Assembly: GCA_027625915.1 (NCBI GenBank)
Contig: JANTQA010000015.1
Location: 8,523,001-8,587,000, forward strand
DNA length: 64,000 nucleotides
DNA from: Anaeramoeba flamelloides
Lineage: Eukaryota; Metamonada; Anaeramoebidae
Reading direction: 5' to 3'
The translations under genes were made by a program, and so were the position numbers. The notes beneath the pieces were generated by a model, which was given only the letters and a program-made list of their open reading frames with translations, did no database searches and was not told the origin of the DNA. This document shows, one piece after another, positions 1 through 64,000 of this stretch; the first letter of the stretch is position 1, and every line of letters starts with the position of its first letter.

Positions 1-1389
1 CCAGTTTTAAAACAATCTACATGCTTTTTGATATATATCTGTTTGATTTTTAAAGTTTTTCCTAAAATACTTTGCAAAATTATTTTTCGCTTCAATTAAA
101 AAAAGTTTTTAAGTGTGCTTGTTTAAAAATGAGAGGGCTTTTTTAAAACTTTTTTGAAGTTTTCAATTTAAGGACTATACTTTCAAGTGAAAATTGTCAA
201 AGAATAATCCTCTTGAAAGAGTTCCATATTCCAAATTAAATTTCTTCACAGAGTATTTCTTTTAAGAAAAAAGTGAAATTCTAACAATTTTCACATTTTT
301 ACCCTTCTTAAATCCTGCCAAAATTTGTTTTTAATATTTCATAATATACATTTTAAATCTATTAACACAAAACAACATTAAAATCTGTTCTAAATATTTT
401 TTTAGTTACTTTTACAAGTTTGGAATGTTTTCAAATTTGAACTTTTACTTAAAAAAACCTTTAAGTCATTTTCTTTAAAAAATTATTCCTTCAAAAATCT
501 TTTTGAAAATTTTAAGGTTTGATTCTTAAAATTATAATTTGGTTGTAGAATATCACAAGAATGAAATTTATTTTTAGAAATGGACTGTAAAATAAAACAA
601 TTACTAAGCACTATTCAGGGTTGGAATGTAATTAATTAAAAAGTGAAAACTTTTTGAAAGAATTTTTATTTTAATAAAGTAATGATTCAGTCAATAAATG
701 GAACTATAGGTGTTGGAATAGGAAGAAGCAATTTTTTGAAAATAATCCTGTATTTTATTCACTTATAAACCTTTCAAAAAGTTTTAATTCAGTAAATCAA
801 AAAAAAAAAAAAAAAAAGTAGTCACTTTATAAAATGGTTAGTGGAATGTCAAAAAGAATTTTTTTTGTATGTATTTTGAGAAAATAATAATTAAAAAAAT
901 TAAAATACAATAATTAATCAGGTAAAATGATTTTAAAAATACAAAAAAAAAAAAAAATTGAAGAAACTATTTGAAACTCTTTTACCTTCATTTAAAATAA
1001 TATAAGCATAAACACCAAGTGTTTTGTTGAGATTACATAACCTTTCTCAGGATTTCTTTTTTCTGAGACAATTAATTATGATTTAAACCCGATGAAAATT
1101 TCCAAAATATTATCCTCTGTTATTTTTGTCAGTTTTTATTTTGATTCTTCACTGACGATCTTTGACAAGGTTGTGAATTTTAAAAATTTGTTAAAAAATG
1201 AATTTTTTTCTTAGTTTTTAGTTTTAAAAATCTAAATTGAAGTGTTTAAGACAAATATGTGTTGGGTATACAATAAAAAAAAAATATTTTTTTGATTTTT
1301 AATTGGAATTTTTATTTCCATTTTACCAAATGTATCAGGAAACAATTTTTTTGAATCAAAATTATAGATTTTTTATTTTTTTACTTTTT

Positions 1390-2430
1390 AAAACTTCAAT
1401 TAGAATAAACACAATTTTTTTCATAAGAGATCTTCACCAAAAAATATTTTTAAAGACAATGTCCAATTTAATTTTCAAAAATATAATTTTATAGTAATAT
1501 TTTTTAATAATTTAATTATAAAAAGATAGAAAAAATTATTGCTTAACGGTTAAGATTTTATTTTTATGTATTTTAAAGTATTACAAATACAATGAATATT
1601 TTTCAAATCGGAATCAAATTTTTTGGACTATTAAAGAATTATTTGTTTTTTTAAATTGGAAAAAATATTTTTTATCTTGGATTTTCTATTAGATTTTTTT
1701 ACTTTTAGAAATAGTCTGAAATGTTATTTAATTTTCAGTTTATTTCTTAAATTAAAAAAAAACAGCTGTTAGGTTTTCCAGAATTTAAAATAATTGAGTA
1801 AAATCTTTGATTTTTCTTTATTCTTTTTTATTCTATTGAATCATGTAAAACTACGAATAATTTTTCTTAATTTATCTGTATATTTGGAAAATCAATAGAT
1901 TTTCGTTAGGTTTTTTTGATTTTTCTATTTATTTGTGAAATGTTCATGTTTTTTTTTTTTTACTTTTAAATAGAAAACTCAAAAACACCTAAAAAATCAC
2001 TAGATTTTCTAGATAAAATAAAAAACCTCAAAAAACCTAGAACACTTAACATATAAAACAGAAAACTTTGGAAATGTAAGTTGGGTTTTTTTTAATATAA
2101 AAATTAAACTTGATAATTTATAAAGTTCTCAGTTTTTTCTTAAATTAATAATGACATAGGTAGTTGATGGTACTTGTAGAAATACTTAATATTTATCATC
2201 AGTTATTTTTTTCCATGTTTGAGTTTTTTAAGATGAAAATATTTTTTTTAATAACTAGTAGTTATTATCTATTTAAATAGATATCATAAAGGTGAATTTA
2301 ACTACTATTAATAATTATAAAATTTAACCCTAAAACAGATTTTTTTTTTTATCTCAACTAGGCCTAATAAAAAACATTGTATTATTAACAACAAGAGACA
2401 TAATAACCTCAGGATTATTAAGTTCTGGGG
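1390..2430 (+). repeat. Dispersed ~1 kb repeat, family B, copy 1
   Basis: This stretch is a diverged direct duplicate of about 5865-6920. Shared landmarks in the same order are a segment near 1395 (TTCAATTAGAATAAA), 1633 (ACTATTAAAGAATTATTTG), several blocks with AACCTAGAACACTT or its complement, then 2190 (AATATTTATCATCAGTTATT) and a tail containing ATTATTAACA and CCTCAGGATT. A partial copy in reverse orientation lies at 36400-37010. No coding capacity is visible. It looks like an old non-autonomous transposon or another dispersed repeat. Confidence 0.55.
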
Positions 2431-3725
2431 ATCCACTAGATAGTTTTGAAAAAAATACTGAAACGAAAATATTACAGTATATCATTCTAAATTGTTAATA
2501 TAATTGAAAATATTTTTGTAATTAATGTATAATATATTTTTTTAAAAAATAAAACTCTGAAAATTATAAATTTATAAGTATTGGGGGTGTGATTATTTAA
2601 ATTAAACATGTTCAAAATATTATTCAATCAAAAAGTCAAGAATAAAAAATATAATTTTCCAAACTTAAAAAAATCTCTATAAAACTATGAAATGTTTATT
2701 AAAATAGGTAGATAAATTTGGGTTTATCAAATAAATATATGCTTTTATTGAAATATCACTTTAATGGACTTTAGGTAAGCTATTTTAGAGTTCATAAAAA
2801 ATTGTTTAATTATAGAAAGGATTTGATTTTTTTAAAAAAAGCACTTATTCATCCAATTTTCCTAATATTAACAATTAAAATTCTTATCAGAGACTTATTT
2901 TCATGCAATAAAATCGATTGGATAGAGAGTGTTTAAATATAAGTTTTTTAATACTTAATATCCCTTAATTTAAAAAAAAAAAAAAAAAAGAACAATATTA
3001 TAAAAAGGTAATGTGAAAGAAATTTAAAAAGAAAAAATAGTAAACATGCCCTGTTTAAAAGTTTACTCTCTCAATTTTTTACAATTTAATAAATATTATA
3101 CTTGTTTTTTTCTTTGTTTTATATTTTATTTTTCATACTAAATTAGTTCTTCAAATCACTTTTGGTTATATATTTTTTCTCAATTAGATATTTTCGCCCA
3201 AACTTTGCTTTGAGAGGTACTCTTGGCATTTTAAGTTATTTTTTTTTGATATTTTTTTTGTTTTTATGGTTTCTCTTACAGTTCAATTTTTAATTTCAAT
3301 AAAGTTGTTTTTCTGGGTTTTGGGATAGGTTTTGATGGAATTTTTGATTTAAAGATCTTAATAAAAATAAATTTCAAAAATTATTATATTTTTTTACCAT
3401 TAAAAATGTTTGTTCATTAAGAAAATTATTCTATTTTTTGGTGAAAATTTAGATTTTTTTGAATTCTGTACTATATTAAATACTTTATAAAGGTTTTTTT
3501 TGAACTTTAAAGTAGCCATAAAATAGTAAACAATAATTTAAAATTTATAATCCATCTTTCTTAATTCTGAATTTTTATTTGAAAAGCTCACACACTCTAA
3601 ACTATTAGACTACCTGAAAAAAAATGATTAGAAAATTATTAAAGAGGAGTCAGGATATGATCTTATCATATACTTAGGATTTTATACAATAAGTTGTTTT
3701 CTCCAAAATTTTTTATCCCTTTTAA

Positions 3726-4486
3726 GGTTTACAATCCCTGAAATCTGAAAAAAGATAATCTTGTGTAGTTGTAGTCACTTATTAATTTGGTTCTTATTAG
3801 AGCGAAGTTGTGTTTGGTATGTATTTTAAGAATTGTTCAAAATTGATAATTTTTGACAATTTATTTTTTTTTTTTTTTCTAAAATATGAATTGAAGAGCT
3901 TAAGATTAATATATTGGTAGATGTCTAAGAATAAATTTTGTTTTTTGTATACAGTCAGTTTCACTTTTAAGGCACAAACTTTCAACGAAATTTAAGGCAC
4001 AAAAAAAAATCTCAAATTAAAGCACAAAATTCCAATTCTAGTAAAAATAAATTGTAAAAAAAAAAAAATTCCCAATTTTGTGCCTTAATTTGAGATTTTT
4101 TTGTGCCTTAAATTTCGATGAAAGTTTGTGCCTTAAAAGTGAAACTGACTGTAATAGAAGAAAATTTTGATTTACTTTTTTGTCAATTAACTAAATGAAA
4201 AAAAAATTTTTTTTTTTATTCAAAATTTCAAAAAAAAAAAAAACAAAACCTAGTTAAAAAATACAATCAAAAACACACAAGCCATATTTTATAATAAGTT
4301 AACTTTGGATATATTAATCTTAGGCTCTTCAATTCGTTTTTCAGATAAAAAAATGTAAAAAATTACCATATTGAGCAACTCTTAAAACCCATCCCAAACA
4401 CAACTTTGCTCTAATAAGAACCAAATTAACAATTCACTAAACCTTACGCAAGATAATCTTTTTTCGGATTTCAGGGATTGTAAACC
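3726..4486. mobile_element. TTAA-flanked palindromic element, family A copy 1 (with nested MITE)
   Basis: The left end GGTTTACAATCCCTGAAAT is matched by its inverted copy at the right end, ATTTCAGGGATTGTAAACC. Both ends are bordered by TTAA (3722-3725 and 4487-4490), as expected for a TTAA target-site duplication. The arms are long, about 230 bp each, making the whole unit almost a giant hairpin. A separate 200-bp MITE sits in the centre (3952-4151). There is no transposase, so it is non-autonomous. TTAA targeting suggests a piggyBac-type source, but that is inference from the duplication alone. Confidence 0.75.
3952..4151. mobile_element. Palindromic MITE, Tc1/mariner-type, copy 1
   Basis: This is a 200-bp near-perfect palindrome starting CAGTCAGTTTCAC and ending GTGAAACTGACTG, flanked on both sides by TA (3950-3951 and 4152-4153). 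The short motif TTAAGGCACAAA occurs about three times in each arm. The TA duplication and CAGT-type end suggest mobilisation by a Tc1/mariner transposase. It lies inside family A copy 1, so it inserted later than that element. Its few mismatches between arms suggest it is relatively young. Confidence 0.8.
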
Positions 4487-4674
4487 TTAAGAATTAATGA
4501 AAGACAAATTTAGTAAAAAAATGATATTTTAACTTCTTAGATCTCATTTGATAAATATTTGTGAATGGTACCAACTAGCAAACTCTGATAGAAATACGCT
4601 TTAATTTAAATTTCAATTACAAATATAGTCCTTAAATTCCAAGACGAATGAATAAAAAACAATTTAATTAATTA

Positions 4675-4870
4675 CAGTCAGTTTCACTTTTAAGGCACAA
4701 ATTTTCAATGAAATTTAAGGCACAAAAAAATCTCAAATTAAGGCACAAAATTTGGAATTTTTTTTTTTACAATTTATTTTTACTAGAATTTGAATTTTGT
4801 GCCTTAATTTGAGATTTTTTTTGTTCCTTAAATTTCGTTGTAGTTTGTGCCTTAAAAGTGAAACTGAATG
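4675..4870. mobile_element. Palindromic MITE, copy 2
   Basis: This is a second copy of the 3952-4151 MITE, 196 bp, with the same CAGTCAGTTTCAC end, the same TTAAGGCAC repeats and flanking TA (4673-4674 and 4871-4872). Its right end has drifted (CTGAATG in place of CTGACTG). It lies only about 520 bp from copy 1. Confidence 0.8.
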
Positions 4871-5068
4871 TATTGTCATTTTCAAAAGAAATAAAATAAA
4901 ACTGATTTGTTCATTCATTATTTGAGATCAAGTCTTATAAATGTATTTAATCTGTTAAAGAGTGAATTTTATTGTGGTTAACTAAGATCTTCTAATTGAG
5001 AGAATGTCGAGACATAATTTCAAGCAACAGTTATTCAAAGAATCGTAAACTAAATTTTTCTTGGTTAA

Positions 5069-5270
5069 GGTTTACAATCCCTGAAATTTGAAAATATTAA
5101 TCTGACGTAGGGTCGAGTGAATTGTTAATTTAGTTTTTGTCTGATTGATCTTGAACTTGGTATGGGTTTTAAGACTTGTTCAAAATGGTCAATTCTTGAC
5201 AATTTATTTTTTTTTCCGAAATCTGAATTGAAGAGTGTAAGTAATTTTGGGTGGATGTTAAGTTAAAAAA
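5069..5270 (+). repeat. Half copy of palindromic family A (copy 2)
   Basis: It begins TTAA then GGTTTACAATCCCTGAAAT and continues colinearly with the left arm of 3726-4486 (TTGTTAATTTAG, GGGTTTTAAGACTTG, GAATTGAAGAG). No matching right arm is present nearby, so this is a truncated or half-deleted element. Confidence 0.65.
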
Positions 5271-5864
5271 AAAATATGATTTGTATGTTGACAATTGAAA
5301 TTTTTATTTAGGTTTGGTTTTATTTGTTTGAAAAATCTTTAACATTTTGAGAAATACTAGTAAATTCTTTTGATACTTTTCATCTTTAGGTTATTATTTG
5401 TTCACTGAAAGGTGTAAGATTAGGTTATTTATTATTGATTAAAAATAATAAAATTAAAAAGTCTTTCATTTGGCAGTAAGTTTAATTGCACGGGTTTTAA
5501 AAAGATATTTTATGGTATTTTTAATTAATTTTTTTGATTTTTTTTTCTCATATTTTTTTTTGTTCAAAAAAAAAAAGAAAAAATTGGTTCAAACAATCCA
5601 ACAAATCAAAAAATTATATTTTTTTTCAGTTTAAAAATAATAATTGTAATTTTTTTTTGAAAACAAGTAGATTTTTATATTGGTTTATGTTATTACTGGG
5701 TGGTTTTATTTGAAAAGTGTGTTTTAGTACACTTCCTTCAGATATAATAAGATTTCTTCCTTCAATTAAAATAATTGTTTTGGAAAATAATTTTTCTTTT
5801 TCACATCATGATAATGAAAAAAAATTTACTAAAAAAAAAAATTAATAGTTGCTAATTTTTCTCT

Positions 5865-6920
5865 TTTTAATAAATTCAATTAGAATAAAAACTATTGGTT
5901 AATAAAGGATCTTTGATCAAAAAATATTTTTAAAGATATTTTACAATTTAAGTTTGAAAATCAATTTTAAGAAAGATTTTTTTTTTCAATTTAATAGTAA
6001 AAAATTTGAATAATTTTTTCTTCAAGTTAATATGTCATTTTATAATATTATAAAGGTATTTTAAAACTGATAAATATATTTCATAGGGAATTTATTATTG
6101 TGACTATTAAAGAATTATTTGTTCTTTTAAATTGGAAATACTATTTTTTTTTTTTTTGATTTTCCTTAGGTTTGGTTTTGTTTAATTTTTGTAATAAACC
6201 AAAATTTTCTCAAATTTTCGGTTGATTTCAAAAAGTAAAAAAAACCTAGGACACTATCCTTAGGTTTTCTGGGATTTATCAGAATTGAGAAAAATCAAAG
6301 GGATTTTACTCTTCACTTTTGAATTCTGGAAAACCTCCTTTAGCTTTTTTTTAATATAACGAAATAAAAAGAAAATTTTTGAAATTTTCTTTTGATTTCT
6401 TAAATTTAAAAAAACATAGGACACTCCACGGTACTTGGCGGACACTTCCGTTAGATTTTTTTTTGGTTTTGGAAATAAACGGATAATTAAATAAATTTCC
6501 AGTTAACTCCAAAAAGTAAAAAAACCTATAACACTTCTGAAGAGTTTTTTTAAATTTTTGAAATGAAGAGAAAATTTTAGAAATTTACTTTTATTTCAAA
6601 AAGTCAAAAAAAAAAAAAAACAGAGACGCTCTAAGACACTTGACGGCGCTCAACAGACACTTTCAATATTTATCATCAGTTATTTTTTTTCCGGATTAGA
6701 TTATTTTTTGATGATAAGAGTGTTTTCAAAACTGTTAGTTATTATCTCTTCAAAAAAATATCCTAAATTTGAGTTTTTAGAAAGTTCATTGTCATATCCA
6801 TTTAAAAATTTTTACCCCAAAATACACCTTTTTTTCAATACTAGAGACTTTTAAAAATCGTAATACTATTAACAGCAATTTACACAACAGCCTCAAGAAT
6901 TTTAAGAACTGGGATGTTGA
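5865..6920 (+). repeat. Dispersed ~1 kb repeat, family B, copy 2
   Basis: This is the counterpart of 1390-2430 in the same orientation. Its middle (about 6160-6660) is an array of diverged sub-repeats around AAAAACCTAGGACACT and its complement, interspersed with TTTCGGTTTATTTCAAAAAG-like segments. The tail (from about 6666) again carries ATATTTATCATCAGTTATT followed by a segment shared in reverse at 36480-36720. Short open frames inside are composition artefacts. Confidence 0.55.
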
Positions 6921-7635
6921 TTATATTTTGAATAAACTCGATTAACAAGGATGAAATGATATTTGAACTTCTAATTTTGTCTAACTTTTTTTTTTCAATT
7001 TTATTATTTCATTTGAATGATCTGTAAAAAGAATTCTTAATGTTTCATATTTTTTTTGTTAAAATTATGGTTTTTTCATTAACTACGATCCTTTTTGAGT
7101 GTGAACACAAGGGTCAAGAAAAATAACAATTTTTATCAAAAAATCAGGAAAAATTAAGAATTCATTTTTGCAAATGTATGTTGGATTTTTACTATTTTGT
7201 AAATGAGAAAAATGAAACAAACTTTTAATAATAAATCCCTTTCAGAAAATTATGATTAAAAGTGAGATTGGTTTTATTGTAATCATGATTTTTACATTGT
7301 TTTATAATTTCAAATCATTTTACTCTTAATTGTAAAATAAAAAAATCAAAATTTTCATTCAGCTCTCCAAAATAATAACCATCATAAGAACATAAATCTA
7401 ATAACCAAAGTTCCCAATTCTAAATGGGAAATTAATAATTTCGGCTAGTTTTATGTATTAAAAATTCGAAAAGTACTAGGATTGTAAAAATCTTTTTTTT
7501 GGAAAGTTCAATATTGATTTTGTTCGATATATTTTTAAACAAATAGTAAATTTATATATGAATTTGTAATAAAATCTATTAGAATTTATTTATATAATTG
7601 TTCCTTAAAATACAACAGTTTCTTGGATCCAAAGC

Positions 7636-8152
7636 CAACACAAAAAGTTAATAAAATAATAAAAAAAAAAAAACATTTGACAAGAAAAGTGAATCAGTGA
7701 AAAAAAGTTCAACACAGTTTTTCGAACAACGCTTTAATAGAACCTGAAACTGAAAAATTAGATCAATTAAAAGAAGAAACCAATTAACTTCAAATAATAA
7801 CCCATTAGATTATTTTCAATCAAGACAACAAACGCATTGTAAAACTCCGTTCATATGGAAATCTTATAAGTGGTTTTGGAGATCTCATAAATAGTCAATT
7901 TTTTTCAACAAAATTTTAAGAATTGATCAATCAAATAAAAACCCTGACATAAGGAAGTATTTTAAAAACTGTTATTGGGGTTAGTCCTCCAATTTGTATT
8001 GAGTCATTTATTTATTCTTTTTTTAATTGTTCTTACTTTGAATTGTCAATAAGTTTTTTGTTCGAAAAACAATGATAAACTTTTTTCCCTGTTTCACTTT
8101 TCTTGACAAATGTTTTTTTTTTTTTATTGTTTTACTTAACTTTTTTTGTTGA
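7636..8152. mobile_element. Inverted-repeat element, family F (non-autonomous)
   Basis: A left arm of about 95 bp contains ACATTTGACAAGAAAAGTGA and a TTTTTCGAACAA segment. It pairs with the right arm at about 8050-8152, which holds TTGTTCGAAAAA and TCACTTTTCTTGACAAATG. The interior (AATTAAAAGAAGAAA, GGTTTTGGAGATCTCATAA) is also found at about 21880-22320, where the copy is interrupted by another palindrome. No coding potential is visible, so it is probably a non-autonomous DNA transposon. Confidence 0.6.
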
Positions 8153-10368
8153 ATTTCTTCATCTTAAAATTAACTCATGGGATGGTGGTGTTATATAAAG
8201 TAATCGACAAAGTCAGTGGACTATTCTTGAAAATCTTATTATGCAACAAAACTAACAAATAAAAACAAATGATTAGAAAAATCAAAAACTGGAAAACATA
8301 CAGAACAAAAATATTGCCAAAACGAATTAAAAACACTTGCCATGAAATATACTTGGAAAGTTAGAACAATTAAAAAGTAAAATCTGAAAATTCGAAAAAC
8401 AAAATCAACATAATTTTTTTTTTCTTACATTATTGTTTTTTAGTTCAACAAAAGTTGATATGGATTTATGAAATGTGTTAAAGTGGTTATGAAACACGAA
8501 GGAGATCTGGAGGTATTTGCAATTTTATTTTAAAAGTTAACTGTTTGGAAAAAACATTTATACTTGATAAATGATCTGGTTGTATTACAAAAAGTAAGAA
8601 TAAAAAGTTTGGTGTGCTCTTTGGAACTCTATGTTTGACTTCTTTTATCTCCTTTTTCGAAAAATGTCAAGTTTGAACCATTTTTAAAAATTAAGTGCCT
8701 AACCTGAAGAGTGTTCGGTTGTTTTGATGTTTCTCATTCAATTCCCAAATAGAAAGTTCCTATCAGAAGGAATTATACAAAAAAATCCCCAATTTGAGAT
8801 TTTAATGAACATCAAAAAATAATCAAAATTGTTAGATTGATCTTTTTATTGAAAATTTTCAAAAATTTCTTAAGGGATTTTCAATAACAATTTCAAATTT
8901 TACAACATTTCCAACTTGTAAAAGTAACTTTAAATAATATTTAGAACATCTTGTATTGGTTTTTTGATCTTTCTGAGATGAAATGGAAATTATGAAAAAT
9001 TAAAAAGCGAACTTTATTAGGATTTATCAGTCAAAAATTGTGAAAATTTCCCTTTTTTGTAAAAGAAATTTGCTATCTATTAATTTAACTAAGAAGATGA
9101 AACTCACTCAAGATAGCGTTTATAAATAGTTTCGACGTTTTTACCATAAAATGTAATCATTAATGGATAAATTAAGAAGAAGAAAAATAAATTATTTTTT
9201 TAATTTTACTTTTGTTAAATTATTTTAGGATATTCTTCAAAACAGATTCAGGAATGTTTTTGTATTAAAAGAGAAAGTTCTTTTTAAAAATAGCTTTTGG
9301 AAAAGTCAAAAAGTCTAAGTAGAATCGTAACGAAAAAAAGAAAATTTAAATGTAAAAAGACTCGTTTAATTTTTTAGAATTTTTAACACTATTGGTTTAA
9401 ATGTGGTTCGTTTTTAACAAATGCTGTTTAACGATTTGTTCCAAAATAAATGATTATAAAATTTAAATTCACCTCCCTCAAAAAGGGTTTTATAATCATA
9501 TAACATTTGGAATTCAATATTCTATAAAGAAGATTTAAGTTATTAATTTACCGTTTTTGAATGGGAACTGTGATGATTTATGAAGGTTCTTTGGAGTTTT
9601 GATTTTTTGGAAAGCCAAATGAAAAATGGGATCTTTTTATTTTGCAATGTTATGTGGTAAACATTAATGATCAAAGAACTTGATTATCCTTAAACTATTA
9701 ACAAATACAGGAATTCTCTTTTGAAATAAATGAGTTCACAAATCAATTCCTTTGATTGGTTTCATCACTTTGAACAAAACATAAGGCTTTTTACTTTTTT
9801 TGTATTTATTCAACTAAAAATTGCATTTTGATTAATTTTTACAAAAATAAATAGATCTTGAAAAAAAATCCAAAAGCATGCCCCAAACAACTTGCGTTCA
9901 ACAATTTTTTTCCTCAAAACGATCTAAAAAGCTTTAAAAATAAAAAATATCTTTTATGAAAAAAGAGAATTACCTTTTCTAATTAGATGACAGTAAACTC
10001 TTAACACACCTACCATAAGTTTTTTGAATAATAGTCAAGCTCTTTTTTTAAACTAAAATAATCATATCCAATAGGAAATTGAAAAATTCTACCTTCATAT
10101 AAAAATCCCCCCAAAGCTACTAAATTAATCAAGAACTCTGCAAACGAGTTGGTTTGCAACCTAAAAAATTTTTATAAATCTTTAACCTTCCCTTCAAAAC
10201 TTTGAAAAAATTTGACCAAAAAATACTTGGCATAATCAAAATAAGACATACACCAACTTTGTTATCAAATAATAGTTTTTTTTATTAAAAAATACATTTT
10301 AGCAATTTAATTTTTTATACATTTATTTTTTTTAAAATTCCTTTTTCGAAATTTTAATCCTCCTCCAA

Positions 10369-11410
10369 ATGACAAATTTTGTTTATAACTTTATTTTTGA
10401 AACAACTCCTCGAAAAAGAACGAGAAATAAAACAGACGAGAACAAACAAGACAATTACAAAACTCGTAAACTCTTGAAAACCAAACAATTAACAATCGAA
10501 CCACGAACAATTAATGAAAACTCAAAACAAACCAAAAGATCTGAAAAACAAAACCAACAATTTGAAAAACAAAAACCAACACCTGTTAATTATAATTTTG
10601 TAAGGAATTGTTTTTTATTTCCATGGCATTTGATTGAAAGATTTTTTTTCAAGATAAAAAATCCAAAATCAAAATTTTTTTTCACCTTCTGAAAAGAAAA
10701 CTCAATAATTTAATTTTTTTGCAAATGCTTTTTCTTTTTCCCTGTTGTGTTCCTACTAACTTAACCACTTCAATTTCAAATAGGAGTCGTTGGTTACGAA
10801 ATTAAAAAATAGTTCCTATCGAAAACAAATCCGTCTCCTACCCGACCAGCTTCCACAAGATCAAGGCAAGCCGACACTCTGCTTGGACATGGACCAAACC
10901 TTAATTTACGCCTCATTTGAACCCCTTGTTGATTACGATTTCGTCACACACATTGCTGGCTCAAGTGATCAAATTGTCTATGTGAAAAAAAGGCCGCACT
11001 TGGAGAGCTTTTTGAAGAGGTGCTCAGAATTGTTTGAGGTTGTAATCTACACGGCGTCCGATCCTCGCTACGCTTCTCCAATTATCGACAAGATTGATCC
11101 TACGGGCGAGTACATCAGACATAGACTTTACCGCAATTGCTGCTGGGGCATCCACGACACCTACTTTTTAAAAGACTTGTCCATTTTAAATAGGGACACC
11201 TCCAAAATTATCCTCGTCGACGACAGCCCCATCTCCTTTCTTCTAAACCCAGAAAATGCTCTACAGGTCCTCGCCTTTGGTGTGGGTATTAACAAATTAA
11301 AAGACTTTTACTCACACGACAAGGAACTCCTGAGAGCTTTGTTCGTTTTGGAAAATCTTTACAAACTCCCCCTCAAAAAAAACGAAAACACTCAAACAAT
11401 TAATTTTTAA
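10369..11410 (+). CDS. FCP1/SCP-like (NIF domain) protein phosphatase
   Basis: This is a predicted HAD-superfamily phosphatase of the FCP1/SCP (CTD small phosphatase) class. Family members dephosphorylate Ser/Thr in the RNA polymerase II CTD and other nuclear targets, and the exact substrate here is unknown. Joining exon 1 (10369-10599, 77 codons) to exon 2 (10784-11410) through a phase-0 intron gives 285 residues. The first ~95 residues are basic, Lys/Asn/Thr-rich and probably disordered. The catalytic domain follows: nucleophile motif DMDQT at 112-116 (DxDxT), KRPH at 146-149, TAS at 167-169, a YFLKDL lysine near 207 and VDDSP at 222-226. All HAD signature residues are present. The ATG at 10369 opens exon 1. 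Exon 2 has no ATG near its start and an in-frame stop at the intron end, which supports the splice. No neighbouring gene is functionally linked. Confidence 0.9.
10600..10783 (+). other. Spliceosomal intron of the FCP1/SCP-like gene
   Basis: This 184-nt intron has a GTAAGG donor at 10600, a perfect TACTAAC branch-point box at 10754-10760 and a TAG acceptor ending at 10783, 23 nt downstream of the branch box. It separates codons cleanly (phase 0) and contains in-frame stops in the exon 1 frame. This is the best direct evidence in the window for the splice signals this genome uses. Confidence 0.88.
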
Positions 11411-14277
11411 AGAGTGCTTTTGCGATTCTTTTTTTCTTTTAACACTGTAGTATATTTTTTCTGTTTGTAATTTTAGACCGATATTTAGAATAATAAATTT
11501 TTTTTTTTTAATTGATTATTTTTCAAGTTTATCAATTTGTGAAGTTTTTATTTTTTTAGTGATCTCTAATCTGAAACTGATCACTTGGGGGTGTTGCTAT
11601 TTTCATTCTTTCTTGGATGTGTTTTTCGATTTTTTGAAAAATTATTTTATGTTGTTGTTTTGAATTGGTGACAGAAAAACTTTTCGTAAAATGGTTTATT
11701 GTTTTCAGAGAGTTTCATTTTTGATTTGAATTATCAGTTGTTGTATTATTTTATTCAAAAGTACTTATTATTTGTTTTCCAAATAATTATCTGACTTGAA
11801 AAAAGTAGTAAAATTGTTAAAATTTTGATTTGGGTTTCAATTGAGAATTGGGTTGACACAAAAAGTGTTTCAATTTTGCATTCCTCTTTTGGAAAATATG
11901 ATTATTTTTCACCAATTATCTAACAACTGAATTTCTCTAACCCAAAATCGTGTTTTACCTTGTGTTTTTGCCAACAAATAAAAGTTCAAGATCTTTTCCA
12001 TTTTACTTCAAAATGAGTTTTTTATGTGGACTTGCAAAGTTTTTTGATATTGAACTTTCGTGTACAGTTCTCATTAAATTAAATTGGTTGTGAAAGGATA
12101 GAAATTAAACTTTGAAGGGAAAAGAGTTTCTTACAGTTTATTTTTACTCAAAATTGGAATTCGAACGATTTACAGAGAATTATAATATTTTAGAAAAGTT
12201 ATTCACAAATTTTTTTGACGCTTGAAAAACAAAAAGATCTCAAATTAATTCTTCCTGTGCCAACTGTGAGTTTTCTGAAAATTTAGAATTAACTCTTGTA
12301 TGAATATATTTTTGACTCGAGAAAATTCCTTTCAATACAGAACACAAGTTTGGCATTATAAAATCGATTGAATTCTTTTGATATTACTCAAATTGAAATT
12401 CCAAAAAAAAGAATATTCTTAAAAATAATAATGATCAAAATTGTTTAATAACTTTTCAGGTTGGCAAAAGAGAAATCTGAAATTTCCGCAAATTTCTAAA
12501 ATTCTATCAAAAAGAGAATTTTAAAAAAAGTTTCATTCATTTGAATTTAAAAAGATCTTATTTCTTGACAAAAGTAATCCTAAAAATTTCCAAACCAACA
12601 CCAAATGTGTCTAATACCTTTTCAAAATTGATATACACTCATTTTGGAAAACATTTTTTTTTTTCCAGAATTATGAATTTTTTGGATAAACAAATTCCCA
12701 TTATTTTCCCCTTTTTTTCGCCTTAAATCAAGCCATTCAACTACAATATACCCAGAATTTTGATTTCAGATCATCAGTTATTTACATCATAAAACAATTT
12801 TTACTGGTAATAATAAATTCAAATAAATTTCAAAAAATTTTTAGTTCAATTTCGATTTGAATAAATCTTCGAACTGTTTCTTTGAAAACATTCCCTGACA
12901 GGAATACTTTGAACAGCAAATAATTTTATTGAGTTTCTTAATACTTGACCTCATAAAATGCTTTATTCAAAGTTGATCATAAAAATTTCAAAATGGAAAA
13001 ACAAGTAATAATTCCGAACATAAATTGCACTTTATTAGTATTAAAAACCTAAAATCACAAGTTGTCAAAAAAAATCTAATTATTTCAAAGGTATCATATG
13101 TCATGAGTTTACAAACTCAAAAATTTTTAACAGAAAAATGAATAAATTTTTTTTTGTTTTTGTATACAATCTCTTTTTTTAAAATTTTTTTGAATACAAT
13201 TCATTTTTGGTTGCCATTTTAATAAAAAGGGATTTTTAAAGATCCCAAAACCAAAATTCGGAAAGTTTTAACAATAAAAAAATTTTTTTTTGTTTTTTTC
13301 TAATAATTTGATGCTTCTAGACAAAATAACATAAAAAAAATTCAAATATTTAACCTTTCATTTTTATTTCAACTTTTTTTTGACAATATTCACATCCAAT
13401 ATTTTTTTTTTTATATATATATTTATAATTGATCGAGACATTAAAGATCACACAACCTCGATTTGAAAAAATTTAAGGAACAAATTTACCTGAAAACAAA
13501 ATATCTTTTTGAAAATAAAAATTTTTAACAAAGTTGGATCGCTTTTGAGAAAGATCAATTAATAATAAAAACAAAATCCAAGGTATTTTTGTCAATGAAA
13601 ATTTTGATGAGTATTCATATTTTATTAGCAAAAAGACAATTTTCTTAATTCAATCTCTATTTATGAAATTTTAATTACTTTTCAATTTTTTTGCTTACTC
13701 ATGATAATTTGTAATATTACTGAAAAAATTCTAATCTCTGTATTATCTTTTTCTTCAACAATATTGTTATTACACTCTCAAGAAATGAAAAAAGTTTTTT
13801 TCAAGATTTTTATATTTTACATATATTTGCTGAAAAAAATCAAAAGATATTAACAAAAATCAACTAGAAATGATATTTGTAGATTTTTAATTAAGTTTTA
13901 CTGATTGAGTTTTAAGAAAAGACATTAATGAGGTTGATTTTCATTTTACTATTATTTTCCAATTAAAAAATGTAAATTTATCTGGCACATTCCTAAATAT
14001 TTTTCTAGTTTTGAAGTTGATTGAAAATCTAAAGATCTTTACAAAATCTTTTATAAATGATATTTTTAGACAATAAATTAAACTTCGTTCTTGAAAAAAT
14101 AAGACAAAAATTTTTTCTCGGTTAATTTGGTTGAAGTAGTAATCATAAATATTCATTTTGGAAATTGAAATAAAAAGTTTCGTTTATTGATTGGAAAATA
14201 ACAGTATAGCAAAATATAAATATTCTTATAAAGAACAATAAGAAATCTTAATTTATTCTCTCAAAACATCAGCAGTT

Positions 14278-14382
14278 ATTTGGTTTTTTGTGATCAAAAT
14301 ATTTGTAATATTTTTTTTGAATATGATTTTAATCATATGAAGAAAAAAGATTGAAGATATTTTGATCCAAACAGAAAACCAA
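14278..14382. repeat. Imperfect hairpin (inverted repeat)
   Basis: The left arm 14278-14303 contains TTGGTTTTTTGTGATCAAAA. It pairs with the right arm 14355-14382, which contains TTTTGATCCAAACAGAAAACC. A small inner hairpin, ATATGATTTTAATCATAT, lies at about 14321-14338. It is part of the larger inverted-end element. Confidence 0.6.
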
Positions 14383-14458
14383 ATGGTTATTGTTATTATT
14401 TGAAAATTTAAAAAAGACAAAATAAAAAAAAAATAAAATATTCTCTTTGAGATTTATT

Positions 14459-14650
14459 TTTGTTTCCCTTTCAATCCTTTTTCTTTTTATTTTTCTTCCT
14501 TTTTCTTTTCTTTCTTTTTGTTTACTTTCTTTTTCTCTTCTTTCTGTCCTTTCTTTATCATTTCTTTCTTTTTCTTTTCTTTCTTTTCTTACTATTTCTT
14601 TTCTTTCTTTAATTACATTTTCTTTTTTTCTTTCTGTTTCTTTTTCTGTT
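14459..14650 (+). repeat. Polypyrimidine (TTTC/TTTTTC) tract
   Basis: About 190 bases are almost entirely T and C on the plus strand, built from TTTC, TTTTC and TTTTTC units. It creates spurious Phe/Ser/Leu open frames. Such mirror-symmetric polypurine/polypyrimidine DNA can form triplex structures. Confidence 0.8.
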
Positions 14651-17600
14651 TTTTTTTTAAATTTTTGTTAAAGTTTGATTTTTCTTGTGGATCAAAATAT
14701 TGTACCAGTGTTTCGTATGAGACTACTTCTTCATCCAGTCTTCATTTCCTTCCTTAAAATGATCAAATTCAGAGAAGGTCTTTTCGTTCCATTTGTACAT
14801 TTGAAAAAAAATGGAAAACGAAGAAAATTGATATTTTTATTAAAAAAAAAACTCGACGAAAAAATTTGAAGATATTTTCGAAAAGTTGTAAATAGAATTA
14901 TTTACTATGTTTCCATTTAAACTCTTAATAAACAAAAAAAAATAAAATTTTGATAAAATGTCTCTAATTTAAAATTTCAAAAAAACTCTATTTCAATTAA
15001 CTCATACTATCCACTGAACTCTATTTGAAAGGTTATTTTTAAAAAAATTTCAAGTAAAAAAAAATAACTTGATATTTTCAACTTACAAGAAATCCCAAAT
15101 CTTGTATTTCAAGTTTGGTCACTCTAAGGTCTTTGAATTATTGACAATTTATAGAAAATTCAAAGATCTAAATTAAAAAAATATAATTAATGAGAAATTT
15201 TCACTCACAATTAAATGTTCAAAATGGCTAGTACTAACCATAACAAACAATCTTTCAAAAAGTTATCCTTAATATCCCATAATGCTGATCCAAAAAATAT
15301 TGCAACATTTTATTCATTTTTTTCACATTTTTTTAAATGAAGATAATAACAATTTTAATTGATTTCGTGAGATCTTTAGATTTTCTTCAACTTATAAACT
15401 CAAAAAATATTTAGGAAATCGAAATAAAAATTATTAATTATTTAATTGGAAAATGACTGTATAAGAAAACAAAATAACATCAACATCTTGGAGAAATTTT
15501 AAGTGACATTTTTTTATTTTTATTTTAGGTTTTATTGTACTATTATTTCTTTAGTCCAATTCTAATTTATCAAAACAAACCAAAATAATTAAAATAAGGC
15601 AAAAAAAAAAAAAAAAGATTGGCACCAATAACACAATTTTTTTTTTTTTTACAACTCAAACAATCATCTTTATAAAAAATATATTTCCTTTATTCCCAAG
15701 ATTTTTGTATTTATAAAAATTATATGGTGCCTTATTTGATGAATGATAGTGCGTTATTGCTTACAAAAACTGTTGGAATTATTATAGGTTTTGATGAAAA
15801 AATGTATTATAATAATATTGGTAATAAATTTGTGAAAATAAAAAAATCATGATTAATCCAACTATATCACTAAAAATCATAAAAACCCTATAAAATATAG
15901 CTCAGAAGGATAAAATGATAATGATGAAAAAACTAAATATTTTGCTTTAAAAATCCCTTTCCAAAAAATCCGACGAATTTTAAAGTATAATAGACTTTTT
16001 AGAACTATTATCCATTTTCAAAAATTTCGAAAGTCTTTGCAAGGGTTGTGAATTATCTTCAAGTGTTTGAAAGTTTTGAAAGACAAAAAACTTTTATAAA
16101 CTGAATCAGTTAGTTTGTAGTGGAATATAATATTTTTTCTTATCATTTTTTATTTTAACAAATATAAAATCTAAAACGAATTTGTTGATAATAAAATAAT
16201 GAATAAACTATTTCAACAATACACTTGAAATATAAAATATATGTGTTTTTTTTTGAGAATGGGGCTAGTACATTCAAAGTTAAATAACCAATAAAAAGAA
16301 AGAGGGGTTTTTCTTATTTAAACGCGACCAACCAAACAATAAGCTCTAATCTCTAATTGAGTTTTTTGTCAAATACAAAGATAACAGAAACAGAAGAACA
16401 CTAATAAAACAAACAGTTTAAACAATCTTAATAATTTCTGACAATAGGACTTGGGAATTCAAAAATCTTTTGAAAAGTTACCCAACACCCTTTAAACATT
16501 CAAAAAATATTGAAAATGTTAAAACCCAAGAACTCATTTTTTAAAAAACCTGAGAAGGATTGGCTTTATTAGACGCTTTTTTATTCATCACAATTTACAA
16601 TACCATGATAGACGGTAAAACCAAACTTTAACTTTAGTTTTATTGTTGTTGATATAAAGGATTGATCGATAGGTTTGACAACTAAAATTAAACTAAATTC
16701 ACAAAAATCTTGATTTGATATATGATTTAATCAAGTATCTTTTTTGTTTTTATTTAAAATAATAACTTTTTTTCACAAGATCTATTTTTTGATCAAACAT
16801 AATTTTTGTTTTTTAATAAATCTCATGTAATTAGTCTAAATAAACATCAACTATTATATATCACAAAGAATTTTTTTTTAAAACTTTATATTTAGTTTTA
16901 TCAAAATTTTAAGCACTTATCAAGAATACTCAAAAACCTTGATTTATATCTATGGTCATTGTTTTTTTTTTTGTAGACTGTATGATAATATGTAATCACA
17001 AAATAACTAAAATAAGGTACAAAAAAACAAACAAAAAACCACATGGAAAAAAAGATTGGTCTGAATAACATAAAATCTTTTTTTTTTCAACTCCAACAAT
17101 AATCTTAAAAAAAAAATGTATCTACTTAAATTCAAGATACCGTGTCTTAAAAAATTATAATTTTTTGTGACTTATTTGATGAATGAGTGAGTTTGTTCAA
17201 AATTAGACTGGCAGTATTATTGTGATTTTATCAGAATTATTATGATTGTTGAAATTTTATTGTCTATTGGGCAAAATTCACCCAAATCCTCTATACCATG
17301 AAAGAAAATTTGGGATCTTTAGCAATACTAAAGCACATTCCAAACCTTTGGACAAACCCAAAATTAAAAAAAATGAAAACATTTGTCACAGTTTGTGGAA
17401 TCTTATTATTAATAATCTTTCTATTGGGTTTTACTCCTCCTGTTTCAGGACTTGGATAATTTTTAATTTGGTCATGTAAATGATATAATGTTTTTTTACT
17501 TTAACGTTTTAATTATTTTTCTTCTTCTCTTTTTTTTATTTAGTAAATTTTCTTTGATTACTCGTTTCTCACAATAAATAAATAAAAATGAAAACATTTC

Positions 17601-17749
17601 AATTTTTTTGAATTGTTTAACATTTATTATTGAACCAGTTACAAGTTAATTAATATTATTTTTTTTATATTTAACCATTTTCTCCAAATAGAAAAAAAAA
17701 ATATAAAAAAAACAAAGCCAGCCGAAAAGAAAAGATGAAATAAAGAATA

Positions 17750-18060
17750 ATAAAAAAATTTTCATTTCTAAATTTGTTGAAATTCAACAACAATTAATAA
17801 TTAAAAAAACGTTAGGTATCATCAACTAATTGTATGTGATTTTTTTTTTATTTAACTAAACTTGATCTTAAACTTAAATCAATCATTATAAACAATATTT
17901 TTCCGGTCTCAAGAAACAGATTATATAACTGAAAAAGAAAATGACAATAAAAAAAAATGGCAAAAAATGAAAAAAAGATTGTTGAAATCCAAATTATTTC
18001 CAAATTTATTTTTAAGTACTATAATGTTTTTATTTTAACGATTTAAATCCCTATCATTTT
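17750..18060. repeat. Fragment of Tc1-like non-autonomous family
   Basis: Segments such as AAATTTGTTGAAATTC, GTATCATCAACTAATT and a downstream TTATTTCCAAATTTATTTTTAAG align in order with 44430-44700 and 56740-56990. No terminal inverted repeat is evident here, so this is a partial copy. Confidence 0.4.
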
Positions 18061-18360
18061 TTTTTTTTTTTGGAATTATTTTAATTAAAATTAAAGAAAA
18101 AAATAGTAAATTACAATTTTACAAAATTTAAAGATAATAAACAATTATAACGAAAGAAATATATCGATAAATTGATAATAAAAAGGAATTAAAAACAATA
18201 TGGAAATAATTGTAAATAAAGTAAATTATTGAAGTTTAGAATTTGAAAATATTAAAATTTTTAGGCAAAATTTTTGATAGCCATATTTAATCAAAATTCA
18301 AAGGTGAAAAAAAAATTATTTCATATTTAGAATATTTTTTATAGTATAAAATCCATTTCG

Positions 18361-18712
18361 CACAAGGATAACCTAGCAAAAAATGAATAATTTAATTTTT
18401 TTTTTAAGAATCAACCAACTTGGAATTGTTTCGAAATAATAGAAATAAGAGAAAGAATAAACTTCGAGTTAGAGTCAATAATCATAATTAAAATAACTTA
18501 ACAAACAATAAAAATAAAAAAAAATAATTTTTTTTTTTTTGAAATCCTTTCATTGTAACACATTCTTTAAAAATCCTCCATTTCTTTGGAAAATTAAACT
18601 TGTTTACAATAAGATTTTTTAATTGTAAGTGTTAATATTTTAAAAGAAAATACAAATATCACATTCCTTAATGTTAATTTTAAACTTCAAACAATTTTTT
18701 TTTTCAAATTAA

Positions 18713-18715
<3 letters not shown>
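18361..18715 (+). repeat. Dispersed repeat shared with 46801-47130
   Basis: A diverged direct repeat shares AGAATCAACCAAC, ATTGTTTMGAAATAA, AAACTTC, CCTTTCATT, TTTGRAAAATTAAA and TAAGTGT in the same order with 46801-47130. Copies sit upstream of long A/T homopolymer tracts in both places. Its function and family are unknown. Confidence 0.5.
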
Positions 18716-18747
<32 letters not shown>

Positions 18748-20243
18748 AAAAAAAAAGCAAAAAAAAAAAAACAAAATTTTACAAAAAAGAGAAAAAATTA
18801 TTTTGATCTAAAAATAAAAAATTTATTTTGAGAAGAATAATGAATTAAACTCATAGAATATTTTCTATTTTTTTCTATAAAACTGGATGACTTTGACTGA
18901 AAAAAGGTTTATAATTTTAAAAAATTAATAATATATCTATTTAATACTGTGAAGGTTTATTTATATTAATAATTTACAAACCTTCTCAAAAAAAGAAATA
19001 CACTTTTATCTGTTTTAAAATGAATTAAATGTTACTATAAATGTTATTTTGATGAGACTCAAGAAAATTTACTGACACTGATATTGACTAATTGCAGGAT
19101 ATCAAGAAATATGATTTATTTGTTTTTGATTAATCAACGATGTAACATTATAGAGCAGATAGTGAAATTCAACAGGTTAAAAATGTCTTTTATAAAAATG
19201 ATTTGAAAGATATTTTATTTGGGACAATAATTTAATTTTAAAAAAATTTATAGTAAATTTTTTATTAAATTTCTGTATATATCCCCACGAACCAAAAAAC
19301 ACTAAAAATTGAAAACTGATCAAGACCTTCCCATTAATACACTTAAAAAAACTAAATGAAAAAATAAAAATAAATAAAGTTTCCATTTCGCTCCTTCTTG
19401 AAAACATTTTTTGCCAAGATCATTGAATTCTAAGTTGAAATTATGTAGATTTTTAGATACATTATCTTGTTATAACTCATTTACTAAAACAAATTCTAAA
19501 ATATCGGAGTTTTATTTTCACAAAAGGGACTAATTTGGTCTTCAAATGTTTTTTTTTTATTTTTAAATGGTAAAATTAAAAAAAAAGTTAAACTAAAAAG
19601 ATAAACTCTCTGGGAAAGTATTATAATTTAATATATTAACTTATTCTTTGATTTCAAAATTTTCTCAATCCCAATTTTTCAAATAAAAATAAAAAAGTGC
19701 ATAGTAATTTCAAAAAATATTTTCGATCTTCGAAAGTTGAAAGTATTTTTATTCAAAAAAATTTATCCCAGTGGTTCATTGAATTAAGTTATATTCTAGA
19801 TTTCGAAAAATATTAATCAGATAAAAATAGTGCTTAATTTTATTAAGTACATATATTAATCTGGTAACATTCATTTCAAATTATTTTCTATCAAAAAACC
19901 TTTTCAAAACCAATCAATTTAGAAAATATCCTTACACTGAAACTCTAAATATTCTATTTTTTCTATATTCATTGTAGTTAAAAAAAATTGAAAATATCTC
20001 ATTATTTGTCAATATTGAAATATTTACAAAAATCATTAATATTTGTATAAAGTCTTAAAATCCAAATATATTCAAAGTTTATACTTTATATTTTATGACA
20101 CCTATGAGTGCCGAAAGTAAAAAGGCAATAATATTACAAAGATTCAAAACCTTAAAAAAATAGTTAAATTATTTTATCATTTTCTAATATTTTGATCTAC
20201 TTGACACTCTCAAAAACAACAAAAAAGAAAAAAGACCTTTCAA

Positions 20244-21542
20244 ATGTCGCTCAAGCATCCACAATTATTGTGTTCATTAAACTTTGAATTAAAGACTCTT
20301 CTTGCAGAATTTGAACCAGAATTTACTCATTTAACAAAAAGCCTAGTATACGAAAAGATCACAAGAAGTTCAAAGCCATTATTCGGAAATCTTTCGTTTA
20401 GTAAGTGGTCCTTGTTCCCAATCAAAAATCGGCTCTTGATTAAAAACACTGTGGCTGAGGAAACACGAGAACCATTTGATTATATAACAAGCGAAAATGA
20501 TAATGAAGTCCATTGGTACCCAAACTTTGCTGATTATTATTTGTTTGGCTTTTATTCTGGTCCTCTGCTTGCACAAGATGAATTACAAGTTTTAGAGCAC
20601 CCGTCATTAGGATCCTTAAGGCAAGTATTAATTCATGACACATCACTGCCGAAAAATGCTACTCCTTTGACCCGTAAGAATGGCGTGCCAACGCCTGTAT
20701 TAATTTATAATGTCCCCAGACAGGCCATTCTAGATGTTTCACCAAACAAAGAAAAAGGAAGGCCCTTGGGGCTGTATGGCAATCAATTTGCAAGAACAAA
20801 CAGAAAAGTTGTTTTAGATTCCGTGTCGATTCTCAGTCCACCCACTTGGTCCAACATTTATGCAATAGAAGCACCAAAATATGGTCTTGGTAAGTATACC
20901 TTATCGCAAATCAAAGAAATTTTTAGTTCCTGTTACACAAGCTTTTCTGCAGCTTGTTTGGTTTCTCAAGAAGAAGAAAATTTCGGCTTTGATCAAATTT
21001 TATATGGTCTCGAAAACAGTAACCAAAATGAAGCAGAAAAGGGAAAAAATGATAAAGAAGAAGAAAAAAAAAAGGATATGGAAGTGGAAAATGAAAAAGA
21101 GAAAGAAAATGAAAAAGAGAAAGAAAATGAAAATCTCCCAGAAAAAGAAAATAAAATAGAAAAAGAAAAAGAAAAAGAAGAAATAATAGAAGAAACCAAA
21201 GAAAATGAAAAGGAGATACTTGACTGTGTTGAAATTCCAAGAGTAAGAAAAGTTCCTCGAAAGGTAATTCTTCATTTAGGTCATTGGGGCTGTGGCACCT
21301 ATGGCGGGAACAAAGTTTTGATGACTTTATTACAACTATTAGCAGCAAAAGCAGCTGGTGTAGATAATGTATATTATCACACTTTTACAAAAATAGGATC
21401 AGAATGCTTTAATAAAGGAGTTGAATCATTGGAGAACCTATTACAAGAGGTAACCGAAAAAGAAAATCGACTAAATATTGACAAAACTCTGAAAAAAGTT
21501 GAACAAATGAATTTTGAATGGAGTAAACTAGATGAAAACTAG
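20244..21542 (+). CDS. PARG-like macrodomain protein (putative poly(ADP-ribose) glycohydrolase family)
   Basis: This is a 432-residue single-exon gene. It resembles the poly(ADP-ribose) glycohydrolase branch of the macrodomain superfamily, which binds or hydrolyses ADP-ribose polymers. Visible motifs are NFAD at 94-97 followed by a Gly/Leu loop, QDE at 111-113 in the place of the PARG catalytic QEE, EHPSLGSLR at 118-126 (compare the PARG 'PEL' segment), a beta-strand PVLIYNV at 151-157, a loop SPPTWSNI at 198-205 and the C-terminal signature GHWGCGTYGG at 346-355, then LLQLLAAKAAGVDNVYYHTF. A Lys/Glu/Asn-rich low-complexity insertion (about 262-327) lies between the middle of the domain and the C-terminal signature. 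No signal peptide or membrane segment is visible. The ATG at 20244 follows an A-rich leader. Because the loop is QDE and not QEE and the glycine stretch is altered, hydrolase activity is uncertain; it could be a binding module. Confidence 0.75.
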   Translation: MSLKHPQLLCSLNFELKTLLAEFEPEFTHLTKSLVYEKITRSSKPLFGNLSFSKWSLFPIKNRLLIKNTVAEETREPFDYITSENDNEVHWYPNFADYYLFGFYSGPLLAQDELQVLEHPSLGSLRQVLIHDTSLPKNATPLTRKNGVPTPVLIYNVPRQAILDVSPNKEKGRPLGLYGNQFARTNRKVVLDSVSILSPPTWSNIYAIEAPKYGLGKYTLSQIKEIFSSCYTSFSAACLVSQEEENFGFDQILYGLENSNQNEAEKGKNDKEEEKKKDMEVENEKEKENEKEKENENLPEKENKIEKEKEKEEIIEETKENEKEILDCVEIPRVRKVPRKVILHLGHWGCGTYGGNKVLMTLLQLLAAKAAGVDNVYYHTFTKIGSECFNKGVESLENLLQEVTEKENRLNIDKTLKKVEQMNFEWSKLDEN

Positions 21543-21799
21543 TTTATTATATTACACTTTTTTGACTTTATTATTTTTTAACATATTTCATTATTTGATT
21601 TCAACTTTCCAATTGAAAATATAAATTATTTTAAGAAAGAAATTGTTATATAAAAAATTTTGTATGTTTGTAAAGTTAGATTTATTAATTAATACTACAC
21701 ACGTCCATGAAACCATTGGATATTGTTTCTTTCATTATTTCTGACTATTCTTAAAACGGTAAAATAAAAATATATAAAAACTTTTTCTATTTAAAAATG

Positions 21800-22450
21800 T
21801 CCATTTATGGAAAAAAAAGCAAACCGGGAAAAAATATGCTCAATACCATTTGAAATTAAAAAAAAAGCTCAAAATGAAATGTAAAATCAATTAAAAGAAG
21901 AAAGAAATTAACTTCAAAGAATACTATTTGTTGCAAAATAAATGGAACAAAATTTTCATTCAGCTTTCCAAAAATGAAGTTTATAAATCATCAAACTATT
22001 TCAAATTTTTAATTCTTAAAACAGTTTAAATTATGAATTTACCTTTGAGAATTGGGAACTTTGATGGTTTATATTAATTCTTGAGAGGTGTTAGTGTTTT
22101 TTTTTTTGAGAAAGCTGAATGAAAATTTTGATCTTTTTATTTTAAAATTAACAGTAATTCATTATATTATATTATTATAAATCAAATTAACAATCAAAAT
22201 TTCGATCTACTTTTTTATCAAAATTTTATGATTTATGGTTTGGAGATCTTAATAGTCTAATTTTGAAAAAAATTTTCAATAATAGGTCAATCAAAGAAAA
22301 ACCAATACTATAAAGATTAACATTAAAAAAAATTTATTGTGTTGAATCCTCCATTTTATTCTTGAATCTTTATTTTTTCTTTTATTAATTGATCTTATTT
22401 TCATTTTTAGTAAGGTTACCAATAAAATATTGTTTCAATTTTCAACCACC
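21800..22450. mobile_element. Interrupted family F copy containing a second palindrome
   Basis: The flanks (about 21880-21930 and 22230-22450) match the interior and right side of the element at 7636-8152 (AATTAAAAGAAGAAA, GGTTTGGAGATCTTAAT, GTTGAATCCTCCA). Between them, about 21945-22135, lies a separate palindrome with arms AAAATTTTCATTCAGCTTTC and its complement. Related single arms occur at about 7347-7440 and 9560-9645. This is one element inserted in another. Confidence 0.5.
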
Positions 22451-25317
22451 TTAGCAAAATTAAATATACTGTTGACTGGTCTTTGAAGAATAAATAAAAA
22501 TAAGTCATTGATATTATTATGATTGAGGAAGTTTCAAATAAACTCTTAATGTTCTTTAACTTAAATTCACTTCAGGGATATTTAAGCGTAAAATCTTAGA
22601 TTTCAAGATTATTCAAAGGGAAAACATACTGAAATGTTCTTTTTAATTAAAAAACAAGATTAATAAATGACAAAAAAAAAAAAGAAATTTAAAAAGAGTT
22701 TATAAGGAACAATTGGTAAAAAATAATACAAAAACAATCGATGCTACTGTTAATTAAAAACACCTAAAATCAAAATTAATGAACTTTTTGGTTAATTTCA
22801 TTTAATTCAATAATTGATCATGAAATTACAGTTGAGTGATGATTATTGAATTGTTGTAATTACTTTTTTCTTGTGAATCTGATTTGTATTATACCATTGT
22901 TCATTTTTAAACTTTATTATTTACATTTTTTCCACTATTTTAATTATCTTTATATAAGGAAATATGATTTAAAGGAAACGTATTTAGTGGTTACTTGTTG
23001 ATATTGAGATAATGTAAACATGAAAGTATTAGTAAATTGGAAATAAAAACGAAAATAAAAAAATAGAATTTTTACCTAAATAAAAATTGAGTTTAATTGC
23101 TTTAAAGAATATTTTTTGAAATTTAATATTCTGTGTATTTTTTGTGTTTTTTTTCAATCCCTTTTCTGGATAATAGTATAACCTCTTATTTATTATTGAA
23201 ATGTTTTCAATATTTTATCCAATAAATCTAATTTGAATAGTTTCAAAAATAATTTTAATTTAAGTTTAAATTATCAGAATTCTTCTTGTAATTGTTAAAA
23301 ATAAATATTCAATTTTTTTAGAATAGAAAATCAAGTTTAAACCCTATTTAAAATATTATAAATCACCTTAAAAGGATAAAGTGAATGTATTTATAAATTA
23401 TTGAAAGAAAGTGATAATAAAAGTAAATTTATCAAAATAATAAAAAATAGTGAAGATAAATAATTAAAAGATAAATATTAATATCAAAAAATAATATCTT
23501 TCACATGAACAGATTAAAAGTGTATTCACTATTTTTAATTTTTCTAGAATTTGAAAGAATTGAGTTAAATCAGAGATTTTAATATATACTTTTGAATTCT
23601 AGAAAACATTTGTTCGCTTTGTATTTTTTGATTAGAAAAAGGAAAAGAAAATTTTTATCTTTTATTTCAATTCTTTCAATAAAATTAAACCTAAGCACTT
23701 ATTGGAATATACCAAAAATAAATATGGGATATTATCAATCATAAAATAAAAAATTGACAATCTGTCATTAATAATTGATAGTCAATAATTGCATGGGTGG
23801 TGAACTCGGCGCCCTAATTTTAATATATATCATTTAGTACACAAAATATACTGATTACCTTTCAAACAAAATTATTAATTTGAAATAATTTAAAAAGATT
23901 ATAAGATATAGAATTTATAAAAAATAATCTTAGAATGAAAAATTTATAATTAAAAATTGTCTAGTTACCTACAATAAAAAAAAAAATAACTTGAAAAAAA
24001 ATTTTCTATACTGTAATTTTTTCTTGATTATTGTGTAATTTTATTATTTTACAAATTTCATAAAAATTTTTTTTTTTTTTTGAAAAGTTTGTTACATATA
24101 AAAAACTTCTTAGTTTTAATGATTAATACACATTATACTTTAGTGGAAATTTTTTCAGTTCCCTTTGCAAATGAATATTTCCTAAAATGATTTATTAAAG
24201 AATTTATTCATTACAAAAGATATTTTTACATCATATAGAAAAATTGTTTTATCTACTGATTAATATTCAATATCAATATCTATATTTGATTCTAAATAAT
24301 TTAAAAAAAAAAAAAATTTTTTATATTAAATTTGAAAAAAAATAATAATTTTTTTCATTGAAAAATTAGGAAATTTATTCAACAAGATTTTTTTTTAAAT
24401 TTAAATGATTTGGCTTAAAGTTCGAGTTAGATTAATAATTGATTTTTTTTTAATTTTTAATATTTTTTAATTTTTTAGTTTTTAAAATCTAGACATAAAA
24501 TAAACAATATTATTGAATAAGAGTTCAAATATCAGAACTTATTTAACAATATCTAAATTAATTTAGAAGGGAAAAATTCAAATTTCACTAATATAATATT
24601 TAAATTTTTACTAATAACAAAATTAAAAAAAAAAATTCTTTATTTTGAAGATTATTTTATTATATTGAAATAATATTTAAAAGTTATTTTTTATTTTTAT
24701 TTAAAATTTAACGTATAAATATTTCATCGATTAAAAAGAAATTTATATTTGTTTTATTCTAATTTAATAAATGAAATTATTTTGCAATTTTTTTTATTGC
24801 TTTTCAAGTATTTTATATTGCTTAAATAAAAATTTTTAGAAAATTATTTATATTAAACTTCTAATTTTGTCCTAAAGAAATGAATTGAATTTTTCTCTTG
24901 ATTTAATATTTATTGAAATTTTATCTAACAAAAAAATGAATTTTTTTCAGTAATATATTATTTTTTTTTTTTTTATCATAAAATTAACAACGTTATTTGA
25001 TTATTATTATTAACAAATCAATGTGTTGAGTTTTGAATTACTATTACAGCAATAAAATTTCTGATTCATAAAATTCAAATAAAAATAAAAATCTTTAAAC
25101 AAAATATAAAAAATGAATAATTATTATTTTTTCCAATTTCAAAAAAAAAAATCAATAACATAACATCCTTTATCTTTGAAGTATTTTGACCTTTTATTAT
25201 AATTAACATTTGAATTAAAGACAAATAAAAAAAATTAATATATTAGTACATCAATATCATTATTAAATCGTTTTTTGAAAACTTGATGAAATTTAAGCAA
25301 ATCCAGGGTACTAAGCG

Positions 25318-25480
<163 letters not shown>

Positions 25481-26623
25481 GATATTGTTTTGGAAACAAT
25501 CAAAAATCATTTTTAAATCTTAATAAGAATTTTTTTTTCAAATTATGATATACATTTCTTTATTTTTTTCCATTTTTTATTTTTGGTTATTTTTTGGGGA
25601 TTATAGGATAATATTTGTAAAAAAATTTATTAACTTTTTTTTTGGTTCAATGAGTAGAAACTTATGACAAATTATTGATCAAAAAAAATCATAAAAAATT
25701 TTGATCTGTAAAAATAAAAATAAAAATCTCAAAAATTCTAAATCTGTTATATTTCTGAAAAATTGATGAGAAAAGTTTAAAGTCAAGGTTTTTCGAAATT
25801 TTCTGCCTTTTTACCGAAGTTATTTATCTGATATTTTTTTTTATTAATCTTTCTTCTTTATTTGTTAATAAATTGGGTTGAAAAAGAAAAGAAAATTTTT
25901 AATGGAAAAACCAAATTAATTGGTAAATAAATACTTGCTAGTGTTCGAATGAGAGAGAACAAATAAAAGTTGATCCATTAAGTAAACCAAAATATCCATC
26001 CAAAAGAAGTAAAAAGAAAGGAAAATATACAAAAATGTAATTGGATTGAAAAGATGTTAGCAAATTAGGGAGTGGAGATAATAAATAAACTAGATAGAGG
26101 AATGGAAGGATATGAAAAAAACCGAAAAACAATTTTTTTATTGTTTCAATAAATTAGTTTTATTGGTTCTTGGGTTTTGTATTTTAGAGTTTGTGTTAAA
26201 TCAACTGAATATTGTAAATTATATTTTCTAGATTGTCTATGTAGTATCCATAATAATCAAAGCACTAACAATTTGAAATATTGTTATTTTTAAAAGAATA
26301 TTATATGTGTCATTCCAATGTTAATTTCTCAAGCGGCTCTCAAAACAGATTCTAATGACCTTAAATATTCTTATTTAAATAACTTATATTACCAATTGAC
26401 TCTTTTAAAATTTTACTAGACACTCGCAACCTCTCGGAAAAAACAATAACATATATTTTTTTTCTTTTTTTGCTTATTGTTCTTTTGATTTTTTGAGAAT
26501 CTTTTTTTTAATTTTTTTTTTTTTTTTTGGATTAAAAAGTAAAGAAGAAAAAAATTAACAATATCATGGTTGTAATTTTGTAGATAAACTATTGAAAAAG
26601 ACAAATTATGTTGTTAATTTAAT

Positions 26624-26629
<6 letters not shown>

Positions 26630-26686
<57 letters not shown>
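26630..26686. repeat. (TA)n microsatellite
   Basis: About 57 bases of alternating T and A. Shorter (TA)n runs occur at about 31011-31035, 51281-51301, 51623-51641, 52679-52694, 58078-58107 and 63119-63141. Confidence 0.95.
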
Positions 26687-26689
<3 letters not shown>

Positions 26690-27403
26690 AGCCTGGATGG
26701 GTTTTAACTTTATGTTCATATAGAAAAGATCACCTTAAACTCTGATAGACTCTAAATAAGTTCAGTTATAATGAAAAGAGTTTGAAAATGATTTCGAATT
26801 TGAAAAAAATTATATATACTAAATCATTAAATAGAAACAATTAAACCACATTCAATAACCAATTTACCAAACAAACTTTTTAAGTTTTTACTTTTTTTTT
26901 CGTTATTTTTTTACCATCTTTTATCGTCTTAATTTTTTTTCTTTCTGATTTATCTTTATTTATAATTTTTTTTTTCCTAATAATTTTTTTCAATAAAAGA
27001 TTTCCCTTGTGATATAATATTGATTCATTAAACCAAGGACAAAAATATCAAAATATAACTTCCAGTTTCTGGAAAGTGTCATATGGTGCCCTAGAGTTAT
27101 TTTTTTTATTTTAATTGTTAAAATTAAAAGAAAACCTAAAAGTAAAAATAAGGTAATTTTGTTGAATCATCTCTCTCTGAATAAGTAACAGAATATGTTC
27201 AATTTTTTTTAACCTATATTTTTTCAGTTTTAGAAAATAATTTTATTGGTTCAATTGTCCGATACTTTGTAAAATTGTTTGGATTTAGATATATTCTTGA
27301 AAATAAAAAGGTCATAGAGAAGATTTTTCATGTTTAAATAAAATTGAAATTAAATAAAAAAAAAAAAACTATCACCTCTTTTTGGATTATTTAATCTCTT
27401 GTA

Positions 27404-27958
27404 AGATTTATAATCACTGGAATTTGAAAAAAAAAAATATCTTGCAAAGGGCCTGATAACTGGTTAATTTGGTTTTTGAATGATTGTTCTTGAGCTTGGA
27501 TGGGCTTTTAGAGTTGTCCAAAATGAAAATTTTTGACAATTGATTTTTAATTTTTCCAAAATCAAAATTGAAGAGTTTACGATTAATAAATTGGTAGATA
27601 TTTGTTTTAAGAATTAGTTGTGATATTTGGTATGTAGATAGAAAATTCTATAATAGCTTGGTGTCAATTAGCCTAAAAAAAAAGATTTTAAAAGCAACAA
27701 ATAAAACCAATCCTAATTAAAAATTTCAATCAACAACACATAAACCACATTTTATTATAACTTAACTTCCAGCATATTAATCTGACATTCTTCTATTTGG
27801 ATTTTGTAAAAAAACAAAATATATCGCCAAAAAATTACCATTTTGAACCACGATTAAAACCCATACCAAGTACAAGATCTCTCAGCTAAGAACCAAATTA
27901 GCAAACCCTCACACCAAATAAAAGATAACCTATTTACAAATTTCAGGGATTGTAAACC
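27404..27958. mobile_element. TTAA-flanked palindromic element, family A copy 3
   Basis: The right end reads GGGATTGTAAACC followed by TTAA (27959-27962). The left end is a drifted version of the same sequence (about 27404: AGATTTATAATCACTGG). The two arms of about 230 bp are inverted copies and match the arms of 3726-4486 (GGTTAATTTGG and CCAAATTAGC; AATTGAAGAG and its complement). No coding region is present. Confidence 0.7.
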
Positions 27959-28157
27959 TTAACTGATCGCACCTTAAAATAAGAAATCTTAATTTTCATT
28001 TTTTTTTTATTTTCCTTCTCCCAACTTAGTACGAACCAAGAACACTATTCCACAAAACAGTGAAACAATTGTTTGTATAACACAATTAAAGGAATACTTT
28101 GACATCTCAAAATAATATTCAATTTTGATTTTACATTTTTTGACTTTTTTTATCAAA

Positions 28158-28622
28158 ATGTTAAGTGAACGCAAAAGAAACAAATATATAGCACAACTGT
28201 TGTCCAACTTTTTAAAAATCCAATATGTTTTTGAGTACACCTTAGACTCATCAAACCTGCTTCTCATCTGCAGGGCACTCCAATCGTTATATATCAATGC
28301 GATCCACTCTGGCGTGCAACAAACAACAACAATTTTGATTCTGATCATTCTTAGTGTCCCCTGTGTGATTTTACACATTTTGAAGGGAACTCCGTCGTCT
28401 GCCCTTTCGATGACTAACAGCCAACAAACTACAATTTCTGGGATCTTTATTGACTTTCTGAATGTCACACCAAGGAACATTAATTGGACCTATTTCCTTC
28501 TCGTAGATTTATTTATTTTTGTGTTCCAGGTTGTGTTATTGAAAATCAAATTGAAACAACATGAAAGAGTAGTACCAGACCCTCAGCAGCAAGTAAATGA
28601 ATTAATAAATTGGTTAACATAA
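28158..28622 (+). CDS. DUF1746 / Dsc4-like membrane protein
   Basis: This 154-residue predicted membrane protein resembles the DUF1746 family, which includes fungal Dsc E3 ubiquitin-ligase complex subunit 4 (Golgi/ER membrane). Matching features, in order, are an N-terminal helix with YVFEYTLDSSNLLLICRALQ (23-42; family pattern 'LLYLYLLDxSLLxLxxRAxxQ'), a hydrophobic segment about 57-76 ending ILHILKG, a GIFIDFLN motif at 95-102 (family 'LLIDFIGQ') and a last membrane helix about 111-130 (FLLVDLFIFVFQVVLL). It ends with a short polar tail. The frame is open 11 codons further upstream but has no ATG there, so I chose the ATG at 28158. Base composition is clearly richer than the flanks. The family call rests on motif pattern only. 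If right, the protein would act in membrane-protein quality control, but the other Dsc subunits are not in this window. Confidence 0.65.
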   Translation: MLSERKRNKYIAQLLSNFLKIQYVFEYTLDSSNLLLICRALQSLYINAIHSGVQQTTTILILIILSVPCVILHILKGTPSSALSMTNSQQTTISGIFIDFLNVTPRNINWTYFLLVDLFIFVFQVVLLKIKLKQHERVVPDPQQQVNELINWLT

Positions 28623-29672
28623 TTATTCTTCTTCTTTTTAACTCTCACTCTTTTTTGTTTTAACGAAATTTTTTATAATGTTTTTTATTGTATCAAAATT
28701 AAACGCCTTGATACAAAACATCAGAAAGTATTTCCTAGAAAGGTTTTACAATACTTTTAAGATTTGTTATGCAACAACTCCTTTGTAATTACTATTTTTT
28801 TTATTCTTTTTTAAAATTAAAAAAAAAAGGGAAGATTTTTATTTTTTGTCATTTTTTTTGTTCAATAAGAATCAAAAAAATCTAGATCCGAACTGTTTTT
28901 TGAAGAATTAAAACTCAAGTTTAAAAACTAGATCTTTATTCTTTTGTTAACTTAATTTTTGAATCTAATCATCTATTGTTTTTTTACAAAAAATCCATTA
29001 CATCACTAACAAAAAAGTTTTTCAATTTTATTCCTTTTGATTGGCTTTCTTTCAAATTCCCGAAGAATTTTACAATAGCTTTCCACTTCATCAACAAAAA
29101 GAAATTTGAACCTTTTAAGGTCTTAATTACATACCTTGTCAATAAGGGGATTTATATAACTGATTATTCTTAAATCAAGTGAAAAAACAAGTCCTAATTT
29201 ATTTTTCATAAATCTGTCTTTTGATAATACTTTTGTATTTATAGAGTGTCAACTTCTTTTAATTCTTGCCTCTTCTTTGTTTTAACCATAATATATATTA
29301 TATTAATAATACTTGATCAATTTTTTCGTTACAAGTTCTTAATATGGCTTTATGTATATTAAATCAGTTATAAAAATATTCCTTTTTACTTATAGAAAAG
29401 CACAAGTAACTAAGATGTTACCAAGTAATTAAATTGTTATAAAGTTATTTAAACATGTGATTTTTGATGAATTGAAAGGGTTTAATGTTAAATTTATTTT
29501 GAATCAGGCTATGTTCTTTTTAAAATTATATTCTTTCGATCCTTAATTAATGTTTTTGATATAGGGATCAGTCTTTCATGAAAACAGGGTAAAATTTTAA
29601 AATGTTTTATTGCTGATAACAGGTACTTACAAATCTAATTTATGCAACACGCCAAAATATTTTGTTCATTAA

Positions 29673-30615
29673 GGGACTAGTCTCTATTAAATTTTTTTAG
29701 GTATATTTAATAGAGATTTAGAATTTTTTTTGCCAATTACTTAGATTTGAAATCAAAGTGAAAAATTTCTTTGTATAGTAATGAAATCTCGATAAATGAC
29801 ATTCATTCAATTTAGTTATTGTTTTTATAGAAATAAAAACTTTTTCCTTTTTTTACTTTTTTGAAAGTTGCTTTTTTTCAACTTTTCGCAAAAATACAAA
29901 AAATAAAAAAAAATATGAGTAAGAAAGCAAAACCTTGTTGTTTTTGTGTAAGACCTACAAAAAAATAATTTGAAAAATAAACCTGAAAAGGTTTTTTTGG
30001 ATTTGCATGAAAAAACAGTTTGATTCGAAAAAAATATGCAATATATGCTTTACTCAAAATAAAAGATTTTCTTTCCTTTCTTGTACCATTCTTTTTTTTT
30101 TTTCATGAATCTACTTTTTGAGTTTACAATCTTTTTTTTTTTTTGTTGAATTTGAAGTTTTTTTAAGTATTCCCAAATTATCATTCCAAAAGTTTTTGTC
30201 AGAGTCAAAAAAAAATGAAAGAAAAGAATAAGAACTATTTTTTTAAAAGTAATTATTGATAAAACAAATTGAGTTCTTTATAGAGTCAAATTGGATGAAC
30301 AGAAGTGAAAGAGAAAATATTCACTAGCTTTAAATTATTTTTTCGTTTTTCCAAATGAGAAAAAATATTATTATTGAGAAAAAAATTAAATCCAAAATTA
30401 ATCAAAAAATTCTTATCTATTAAAGATATTTTTTTTAAAACAAATATTTAAAAGTCACTTTTTCTGATAGAATTTTAAAATTCTAAAAAAACAAGAACTC
30501 CAAGTTCTAACATTGAAAAAACCTGTCTATTTCTCAATTTTAAACATATTTTAAGATATGGATTCCTTATTTAGTTGTTGATCAAAAAAAAAAAAAATTA
30601 ATAGTGACTAGTCCC
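29673..30615. mobile_element. TTAA-associated element with inverted ends GGGACTAGTC
   Basis: The left end TTAA-GGGACTAGTCTCTATTAA is mirrored at the right end, TTAATAGTGACTAGTCCC, followed by TTCA in place of TTAA. The element is 943 bp with no coding region. The inverted ends share about 17 of 20 bases. A non-autonomous DNA transposon with TTAA-type targeting is the simplest reading, although one flank has drifted. Confidence 0.55.
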
Positions 30616-31004
30616 TTCAAGAAACCTGAGAAAAGATATTTTTTTTCAGTTGATATCAAATTTTTTTTTATAATTTTTTTGATAAAAAAGATAACGATAA
30701 TATCCAATGATTCTGATCGAAAAATATCAGCATTATTTTTGACATTTTTTACTCAAAATTCCCTCGAAAAAAATAACTATTAAATCAATTTTATTTTTGG
30801 CAATATTAAATACCTTTACCCTGCTTATGGATATTTACACCATTATTACACTATAAATGTTTTTTATTGCAATAAATATTAATTTAGATAATTTTTTTTC
30901 TTTTTTGAGCTCATCCTTTTGTTTAAACAAAAACTTTATTAATTTCGACATATTGAACAATATTAAATCCTATTTCAAAAATTATGACTCACCTGAAATA
31001 ATAA

Positions 31005-31039
<35 letters not shown>

Positions 31040-33223
31040 TTTAGTATTCAAGAACAACTAATAATTAAATCCGATTTCATAATTCACTTTTAAATCATTA
31101 TAAGCATATAAAAACCTGATACTCATATGCACAATGTGATGTCTTAATATTTTAAGTTTTACTAAATTTATCATTTTTCTAAAAACGAAAAAACTTTTCC
31201 ACAGCACCCCAACGGAAGATGTTTTTTATTAATGAACCTATGATTACTATTAAGCAAAGTAAAAAACAATGTAATGAACGGATAAAAATCTTTTGGTTTT
31301 ATTTTTTGATTTCTGAAAATTATTATCGATTTTTGAAATATCTATTTCAACCCCAAAAATTTTTATATATTAAATAAATTGGATTTTTTTGTATTTTAAA
31401 CCAGATGTTTTTTTGACAAGAAACCTATGAATTGTGTGCTCACCCAAAAAAATATAGAGTATTTAATAAAATGATAAATTTGGTAAATAAAACTTAAAAT
31501 ATTAAGACATCACTTTTTGAACATGTGTATTTTAAAAATTAAAAAAAAAATAAAATCAAAAACTAAAAAAAGTTAGTCAAAAATTTTTAAATGAGCTTTA
31601 TGGGATTTTTTATTACCCAAATTTTACTGAAAAAAGGTTTAAACCGATTTTTTGCTAATACAATCAATTTCATTAGAAAAGTCATTACAAGGTCTCAATT
31701 TTAATCACGATTATTAGTCAATTTGAAATTTTTTTTTTTTCCACAAAATCTTTTTACAAAAAAAAAGTATCAAAAAAATAGTAAAAATTAAAAAAATGAA
31801 GAAAAAAAAAAAAGAAAGAAAAAGGAAAATTTGAAAAAAAGAAGAAAGAAAAATTTGAAAAAGTATTCATAAAAATTTACAAAATTCAAAATAATATTTT
31901 TCTGATCAAAAAATTTGAAAATATTTTTTGATAAAGGATCTGGGATAAAACCCACAAAAAAAAAACCATTTAAATTATAAAGTGAGTAAATAATTTTGAA
32001 ATAATATTTAGTATTATTAGAATATAAATAGTAAATATAAAAAAATTATCACCTATTTATATTTTTTTACTCTGAAATTGGGTTTTTGTTCTAAGATGAA
32101 ATTTGTTTTTTCCGTTATAAAAATTTCTTAAAGATATTCGGGAATTGATTTTTTAATACTCAAAATTCAAAACAGTTTTTATTTCAGGCAAAAATATTTT
32201 AAATTGTTGCAATATTTCTCGTCAGAAAGGAGAAATGATGTAAAAGAAGTTCTTTTTAATTTTGGAAAGTTATTTTATATTATTTTTTTTTTTTTTGAAA
32301 ACCAGAAAACAAGTTTTTTAAAACCTTAAAGAATAAATTTTTTTTACTTATCAAATCTGAATATTCATTGATAAAATTTTGTTCAAATTCTCTCAAATTT
32401 GGAATTATTTAATCACCTGTACCACTATTAATTTTTTTTTTGTTGATCTTAGATGCTTAATATTTAGAGTTCAAAATACTAACTAACTAATTCTTTTTTT
32501 TTTTTGAAAATTAATTTATAACATAACTTGTCCAAAGCAAGGCTGAAATTAATTCAATATCAAATTTTGATGATGATATAGATTTTTAAAACGTTGAAAA
32601 TGAGAATAAGTAAACTTGCAAGGAAAAAAAAATAATCAAAATAACCTCCTATTCAAGAATTTTTTTTTACTAATTTTTAAAAAAATAAATTAACAGTTAT
32701 ACTAAAATGACATTGTAAATCATAAATTCTCGAAGAAAATATCTAAAAAATTACTCTTAAAAATAATTATTTTTGGACAGATCCTATCCACAAGATTATA
32801 TTTCATCTATTGTCATTTAATGAAAGGAATATTTCAATATTAGCTTTCTTGGTTGTATATTCATATATTTTATAATAATATATCAATAGCAGAATTTTAG
32901 ATCAAAAAGATTTGAAGATAACTTGAAACAACTTGTAATAGCCCCTTAATTCAAATTTTTTGAGTAATTGATCATTAATTTGAAAAGTTAGGATGTTATA
33001 TAACATTTCCTTTGATTTAATTAGATGTCTGAATTACCAGCCTATTATGATTAATGTAATATTCAAAAGTAGTTTTTTATAATTATCATTTAATTCCTCG
33101 AGCAATAATATACGCCTTAAAAAGATAATTTTGTTATTGTTATGGTGTAAACGATCGACTTATTCTTTACAATACTCAAGATTTTGAAAGTATTTAAATT
33201 CTTGATCGTTTTCAAGTTCTTAA

Positions 33224-33775
33224 GGTTTACAATCCCTGGAATTTGAAAAAAGATTATCTTGTGTAAGGGGGTGACCATTTGTTAATTTGGTAGGAATTTG
33301 ATCGTTGTTGTGCTTGGTAGAGGTTTTAAGAGTAGTTCAAAATGGTAAAAATGAATTTATTTGTTTTTTTTCCGAAAACCTAATTGAAGAGTGTAAAATC
33401 AATAAATTGGTAGAAGTTTAAGATAATTTTTTATTTTTGGGTTTTAGAAAGTAATTTGGATTTAATATTTAGTCTATTAACTATATGAAAAAAAAAATTT
33501 TTTTAAAAGTTACTAATATATCCAAATCTATTTAAAAATTTTGATCAAAAACTCACAACCCACATTTTTTGAAACTTATCTTCTTCCATTCTATTAGTCT
33601 TATATTTTTTAATTCGTATTTCGGAAAAATATTTCATAAATGATCAAAAATTGATATTTTGAGCTTTTATTGTACCCCATACCAGGCATGAGATCGATTT
33701 TCTAAGATGCGAATTGAATGACCACTAAAACCCGAAATAAAAAAATGTTTTTTGGGATTTCTGTATCTGTTAACC
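33224..33775. mobile_element. TTAA-flanked palindromic element, family A copy 4
   Basis: The left end is TTAA-GGTTTACAATCCCTGGAAT. The right end is a drifted inverted copy finishing GTTAACC, then TTAT. The arms match those of the other three copies (TGTTAATTTGG, GGTTTTAAGAG, AATTGAAGAGTGTAA). About 552 bp, non-coding. Confidence 0.65.
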
Positions 33776-33874
33776 TTATTTTACTTGGATTAAATATTGA
33801 TTATTTTATTTTTTTCAATAATTTCTTGTAATTGATTTAATAATTTTAAATTGACCTATGTTAATATCTCTTTT

Positions 33875-33956
33875 GGCAGGATGGCCGAGTGGTTAAGGCG
33901 TTTGACTAGAAATCAAATTCCCTCTGGGAGCGCAGGTTCGAATCCTGCTCCTGTCG
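33875..33956 (+). tRNA. tRNA-Ser (anticodon AGA)
   Basis: An 82-nt cloverleaf decodes UCN serine codons. Acceptor GGCAGGA pairs with TCCTGTC (one G-U). The D-arm region is GGCCGAGTGGTTAAGGC. Anticodon stem TTTGA/TCAAA holds loop CTAGAAA with anticodon AGA (A34 normally becomes inosine). A long class II variable arm (CCC-TCT-GGG) is typical of tRNA-Ser. The T-arm is GCAGG-TTCGAAT-CCTGC. The discriminator base is G, as seryl-tRNA synthetase prefers. Internal A and B boxes are intact, no intron is present, CCA is not encoded, and a run of seven T follows as a Pol III terminator. Confidence 0.97.
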
Positions 33957-33963
33957 TTTTTTT
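33957..33963 (+). terminator. RNA polymerase III T-run terminator
   Basis: Seven consecutive T directly follow the discriminator base of the tRNA-Ser gene, the standard Pol III termination signal. Confidence 0.85.
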
Positions 33964-34939
33964 AACTTTTTTTTTAAACTAAAAAACATCTAATAAGACA
34001 GTTTTATTTAACAATAAATCAAAACAAACAGATCAATAATCTATATTTTTTGATCAAATTTTGTTCATTTTTTTGGAAATTTCCATTGTTTTAAACTAAC
34101 AAGAAAAAATCAATTTTTTGCAGAATTTTAAAATATAAACAAAAAGTGTCTTGTTATTCTTACTGGTTTTATGTCTTTTTAAATGATTTTGAAAACAACT
34201 TTTTTTCAAATGATTATTTTTAAAACTGAAAAAATCGTTTAATAAAAACAAAGCAAAAACAAATTTAGTGAACACAAACCTATTTTTTATTCTATTTTTT
34301 TACAAACAATTTACTATCACTCTGAATAACCTCTGTACGATTTTGTTTACCAATTCGATTTGTTGGTTAATTTGGTTATTGATAAAACGAAATAAATAAA
34401 TTTTTACAAACTAAAAAAAGAAACAATCAAAGTAAAAAAGGAAAACCTGAATGAACAAATAAATTAAAATCTCTATCATCAAATGTCAAAACTAAATTCA
34501 TTTTCGAATGATGATCTGGCTCCCCTTAAATGAAGATTTACAAATCTTTGAAACAGTCCATTAACTTTCAATAAATTTCTGAATTTTTTCGATCTGAAAA
34601 CAATAACCAAAACCATAAATCACTAGTCCACCCTTTTGAATAGCCGATTTTTAAAAATCAATCAGCGCACTTTCAAAAAGCGATAATAATCATCAAAAAA
34701 TTGATAGAAAATCATATCGTTTCAAGAAATTCAAACATTTAAGAAAGTAAACAGATTTTGAGACACACAACCACTGAAAAGTGACTGAAAAAGATTATAA
34801 TATAATACAAAAAATAAAAACAGTTTGTCCAGAACAAAAATCCCATCCAACAGAAAAGGTTTCAAATTAAAAAGTGATTTTATTTTTCTTAAATTTGTTT
34901 TTGATTGTTATTTTTCTTTGTTTCTTAAAATCTCAGAGA
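33964..34939. other. Intergenic; possible 5' UTR intron before the next gene
   Basis: AT-rich DNA without a repeat that I recognise. Just before the next gene, 34874-34934 begins with GTGATT and ends with a T-rich run plus CTCAG, which could be a short 5' UTR intron. The donor is not a good match and there is no clear branch box, so this is weak. Confidence 0.35.
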
Positions 34940-35895
34940 ATGGAAATTGCAACACCAACATACAAAAACATTGTCACAATAAAACAACTTTTAAAACTTT
35001 TTAAAACTTTTAAATCACAATCGCCATTGTTCTATGATCGCTTAGATGTAGTTTATCATTGTCTTTCGCAATTAAAGCCACTTGAAAACGCATCCAAGGC
35101 CGACAATGATCTCTTTCAAAATGTTTTAAGTGAGGTTGGGCAGGTCATTGAACGAACAGAAGCCTTTTCCATCAGATTCAAAAACGAAGCCAAAAAAGCA
35201 GGTATCATGTTCTCACAATTTGCACCATTGAGCGAGGATCAGAGCGAGCAACTTGAGGAATTTGCAAAAGAGTTTTTTTCTGATAAGGAAAATCTTGAAC
35301 AAAGAACAACACTAGAAGGCGAATTCCAACACCTGATCCAATTACTTAATTTGCGTATAACAAAGGATTTAGGGATTCAAATGGAAAATGTTCTTGAAAA
35401 TCAAACACAATTGCTAGAGCATGTCCAATCTATCGACGAGAAAATTGTCGAGCTAACAGACAAAATGGATGACTGGTTTGAGAAAAACCAAGATCTCCTT
35501 GAAAAACTCCAAAAACAAATTGCTGTAAATTTTTTATCTTTTTTCTTTTTTTTTTATTTTTTTTTTTTTTCCTTTCTTTCTTTCTCTCAAAAAACACAGT
35601 CAAAAAAAAATCAAAAAAAAAAAAAAAAAATTAAAAAAAGCCAAATTCTTCTTTTTATTTTTTCTCCTTTTCAAACAAAAGGAAACAAAGAATTGAATAA
35701 CCACAAACACCATTGAGAAAGATCAAAAATATTCTTTCTTTTTTTTTTTCTCTGTTGACCCTTATTTTTGTTTTATTGGTGAGCTGCTTTCTTTATTTTT
35801 TAACTTTTTGGATTAAAATTGTAATGCAAGAACATCAAAAAAATTTGCGAATTAAGACAATGACAAAGGCTACCATTAAAAATTCAAATTTTTGA
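34940..35895 (+). CDS. Helical protein with probable C-terminal membrane anchor; faint MLKL/HeLo-like bundle
   Basis: The start is the ATG at 34940; the frame is open further upstream but without an ATG. The first exon (to 35524) encodes 195 residues, all predicted helical. Features are DRLDVVYHCLSQLKPLEN (33-50), a helix 57-80 ending SIRFKNE, an acidic loop (97-125), EFQHLIQLLNLRITKDLGIQ (128-147) and a coiled coil (150-194). The order and spacing recall the N-terminal four-helix (HeLo/MLKL-type) domain of cell-death and fungal incompatibility proteins, but no residue is diagnostic. A GTAAAT donor at 35525 follows codon 217 of the open frame in phase 0. The most sensible 3' exon starts at 35722 after AAAG and adds about 57 residues with a strongly hydrophobic segment (LLTLIFVLLVSCFLYFLTFW) and a basic tail, ending TGA at 35895. 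AATAAA follows. Other acceptors (35599, 35681) would give shorter ends. A plain tail-anchored coiled-coil protein is the alternative. Confidence 0.55.
35525..35721 (+). other. Probable intron of the helical gene
   Basis: The donor GTAAAT starts at 35525. The intron is very T-rich then A-rich, and reading through it gives long Phe and Lys runs. The acceptor is uncertain: AG at 35721 (chosen; GAATAAC about 20 nt upstream could serve as branch site), 35681 or 35599. Only the 35721 acceptor brings in the hydrophobic C-terminal exon in frame. Confidence 0.4.
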
Positions 35896-35940
35896 ACGAA
35901 AAATAAACTTTATTTCAAAAAAACAAAACAAGACTACACA

Positions 35941-36329
35941 TGTTCAAAAATGATTTCAAAATTATGATGTTTTTTTGTTAAAATTGTGATATTTTCATTA
36001 ACTACGATCCTTTTTTCTGTTATAATTCAAGGCTCAAGAAACTTGACAATATATTCAATATTTTAAATGACAACAAATTCCATTTAATAAACCATTGAAT
36101 ATGCTTGGGTTTGTTTGAATTTGAAAAAAGTCTTTTCAATTTTCTCTTGACGTTTCTATTCCAAATTTACTTCCTTTCTTTTTTAAATTGAATAGAGTGT
36201 TACTAAATACATCAAAAATATTGTCAAGTTTCCTGACCCTTGAATTATAACAGAAAAAAGGATCATAGTTAATGAAAAAATCCCAATTTTAACAAAAAAA
36301 CATCATAATTTTGAAATCATTTTTGAACA
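35941..36329. mobile_element. 389-bp palindromic element, family C
   Basis: Left arm TGTTCAAAAATGATTTC and right arm GAAATCATTTTTGAACA are outermost. The arms stay paired for about 118 bp, including CATTAACTACGATCC against GGATCATAGTTAATG and a TGTTATAATTCAAGG segment. A unique centre of about 150 bp remains. Partial copies of the arms occur at about 7050-7125, 41120-41300 and 41575-41650. It starts 45 bases after the preceding gene's stop codon. Non-coding MITE-like element. Confidence 0.7.
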
Positions 36330-36399
36330 TCACTGGCATGAAAAAATTAAATTGAAAAAAAAAAAGTTATACAAAACTAATACCTTCCTTAATCTTTCA

Positions 36400-37010
36400 T
36401 CTTTAATAATAGATTTTATTCATAATAGAATCAAAATTACAGAACTTCAAATTAATGTGGATATTATATTTATTGTTTTCAGTATAACCACGATTTTTAA
36501 AAAGTCTCTAGTCTAGAAAAAAAGGTGTTTTTTGGGGGTAAAAATTTTTAAATGGATGTCAAAATGAATTTTCCTCAAATTCAACTTTAGGATATTTTTT
36601 TGAAATAGATAATAACTAATGGTTTTGAAAACACCCTACTATTCTAAAAAAACTCAAATACGGAAAAAAAATCCTTATGATAATTATTGAAAGTGTTCGT
36701 AGAGTGCTGTCAAGTGCCTAGGTTTTCTTGAGGTTTTCTGTTTATTTGTAAAATCAATAGATTTTCGTTAGGTTTTTTTGAGTTTTCTATTTATCTGTGA
36801 AGTTTTCTAGGTTTTTTTGAGGTTTTCTATTTTATTTGGAAAATCAATATTGATTTTCGTTAGGTTTTTTTTACTTTTTGAAATAAACCGAAAATTTATT
36901 AAAATTTTCGGTTTATTTCAAAAAGTAAAAAAAACCTAGAACACTTCACAAATAAAACAGAAAACCTCAAAAAAATTTAAAAACAGTTTTTTTAATTTAA
37001 GAAATTAAAA
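36400..37010 (-). repeat. Dispersed repeat family B, reverse partial copy, with near-perfect hairpin
   Basis: In reverse orientation this stretch matches the tail and middle of 5865-6920 (CCTAGGTTTT blocks, GATAATAACTA segment, AAGTCTCTAGT segment). Inside it, 36861-36937 is a near-perfect inverted repeat: GGTTTTTTTTACTTTTTGAA is mirrored by TTTCAAAAAGTAAAAAAAAC around a short AT loop, giving arms of roughly 35 bp. Confidence 0.6.
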
Positions 37011-37194
37011 AAAAATTCACCGAAAATAGGTGAACTTTCAGCACTGACCCTTTAATTGAAAAAAAAAAAAAAGGAATTAGTTTTTTTTTAATGTTAAATA
37101 AATATCAAAACTTAAAAAATCGTAAAATAAAAAAAGCTTCACAGAAAATTTAAAAAAAAAAAAAAAATTGATTAGTTCTCTAAATTGAATTTAA

Positions 37195-38395
37195 GGAAGT
37201 AAGTACATTTTACCATTTTGAAAATTTTTAATTGTGTTAACATTACTGAAAAAATATTTTTTGAGTGCCACCAGATATTGAAACTTTGAAACCAAAACAC
37301 CATCCACTAGTCTATTTGCGAATGGAATCAAAGTAATTCAGAGTTGAATCTTAATTTTTTCAATTTTTTGAACATTTTTTTTGATTCAATTTTTGGTTTT
37401 ATTAAATTTGGTTTTGGATCTAGAAATGTGTTTATAGGAATGATCGAAATTAACCAAACAGTAAACCAACAAAATATACCCGAAAGGGTGTGCATTTGAA
37501 ACAAATATTTTCTTTTAGAAGACCAAACACAAAAGATCACCATTCCAAATAAATTTGTTGAAATCAAGAATGATGAAAAAAAAAAAAATTGATAAAAGCC
37601 TATTTTTGAAGATTGGTTTTCTTTATCTTCTTAGTTTGTATGAATACAAAATATTTTTTTCCTTGAATTTCTCATTCCCCATTACTATTTATTATTATTT
37701 TAAAAAACATTTTGTGACAAATTTGCTTTCAAAATTCTTTTTTAAAATATTTTTATCAAACAAAGCCAAAACAAGGAATACTATTTCAAAAATTACAATA
37801 AATGGGTTGAATTCTTGGAATCAAAAAACAGTTACAAAAGATTCAAATCAAAATAATTTAGAAATTCAATAACAAATTTCAATCAGATTCAGAATTTTTT
37901 TGAGTTCTCATTTTAATTGAAAATAAATAATTATAAAATCAAACGAATTTGTCCAATAAACCCTTATTCTCAAGAAGAATTAAAAAATATCTGATTTTCT
38001 GAACCCAAACCAGAATTAGATGACATAAATGAAAATAGGATTTTTAAATTCATTTTGGAAATTCTTTCGAAATAAACGGTAATTTGTTTATCAAAAATTT
38101 TCAAAATAAAATTTTTTTATACAGAATTAAAAATAAAACCAAATAAAGAATAAGTAATTGTGTAAAATGTTATAGATAAGATCAAGTAATAAATGATTTT
38201 TATTTATTTTTTTTTGATCAATTTTTTCATTTTTTTGATTTCCGTTTTTTTGTTGGTTTGAAAATATCTTATACTAGAATATATTCCACTCTAGTATTTA
38301 TGAAAATATCAATGTATTTGACTAAAGAAATGATTTGAATAATTAAGTTTCACATAAATGGTGGCACTCAAAAAATGAAAAATGTACTTACCCCC
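37195..38395. mobile_element. 1.2 kb element with TTAA target duplications, family J
   Basis: It is bordered by TTAA at 37191-37194 and 38396-38399. The left end GGAAGTAAGTACATTTTACC mirrors the right end, whose complement is GGGGGTAAGTACATTTTTC; TTTTTTGAGTGCCACCA also occurs near both ends. A second partial copy lies at about 44860-45130 (GGTAGGTGCATTTTACC, ATCAGAGTTGAATCTT, TTTTGAACATTTTTTTT, GGTTTTGGATC). Open frames at 37328-37567 (-) and 37555-37872 (+) give no recognisable transposase, so I treat the element as non-autonomous. Confidence 0.65.
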
Positions 38396-38449
38396 TTAAC
38401 ATTAATAATCAAAGTTTAAAATTTACGATCTTTACCAAGTAACAAAATT

Positions 38450-38545
38450 CAGACAAAAGAGAAAAATAAAAAAAAAAAAATGGAAAAGAAAAAGAAATAA
38501 AAAGAGCAAGAAAAAGAAAAAGAAAAATAAAAAAATAAAACAAAA
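38450..38545 (+). repeat. A/G-rich tract upstream of the EF-hand gene
   Basis: About 95 bases are dominated by GAAAAA units on the plus strand, followed by a T-rich segment and an A-run that abuts the start codon. The tract may belong to the promoter or 5' leader; nothing more specific is visible. Confidence 0.55.
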
Positions 38546-38624
38546 TTTTCAATTTTTTAATAATTTCCTTTATTTCTTATATCTTTCAAAATTTTCGTTT
38601 AAAAAAAAAAAAAAAAAAAAATAG

Positions 38625-39191
38625 ATGGGAAGAAAAAAACCACCAAAATTAAAACTGTTTAATATTCAAAAAGAAGATCTTGCAGAAAGATATTCATTAG
38701 ACGAGAAAAGTGCAAAATTCTTCTTTAATATCTTTTCTCAACAAGGAAGAAAAAAAATCAGGTTCAGAGATGTTGGCGAATTAAGAGATGGATCCAAACA
38801 AGACAAAATTCAAATTATTACAAAATATCTTTTCCCTGGATGGGACGAGAATAATTCTGGTGCTTTGAGTGAAAAGGAGCTGATCACTTGCTTAAAAACA
38901 GCAGCATACGTAACAAATACTGTTTATTTACAAGAGTGGGTTCAATTATCCGTAAAAGAACTCCAAACACAATTAAACACCAGACAAAAAAGAGAATTAC
39001 GCCGTGTTCTCGAAAACACCGCAAAACAAGATTATAAAGATCTTGGTGGCGATGAGAAAGTTGAAGAAATCCTTTCCAACCAACAATACCTCAAAGATGA
39101 TGAACTTAATAAAAACGGGTTTATTGAGCTTGTGATGAAGGATGAAATTATCTATAGTACAATTCAAAAAATGTTGTCGATTTTACATTAA
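38625..39191 (+). CDS. EF-hand calcium-binding protein
   Basis: This is a 188-residue single-exon gene. One canonical EF-hand loop is present at 74-85, DENNSGALSEKE, with Asp at position 1, Asn at 3, Ser at 5, Gly at 6, Leu at 8 and Glu at 12. A second, degenerate loop at about 160-171 (ELNKNGFIELVM) has Glu at position 1 and lacks the terminal Glu, so it probably binds calcium weakly or not at all. The N-terminus (MGRKKPPKLKLF) is basic, and residues 15-50 form a helix-loop-helix-like region that may be a further vestigial EF-hand. There is no membrane segment or signal. The Gly after the initiator Met is not followed by a clear N-myristoylation consensus. The ATG at 38625 is preceded by an in-frame TAG. 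It is a calmodulin/calcineurin-B-type sensor in the broad sense; no partner is indicated by its neighbours. Confidence 0.85.
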   Translation: MGRKKPPKLKLFNIQKEDLAERYSLDEKSAKFFFNIFSQQGRKKIRFRDVGELRDGSKQDKIQIITKYLFPGWDENNSGALSEKELITCLKTAAYVTNTVYLQEWVQLSVKELQTQLNTRQKRELRRVLENTAKQDYKDLGGDEKVEEILSNQQYLKDDELNKNGFIELVMKDEIIYSTIQKMLSILH

Positions 39192-39599
39192 TTGTTTAAC
39201 TTTCCATTATTTTTTAATTTTTTTTTCTTTTCAATTTAATTATATTTATGATTATTTCTTACTCTCTTTTTTTTTTTTTTTAATTTTTATTACCATTTAT
39301 TTTCAACAGAAAAAATATTTTTAAAAAATTGATTCGAAACATTTTTTGTTACTTTTTTCTTTTTCTTTTAAATTTTTTCCTTCAATTAATTTTTATTTAT
39401 TCTTCAACATTCAAAATTATTTAATTTTTTTAAAAATGTTGATTAAAAATCTATTTTAAAAATAAATAAAAAAATGAAATTGTATAAACCAATTTGTTGA
39501 AAAACATAAATAAGTAAATAAATTATTATGGTAGAATCCTTGGTTCACATTTCCCTATTATTTACTACAATTTCGCGAAATTTGGAAATAAAGTAAACC

Positions 39600-40120
39600 A
39601 TTTTCTATTCAAAGGGGCTAGTTTTGGTGAGTGAATTACACATGTGTTTAAAGGGTTTGAATGGATATTAGATGAATAATTTTTTTTTGAGAAATTCCAT
39701 AATTTTGATCATTTTTTCACATTTTTTTTCTCCATTTTTTTTTGACACTTAATTCATTTGCAAATTTTTTTTTTATTATTGAAAACCGATAGTCGCTTGA
39801 TAAAAGCAGGTTATTCTAATGTTATTGATAAAGTATAAATGATTGTCGAGAAATCTATTGATTTCTATTGGAATTTTATTTGATCGTCAATTGAAGATTA
39901 AAATAAACATTGTATGTTTTTCTCAATAGGGACCCTAAGACTTTTGGGTTTTTCTATTTTTTTGAAAAACTTTTGATTTATTAGTTTTATTTCAGGCATA
40001 TATCAACCATTCTTGGATACTTTATTATTCTAACTTATCTCCTATTTAATCTTCCGAGATCATTTTCTAATAAATATTTGATATTAGAAAAAAATTTTGG
40101 TTAACTTTGACTGAAAAAAA
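39600..40120 (+). repeat. Dispersed repeat family D, copy 1
   Basis: Direct repeat of 61300-62000. Shared blocks, in order, include ACATGTGTTTAAAGGGTTTG, GGTTATTCTA/TGTTATTCTA, GAGAAATC, TTTTCTCAATAGGG, TTTATTAGTTTT and CAGGCATATATCAA. The second copy carries roughly 150 extra bases in the middle. Non-coding; family unknown. Confidence 0.6.
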
Positions 40121-41884
40121 TTTTATAATTCCAAAATTTTTAACACATTTAAAATAGTTAAAAGAACTGCTATAACAAAATTTCATTCAATTTAGAAAAT
40201 AATTTTGGATTTTTGAAAAATATGAAAATTATTTTTATAGCTTTGAGTTTTTTGTTTTCTTTTTATTTTTTGAATTACTTAACTTTCTTAGTTTGAACAA
40301 TATTTTTTTCAACAATTGGTTTTGTGTTCAAGTTAAGTTCTTCAATACAAATGAACTTAAATAAAATAAGAGAATGGTGTCTAAACATTTGATAGATTAA
40401 TTTTTCTTAATCAAATGAGCAACAAATTTATTGATATTTTTTTTTGCACTCTCTACAAAATTGTTGTCACAGTATTTATTTATTTTAATTGATAATTATT
40501 TATTTTTTTTGATTTGTGGGTATTTTAAACAATAAATAAATATTATTATTCCAATAAATTAGTGGTTCTAATTTAATTTTTTTGTATAGAATTTATCAAA
40601 TAAGATGTTTATTTTTTTTAAAAAATGAATTTTAGACGGTTAAAAAAATTTTTATTTTGTATTTGATGTAAGCAAATATTTTTTTCATTTTTTTGTCGGT
40701 TCTGTTTTGTTTTACAATTTTTTCACCAAATAACTAAATATTTTTACTCTGATCAGAAAAAGTTTTTTTTTCCAGATATTTGTTGGTGTCTAGATAATAT
40801 TTACCTTTGAAACATTCTAGTTTGAGATGAGTTTTGAATAAAAAAAAGTTATAAGCTTGGAAGATGGTATTAAACCACGTGAATAATCAATAATTGTAGG
40901 TGGTATTTCAATAAATTTGGTAATATAATTTTTTTTTCTATTTTCCAGGTGAAAAAATGATTTTAGAATTGTTATGATTTTATAATAAAATTGTGATTTA
41001 TTCATTAAAAGTGGTACTTTCTAGGTATGTACATATTGGATAGGATATCTCATAACTATATCAAATTTTTTAAGTAGCAAAAATTTCCATTTTATTAATA
41101 ATTGAAGAAGTTTGGGTTTGTTTGATTTTGAAAAAAGTATTTTCGATTATGATATGATTTTTTTACTCCAAATATCTTTCTTTCTTTTTTAAATTGAATA
41201 AATGTTACCACTAATATATTAAATATACTGATAAGTTTCTTGACCCTTGATGGTATACCCGAAAAGTATCACAGTTAATGAAAAAAGCACATTTTTGACA
41301 AAAAACAGGAAAAATACTGATAAAAACTAAATTTCATAATAAATGAACCAATTATTTTATTTTATTTTTTTCATAATATTTTTAGACTAAAAACAATATT
41401 TTAAGTGTATAGAACTGAATATTAAAATTGTAAATTTTTTATTTATAGATATCTTCGATTTATAAAAATATTTATTTTCAAAATTTGATTTTTAGTGGGT
41501 CATTTGATTTGGAAATGGAGTTTACCATAGAATTTTATTAAAAAAAATAAATAAATTTTCATTTTCCGAGCTATTGAGCAAATCCAAGAGAAGTATCACC
41601 ATTGATGAAAAAATTGCAATTTTATCAAAAAATCATGAAAATTCTACAATCATTTTTGTACTTATGTTGTTACATAAATTTTTGATCCAATATTTTTTTT
41701 TTGTTTTATTTTTACTCCCTTATTTGGCTAAAAATGATTTTTATATATACATATATATTAATAATGGATAATTTGAAGGTGATTGATAAAATAGTTTTGA
41801 AATAATCGAAAAAAAAATGATATATTATTAATTGTGTTTTATAATATTGGTTGTGTCAAAATTTTTGGTATTAATTTTATATTA

Positions 41885-42062
41885 AAGTTAGTTCTACTTT
41901 TAAGTCATAAACTTTCATGGAATTTTAAGGCAGAAAAAATTCACCAATTTAAAAACACTTTAAGAAATAGTCTCTTAAATGGTTGTTTACTTTGAATCCA
42001 AAATTTTTTCTTTATTTGTAATTTTTTTGTGCCTTACTTTTCATTCAAAGTTTCTACTTGAA
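41885..42062. mobile_element. Decayed MITE copy 3
   Basis: It is a diverged relative of the MITEs at 3952-4151 and 4675-4870: CTACTTTTAAGTCATAAACTTTC on the left and a TTTGTGCCTTA plus CATTCAAAGTTT segment on the right. The palindrome is largely eroded, so it is much older than the other two copies. Confidence 0.5.
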
Positions 42063-42449
42063 AAATTGGAGAATGTATTTTAAAATTCGACTTTAGATTA
42101 ATTATTGCCATAAAGATTTCTCCCTCAAGTTAAAGGAGATCATTTGAAAAAGAACAAATTCTTTAGATGTTGATAAAATCAAATTCTCAAATAAAAATTC
42201 AACTTGTTTCCAAACAATAAAAATCCCAAATATAATTTCATTTTTTTTAATAACACATTTTTTATTTTGTTTTTTTTCAAAACAACTTAAAACAAGATAA
42301 ACCAAACACTAACTTTGTAATTTCAGTTGAATGGCTTTAAAATAATTTAAATCGGTTTAAGGTTTCCTAAATCAAAAATAAGATTGAAATTCAGAACGAA
42401 AGCCAAAACCAAAACCAAATCCAAATCCAAATAACAAACTTTTTACTTC

Positions 42450-43136
42450 ATGTCCAAAATCCAAGCTAATTTCAAATGTAATTCAAAACCGAACAAACAA
42501 ATTTTAAACAGAAAAAGAACGTATTGTAAAACAACAACCATCGGATCAGAAGAATCCCAACAACAACCAAATAAAAAAAAAATAAAAAAAAAACCCAAAA
42601 ACAAAACCAGAACAGAGAAGCAACTCTTTGAAAAAAATGTTGATGGTGAAATTGTTGACATTTTAGGGTCCATGTCAAAAAAAATGCATTCAAGGTTAAC
42701 TGAAGATCAAAAAAAACGAAGAAGGTCTTTAAAAAATAAGATAAATGCACAAAACAATCGAAATCAAAACAATAAAAAATTAATAAAGTTAGAGGATACA
42801 CTATTAGAAATTTTAAATAAGCACGAGCAGTTGAATAAAGATGTTACCAAGTTAGAACAGAATAAAGAAACTTTACAAACAGAATTAGAAAAATTGAAAA
42901 TAAAAGTCCAAATGAAACGATCAAAAAAAAAACCAAGAAATAAAAATCGAAAACAAAAAGAAAATAATAACAAAACCAAAAATCAAAAAGAAAAAGAAAT
43001 AAATCCAATTTTTGATTCATTAATACAACAAAATTTTTTTAATAGAACACACACGAAGAATGAACCCGAAAATACAAACAGAAATGAAATTGAAAATGAA
43101 ATAATTAATCAAACCATAAACCAAAATCTTCATTAA
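42450..43136 (+). CDS. bZIP transcription factor (first reading frame of a split locus)
   Basis: A 228-residue nuclear DNA-binding protein with a textbook bZIP domain. The basic region ends N96-x7-R104 (NKINAQNNR). Exactly ten residues after that Arg the zipper begins: L114, I121, L128, L135, L142, L149, six heptads without a break. bZIP proteins bind DNA as dimers. A Lys-rich N-terminal segment (41-57) and a second basic patch (156-172) could be nuclear localisation signals. The start ATG at 42450 has an in-frame TAA upstream. The frame ends at TAA 43134-43136, but the next codons continue in the same frame without another stop to 44132, encoding an acidic and transmembrane region (separate entry). 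No GT dinucleotide lies between 42908 and the stop, so an ordinary intron removing the stop would need the poor donor GTCCAA at 42906. The tail 181-228 is Asn/Glu-rich. Confidence 0.92.
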   Translation: MSKIQANFKCNSKPNKQILNRKRTYCKTTTIGSEESQQQPNKKKIKKKPKNKTRTEKQLFEKNVDGEIVDILGSMSKKMHSRLTEDQKKRRRSLKNKINAQNNRNQNNKKLIKLEDTLLEILNKHEQLNKDVTKLEQNKETLQTELEKLKIKVQMKRSKKKPRNKNRKQKENNNKTKNQKEKEINPIFDSLIQQNFFNRTHTKNEPENTNRNEIENEIINQTINQNLH

Positions 43137-44132
43137 CAGAATATTATTGGAGACTTTGATTTTGATTCCTATTTTGATTCCAATTGCATGGCCAACTCAA
43201 AAACAGATTTCAATTTAATGAGTGATATTAAAGAGATCGAAGAGTATTTGAATTTTGATGAAATAACTGATGACGATAGCATGGGATCTAGTGTATTTGA
43301 TTTTCAACAAGATTATAAAAAAGACGAAACAAAAAAAGTGAATTCAATACAAGGCTCAATAAGTGATTTATTGCCATCAATTAATGATGAATATCTTGAT
43401 GGTGAAGATGATTATGATGGTGGTGGAATATTATCCTTCTCTAAAGATGTATTTAAAAATTTTGTTGATAATTCTATTAAATTTTTAGAAAATTCATTTT
43501 CAATTCCTTCAGAAATTGGAAATGAAGAACAAGAAAAGGACAAGATCCACTCAAGTCATATTTGTAATATTAGAAATGAAAAAAAAAATAGAAACAAATC
43601 TAAATATCAATATGAAAACGAAAATGAAAATGAAAAAGAAAACGAAAACAAAAACGAAAACGAAAACGAAAACGAAAATGAAAACGAAAACAAGCATATA
43701 AATATAAAAAAAATACAGACCGCAAGTGTAAAAAATAGTGAGTCTAAAAACAAATTTGGATTTTCTCTTTTTTTTGTTTTTGTATTTCTTGCATTTTTCT
43801 CAAGTCGGTTGCCTTTTATTTCCTCACCAGAAAAATTACAACAAAATTCACCCTGGCAAAAAGGCATTTCAAATCTGAATATCTTGAATGGGTTTTCAAA
43901 AGGCATTGAAGAAACCGATGTTCCTTTACCTGGTTCAAGGAAATTAAATATGTATCAATCTGAACAAGATTTGCCTTCTGATAATGATGCAATGATGAAC
44001 AATCATCCTTTTATTCAAAGCGGGTATCTTCAACAACAAGATGAAGAAAATTCCTTATTGTGTTTGGATTCTGAATTCAATCAAATCAATAAGTGTAACC
44101 AAAATTCAACTAGTTTTAATTTTGAAAACTAA
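43137..44132 (+). CDS. Acidic, single-pass membrane reading frame in frame with the bZIP gene
   Basis: This frame follows the bZIP stop codon directly and in the same phase. The first 17 codons before the only early ATG (43188) encode an acidic, aromatic stretch (GDFDFDSYFDSN) that looks translated, suggesting the unit does not start at that ATG. Counting from the ATG (314 residues): 1-75 is acidic with Phe/Leu/Tyr (EEYLNFDEITDDDS, LLPSINDEYLDGEDD), typical of activation domains; 142-168 is an Asn/Glu repeat; about 190-212 is a single hydrophobic membrane helix (FGFSLFFVFVFLAFFSS); the last ~100 residues are polar and would be luminal. RKL at 251-253 could fit a site-1-protease-type site, but this is weak. 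A DNA-binding bZIP plus a membrane segment is the plan of ATF6/CREB3 and plant bZIP28-type stress factors. The unit could be read by stop read-through, by unconventional splicing, as a separate protein, or be the severed end of a damaged gene. Confidence 0.7.
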   Translation, partial: QNIIGDFDFDSYFDSNCMANSKTDFNLMSDIKEIEEYLNFDEITDDDSMGSSVFDFQQDYKKDETKKVNSIQGSISDLLPSINDEYLDGEDDYDGGGILSFSKDVFKNFVDNSIKFLENSFSIPSEIGNEEQEKDKIHSSHICNIRNEKKNRNKSKYQYENENENEKENENKNENENENENENENKHINIKKIQTASVKNSESKNKFGFSLFFVFVFLAFFSSRLPFISSPEKLQQNSPWQKGISNLNILNGFSKGIEETDVPLPGSRKLNMYQSEQDLPSDNDAMMNNHPFIQSGYLQQQDEENSLLCLDSEFNQINKCNQNSTSFNFEN

Positions 44133-44207
44133 TTGGCAATAAAATATAATTATTTTTTTTTAATTTCTTTATCTTTTTATCTTTTCATTTTCGATAATAT
44201 TAAACCC

Positions 44208-44730
44208 CAATTCAAAATTTTTAACACACCAAAATTCAATTTGTGAAAAAAAAAACTTATTTAATCAATTAAAGAAGAAATACCAAATTAGAACCATTCA
44301 CTAATTGAAATGTTAACACTTGTTTATAAATTACAATACTCACAAAACAATAAATAAATAATTATCAATACAAATAAATCTAGGGTGTGTTAAAAATTTT
44401 GGAGAGAGCAAAACAAAAAAATACATTAGTAAATTTGTTGAAATTCTATTAGGAATATTGATCGATCAAATGTTTAGATACTACCAACTAATTTTATATG
44501 AGTTCTTCCATTTATACAATTCGACTTTAACATAATATCGATGGTTGAAAAAATTTTTTGATCCAACGAAACAAATTACGTAATTCAAACAATGAAATGA
44601 AAACAAAAACTAAAAAGATGAAAAAATGATTTTCATAACTTACAAAAATCAAAATTTTCTCAAATTTGAATGAAATTGTATTATTACGATTGTTTGGAAC
44701 GTTTTATCTGTGTGGAAAATTTTGAATTTT
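44208..44730. mobile_element. Tc1-like non-autonomous element relic
   Basis: End-type sequences AATTCAAAATTTTTAACACACC at the left and TGTGTGGAAAATTTTGAATTTTAG at the right are inverted relatives. Another end-like motif (GTGTGTTAAAAATTTTGG) sits at about 44386. The interior (TGATCGATCAAATG, GATACTACCAACTAATT, TTTTTTGATCCAA) aligns with 56740-56890. The end sequences resemble those of the Tc1 relic at 51.6 kb (TTCCAAAAATTGGGGCACAC). No transposase was recognised. Confidence 0.5.
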
Positions 44731-46800
44731 AGTTTATATTTTCAATAAATTTTCGAAACATATGAAATTATTTTATATATTTGTTATGGTTTTCAATCAC
44801 AAATTTCAATTAAAATTAATAATTTAACTGTTAAATTTTACGAAATATTGTGCGGTCTCGCGTGGTAGGTGCATTTTACCATTTTTAAAATTTTAATTGC
44901 AAAAACCATACTGAAAAATATTTTTTTGAGTAGTATGGGAGATTGAAACTTTGAAAATTAAACTGTATTAGTTGCCCTATTTGTGAAGAGGGGGGGAATG
45001 AATCAGAGTTGAATCTTTATATTTTGAATTTTTTGAACATTTTTTTTTATTAAATTTTTGATTTTATAAATGTAGGTTTTGGATCCAAGAAATATGTGTC
45101 TATGGGTTCTTGAAATGAACTAAGGCATAAATCAAAAAAATGAACAAGGGAAGGTTGAATTTTGAACTAATCCTAAGTTTTTTACTATCAAATAAGAAAG
45201 ATTTAACAATTTCAAATACATTTTTATAATCAATAAACTCAAAAAAATAACCAATACTTTAGTAGAAATGGATATGAAATCATAAAATTTTCTATAGAAT
45301 AAATTTAAATCGCATAATTTTTTTTTTGCTTTGGAATTTCACTATTATCCCAATAAAATTTTATTTGATGAATTTTGATGGTATTTTTCTCAACCTATTC
45401 CTCAGAAAATCCTTAATTTTTCAAGGAAGGCCCAATACAATTTTTTTTTTTTTTTTTCAATTAAATTACAATACAATTATTTTTATAATTATGGTAAATT
45501 TTCATCAGAATGTGATAACAGTTTCAAATAGTAAAAGTAGAATATGGAAAATAAAATAAATTATTGATCTTAATAAAAACTGTAAACCACTTTAACAAAT
45601 TGGTATCTACTTAAGTTGAAAAAAAAAAAATATTTTTTATCTTTAATTATGTTTACATTTAATATAATTCATTAATTGTTATATTCTGACTGATTATTCA
45701 GTTATTCGATTAATTAATGAAAAAAAAATAAATATTTACAACTTTTTATTTTTTCTGTTTTGTGATTTTTGTGATCATTTTTTTATTTAATTGTAAAATA
45801 AATATGTGTTTGATATTTGAATTAATTTAATTACTTTTTTTTTGGTTTTCTTTTTTTTTTCCTATAATAACAAAAAATTGTCTAAAAATAATAAAAAAAA
45901 AAAAGAAAATAAATTTCAAAATAAAATTATAGATAGAAACAGCAGTTACCAAATTAAATTTCCATATTTATAAAAAAAAAACTTTTTTAAATAGTCATAT
46001 TATAATACATTACGACAATTCTATCATAATACTTTTTTATTATTGCATTTTTATTGGTAATTTTTTTCTTTCGTGAAACAATCCAAAAATAAATATCCCC
46101 TTTGGAAATACAATAAATTTTCATTTATTTTTCTCATATTTATTTTTCTTTTGTATCCCAAAATTTTAGATTTAATTCATTTAATTCCCAGGTAACTTCT
46201 ATTTAATATTTTAATTAATAGTTGATTCTATTTAATTAAAAATGGACCTAAGTTTTTCAAATTAAATATCGTTTTACTTTTATAAAACTTCCTTAAAAAA
46301 TTTCCACAACTTCTTATTATTTTATTTTTTATGTTAGTATTTGTGTATTTTTCGTTTTTTGTTTCTTCATTGTCTTCTTTTCATGACCTGAATAAAAAAA
46401 CCGTTGTATCATATTTCTCAACAGATTCCTATTTATATTTTTAAAATTTTCAAGCTCTTTTTTACTTATTGATTTAAAAAAAAAACTTAGACAAAGAATA
46501 CACTAATCAAATTACTTATAAATACAAAATATGGTTTGAAAAAAAAAAAAAAAAAAAGTGTATATATTAAATTCTTTGATCAAAAAAAAAAAAAAAACAA
46601 AGAGATTCAACGATAAAGGGAAGAGGTTGAATTCTTGAAATAATAAAACAACAACAAATACCAACTAACAGAAAAAAAAAAAATACATAAATTAAAAGTA
46701 AAAATTCATAATTAACATGATTAATACAATTAGATGGAAAATTAATAATCTAAAATAAAATAAAACCGATCAATAAATCTAAACCTCATCTCACTAAAAG

Positions 46801-47130
46801 GTTCCCTGCCAAAAATAAAAACTTGAATTTTTTTTTCAGAATCAACCAACATAAGATTGTTTAGAAATAAGAAACATCATAAACTTCAGGCGAGATCTCA
46901 TGTGTATCCATAAAAGAAATACCTGGACAAACTACAAATTTGTAAAAAAAAAATTTGGAACCCTTTCATTTCAATGTCTTGTATAAAATTTCTCATATTC
47001 TTTGAAAAATTAAAATTGTTCATAAAATGATTTCTTAAGTAGTAAGTGTATTCATTTTAACGAAATTACATTGATCTGAAATTTTTAGTGTTTATTTTTT
47101 TTTTTAAAAAGTTATTTTTTTTTAAAATTG
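46801..47130 (+). repeat. Dispersed repeat shared with 18361-18715
   Basis: Colinear diverged copy of the repeat at 18.4 kb, again followed by T-run and A-run tracts. Family unknown. Confidence 0.5.
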
Positions 47131-47289
47131 ATAATTCAAAAAAAAAAAAAAGGAATAAAAAAAGAAAAAAAACAATTTTACAACAAAAAAAAACATTTGT
47201 ATAAAAAAAAATAATCAAAAAAAAAAATTAAAAATAAAATATCAAAGATTTATTCTATTTGTAAATTATTCTCAAAAGTTAATCGAATT

Positions 47290-47400
47290 ATGAAATAAAA
47301 TAAAAGAAAAGGAAAAAGAAAAAAAAAAAAAGAAAGAAAAAGAAAAAGAAAAAAAACAAGAAAAAGAAAGATAAAGAAGAAAAAAAAAATAAATAAAATC
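47290..47400 (+). repeat. Purine-rich (GAAAAA)n tract
   Basis: About 110 bases are almost all A and G on the plus strand, immediately downstream of the ankyrin gene's stop (minus-strand gene). No coding role; possibly part of the 3' flank. Confidence 0.75.
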
Positions 47401-47438
47401 AAGACAAGAATGAAAAGAAAAACCAAAAAATTAAAATA

Positions 47439-50312
47439 TTAAAAATTCCATAACAAATCACGAATTTTCACTGTGTTTAATAATAAAATAAGTAAGGGAG
47501 TTTTTTTTTTAGAATTGGTTAAGTTTATATTGGCACCGAGTTGTATTAATAATTTAATTAAAGCTATGTTTGGTTTTTCGTTTTGGCAAGAAAAGTGAAA
47601 GGGTGAAAGTTTATTAAGGTTTGGTTCATTAACATTGGCGCCGCTTTGGATTAAATACTTTACGATTTGCAAATTGGGGCATTCCAGTTTGCAAATAAAA
47701 TGTAGAGGTGTATTAAAGCGGTGGTCTTTCATATTAATTTTTGCACCATTTTCGATACAGTATTGGATCATTGGTAAAGCGGTGTTTTCATTTCGGCAAA
47801 GCGAATGTAAAGGCGTCATTTTTTCGCCGACTGAGGGCACATTGGGATCAGATTTATTATCGATAAACAATTTAATTAATTCAAATGAGGGGTTAGTTTT
47901 GTTACAAATGTAACCGAGGGGTGTCAATTGTTTGCTTTTTTCTGGGTTTACGGATGCGCCCTTCTGAATCAAATAATTTACGGTTTCAAAAGAGGGGTTT
48001 GACTTTGAAGCGACTTGGTGCAGCATGGTTAAATTGTTTTCGTCCTTGACAGTGACGTCTGCGCCGTTTTCGACCAATAATTCGATAATTTCCAAATTAG
48101 GATCTTCTCTCATGCAAATCATGTATAAGGGTGTGGTTAAATCCTTTTTTTTAGCGTTGAGGTTTGCACCTTTTTCAATAAAGTATTTGATCAGATCAAT
48201 GCTTGGGTTTGGGTGGTAGCAAAGGAAATGCAAGGGTGTCCAGAGGGTATTCTTAGTCACTGCATTAATATCGGCCTTATTTTCGATCAAATATTTGATC
48301 AAATCCATTGGCGGGTTCTCCCGGTTGCAAAGTCGATGCAGGGGGGTTTCGTCGTCTTGGTCTTTCAGATTAGGGTTTGCGCCATTTGCGATCAAGTATT
48401 TGGCAATTTCCATTGGCGGGCTGTCGTTATTACAAAGGAAATGGAGAGAGGAGGATAAAAAGCTATCAGTTTGGGCATTAACATCGGCGCCATTTGAAAC
48501 AAATAATTTGAAGATTTCCAAATTTGGTTTCTTTTCTGTGGAAATTAAATGAAGAGGGGTGATCCCTTTGGAATCAAATAATTTGACATTTGCGCCATTT
48601 GCGATCAAATATTTTAAAAGCTCAAGGTTTGGGTTGGTGTGCCTGCAAATATAAATCAGTGGGGTGAGTTGTTCACTATCAACACAATTAACATCTGCCC
48701 CATTTTCAATTAATAATTTGATCAATTTGATGGACAATTTTTCTTGGTTGCAAAGAAAATGCAAAGGTGTTGATTGCTCGTTTTCGGTTTTCATATTTAT
48801 TTTGGCGCCATTTTGGATAAAGTATTCCATCGACTGGTAAATGATTTCTTTGTCCTTTAAATTACAAAGTAAATGTAAAGAGGTGAGCCCATTTTTCATT
48901 TGAGAATTGACATCGATGCCGTTTTCAATTAACAATTTCCTGGCCTGTAACGAATTGTCGTTATAGCAGAGCAAATGTAGTGCGTTTGCCTTTTGGCTCG
49001 TAATCAAATTTAAATCGATACCCTTCTCAATAAAATACTCGATTAACCCGAGATTAGGATCTGCATAATAACACAAATTGTGGAGAATTGTGAACCCGTG
49101 GGAGTCTTGCAAATTGATATTGGCTCCGTTTTCAATCAGGTATTTGATGATTTCCACGTTGGGGTTCTTTCTATGTGACACCCAATGAAGAACAGACCTC
49201 TTGGTGACATGCGTTTGTGCATTGATGTCACATCCCAAGGCAACCAAATATTTAATAACCTCAAATTTTGGATTTTCCTGCTTCGCTACAGTATGCAAAA
49301 TGGTAAATTTCAAAACATCCTTGGCATTGATTTTGTAATTTTTCTTGACAAAATACTTGATGACATCCAAGGACGCATGCTTTAAGCCACAATAAAAATG
49401 CAGCGCAGTCCTGTTGCTTCCCAGAGTTGTCGCGTTTACATTTGCCCCTCTCCCAATTAAATACGTGATGTCTTTAAATGTTGCGCTGTCTGTTGATGTC
49501 AGATCTTCACGGAGGGCAAGTAAATGTAATGGTGTCAGCTTTAAGTACATTTTGCAATTCACGTCTGCTCCGCGGGAGCACAAATTCCGAAGCCACTGCC
49601 CAGTTAAATTGGTTTTCCTTTTTTTTTCATCATAGAGACAGACACCATGTAAGCCCGTTGCCTTTGTGGAGCTGTCTAAGGACTTTGTTGCAATGTTGTC
49701 CACTTTTTGGTTGTTATTATTTTGCTTGTTGCCTTTGTTTTTTGTATTCTTACGATTTCGGTTTTTGTTTTTGTTTTTGCCTTTGTTTCTGTTTGCATAA
49801 AAGACATTGTTTAATTGACTGGCCTTCCCGTACAATATCGTGTTCCATAATTTTAAAAAGGTATTGCCCTTATTGGTTTTTTTTGTACATTGGTGTTCTA
49901 AAAACTTGACAAGCACTTTCTTCATCAAAGATTGGAATTGAGACAATTCCAACAGCAAAATACAAGACCTTTTGTTTTGATCATTAATAAAGGGATTCGC
50001 TCCCTTGGAAACTAAATAAATCATTACCTCTTCATGCTCGGGTGTAAACTCTTCTAATTTATTACAAAGAACCAAGATCGGTGTTGCTTTGTCGTGCTGT
50101 GGATCCGGGATATTTAAGTCTGCTCCTAATGAGACCAATTTTTGAAAGGCTTTTAATTCTGGGCACTTGTGCTGAGAACATAGCCAATGAAGCCTTGTTC
50201 TATAGCTTTCAAAGTTGTTGTTCACAGTTTGTTTGGTTAATTGTGCTTGGATTTCTTTTAAATAGTCGATTTTTCTATTTCGTAAAAAAAATTCTTCATC
50301 GTCAAGTTCCAT
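47439..50312 (-). CDS. Ankyrin-repeat protein, ~24 repeats
   Basis: A 957-residue single-exon protein built almost wholly of ankyrin repeats, i.e. a protein-interaction scaffold. I start at the ATG at 50312 (MELDDEEFF), since the frame continues upstream without an ATG. Two or three diverged repeats form the N-terminal block (LHWLCSQHKC, LVSLGADLNIPD, LVSKGANPFIND). A Lys/Asn-rich linker (about residues 177-215, KNKNRNRKN type) follows, then a near-continuous array of about 21 repeats to the C-terminus. The repeats follow TPLHxLCxxxNPNLEIIKYLIENGADVNxxD, with Cys after LHxL and Asn-Pro between helices as unusual constant features. No kinase, SOCS, BTB or membrane domain is attached. The repeats are diverged at DNA level, so the array is not a recent tandem expansion. 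Regulation is not visible. Confidence 0.95.
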   Translation of the reverse strand: MELDDEEFFLRNRKIDYLKEIQAQLTKQTVNNNFESYRTRLHWLCSQHKCPELKAFQKLVSLGADLNIPDPQHDKATPILVLCNKLEEFTPEHEEVMIYLVSKGANPFINDQNKRSCILLLELSQFQSLMKKVLVKFLEHQCTKKTNKGNTFLKLWNTILYGKASQLNNVFYANRNKGKNKNKNRNRKNTKNKGNKQNNNNQKVDNIATKSLDSSTKATGLHGVCLYDEKKRKTNLTGQWLRNLCSRGADVNCKMYLKLTPLHLLALREDLTSTDSATFKDITYLIGRGANVNATTLGSNRTALHFYCGLKHASLDVIKYFVKKNYKINAKDVLKFTILHTVAKQENPKFEVIKYLVALGCDINAQTHVTKRSVLHWVSHRKNPNVEIIKYLIENGANINLQDSHGFTILHNLCYYADPNLGLIEYFIEKGIDLNLITSQKANALHLLCYNDNSLQARKLLIENGIDVNSQMKNGLTSLHLLCNLKDKEIIYQSMEYFIQNGAKINMKTENEQSTPLHFLCNQEKLSIKLIKLLIENGADVNCVDSEQLTPLIYICRHTNPNLELLKYLIANGANVKLFDSKGITPLHLISTEKKPNLEIFKLFVSNGADVNAQTDSFLSSSLHFLCNNDSPPMEIAKYLIANGANPNLKDQDDETPLHRLCNRENPPMDLIKYLIENKADINAVTKNTLWTPLHFLCYHPNPSIDLIKYFIEKGANLNAKKKDLTTPLYMICMREDPNLEIIELLVENGADVTVKDENNLTMLHQVASKSNPSFETVNYLIQKGASVNPEKSKQLTPLGYICNKTNPSFELIKLFIDNKSDPNVPSVGEKMTPLHSLCRNENTALPMIQYCIENGAKINMKDHRFNTPLHFICKLECPNLQIVKYLIQSGANVNEPNLNKLSPFHFSCQNEKPNIALIKLLIQLGANINLTNSKKKTPLLILLLNTVKIRDLLWNF

Positions 50313-53137
50313 TTTGGTGTATGTTTTGTTTGGTTTTTTTTTTTGTTGCAAAAAAATAACAAGAAAAAGAAAAAAAAAATGAAAAAGAGTACTAGAATCT
50401 AAAATATTATCGAAGAGTTGTTTTGAGATTTTATTGCTTTTTTTTGAAGATTATAATATTTTTGAAGAAACTTTTTTTTTTAATTTTTGTGAATTGAATA
50501 ACAGAAAGACACAAAGAGATTGAAGTTTTTATATAGTGTTGTTCTAAAAAATGGTTTCTATTTGTTGAGTAGTGTTTGTTTAATTTATTTTTCATTTTTG
50601 GATGACTAATAGATCAACAAAATACTTTTCTGGTTGTGAGATTTATTTTATAAGAGTTGCGAAAACAACTCTAATTAGAAATCAAAGAAAAAAAGAATTC
50701 AAATGGGATAGTGTGAAGCAAAAAGAGATGATGTTTGGATGTTTTTTGGCATAATATTTCTTAATTTGATATTATTGTTTGTTGATTTTTAACTCTGATT
50801 TATTTTTTTTTTTTCACAAAAGGTAATTGAGTAATTATTTTCTCAAAGGTGGGATAATTAAAATTAGATAAACATGCTCAATTTATCAACTTGAGGAGAT
50901 TATATATCATTTTACAAAGAATTCATTTTAACCAATTATTTTTTCAGTAAAAAAGTTTTTGATTCTTTTTTAGACCAAATTTTATATCAAAATAAAAAAT
51001 TGATGTATATACCAAAGATTTTTAATTTGAAAAAATCTGACTTTTAGTAATTTTCGAGAGTCTGTATTCACAAATAACTTTAAATATATATTTTTATTTT
51101 AAAAATACAATAAAAATAAATTGATTATTGAATCATTGAAGATAAGAAAAAATTGATCTTTTATATTATTTTCAAATATTATTTCAATTTCTTGAAATTT
51201 AAAGACTAGGCAATATTTTTTTTTTAACTATTCAGAATATCAACAAGAAACTAATAAGTATTATAATCAGATATTTTTGGTATATATATATATATATATA
51301 TTATTATTATTATTTTATTTTGAATTATTTGTTCTTGTTTGAAAATATTTAAATATTTAAGAAATATTAGTAAAATCTATTGCTACTTTAGTGTCTTTTT
51401 GAAATTACCTCCCACTGAAATAATTCAGATTGTATTATCTATTATTAATTATGAAATAATCAAATAGAATAGAATTCCTTTATTCGTATAAGTTGAATTG
51501 TTCTGGCTTTAAAAAAGTTTTTTTGGGAGAATTTTTAGCTGAGGGGGTTGATGGTGTTTTTATCAAATATATATCTTGACAAAAAGAAAAAATTGGTAAG
51601 AAAAATAAACTGAATAAAGAAATATATATATATATATATAAACTCAATTCCAAAAATTGGGGCACACCTTCAAAATCAATTTAATTCCAAGAAAAGTCAT
51701 ATTTGACTCTTAAATAGAAACATTAGATATTAACAATCAATGTAAATAATTTTAAAGTTAATTATTTATCATTTTTTTTCATTATTTTTTGATTTTTGAT
51801 TTTCAATAATTTTTTTGATTTTTTTTGTATTGTTTTTTTTTTCAAAACTTTTCGAAAATCTCAAAATCACTTTAAAATGAAATTTAAAAGTATTCATTCT
51901 GATCACAAAAAAAATTTTTTTTTTTTTCTCTCAAAAAGTAAAAAGTTTCTTTTTTTATCGAGAAAATATTTTTTTGAAAAAAAATCATGATATGGGGTGC
52001 TAGGACACATGGCCTACAAACAGACCTTATTATTATTAATGGAAGTGTGAATACTGAATGTATTATTAATGATATTATCAAAAAAAATCAAATGTAATTC
52101 AACTGGCTAATTCAGAATATAGTGAGTTGAAATGGATTTTCCAAAAGGATGGAGCTTGTCCACATACCTCAAAAAAAAAAACACAAACTTACTTAAACCG
52201 GGGATTTAATGTTCTGGACCCTTGACCCCCAATTCCACAAGATTTAAACCCAATTGGGAATTTATGGATACTAAACTGAAAAATTGTAACCAAAAAACGA
52301 AGAAGAATTTTTAAAATTTTCACTAATGTATGAAATACTTTGAGTTGGGAAACCTAAGATAATTAGTAAACTCTATATTTTAAAGGATAGATTTAGTTAT
52401 CAAAAGACAAGCTGAATCTATTAATGGTTTTTATTAATTTTTCTTTCAATAAAAATGGATTTTTTGGTAACCGTGTTCCAAAAATAGGGGCACACTTTTT
52501 TTTCTTTTTTCTTTTTTATTTTTCGAATTGAATGTTAAATTTACTATAAAATATATAAATAGTATTAATTAAATATTTTCAGGTCTTTTATTATTTTAAT
52601 GTTCAAGTATTGTGTATTTTGAAGTATATTTTTATTAATGTAATTTTTTTTTTGTGTCCCATTTTTTGGAATTGATTTTATATATATATATATAAATATA
52701 AAACGGGTAATAATAATTACATTGTTTTCAAATAAAGTATTTTGCTTTTATAAAAAGTTCTTTTTAAATATAGTTGTATTATTTTTATACATTATTTAAG
52801 TACACTTTCTTCAAAGGTAATATGATTTCTTTCTCATTTTTAATAAAAATAAATTTTTCTTAAAGAATTTGAAACAATACTGATATTTAAAATTTTGAAA
52901 AATGTGAAAAATTGTATCTAACTTTTTAAACTGAGAATTCATTTAGGAGAATGACATAATAGGAAGTTTGGTCTTGTCATAATCAGATTTTTAATCTATT
53001 TTAACGAATTAACGATGTATAAAATTTTTTTATGAATTCACTATTATAATTTCTTGTTTTATTTTTATTTTAGGTTGATGGTAGTTTAAAAACTAATGTC
53101 ACATACCATCATTTGTTACAAATGATACACCTGGCCC

Positions 53138-53172
<35 letters not shown>

Positions 53173-54887
53173 AAACAAACCTACTACCAAGGAATTATAT
53201 CAGCTGAATAGTTTTTTTTTTTAAATCTTTGACTTCCGGTTTGTGAATAATAATAAATAAATAAAGGTCTTATCATTCACACTATTAAATTTTAGAATTC
53301 AAACAAAAAAAATATTTTTCACAAAAAGAAAAATATTAAAATTGATTATTTAACCAATAATAAAATATTAAATCTTCCTATTTTCATTACTTGACCCCTT
53401 TCTGATTTTTTTTTTGGCCAATTCATAAATTATTTGTCAAAAAAATATGAAAAAAAGAGCCAATAATGGAATATAATCTTACTTCAAACACACTATTAAA
53501 TTTTATTGAAAGGTGAGAATTTTTTTAAAAGTATTAACAACTTAATTTCTTTTTGTGAAATTGTACAAAAAAGTCACATATTGTATGATTATCGTGTTAA
53601 AAGATCATATCAAAATATATGATATTATTTAGATATAATACATATTTATTTTCAAGAAAAGTATTATATTAATATAATAACAAAAAAATAGATTTAAACT
53701 TTTTTTCATTAAAAGTTGAAAATGTTATGTTTTATTTTGTATATTTTTAATTTTTCATTACTAAATGTTTTAAACGGGATCAATTTGAATTTAAATAATT
53801 ATTTATCAAATATTATCACCCTCAGAACTTGTATTCCACTACAGAAACTCTTTCTGAAAAAAATATAAAAAAATTAATCTGAGTTAAAAAAAAAAAAAAA
53901 AAAAAAAAATCTAGCAAGAAAACATATAAAATAATTCTAAAATTCTGTAATTAAGGAATGAATCAAACATTTACCTTTGGCTCTATTTATCAGATCACCG
54001 AATCATAATTGTTATATTTTTAAAAAAATTCCCGGGAAAAAAAAATATATTAGTGATTTCTTATTGAAAAGATGAGTCTTAAATAAAGAGTTAATCAAAG
54101 CTAAAAAATCTCACATCAAATATTCATCCACAGCTTGCCCAATAAATTTCATTTACATATCTTGAAAATTAATTGTCGGCAAATAAACACCAGTTTTATC
54201 AATGGAAAAACAAATTAAAATAAAAGTTTTAACAAGAATATTAAATACTAAAAATAATACATTAAAAACTCCTTAATACCAAAAAATTATCATTTTTTCT
54301 TTCTTTTTCTGACCATGTTTGTAAAATTATCAATTTAATATTTAATAATTTAAATCAAAATAGAATACCACGATATATTCCAAATACTTTCCTTTCATTT
54401 GTGACATCACCCTTAAAAGATAAGTTAAATTCTTTAACTTTTCAAAAAAACTACCTCAAATTAAACACAATAATATTTCAAAAAAAAGAACTTATATTTC
54501 ATAATTGTTGAACTTAAGAGTGGTTTTTAATATTTTTAATTTAGACTTATATTAATAATCTGCATTACGATTTAAAACGAGAGAAAGAAAAAACATTGTA
54601 AAACCCTTTTACAAAGAAAGTTATTTTTAACTATTTTATTATTGTTTTGGATTAATTAAGGAGGTTTGGACTATCTCTATCAAATAAAAGTAGTCTCAAT
54701 CATTGTTTAACCATCTTGGCTTTATGAATATGACTTTGTAATAATTGTAAATAATGAATTTTAATAAGATCTTGATTGATTTGAATTCAATTTTCAGAGA
54801 ACTTTTTTTTTCATTTTTTTTTCAGTTTTCAACCCAACTTTTTTATTGAAAACAAAAGCTTCATTTGTGAGAACTAATAATTTTCAA
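50313..54887. other. Intergenic stretch with a decayed Tc1 transposon
   Basis: The only recognisable content is the Tc1/mariner relic at 51641-52678 and homopolymer runs (for example an A-run of about 28 at 53143-53170 and another at about 53885-53909). The first few hundred bases upstream of the ankyrin gene should contain its promoter, but no motif stands out. Confidence 0.55.
51641..52678 (+). mobile_element. Tc1/mariner-family DNA transposon, degenerate
   Basis: About 1.04 kb, inserted within (TA)n so that TA flanks both ends. Left end AACTCAATTCCAAAAATTGG continues GGCACAC; the right end is its inverted relative (GTGTCCCATTTTTTGG then AATTGATTTTA). A second end-like motif (TTCCAAAAATAGGGGCACAC) lies at about 52472. 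The plus strand carries transposase remnants: an ATGATATGG segment at 51987 giving MIWGARTHGLQTDLIIING, the QKDGACPHTS block with the second catalytic Asp at about 52145, and QDLNPIGNLW at about 52238, where the usual Glu after 'NPI' is Gly. The N-terminal DNA-binding half is not recognisable, and a frame break plus stops separate the blocks. The element is dead and shorter than the usual 1.3-1.6 kb. Confidence 0.85.
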
Positions 54888-56273
54888 ATGAATTTCTTCA
54901 CTTTTTCTCTTTTGTTAATCATTTGTAATTATTGTTTTACTGAACAACAGACCAAGGAGCAAGTTGAACAAGTCCAAGAAATTGTTAACAACAAAATTAT
55001 TTTTACACATTTAAGTGAATATTTAGACAACGAGCTTGATGACATAATAGATGAAAGCAATGTACTAATTGAAGAAGTAAATGCTTTAAATCACAAACTC
55101 GACAAACCAGGTCCAATAGAAAATTTCGACAATACAAACAAAGAGCAACCAGAAACAATTTTGGAGGACTTTCGTTCATTACCAGATTTTGAGTCAAAAT
55201 TTTTCCAGCTTGAGAAAAGAACGAACACCATTTCAAAACAATTAAAGGATCTAGGGTCTTCCTTTTTGAAAAATTTTGAAAAAGAAAAAGTAAAGGGATC
55301 CACAAAGGGTGGGTCAGCTTGGAATGAAAAGCAAGAAAATTTTGAAAAGCAACTCGACAGCGAATTACAATCCCTTTCGGCCCTTGTTGCAACCCACGAA
55401 GAACAATTAAACATTGCAACCAAAAGATTAGAAGCAAGATTAGCTGTTCACAAATGGTTAAGTGTTGAGTCTAGCAACCTCAGCCCGCAGTCAGATCATT
55501 TGAAAGCAATTGACCTTTTAGGCAATTTAAAAGAGCATTGGGACAACGAAAGGCAGAGCTTGGAACAAATACTCGAAAGACAACTTGACGATCTCGGATT
55601 AGATTTTGAAAAGACATTAGAGTCAATCAAAAGGGAGCAGCAAGAAATGGTCGAGCTCACTGGACACACTTCGCATGCGACAGAATTGTTTGGCAACGTC
55701 TTACCGCGAATCGAAAAAAGAATTAATTTGTTGAACGAATTACTAAGTGATAATCTCAAATCAGCAAAGCATTTGGAACACAAGATGTCATCAAAATCAC
55801 ACGAACTATATGGCGCAATTCATGATTTAGAAACTTCAGCTGAGTCAATTGAAAAAATTATAAACGACCATTTGTCTGAGTTCAAAACTGAAATTAATGA
55901 GATTTCGCAAGGAGGCATTTGGGAAAGCTATAACCAAAACGCGAATGACGATAGCAATATTGATGGGAATGACAAATATAATGAAATGGAAATGGAAAAT
56001 AAATTAATAAGCGCTTTATTTGAAATTTCGCTTCTCGATCTTTTAGATGAGAACGATCTGATAATGGATAAAATTCATCAAATTTTTGATAATAAAAAAC
56101 ATAAATATTTGGTCGATTTAGTTAAAAGAGATTCGGAAAAAATTGAATTGCAAGATCAATTCATACAAAAAATCGAAGAACAACGTGATACCTTTTTAAA
56201 ATCAAATTCTTTACAAAATATTAAATCATTGATAAAAAATGAAATCAAAAAAAGATTAAATAGTAATTTATAA
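54888..56273 (+). CDS. Secreted or luminal coiled-coil protein, family unknown
   Basis: A 461-residue protein from the ATG at 54888; the frame is open 14 codons upstream but without an ATG. It opens with a signal peptide (MNFFTFSLLLIICNYCFTEQ), probable cleavage after about residue 18, so the product enters the ER. The rest is highly charged, Glu/Lys/Leu/Asn-rich and predicted to be long helices with coiled-coil potential (residues ~25-75, ~105-135, ~155-200, ~225-345). A flexible Gly/Ser segment (GSTKGGSAWNE) lies at about 137-147 and an acidic Asn/Asp-rich stretch at about 363-378. Only the signal peptide has Cys residues, so there are no disulfides. No second membrane helix and no C-terminal HDEL-like signal (it ends LNSNL). 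I do not recognise the family. It could be a secreted structural protein or an ER/Golgi luminal factor. Confidence 0.8.
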   Translation: MNFFTFSLLLIICNYCFTEQQTKEQVEQVQEIVNNKIIFTHLSEYLDNELDDIIDESNVLIEEVNALNHKLDKPGPIENFDNTNKEQPETILEDFRSLPDFESKFFQLEKRTNTISKQLKDLGSSFLKNFEKEKVKGSTKGGSAWNEKQENFEKQLDSELQSLSALVATHEEQLNIATKRLEARLAVHKWLSVESSNLSPQSDHLKAIDLLGNLKEHWDNERQSLEQILERQLDDLGLDFEKTLESIKREQQEMVELTGHTSHATELFGNVLPRIEKRINLLNELLSDNLKSAKHLEHKMSSKSHELYGAIHDLETSAESIEKIINDHLSEFKTEINEISQGGIWESYNQNANDDSNIDGNDKYNEMEMENKLISALFEISLLDLLDENDLIMDKIHQIFDNKKHKYLVDLVKRDSEKIELQDQFIQKIEEQRDTFLKSNSLQNIKSLIKNEIKKRLNSNL

Positions 56274-56507
56274 TTCTGTATTTATTAATTTCACCTTTAT
56301 TATTAAAATAAAAATGCAATTACATTTTTTTTTTTTTTTTTTTTTGATTAATTTAAAGTATTTAATTTTAAACTAAAATATTTATTGGTCTGTAATTGGG
56401 GTCATTTCCTAAATATGGGGTTATTATTACATCAAGTTGTTTCCTATAAAGAGGAAGAAATTTTATTTTAAAATGTTTTATTAAAAGGAATTTTGGTTAA
56501 ACAAGGT

Positions 56508-57045
56508 CCCATTCCAAAAATTTAGACATAGCCAAAATCAAAAAAAGACAAAAAAAAAACCTAAATTTTTTCTATTTTTCCAAACATAATATTAAACTGT
56601 ATTTAATTTCTCTAGAATTAATGTTTTTATAAGTTTTCATTTTTATATCCAAATATAAGAAAACAATATAAAACCAAAGAAAACAAAATTGGTTTGTCCA
56701 AAAAGATGAAAAGGGCGGAGCTTAAAAAACTATTGATAAATTTGTTGATTTTCACCATCAATGGTTGATCGATCAAATGATAAGATACCGTTAAACAACT
56801 GTATTTGAATTTTCTATTTTGTTACACTTAACATTAACTTTGGATCATTCATTGAAAAAAATTTTCTGATCCAATCAAACAGTTTAGGTAACTGTTAAAA
56901 AGGAAACGGATATTAAAAAAAAAAAGAATATACACAAAATGAAAAAGTTTATAATATCAAATTTATTTCCAAAATGTAAGTAAAGTGTAGTGTTGTTATT
57001 CTTTAAACTGTTTATGGTGTGTCAAAATTTTTGGAATTTAGTTTA
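56508..57045. mobile_element. Tc1-like non-autonomous element
   Basis: Left end GTCCCATTCCAAAAATTTAG, right end GTCAAAATTTTTGGAATTTAG: inverted ends with a shared TTCCAAAAATTT core. The interior (GTTGATCGATCAAATGATAAG, TTTTCTGATCCAATC) matches 44440-44590. About 538 bp, no intact coding region. It belongs to the same group as 44208-44730 and, by its ends, is related to the Tc1 relic at 51641-52678. Confidence 0.55.
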
Positions 57046-58072
57046 TTCTAATGTCAAAAAATATTATTAATCATTTATTTAGTACTCAGTAACATTAATC
57101 ATTTTTTTCTTTTGTGGTATGGTATGAATAAAGAATTTTAAATATTTTAATCTTATTTTGATATGAAATTTTTAAACACAAAAATTGATTGTTATTGTTT
57201 TTTTTTCTTTCCACATTTTTTTTTTTTGCTAATAGTCTAATCTTGTTAAAATTTCTCATCCAAATGAAAATTTTAAAATAACAATTTCTTGTTGTAATAT
57301 CTTTCTTATATAAAAAAATAATAATAAAAGTATTCGTGTTATGAATTACATGGATAAAATCAAAAGAAATCGTTAAGAAAAATAAAATGTGGATAATTTT
57401 GTACAAGTAACGACAAGAACAAAATTTGAGTTTAGTGGGAAAAATATCAACTTACTGTTTATCTATTTATTTTTAAGAAATTAATTCTCAATTTTTTATT
57501 AAAATACTTTTTCAGGTAGTGTTTTATTTGAAGGGGGTTTTTATCATATTGTGTATTTTTTTCTCTAATAAATTTCCTTAATGAAAAAAAAAAATGAGAT
57601 TTTCAATAAATATGGACAAATCTTTGTTGACATCATAAAATTAATTACAAAAGGAAATACTGTTTAAATAAATCGAAGAATCTTTGTGTTATATAAAATA
57701 ATTAAAGAATTTTGAAGGCCCCTAAGTATTAAAAAAAAAATCTCATTAAATCTAAATATTTTGATAATTGTCTCGACAAAAAAAACTATAACTGAAAAAG
57801 TAAAAAAAAAAATAATAATAGTCTTTAATGAAATAAATATATCTTCAAAAATTATCAATTGACAGTGGATTAAGATTATTTGAAGTAATTATCATATCTG
57901 AATTATATTCTTAATTGAAAATTTTTAATTGTATTAAAAATAAATTTAAAGTGTCTAAATACTCGTATAAACCAGAGATTATTAGTAATATTAAAAATTC
58001 AAAAAGGCACACCAATAAATATTATCTGAAATGAAACTGGAGTTGATTTCAGTATTTTTTTGGATAAAATTA

Positions 58073-58077
<5 letters not shown>

Positions 58078-58107
<30 letters not shown>
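58078..58107. repeat. (TA)n microsatellite
   Basis: About 30 bases of alternating T and A. Confidence 0.9.
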
Positions 58108-58109
<2 letters not shown>

Positions 58110-60086
58110 CTGTAAATAAATAAAATTAATTTTTTTTATGTTTAACAATTACTGAATATTTAATCTTATTGTAATATTTGATAACAAAATATTGAATTGA
58201 AATCAAAAAAAAAAAAAATTATAACATTGAACAGCTATTTTGACATAAAATATAATTCTAATGAAAAGTAGATTCAAAACTTATTAAAGCCAAATACAAT
58301 ATGGTAAACTTTAGAATATTATAAAATAATATTAAAACAACCTGAAAGTGCTATAATAAAATAAAATAAAATAATAAAAAAAGAATCTTAATTGAAAGTA
58401 TTTAGCAACTTTATTTTCATTTCGATCTTTATCATAGATTGTCTAAATAGAAATTCCACTTTCTGAATGAAAATATTGGCAAGTATGATAATTGTTAAAC
58501 ATCCAATATTAACTAATAACACTTATTGTGAATTTAGATCCTTTTCTTTTTGCAAAACCCTAAATATAAAAGATATATAAATAATTGAAAAGATTCTCTA
58601 AAAACAAATTCAAGCAAAAACAAATAAAGAAATAAAGAATAACTAAAGTCTTAAATAAAAAAAAGATAAAATAACAGTATTGTTTTTTGTTAATAAGAAT
58701 GAATTTACCTTGGAAATTATTTAACATTCCCTAAAACTGGTTAATATTCTCATATTTGAATTACTTGAATAATTTGATTTTTTAAAAATGTCAAATTTTC
58801 TCAATAATTTGTTTTTAAAAAATTTTTTTATTTATTTATCCCTTCCGGGAAAATAGGAAGTTTATGACCCTTAACATAAAATAAATCAATTTTATTTTAC
58901 CTAAAGGATTTTTTAACGGAACTTTAAAAAAGATTAAAAACCCAACAATTTCTAATTTCAAGGGGTTAACAGAGATGAAAACTACATCCAAAAATTCCAT
59001 TTCAAGCACCAAAAACAATCGCTTATATCTTCAACCCAAATTTTTCTTTATTACAAATCGAGATTATACCTCCCTTTTCAAAGTTGCTAGCTAGTAGGAC
59101 TTGAAATTTTTATTTTTAGAATAGAATTATCAAAAAATAACATTCGATTTCACAAATGTTTATATGGGAAGCTAAGAAGTTACTCAAACTAACCACCAAA
59201 TTATAACCAAATTGATCTCTTAATTAATTATTGTTCTTACTGCTTTTGGGGGATTATAGTTTAGACTAAAACAAACAAAATTCAAAAAAACAAAAGAAAA
59301 GGGAATGGGCTTTTTAGTTACAAAAAAAATAAACGAAATCAGAAAAAAGAAAAGGTTATTTATCACCGTTTTAAAAGATCTCTATTTCTTTTGGAATTTC
59401 TACCTCCAAAATACACATAATTGCCAAAAGTTAAAAATTACCTTTTCTATAGACGTGAATCTCATATTCGATAGAAAAGGCAAATTTTCTTAAAAAAAAA
59501 AAAAGAACAGATCCACAAGCCAAATCAAGATATTTTAATTTTTAAATACACAATGTTCAAACTAATTCAAAAAAAAGTCAAAGGCAAATTATAAAGAATC
59601 AAATTTAATAACAGTCAAAAGGAAAGAAAAGCAAAGTTCTATTTCTTATTTTTTGTATGGGTTATTGAATGAACAGCGGGAGAAAATAACAAAAACTTCA
59701 AATTTGCCCCAACAACGGTTTTACTCAAAGAATACTAAAAAAAAAAAGCAAATAATTTAAATTTTAACAAGATCTCTTGACTTAACATTCTTTAAAGTTT
59801 ACAAATATGTTGCTGGTAATAAAAATAGTATCCAAAGAGCATAAAATATGAATCATCATTAATTGAATTTTTTTTTTTTTAAATTTTTTATTGAATTCTA
59901 GTCAGCTCGCTTAACTTTCCTAATCAATTTTTTCTAAATGTTAACTCCCCTCATAAAGTAGATTTTGGTAAAAAAGGGTCACTACTTACTTGTAATAAAA
60001 ATTTAAATAAAATGAAAATGTTTTATAATTTATTAATTTTATTTAAATTAGTTTCTTCTTTTTTTTAATATTTTATTTGCACTCTA

Positions 60087-60359
60087 TTATTTTTTATAAT
60101 TATTGTTTCGATTATTTGTTTTTTTTTTCTTGAAAGCTTTCATTTTTCTGGTTGCAATTGAATTATAGTTTTGTTTTCCCATATGAATTCTTCCAACTTT
60201 ATCACCAAGTTTATTGCGGGAAACATTTTTAACTTTTTTTGGTCTTAAACTTGGATGTACCCAAGTTGCGGTTTTCGTTAAATCACTTGAAGCTATTTGA
60301 ATTCTTCTTTTAGTTAGATTAAAATTTGGTCCCATATCGGTCAAATCAACATTTGGGCT
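60087..60359 (-). CDS. Last exon of an RPF2-like ribosome biogenesis protein (Brix family), partial
   Basis: The exon encodes the C-terminal ~90 residues (SPNVDLTDMGPNFNL... to a Lys/Asn-rich end). It matches the C-terminal tail pattern of ribosome production factor 2: an acidic/hydrophobic lead-in, MGPNFNLTKRR (family 'EMGPxFDLxLRR'), IQIASSDL (family 'LASDDL'), LRPKKVKNVSRNKLGDKVG (family 'LKPKKKKNIxxxxFGxxxG'), RIHMGKQ and ATRKMKAFKKKK (family 'LQTRKMKGLKK'). RPF2 works with RRS1 to bring 5S RNP into pre-60S ribosomes in the nucleolus. The exon starts after an acceptor-like ACTAATAG, phase 0, with that TAG in frame, so an intron must precede it. The Brix-domain exons are not recognisable in the 3.6 kb up to the window end. 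Either the intron is very long, or this is a detached fragment. The open, well-conserved frame argues for function. Confidence 0.72.
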   Translation of the reverse strand, partial: SPNVDLTDMGPNFNLTKRRIQIASSDLTKTATWVHPSLRPKKVKNVSRNKLGDKVGRIHMGKQNYNSIATRKMKAFKKKKTNNRNNNYKK

Positions 60360-61299
60360 CTATTAGTAATATTGAAAAGTAAATTGTTGTTAAAAATAAA
60401 TAATAGTAAATTAGGAATAGTCCAGAATTAATAAAAAAAAATTATTCTTCTTTCTTCATTTTTAAAAATGGTTTTGATCATCAAATTGTTTTTATTTGCA
60501 GACCACTTCTTGTTTATTATTATTTTTCAATTAAAAAATGAAAATTTTTCTCCAAAATATTTTTCTAATTATTTGTTGAAAAAGAAAACAAAGATCTTTA
60601 CAAAATCAATTATATAGTATTTGGAAAAATACCTGAAATGAAAATAATTACTGACATGATTTTTAATGGTTAATATCTGTGAAATTTTTGTGTAAATTGT
60701 TTAATATTTAAAATCAAATCCTTTTTATAATTAACCAATTTTTTTTATGAACACATTAATAAACCCACCTAAAGTTTCTAAAAGTGGGGTGTCTATAGAA
60801 TACTCATTTAATTGTTTGACAAAATAAGTCGATCTACTTATTTCGAATAAGCAATAGAGTTTTATAGAGGTTTTATGAATTTGGAAAATGATAATTTTGA
60901 TTCTTGTTTTTTGATTGGTTGGGTATATATTTTGAACAAGTTTAATATAATTAATCATCATTCTAATATATGGATGAGTTATAATTTTCAGATTTTGATT
61001 ATTAAATAAAAGAAATTATTCTGGCAATTACACAATAATTTCCCTAATATTAACAATTAAAAATCGTGTTCAGGGGGGTGTTTTCATTCCCTGTATTTTT
61101 TTCAATACTATAAATGATGTTTCTAGAGATTTAATTAGCTTTCGTTATTGAACTTTGATATAAAATTTTATATCTAATATGTTAGTTTAAAAATTATAGA
61201 AAAAACTGTTGAAATTTTTGATTGTGTACATTTTTTGGAAATTTTTCAAGTTATTTTTTCTCTTTGCTTTTAACTTCTTCAACTAAACTATTTTTCAGT

Positions 61300-62000
61300 C
61301 AAAGTGGCCCAGTTGTAATGTGTAAAATACATGTGTTTAAAGGGTTTGCATAGATATTAGATGAAAAATTTTATTTTGAAAATTTTCAAAATTGAAATCA
61401 TTTTTGAACATTTTACACATATTTGTTTTTTTTTTTCGATTTTTTTTTTAAAACATCATTCAGTTGCAAAAAATTTTTTTATTGCAAGATCAATAGTCAC
61501 TTGGTAAAAATGTGTTATTCTAAGGTCATTGAAACCATGTAAAGATTGTTGAGAAATCATATTGATTTCTCTTGGAATTATATTCGATCTTTGATCTTGA
61601 TATTTGTTTAATAAATGTGAAAAATTTTCCACTTCATTTTCATTTCCTTTTTCAAATAGAGACCACAAATACCAACAAACTTCGTTTGGGGGCTTAATTT
61701 CTAAAAGAAAATTATCGAAAATGAAGTGAAAAATGTTTCATATTTAATATTCAAATACCAGTAGAAGTTCAAAACGAACATTGTTATTTTTCTCAATAGG
61801 GTGCTAAGAATTTGAGTTTTTCAATTTTTAAGAAAATATATTGATTTATTAGTTTTCTTTCAGGCATATATCAACAATTCTTTGATGTGTATTATTCTGT
61901 TTATTTCTTATTTGTTCTTCAAAGGTCAATTATATAAAATAATTGATATTTGAAAAAAATGTTGGGTACCCTTTGACTGAAACAGAGTTTACTTGTGAAA
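61300..62000 (+). repeat. Dispersed repeat family D, copy 2
   Basis: Direct relative of 39600-40120, with the shared blocks ACATGTGTTTAAAGGGTTTG, TTTTTCTCAATAGGG and CAGGCATATATCAA in order, and about 150 additional bases around 61600-61770. Open frames within it are composition artefacts. Confidence 0.6.
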
Positions 62001-62295
62001 TTAAAAAGGTTTTATTGTAAAATTAAAAGAAGTAAATATTTAAAAAAAATAAACATAAAGCATTTTTTTTAATAAATTACTAACTTTTCTATTATTCAAC
62101 AATATTTTCTTTTTTAGTTGGATTTTTGATCAAATAGAACTTTTAATTTTTTATTTGTTAAATGGTTTTATCAGATATTTAAAGTTGTTAGTCTTTTTTT
62201 GGAAAAATATGTAACGATTTTTTATTATTATGGGGTAGTAAAAATAATAATAAAAAAAAAATACAACACAACATTTTCAAATCATTTTTTCACAC

Positions 62296-62631
62296 AAAAA
62301 TTAATTTTCACAAAATCGATAACATTTTGAAATGTGAATTCACAAAAATAAAAAATCGAAAAAATTGATTTGTTACTGGTGGTTACCAAACAAACATTGC
62401 CCACCTTCAACCCTTGATATGAATTTTCTTTTCTTTGTGAATGTTTGTTACCAAAATTGTGAATGATGTGAAGAAGAGCGTGAAAACAAAAGTGAAAAAT
62501 TAAATTTTAGATTGCACAAAAAAAGCAGAACGAGTGGTCTAGAAAAAAAAATCGTTCACAGGATTTTAACAATTTTATTATCTTGTGAATTCACATTTCA
62601 AAATGTTACCGATTTTGTGAATCTTAATTTT
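62296..62631. repeat. Inverted repeat with 50-bp arms in a GTGAA-rich region
   Basis: Left arm 62296-62345 (contains TTCACAAAATCGATAACATT and ATGTGAATTCACAA) and right arm about 62582-62631 are inverted copies differing at only a few positions, separated by about 236 bases. The surrounding 62270-62830 carries roughly 15 or more TGTGAA/TTCACA motifs, many in GTGAATTCAC mini-palindromes. Confidence 0.75.
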
Positions 62632-64000
62632 CAAAAAAAAGAAATCTCATTACACATGATATTGAAACCCCCTAGAAAAAAATAAATAATTATTTTACGC
62701 ATGATACAATACTCATGTGAATTACAAAAAAATGTTTTTTCAATTTAATTGCCAAGATTTGATTTTTCAATTATTTTGTGAAAAATGTGTGAACGATTCA
62801 CAAAAATTTGAAAATGCTGTGAAGTTGTTTGAGATGTTTTAAAAAATTGTTATTTTAGTTTATGAAATGAATGATTAAATATAATATATACGATTTATTG
62901 ATTGTGTATCGATTTTATGAAAATTTAATTTCTCATTTTTCCAATTCCAAGCAATAAAATTTATAATATGTTTTTAATTATTTATTTCTTTACTTATTAA
63001 ATTTATTTTTAAAAGCGAATTCAAGATTAAAACACTTTAATTGGTATATTTATTTATAACCAACTTAAATCACTATTAATTAATATCTTTAGCATCTTGT
63101 TTTTAAAAAAACATAGATGTATATATATATATATATATATTCATATAGCACAATAAATTCACAATTATTTTCATTAAGATTTGAATAAATAATTGAAATT
63201 GTCTTTATGAATGTCTTTGATTTCCATTTGTTTTTTTTTTTTTTTGTTTTTATCAAAAAAACAAAAAATGAAAAAGAGTAACTGAACGAGAATCGAAAAT
63301 TAAATTGGTTATCTTCAACAATTCAACCAAATAATGATCGGTATACAATCCGAAATAAAACCCTCTGTAATTTTTCGGAAAGGGGATTATTATATATATC
63401 AAAAAAAAAAAAAAGTTTTCTTTAAAACACTGATTTTAAATGTTCTGATACAAGGACTATTTTTACCAATGTAAATAAAAAAATTGTTTTTTCCATCAAT
63501 TGTTTGGAAATATGGAATGTTTTTTAAGTGTAAGCGTCGTCAATTTATTTAATGTAAATTACAACTAATACGCCACAAAGTATTATTTTTTTTTGGAAAT
63601 TTTCTTATTCCTTTGAATTAAATTCTTCTAAAATAGTTAAAAAATATTCATATGTTTTATGATAATATTATTGCCACATTTTACGCATTTGTAATCTTGT
63701 TTTATAAAATTAGATTCATTATAGTGAAAAATAATTTTTGAATTGAAAAAATTTTTTTAGTAATTTTTATGAGTATTTAATACCAATTAAAAAACAACCA
63801 ACATATGAAATGTAATGTACTACCGATCTCCAAAAATAAACAACAAAAAACGAGGATTTTTTAGGAAAAAAAACATCAAAGAGTAGCACTCAATTTTCAA
63901 TTTAAATCGTTATGAATTATATTTAAAATAAAACTGTGTTAGTTTTGAAGTATCACTCTTTTTCGCTTTTTGAAAAAGAGTCAAAGATTTTTTTTTTATT

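Follow-up and report, generated by a model that had tools for sequence, protein, structure and literature searches.

The two-frame locus

The window analysed here is a stretch of 64,000 nucleotides (C1:8523001-8587000 of a searched genome of 254 Mb on 76 contigs) with an A+T content of about 77%. On its forward strand an ORF of 228 amino acids, starting with the ATG at 42450, is followed in the same phase by an open frame of 331 codons (43137-44132) that closes with a TAA of its own, and a single TAA separates the two (table 1). These coordinates confirm a sequence-only reading of the same DNA, which had described two long frames split by one stop. That reading had also considered a stop-free extension of about 330 codons unlikely without selection, and base shuffling agrees with it: 2000 shuffles of 43137-44129 contained a mean of 30 and a minimum of 14 in-frame stops compared to none in the real stretch, and the open second frame is therefore not a product of chance. 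The other two forward frames of 43137-44129 contain 15 and 51 stops. The acidic region, the Asn/Glu linker, one hydrophobic helix and the polar tail are all present as described, the helix of the window copy being called by eye and by conservation.

Table 1. Features of the two-frame locus, with positions in the window.
Feature	Position	Strand	Basis or remark
ORF1, soluble 228-aa bZIP protein up to the copy-specific TAA	42450..43136	+	ORF and uninterrupted homologues L009, L010, L011
Basic region, N-x3-A-x3-R core	42711..42779	+	N, A and R invariant in 16 paralogues
Leucine zipper, heptad L/I/L/L/L/L	42789..42908	+	Spacing
In-frame TAA	43134..43136	+	Glutamate codon in this column in 3/3 close paralogues
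Interval from stop to second new ATG	43137..43217	+	Nonsynonymous change on the window branch highest here
Gained ATG, first possible ORF2 start	43188..43190	+	Ile, Thr, Ile codons in sisters
Second gained ATG	43218..43220	+	Ile, Asn, Asn codons in sisters
Acidic region	43221..43610	+	Lies where the window branch remains constrained
Asn/Glu repeat linker	43611..43694	+	Variable among paralogues
Membrane helix	43755..43811	+	Conserved in the family
Putative lumenal RKLN	43938..43949	+	Fits RX(L/I/V)Z; Z not the preferred Leu or Lys
Near-C-terminal N-glycosylation sequon NST	44103..44111	+	Common to the three sisters
Duplicated unit in common with L009	~42128..44195	+	84% nucleotide identity, including ~300 nt of 5′ noncoding sequence

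Some further regions of the window were noted. The stretches 44197-44743 and 40113-40646 are 87% and 72% identical, respectively, to one stretch beside the paralogue L011 (L011:1601-2147) and probably belong to a dispersed repeat. The longest ORF of the window (47439-50351, minus strand, 970 amino acids) is ankyrin-repeat-like, with repeats read by eye, and 10784-11410 resembles an exon of an FCP1/CTD-phosphatase (DMDQT motif, by eye), with a branch-point-like CTACTAAC and an ATAG acceptor ahead of it.

A family of ATF6-like bZIP proteins

ORF1 shows the spacing N-x7-R-x9-L-x6-I-x6-L-x6-L-x6-L-x6-L, and the basic-region N, A and R together with three zipper leucines are invariant across 16 aligned paralogues (window copy left out). 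The "perfect bZIP" of the sequence-only reading holds for this spacing but not for the basic region, as none of the Pfam bZIP models matched the window protein at E<=1. The three closest paralogues (L009, L010 and L011, here called sisters) gave sub-threshold matches to bZIP_Maf (E 0.002-0.04), and all seven of the more distant paralogues scanned exceeded a Pfam bZIP cut-off. Judged by these matches the family can be classed as bZIP, the window copy through spacing and homology only. The nearest solved bZIPs to one paralogue, L013, were ATF-2 and FosB, with weak E-values of 0.004-0.007.

Beyond the bZIP, the family looks ATF6-like, with one transmembrane (TM) helix and a lumenal RX(L/I/V)Z motif. 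A conserved hydrophobic helix C-terminal of the bZIP was recognised by motif and by eye in 14 of the 16 aligned paralogues; L014 and L015 are without it. Candidate RX(L/I/V)Z sites, identified by motif, occur in the putative lumenal tails of all 14 TM-bearing members, which we grouped into five subfamilies and for which shuffling gave a chance of 0.11-0.47 per tail, and lumenal sequons occur in 13. The likeness to ATF6 is one of architecture. The preferred Leu or Lys at position Z is found in just seven of the 14 members, and the RKLN of the window has neither. Both proteases that release ATF6, CREB3 and plant bZIP17-bZIP28 are encoded in this genome. For S1P there are four loci with MBTPS1_3rd, and the one compared matches the solved S1P 8uwc (E 1e-232). 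For S2P we found four M50 loci above the cut-off with NxxPCxxxDG, and HExxH was seen in both of those retrieved with wider flanks; in-frame stops in three of the four M50 matches were taken as introns. One S2P-type M50 locus (L052, C24:9279830-9280744) lies ~2.7 kb from the tethered bZIP gene L010, possibly by chance.

The sequence-only reading had suggested that both frames together would form a membrane-tethered transcription factor, and the uninterrupted close paralogues do display this architecture, with an S1P-type site. Like ATF6, CREB3 and plant bZIP17-bZIP28, the family carries its bZIP N-terminal to one TM and an RX(L/I/V)Z-containing lumenal tail. The window subfamily differs from these by an acidic region between bZIP and TM, and the window copy by being cut before the TM, so that its ORF1 product lacks the tether. 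No description of an ATF6-like tethered bZIP family in metamonads was seen among the papers listed, and bZIP, transcription factor, unfolded and S1P are all absent as words from the main text of PMC11550330, on the genomes of Anaeramoeba. What our data point to is an expanded ATF6-like family of this kind, together with S1P, S2P and IRE1-like proteins, in what is probably an anaerobic metamonad.

The stop codon is specific to one copy

Searched against the same genome, the first half of the locus gave 28 matches including itself. The closest were at C13:1034233 (81% identity), C24:9275477 (74%) and C24:16508506 (71% and 68% in two pieces), and the second half matched the same three loci at 63-77%. 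Each of these three paralogues has one uninterrupted frame of 560-587 codons; the sequence-only reading had named an uninterrupted frame in a related genome as an observation that would remove any special mechanism, and here such frames are found in paralogues within the same genome. In the codon alignment, which is free of gaps around the site, all three sisters have glutamate opposite the TAA. Immediately before the stop position NEIENEIINQTINQ is conserved. The codon adjoining the TAA also differs between the sisters and the window copy. Neither ATG 43188 nor ATG 43218 is present in any of the three. Given the glutamate in all gap-free sisters, and with bZIP and TM in one frame in all 14 TM-bearing paralogues aligned, the TAA of the window is most likely young and copy-specific. 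A search of viral contigs for relatives gave 73 pattern matches, none of which was a relative.

Eleven of the 14 TM-bearing paralogues are whole from ATG to stop. The other three (L012, C13:5274500-5280500; L019, C76:3240000-3246000; L020, C1:10132500-10138500) have one frame change each near the N-terminus, each of the two pieces being 75-88% identical to the closest relative and bZIP and TM remaining in one frame; decay, an unseen intron or an assembly error may account for these changes. Those of L012 and L020 lie in or beside A runs. With the window copy counted in, four of 15 family members thus carry exactly one lesion, which indicates either frequent young decay or assembly errors. Among the subtilase matches, one of 41 has an in-frame TAA.

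Selection on the downstream frame

In a four-taxon codon model the downstream frame evolved on the window branch with an omega of 0.25, the same as on the other branches (2dlnL 0.08), and omega=1 was rejected (2dlnL 10.4). This model and the absence of further stops limit any neutral terminal part of the window branch to about a tenth of its length or less, which fits a young lesion. As a scan for open frames finds only young lesions, constraint of this kind is also how an ordinary recent nonsense change would appear. Relaxation of the whole downstream frame was considered on the basis of parsimony (35 nonsynonymous to 13 synonymous changes versus 24 to 19, p 0.12) and rejected, since the codon model disagreed; the hint is due to the 28 codons that follow the stop.

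Of a pseudogene, relaxed constraint would be expected after the lesion unless the lesion is young; the downstream frame is constrained apart from this post-stop interval. Here the window branch has 11 nonsynonymous and one synonymous change versus one of each on the sister branch (Fisher test of the interval versus the remaining downstream codons, window versus L009, p 0.018). With the Asn/Glu linker excluded from the scan, these 28 codons are the densest in nonsynonymous change on the window branch and begin exactly at the stop. A peak at this position has a chance of between 0.0005 (uniform) and 0.002 (with weighting by variability), an equal peak anywhere on the branch one of 0.05-0.12. The same test gave p 1.0 versus L010, p 0.41 versus L011 and p 0.10 for the three branches pooled, and the L010 branch is likewise variable in the interval, with five nonsynonymous changes. 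With region-specific omegas, the interval had values of 0.72-0.76 (2dlnL 3.15); past the second ATG omega was about 0.2, and omega=1 was rejected for this part (2dlnL 53, shared branch lengths). The cluster holds with either outgroup; its boundary was noticed before being tested, and its statistics are only suggestive. The first 17 post-stop codons, which to the sequence-only reading looked selected for translation, fall within this densest window and have seven nonsynonymous and no synonymous changes on the window branch. The ATG that follows them is found in no sister. That claim is not confirmed.

Splicing, read-through and recoding

Intron boundaries were compared with those of a ribosomal protein gene. 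The Anaeramoeba genome paper (PMC11550330) describes three protists as free-living, the genomes as AT-rich, and A. flamelloides as having more than 1100 ribosomal-protein genes versus 82 in A. ignava. For RPS23 we found 13 gene copies on 13 contigs (L060-L072; 26 exon matches), a multiplicity that makes A. flamelloides the probable source of the genome searched; in this single gene family an intron starting with GTAAG lies at the same place in all 12 copies parsed from the 13 loci retrieved. A likely GTAAA donor was additionally seen by eye in L023. The only GTA or GTG sites of ORF1 are at 42478, 42521, 42526 and 42646, all before the basic region and none of them GTAAG, and no likely donor was found between the bZIP and the stop. 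The site GTAAAACA at 42526 resembles the donor of L023, and splicing from this site to 43139 would delete the bZIP. At the stop itself (43133-43139) two codon changes have given rise to TTAACAG, a sequence similar to a 3′ splice acceptor, and in transcripts that start or are spliced here ATG 43188 would be the first start. A sigma-70 promoter scan gave numbers at chance level and was set aside, the model not being applicable to a eukaryote.

The motif for IRE1-type mRNA cleavage is CNG-CNG. The genome encodes two IRE1-like kinase-RNase proteins, and a sequence motif scan for CNGCNG gave no match in 42450-44132. The locus is similar to HAC1, XBP1 and bZIP60 in that a bZIP is followed by a second frame in a genome with IRE1-like proteins, but it differs from them in having no IRE1-type site and in having three sisters with one open frame. 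Since the sister sequences show the codons flanking the stop to be coding, these scans disfavour splicing, both by an intron hiding the TAA, for which the sister frames would be expected to show a gap and ORF1 a GTAAG donor, and by IRE1. A recoded TAA was rejected because TAA closes 15 of 16 aligned family frames (L017 closes with TGA). For programmed read-through the stop should be conserved among homologues, and all three sisters are without it. The regulated switch that the sequence-only reading had put forward as its most exciting option is therefore not borne out, and its plain options, namely a recent null mutation, a two-protein transcript and a sequencing error, are what remains.

Origin of the interrupted copy

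We think it fairly probable that the window gene is an ATF6-like tethered bZIP gene that was truncated recently and in this copy alone. After duplication of such a gene, one copy would have gained a nonsense substitution that cuts the bZIP off from the half with the acidic region, TM and lumenal tail. Going by their architecture and the parts list of the genome, the intact relatives would reside in the ER, their bZIP facing the cytosol, until S1P and then S2P release them. The window copy would give a soluble, unanchored bZIP of 228 amino acids that has neither acidic region nor TM nor lumenal tail. The gene may be decaying, or its product may be a constitutively soluble factor able to dimerise with its sisters or compete against them. 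A soluble product is plausible given that TM-less family members exist. We infer here that the TAA base is real and the change recent, as well as how the product acts. Two observations speak against truncation: the nonsynonymous cluster between the stop and the second gained ATG is not expected of a stop that is simply recent, and the frame changes in L012, L019 and L020 could point to assembly errors.

That same cluster is the main argument for gene fission, a reading that we consider unlikely. The locus would then encode a soluble bZIP (ORF1) and an acidic membrane protein without DNA-binding domain, releasable by S1P/S2P (ORF2), which would start at ATG 43188 or 43218 through its own transcript start or through re-initiation. 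With both halves under selection, the codons between them would drift as a spacer, in line with a cluster that starts at the stop with either outgroup, with the constraint kept past the second ATG and with both ATGs being derived. However, the interval is naturally variable, the tests for a peak anywhere and for interval-specific omegas are weaker, the boundary had been seen beforehand, and re-initiation past an ORF of 228 codons is inefficient. If true, fission would mean that a membrane sensor-transcription factor was caught early in splitting, with intact sisters remaining for comparison. An error in assembly or base calling, or a minor allele, with the real gene uninterrupted like its sisters, appears quite improbable. 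It would account for a downstream constraint equal to that of the sisters, and long-read errors fall in A runs, where two of the three frame changes among the 14 TM-bearing relatives are found; these lesions make an error slightly likelier, and truncation and fission slightly less likely. Yet the lesion of the window is a substitution and no homopolymer indel, the neighbouring codon differs too, and the post-stop cluster is left unexplained. Least credible, and in our view very unlikely, is that read-through or conditional splicing, spliceosomal or by IRE1, yields soluble and tethered forms from one gene. Nothing but the constrained downstream frame favours read-through, and constraint is weakest in the codons after the stop, where a read-through product would lead one to expect the reverse. 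For splicing there are the IRE1-like proteins and the acceptor-like sequence created at the stop, against which stand the position and sequence of the candidate donors, the loss of the bZIP with the one possible intron and the missing CNGCNG.

For the truncation favoured here there is a precedent in Arabidopsis NTL5, where, according to PMC9237531, a natural single-nucleotide variant of Col-0 places a premature stop ahead of the TMD; the factor thereby loses its tether and is permanently nuclear. NTL5 is a NAC protein and its variant acts via intron retention, whereas the window copy is a bZIP with a direct nonsense codon.
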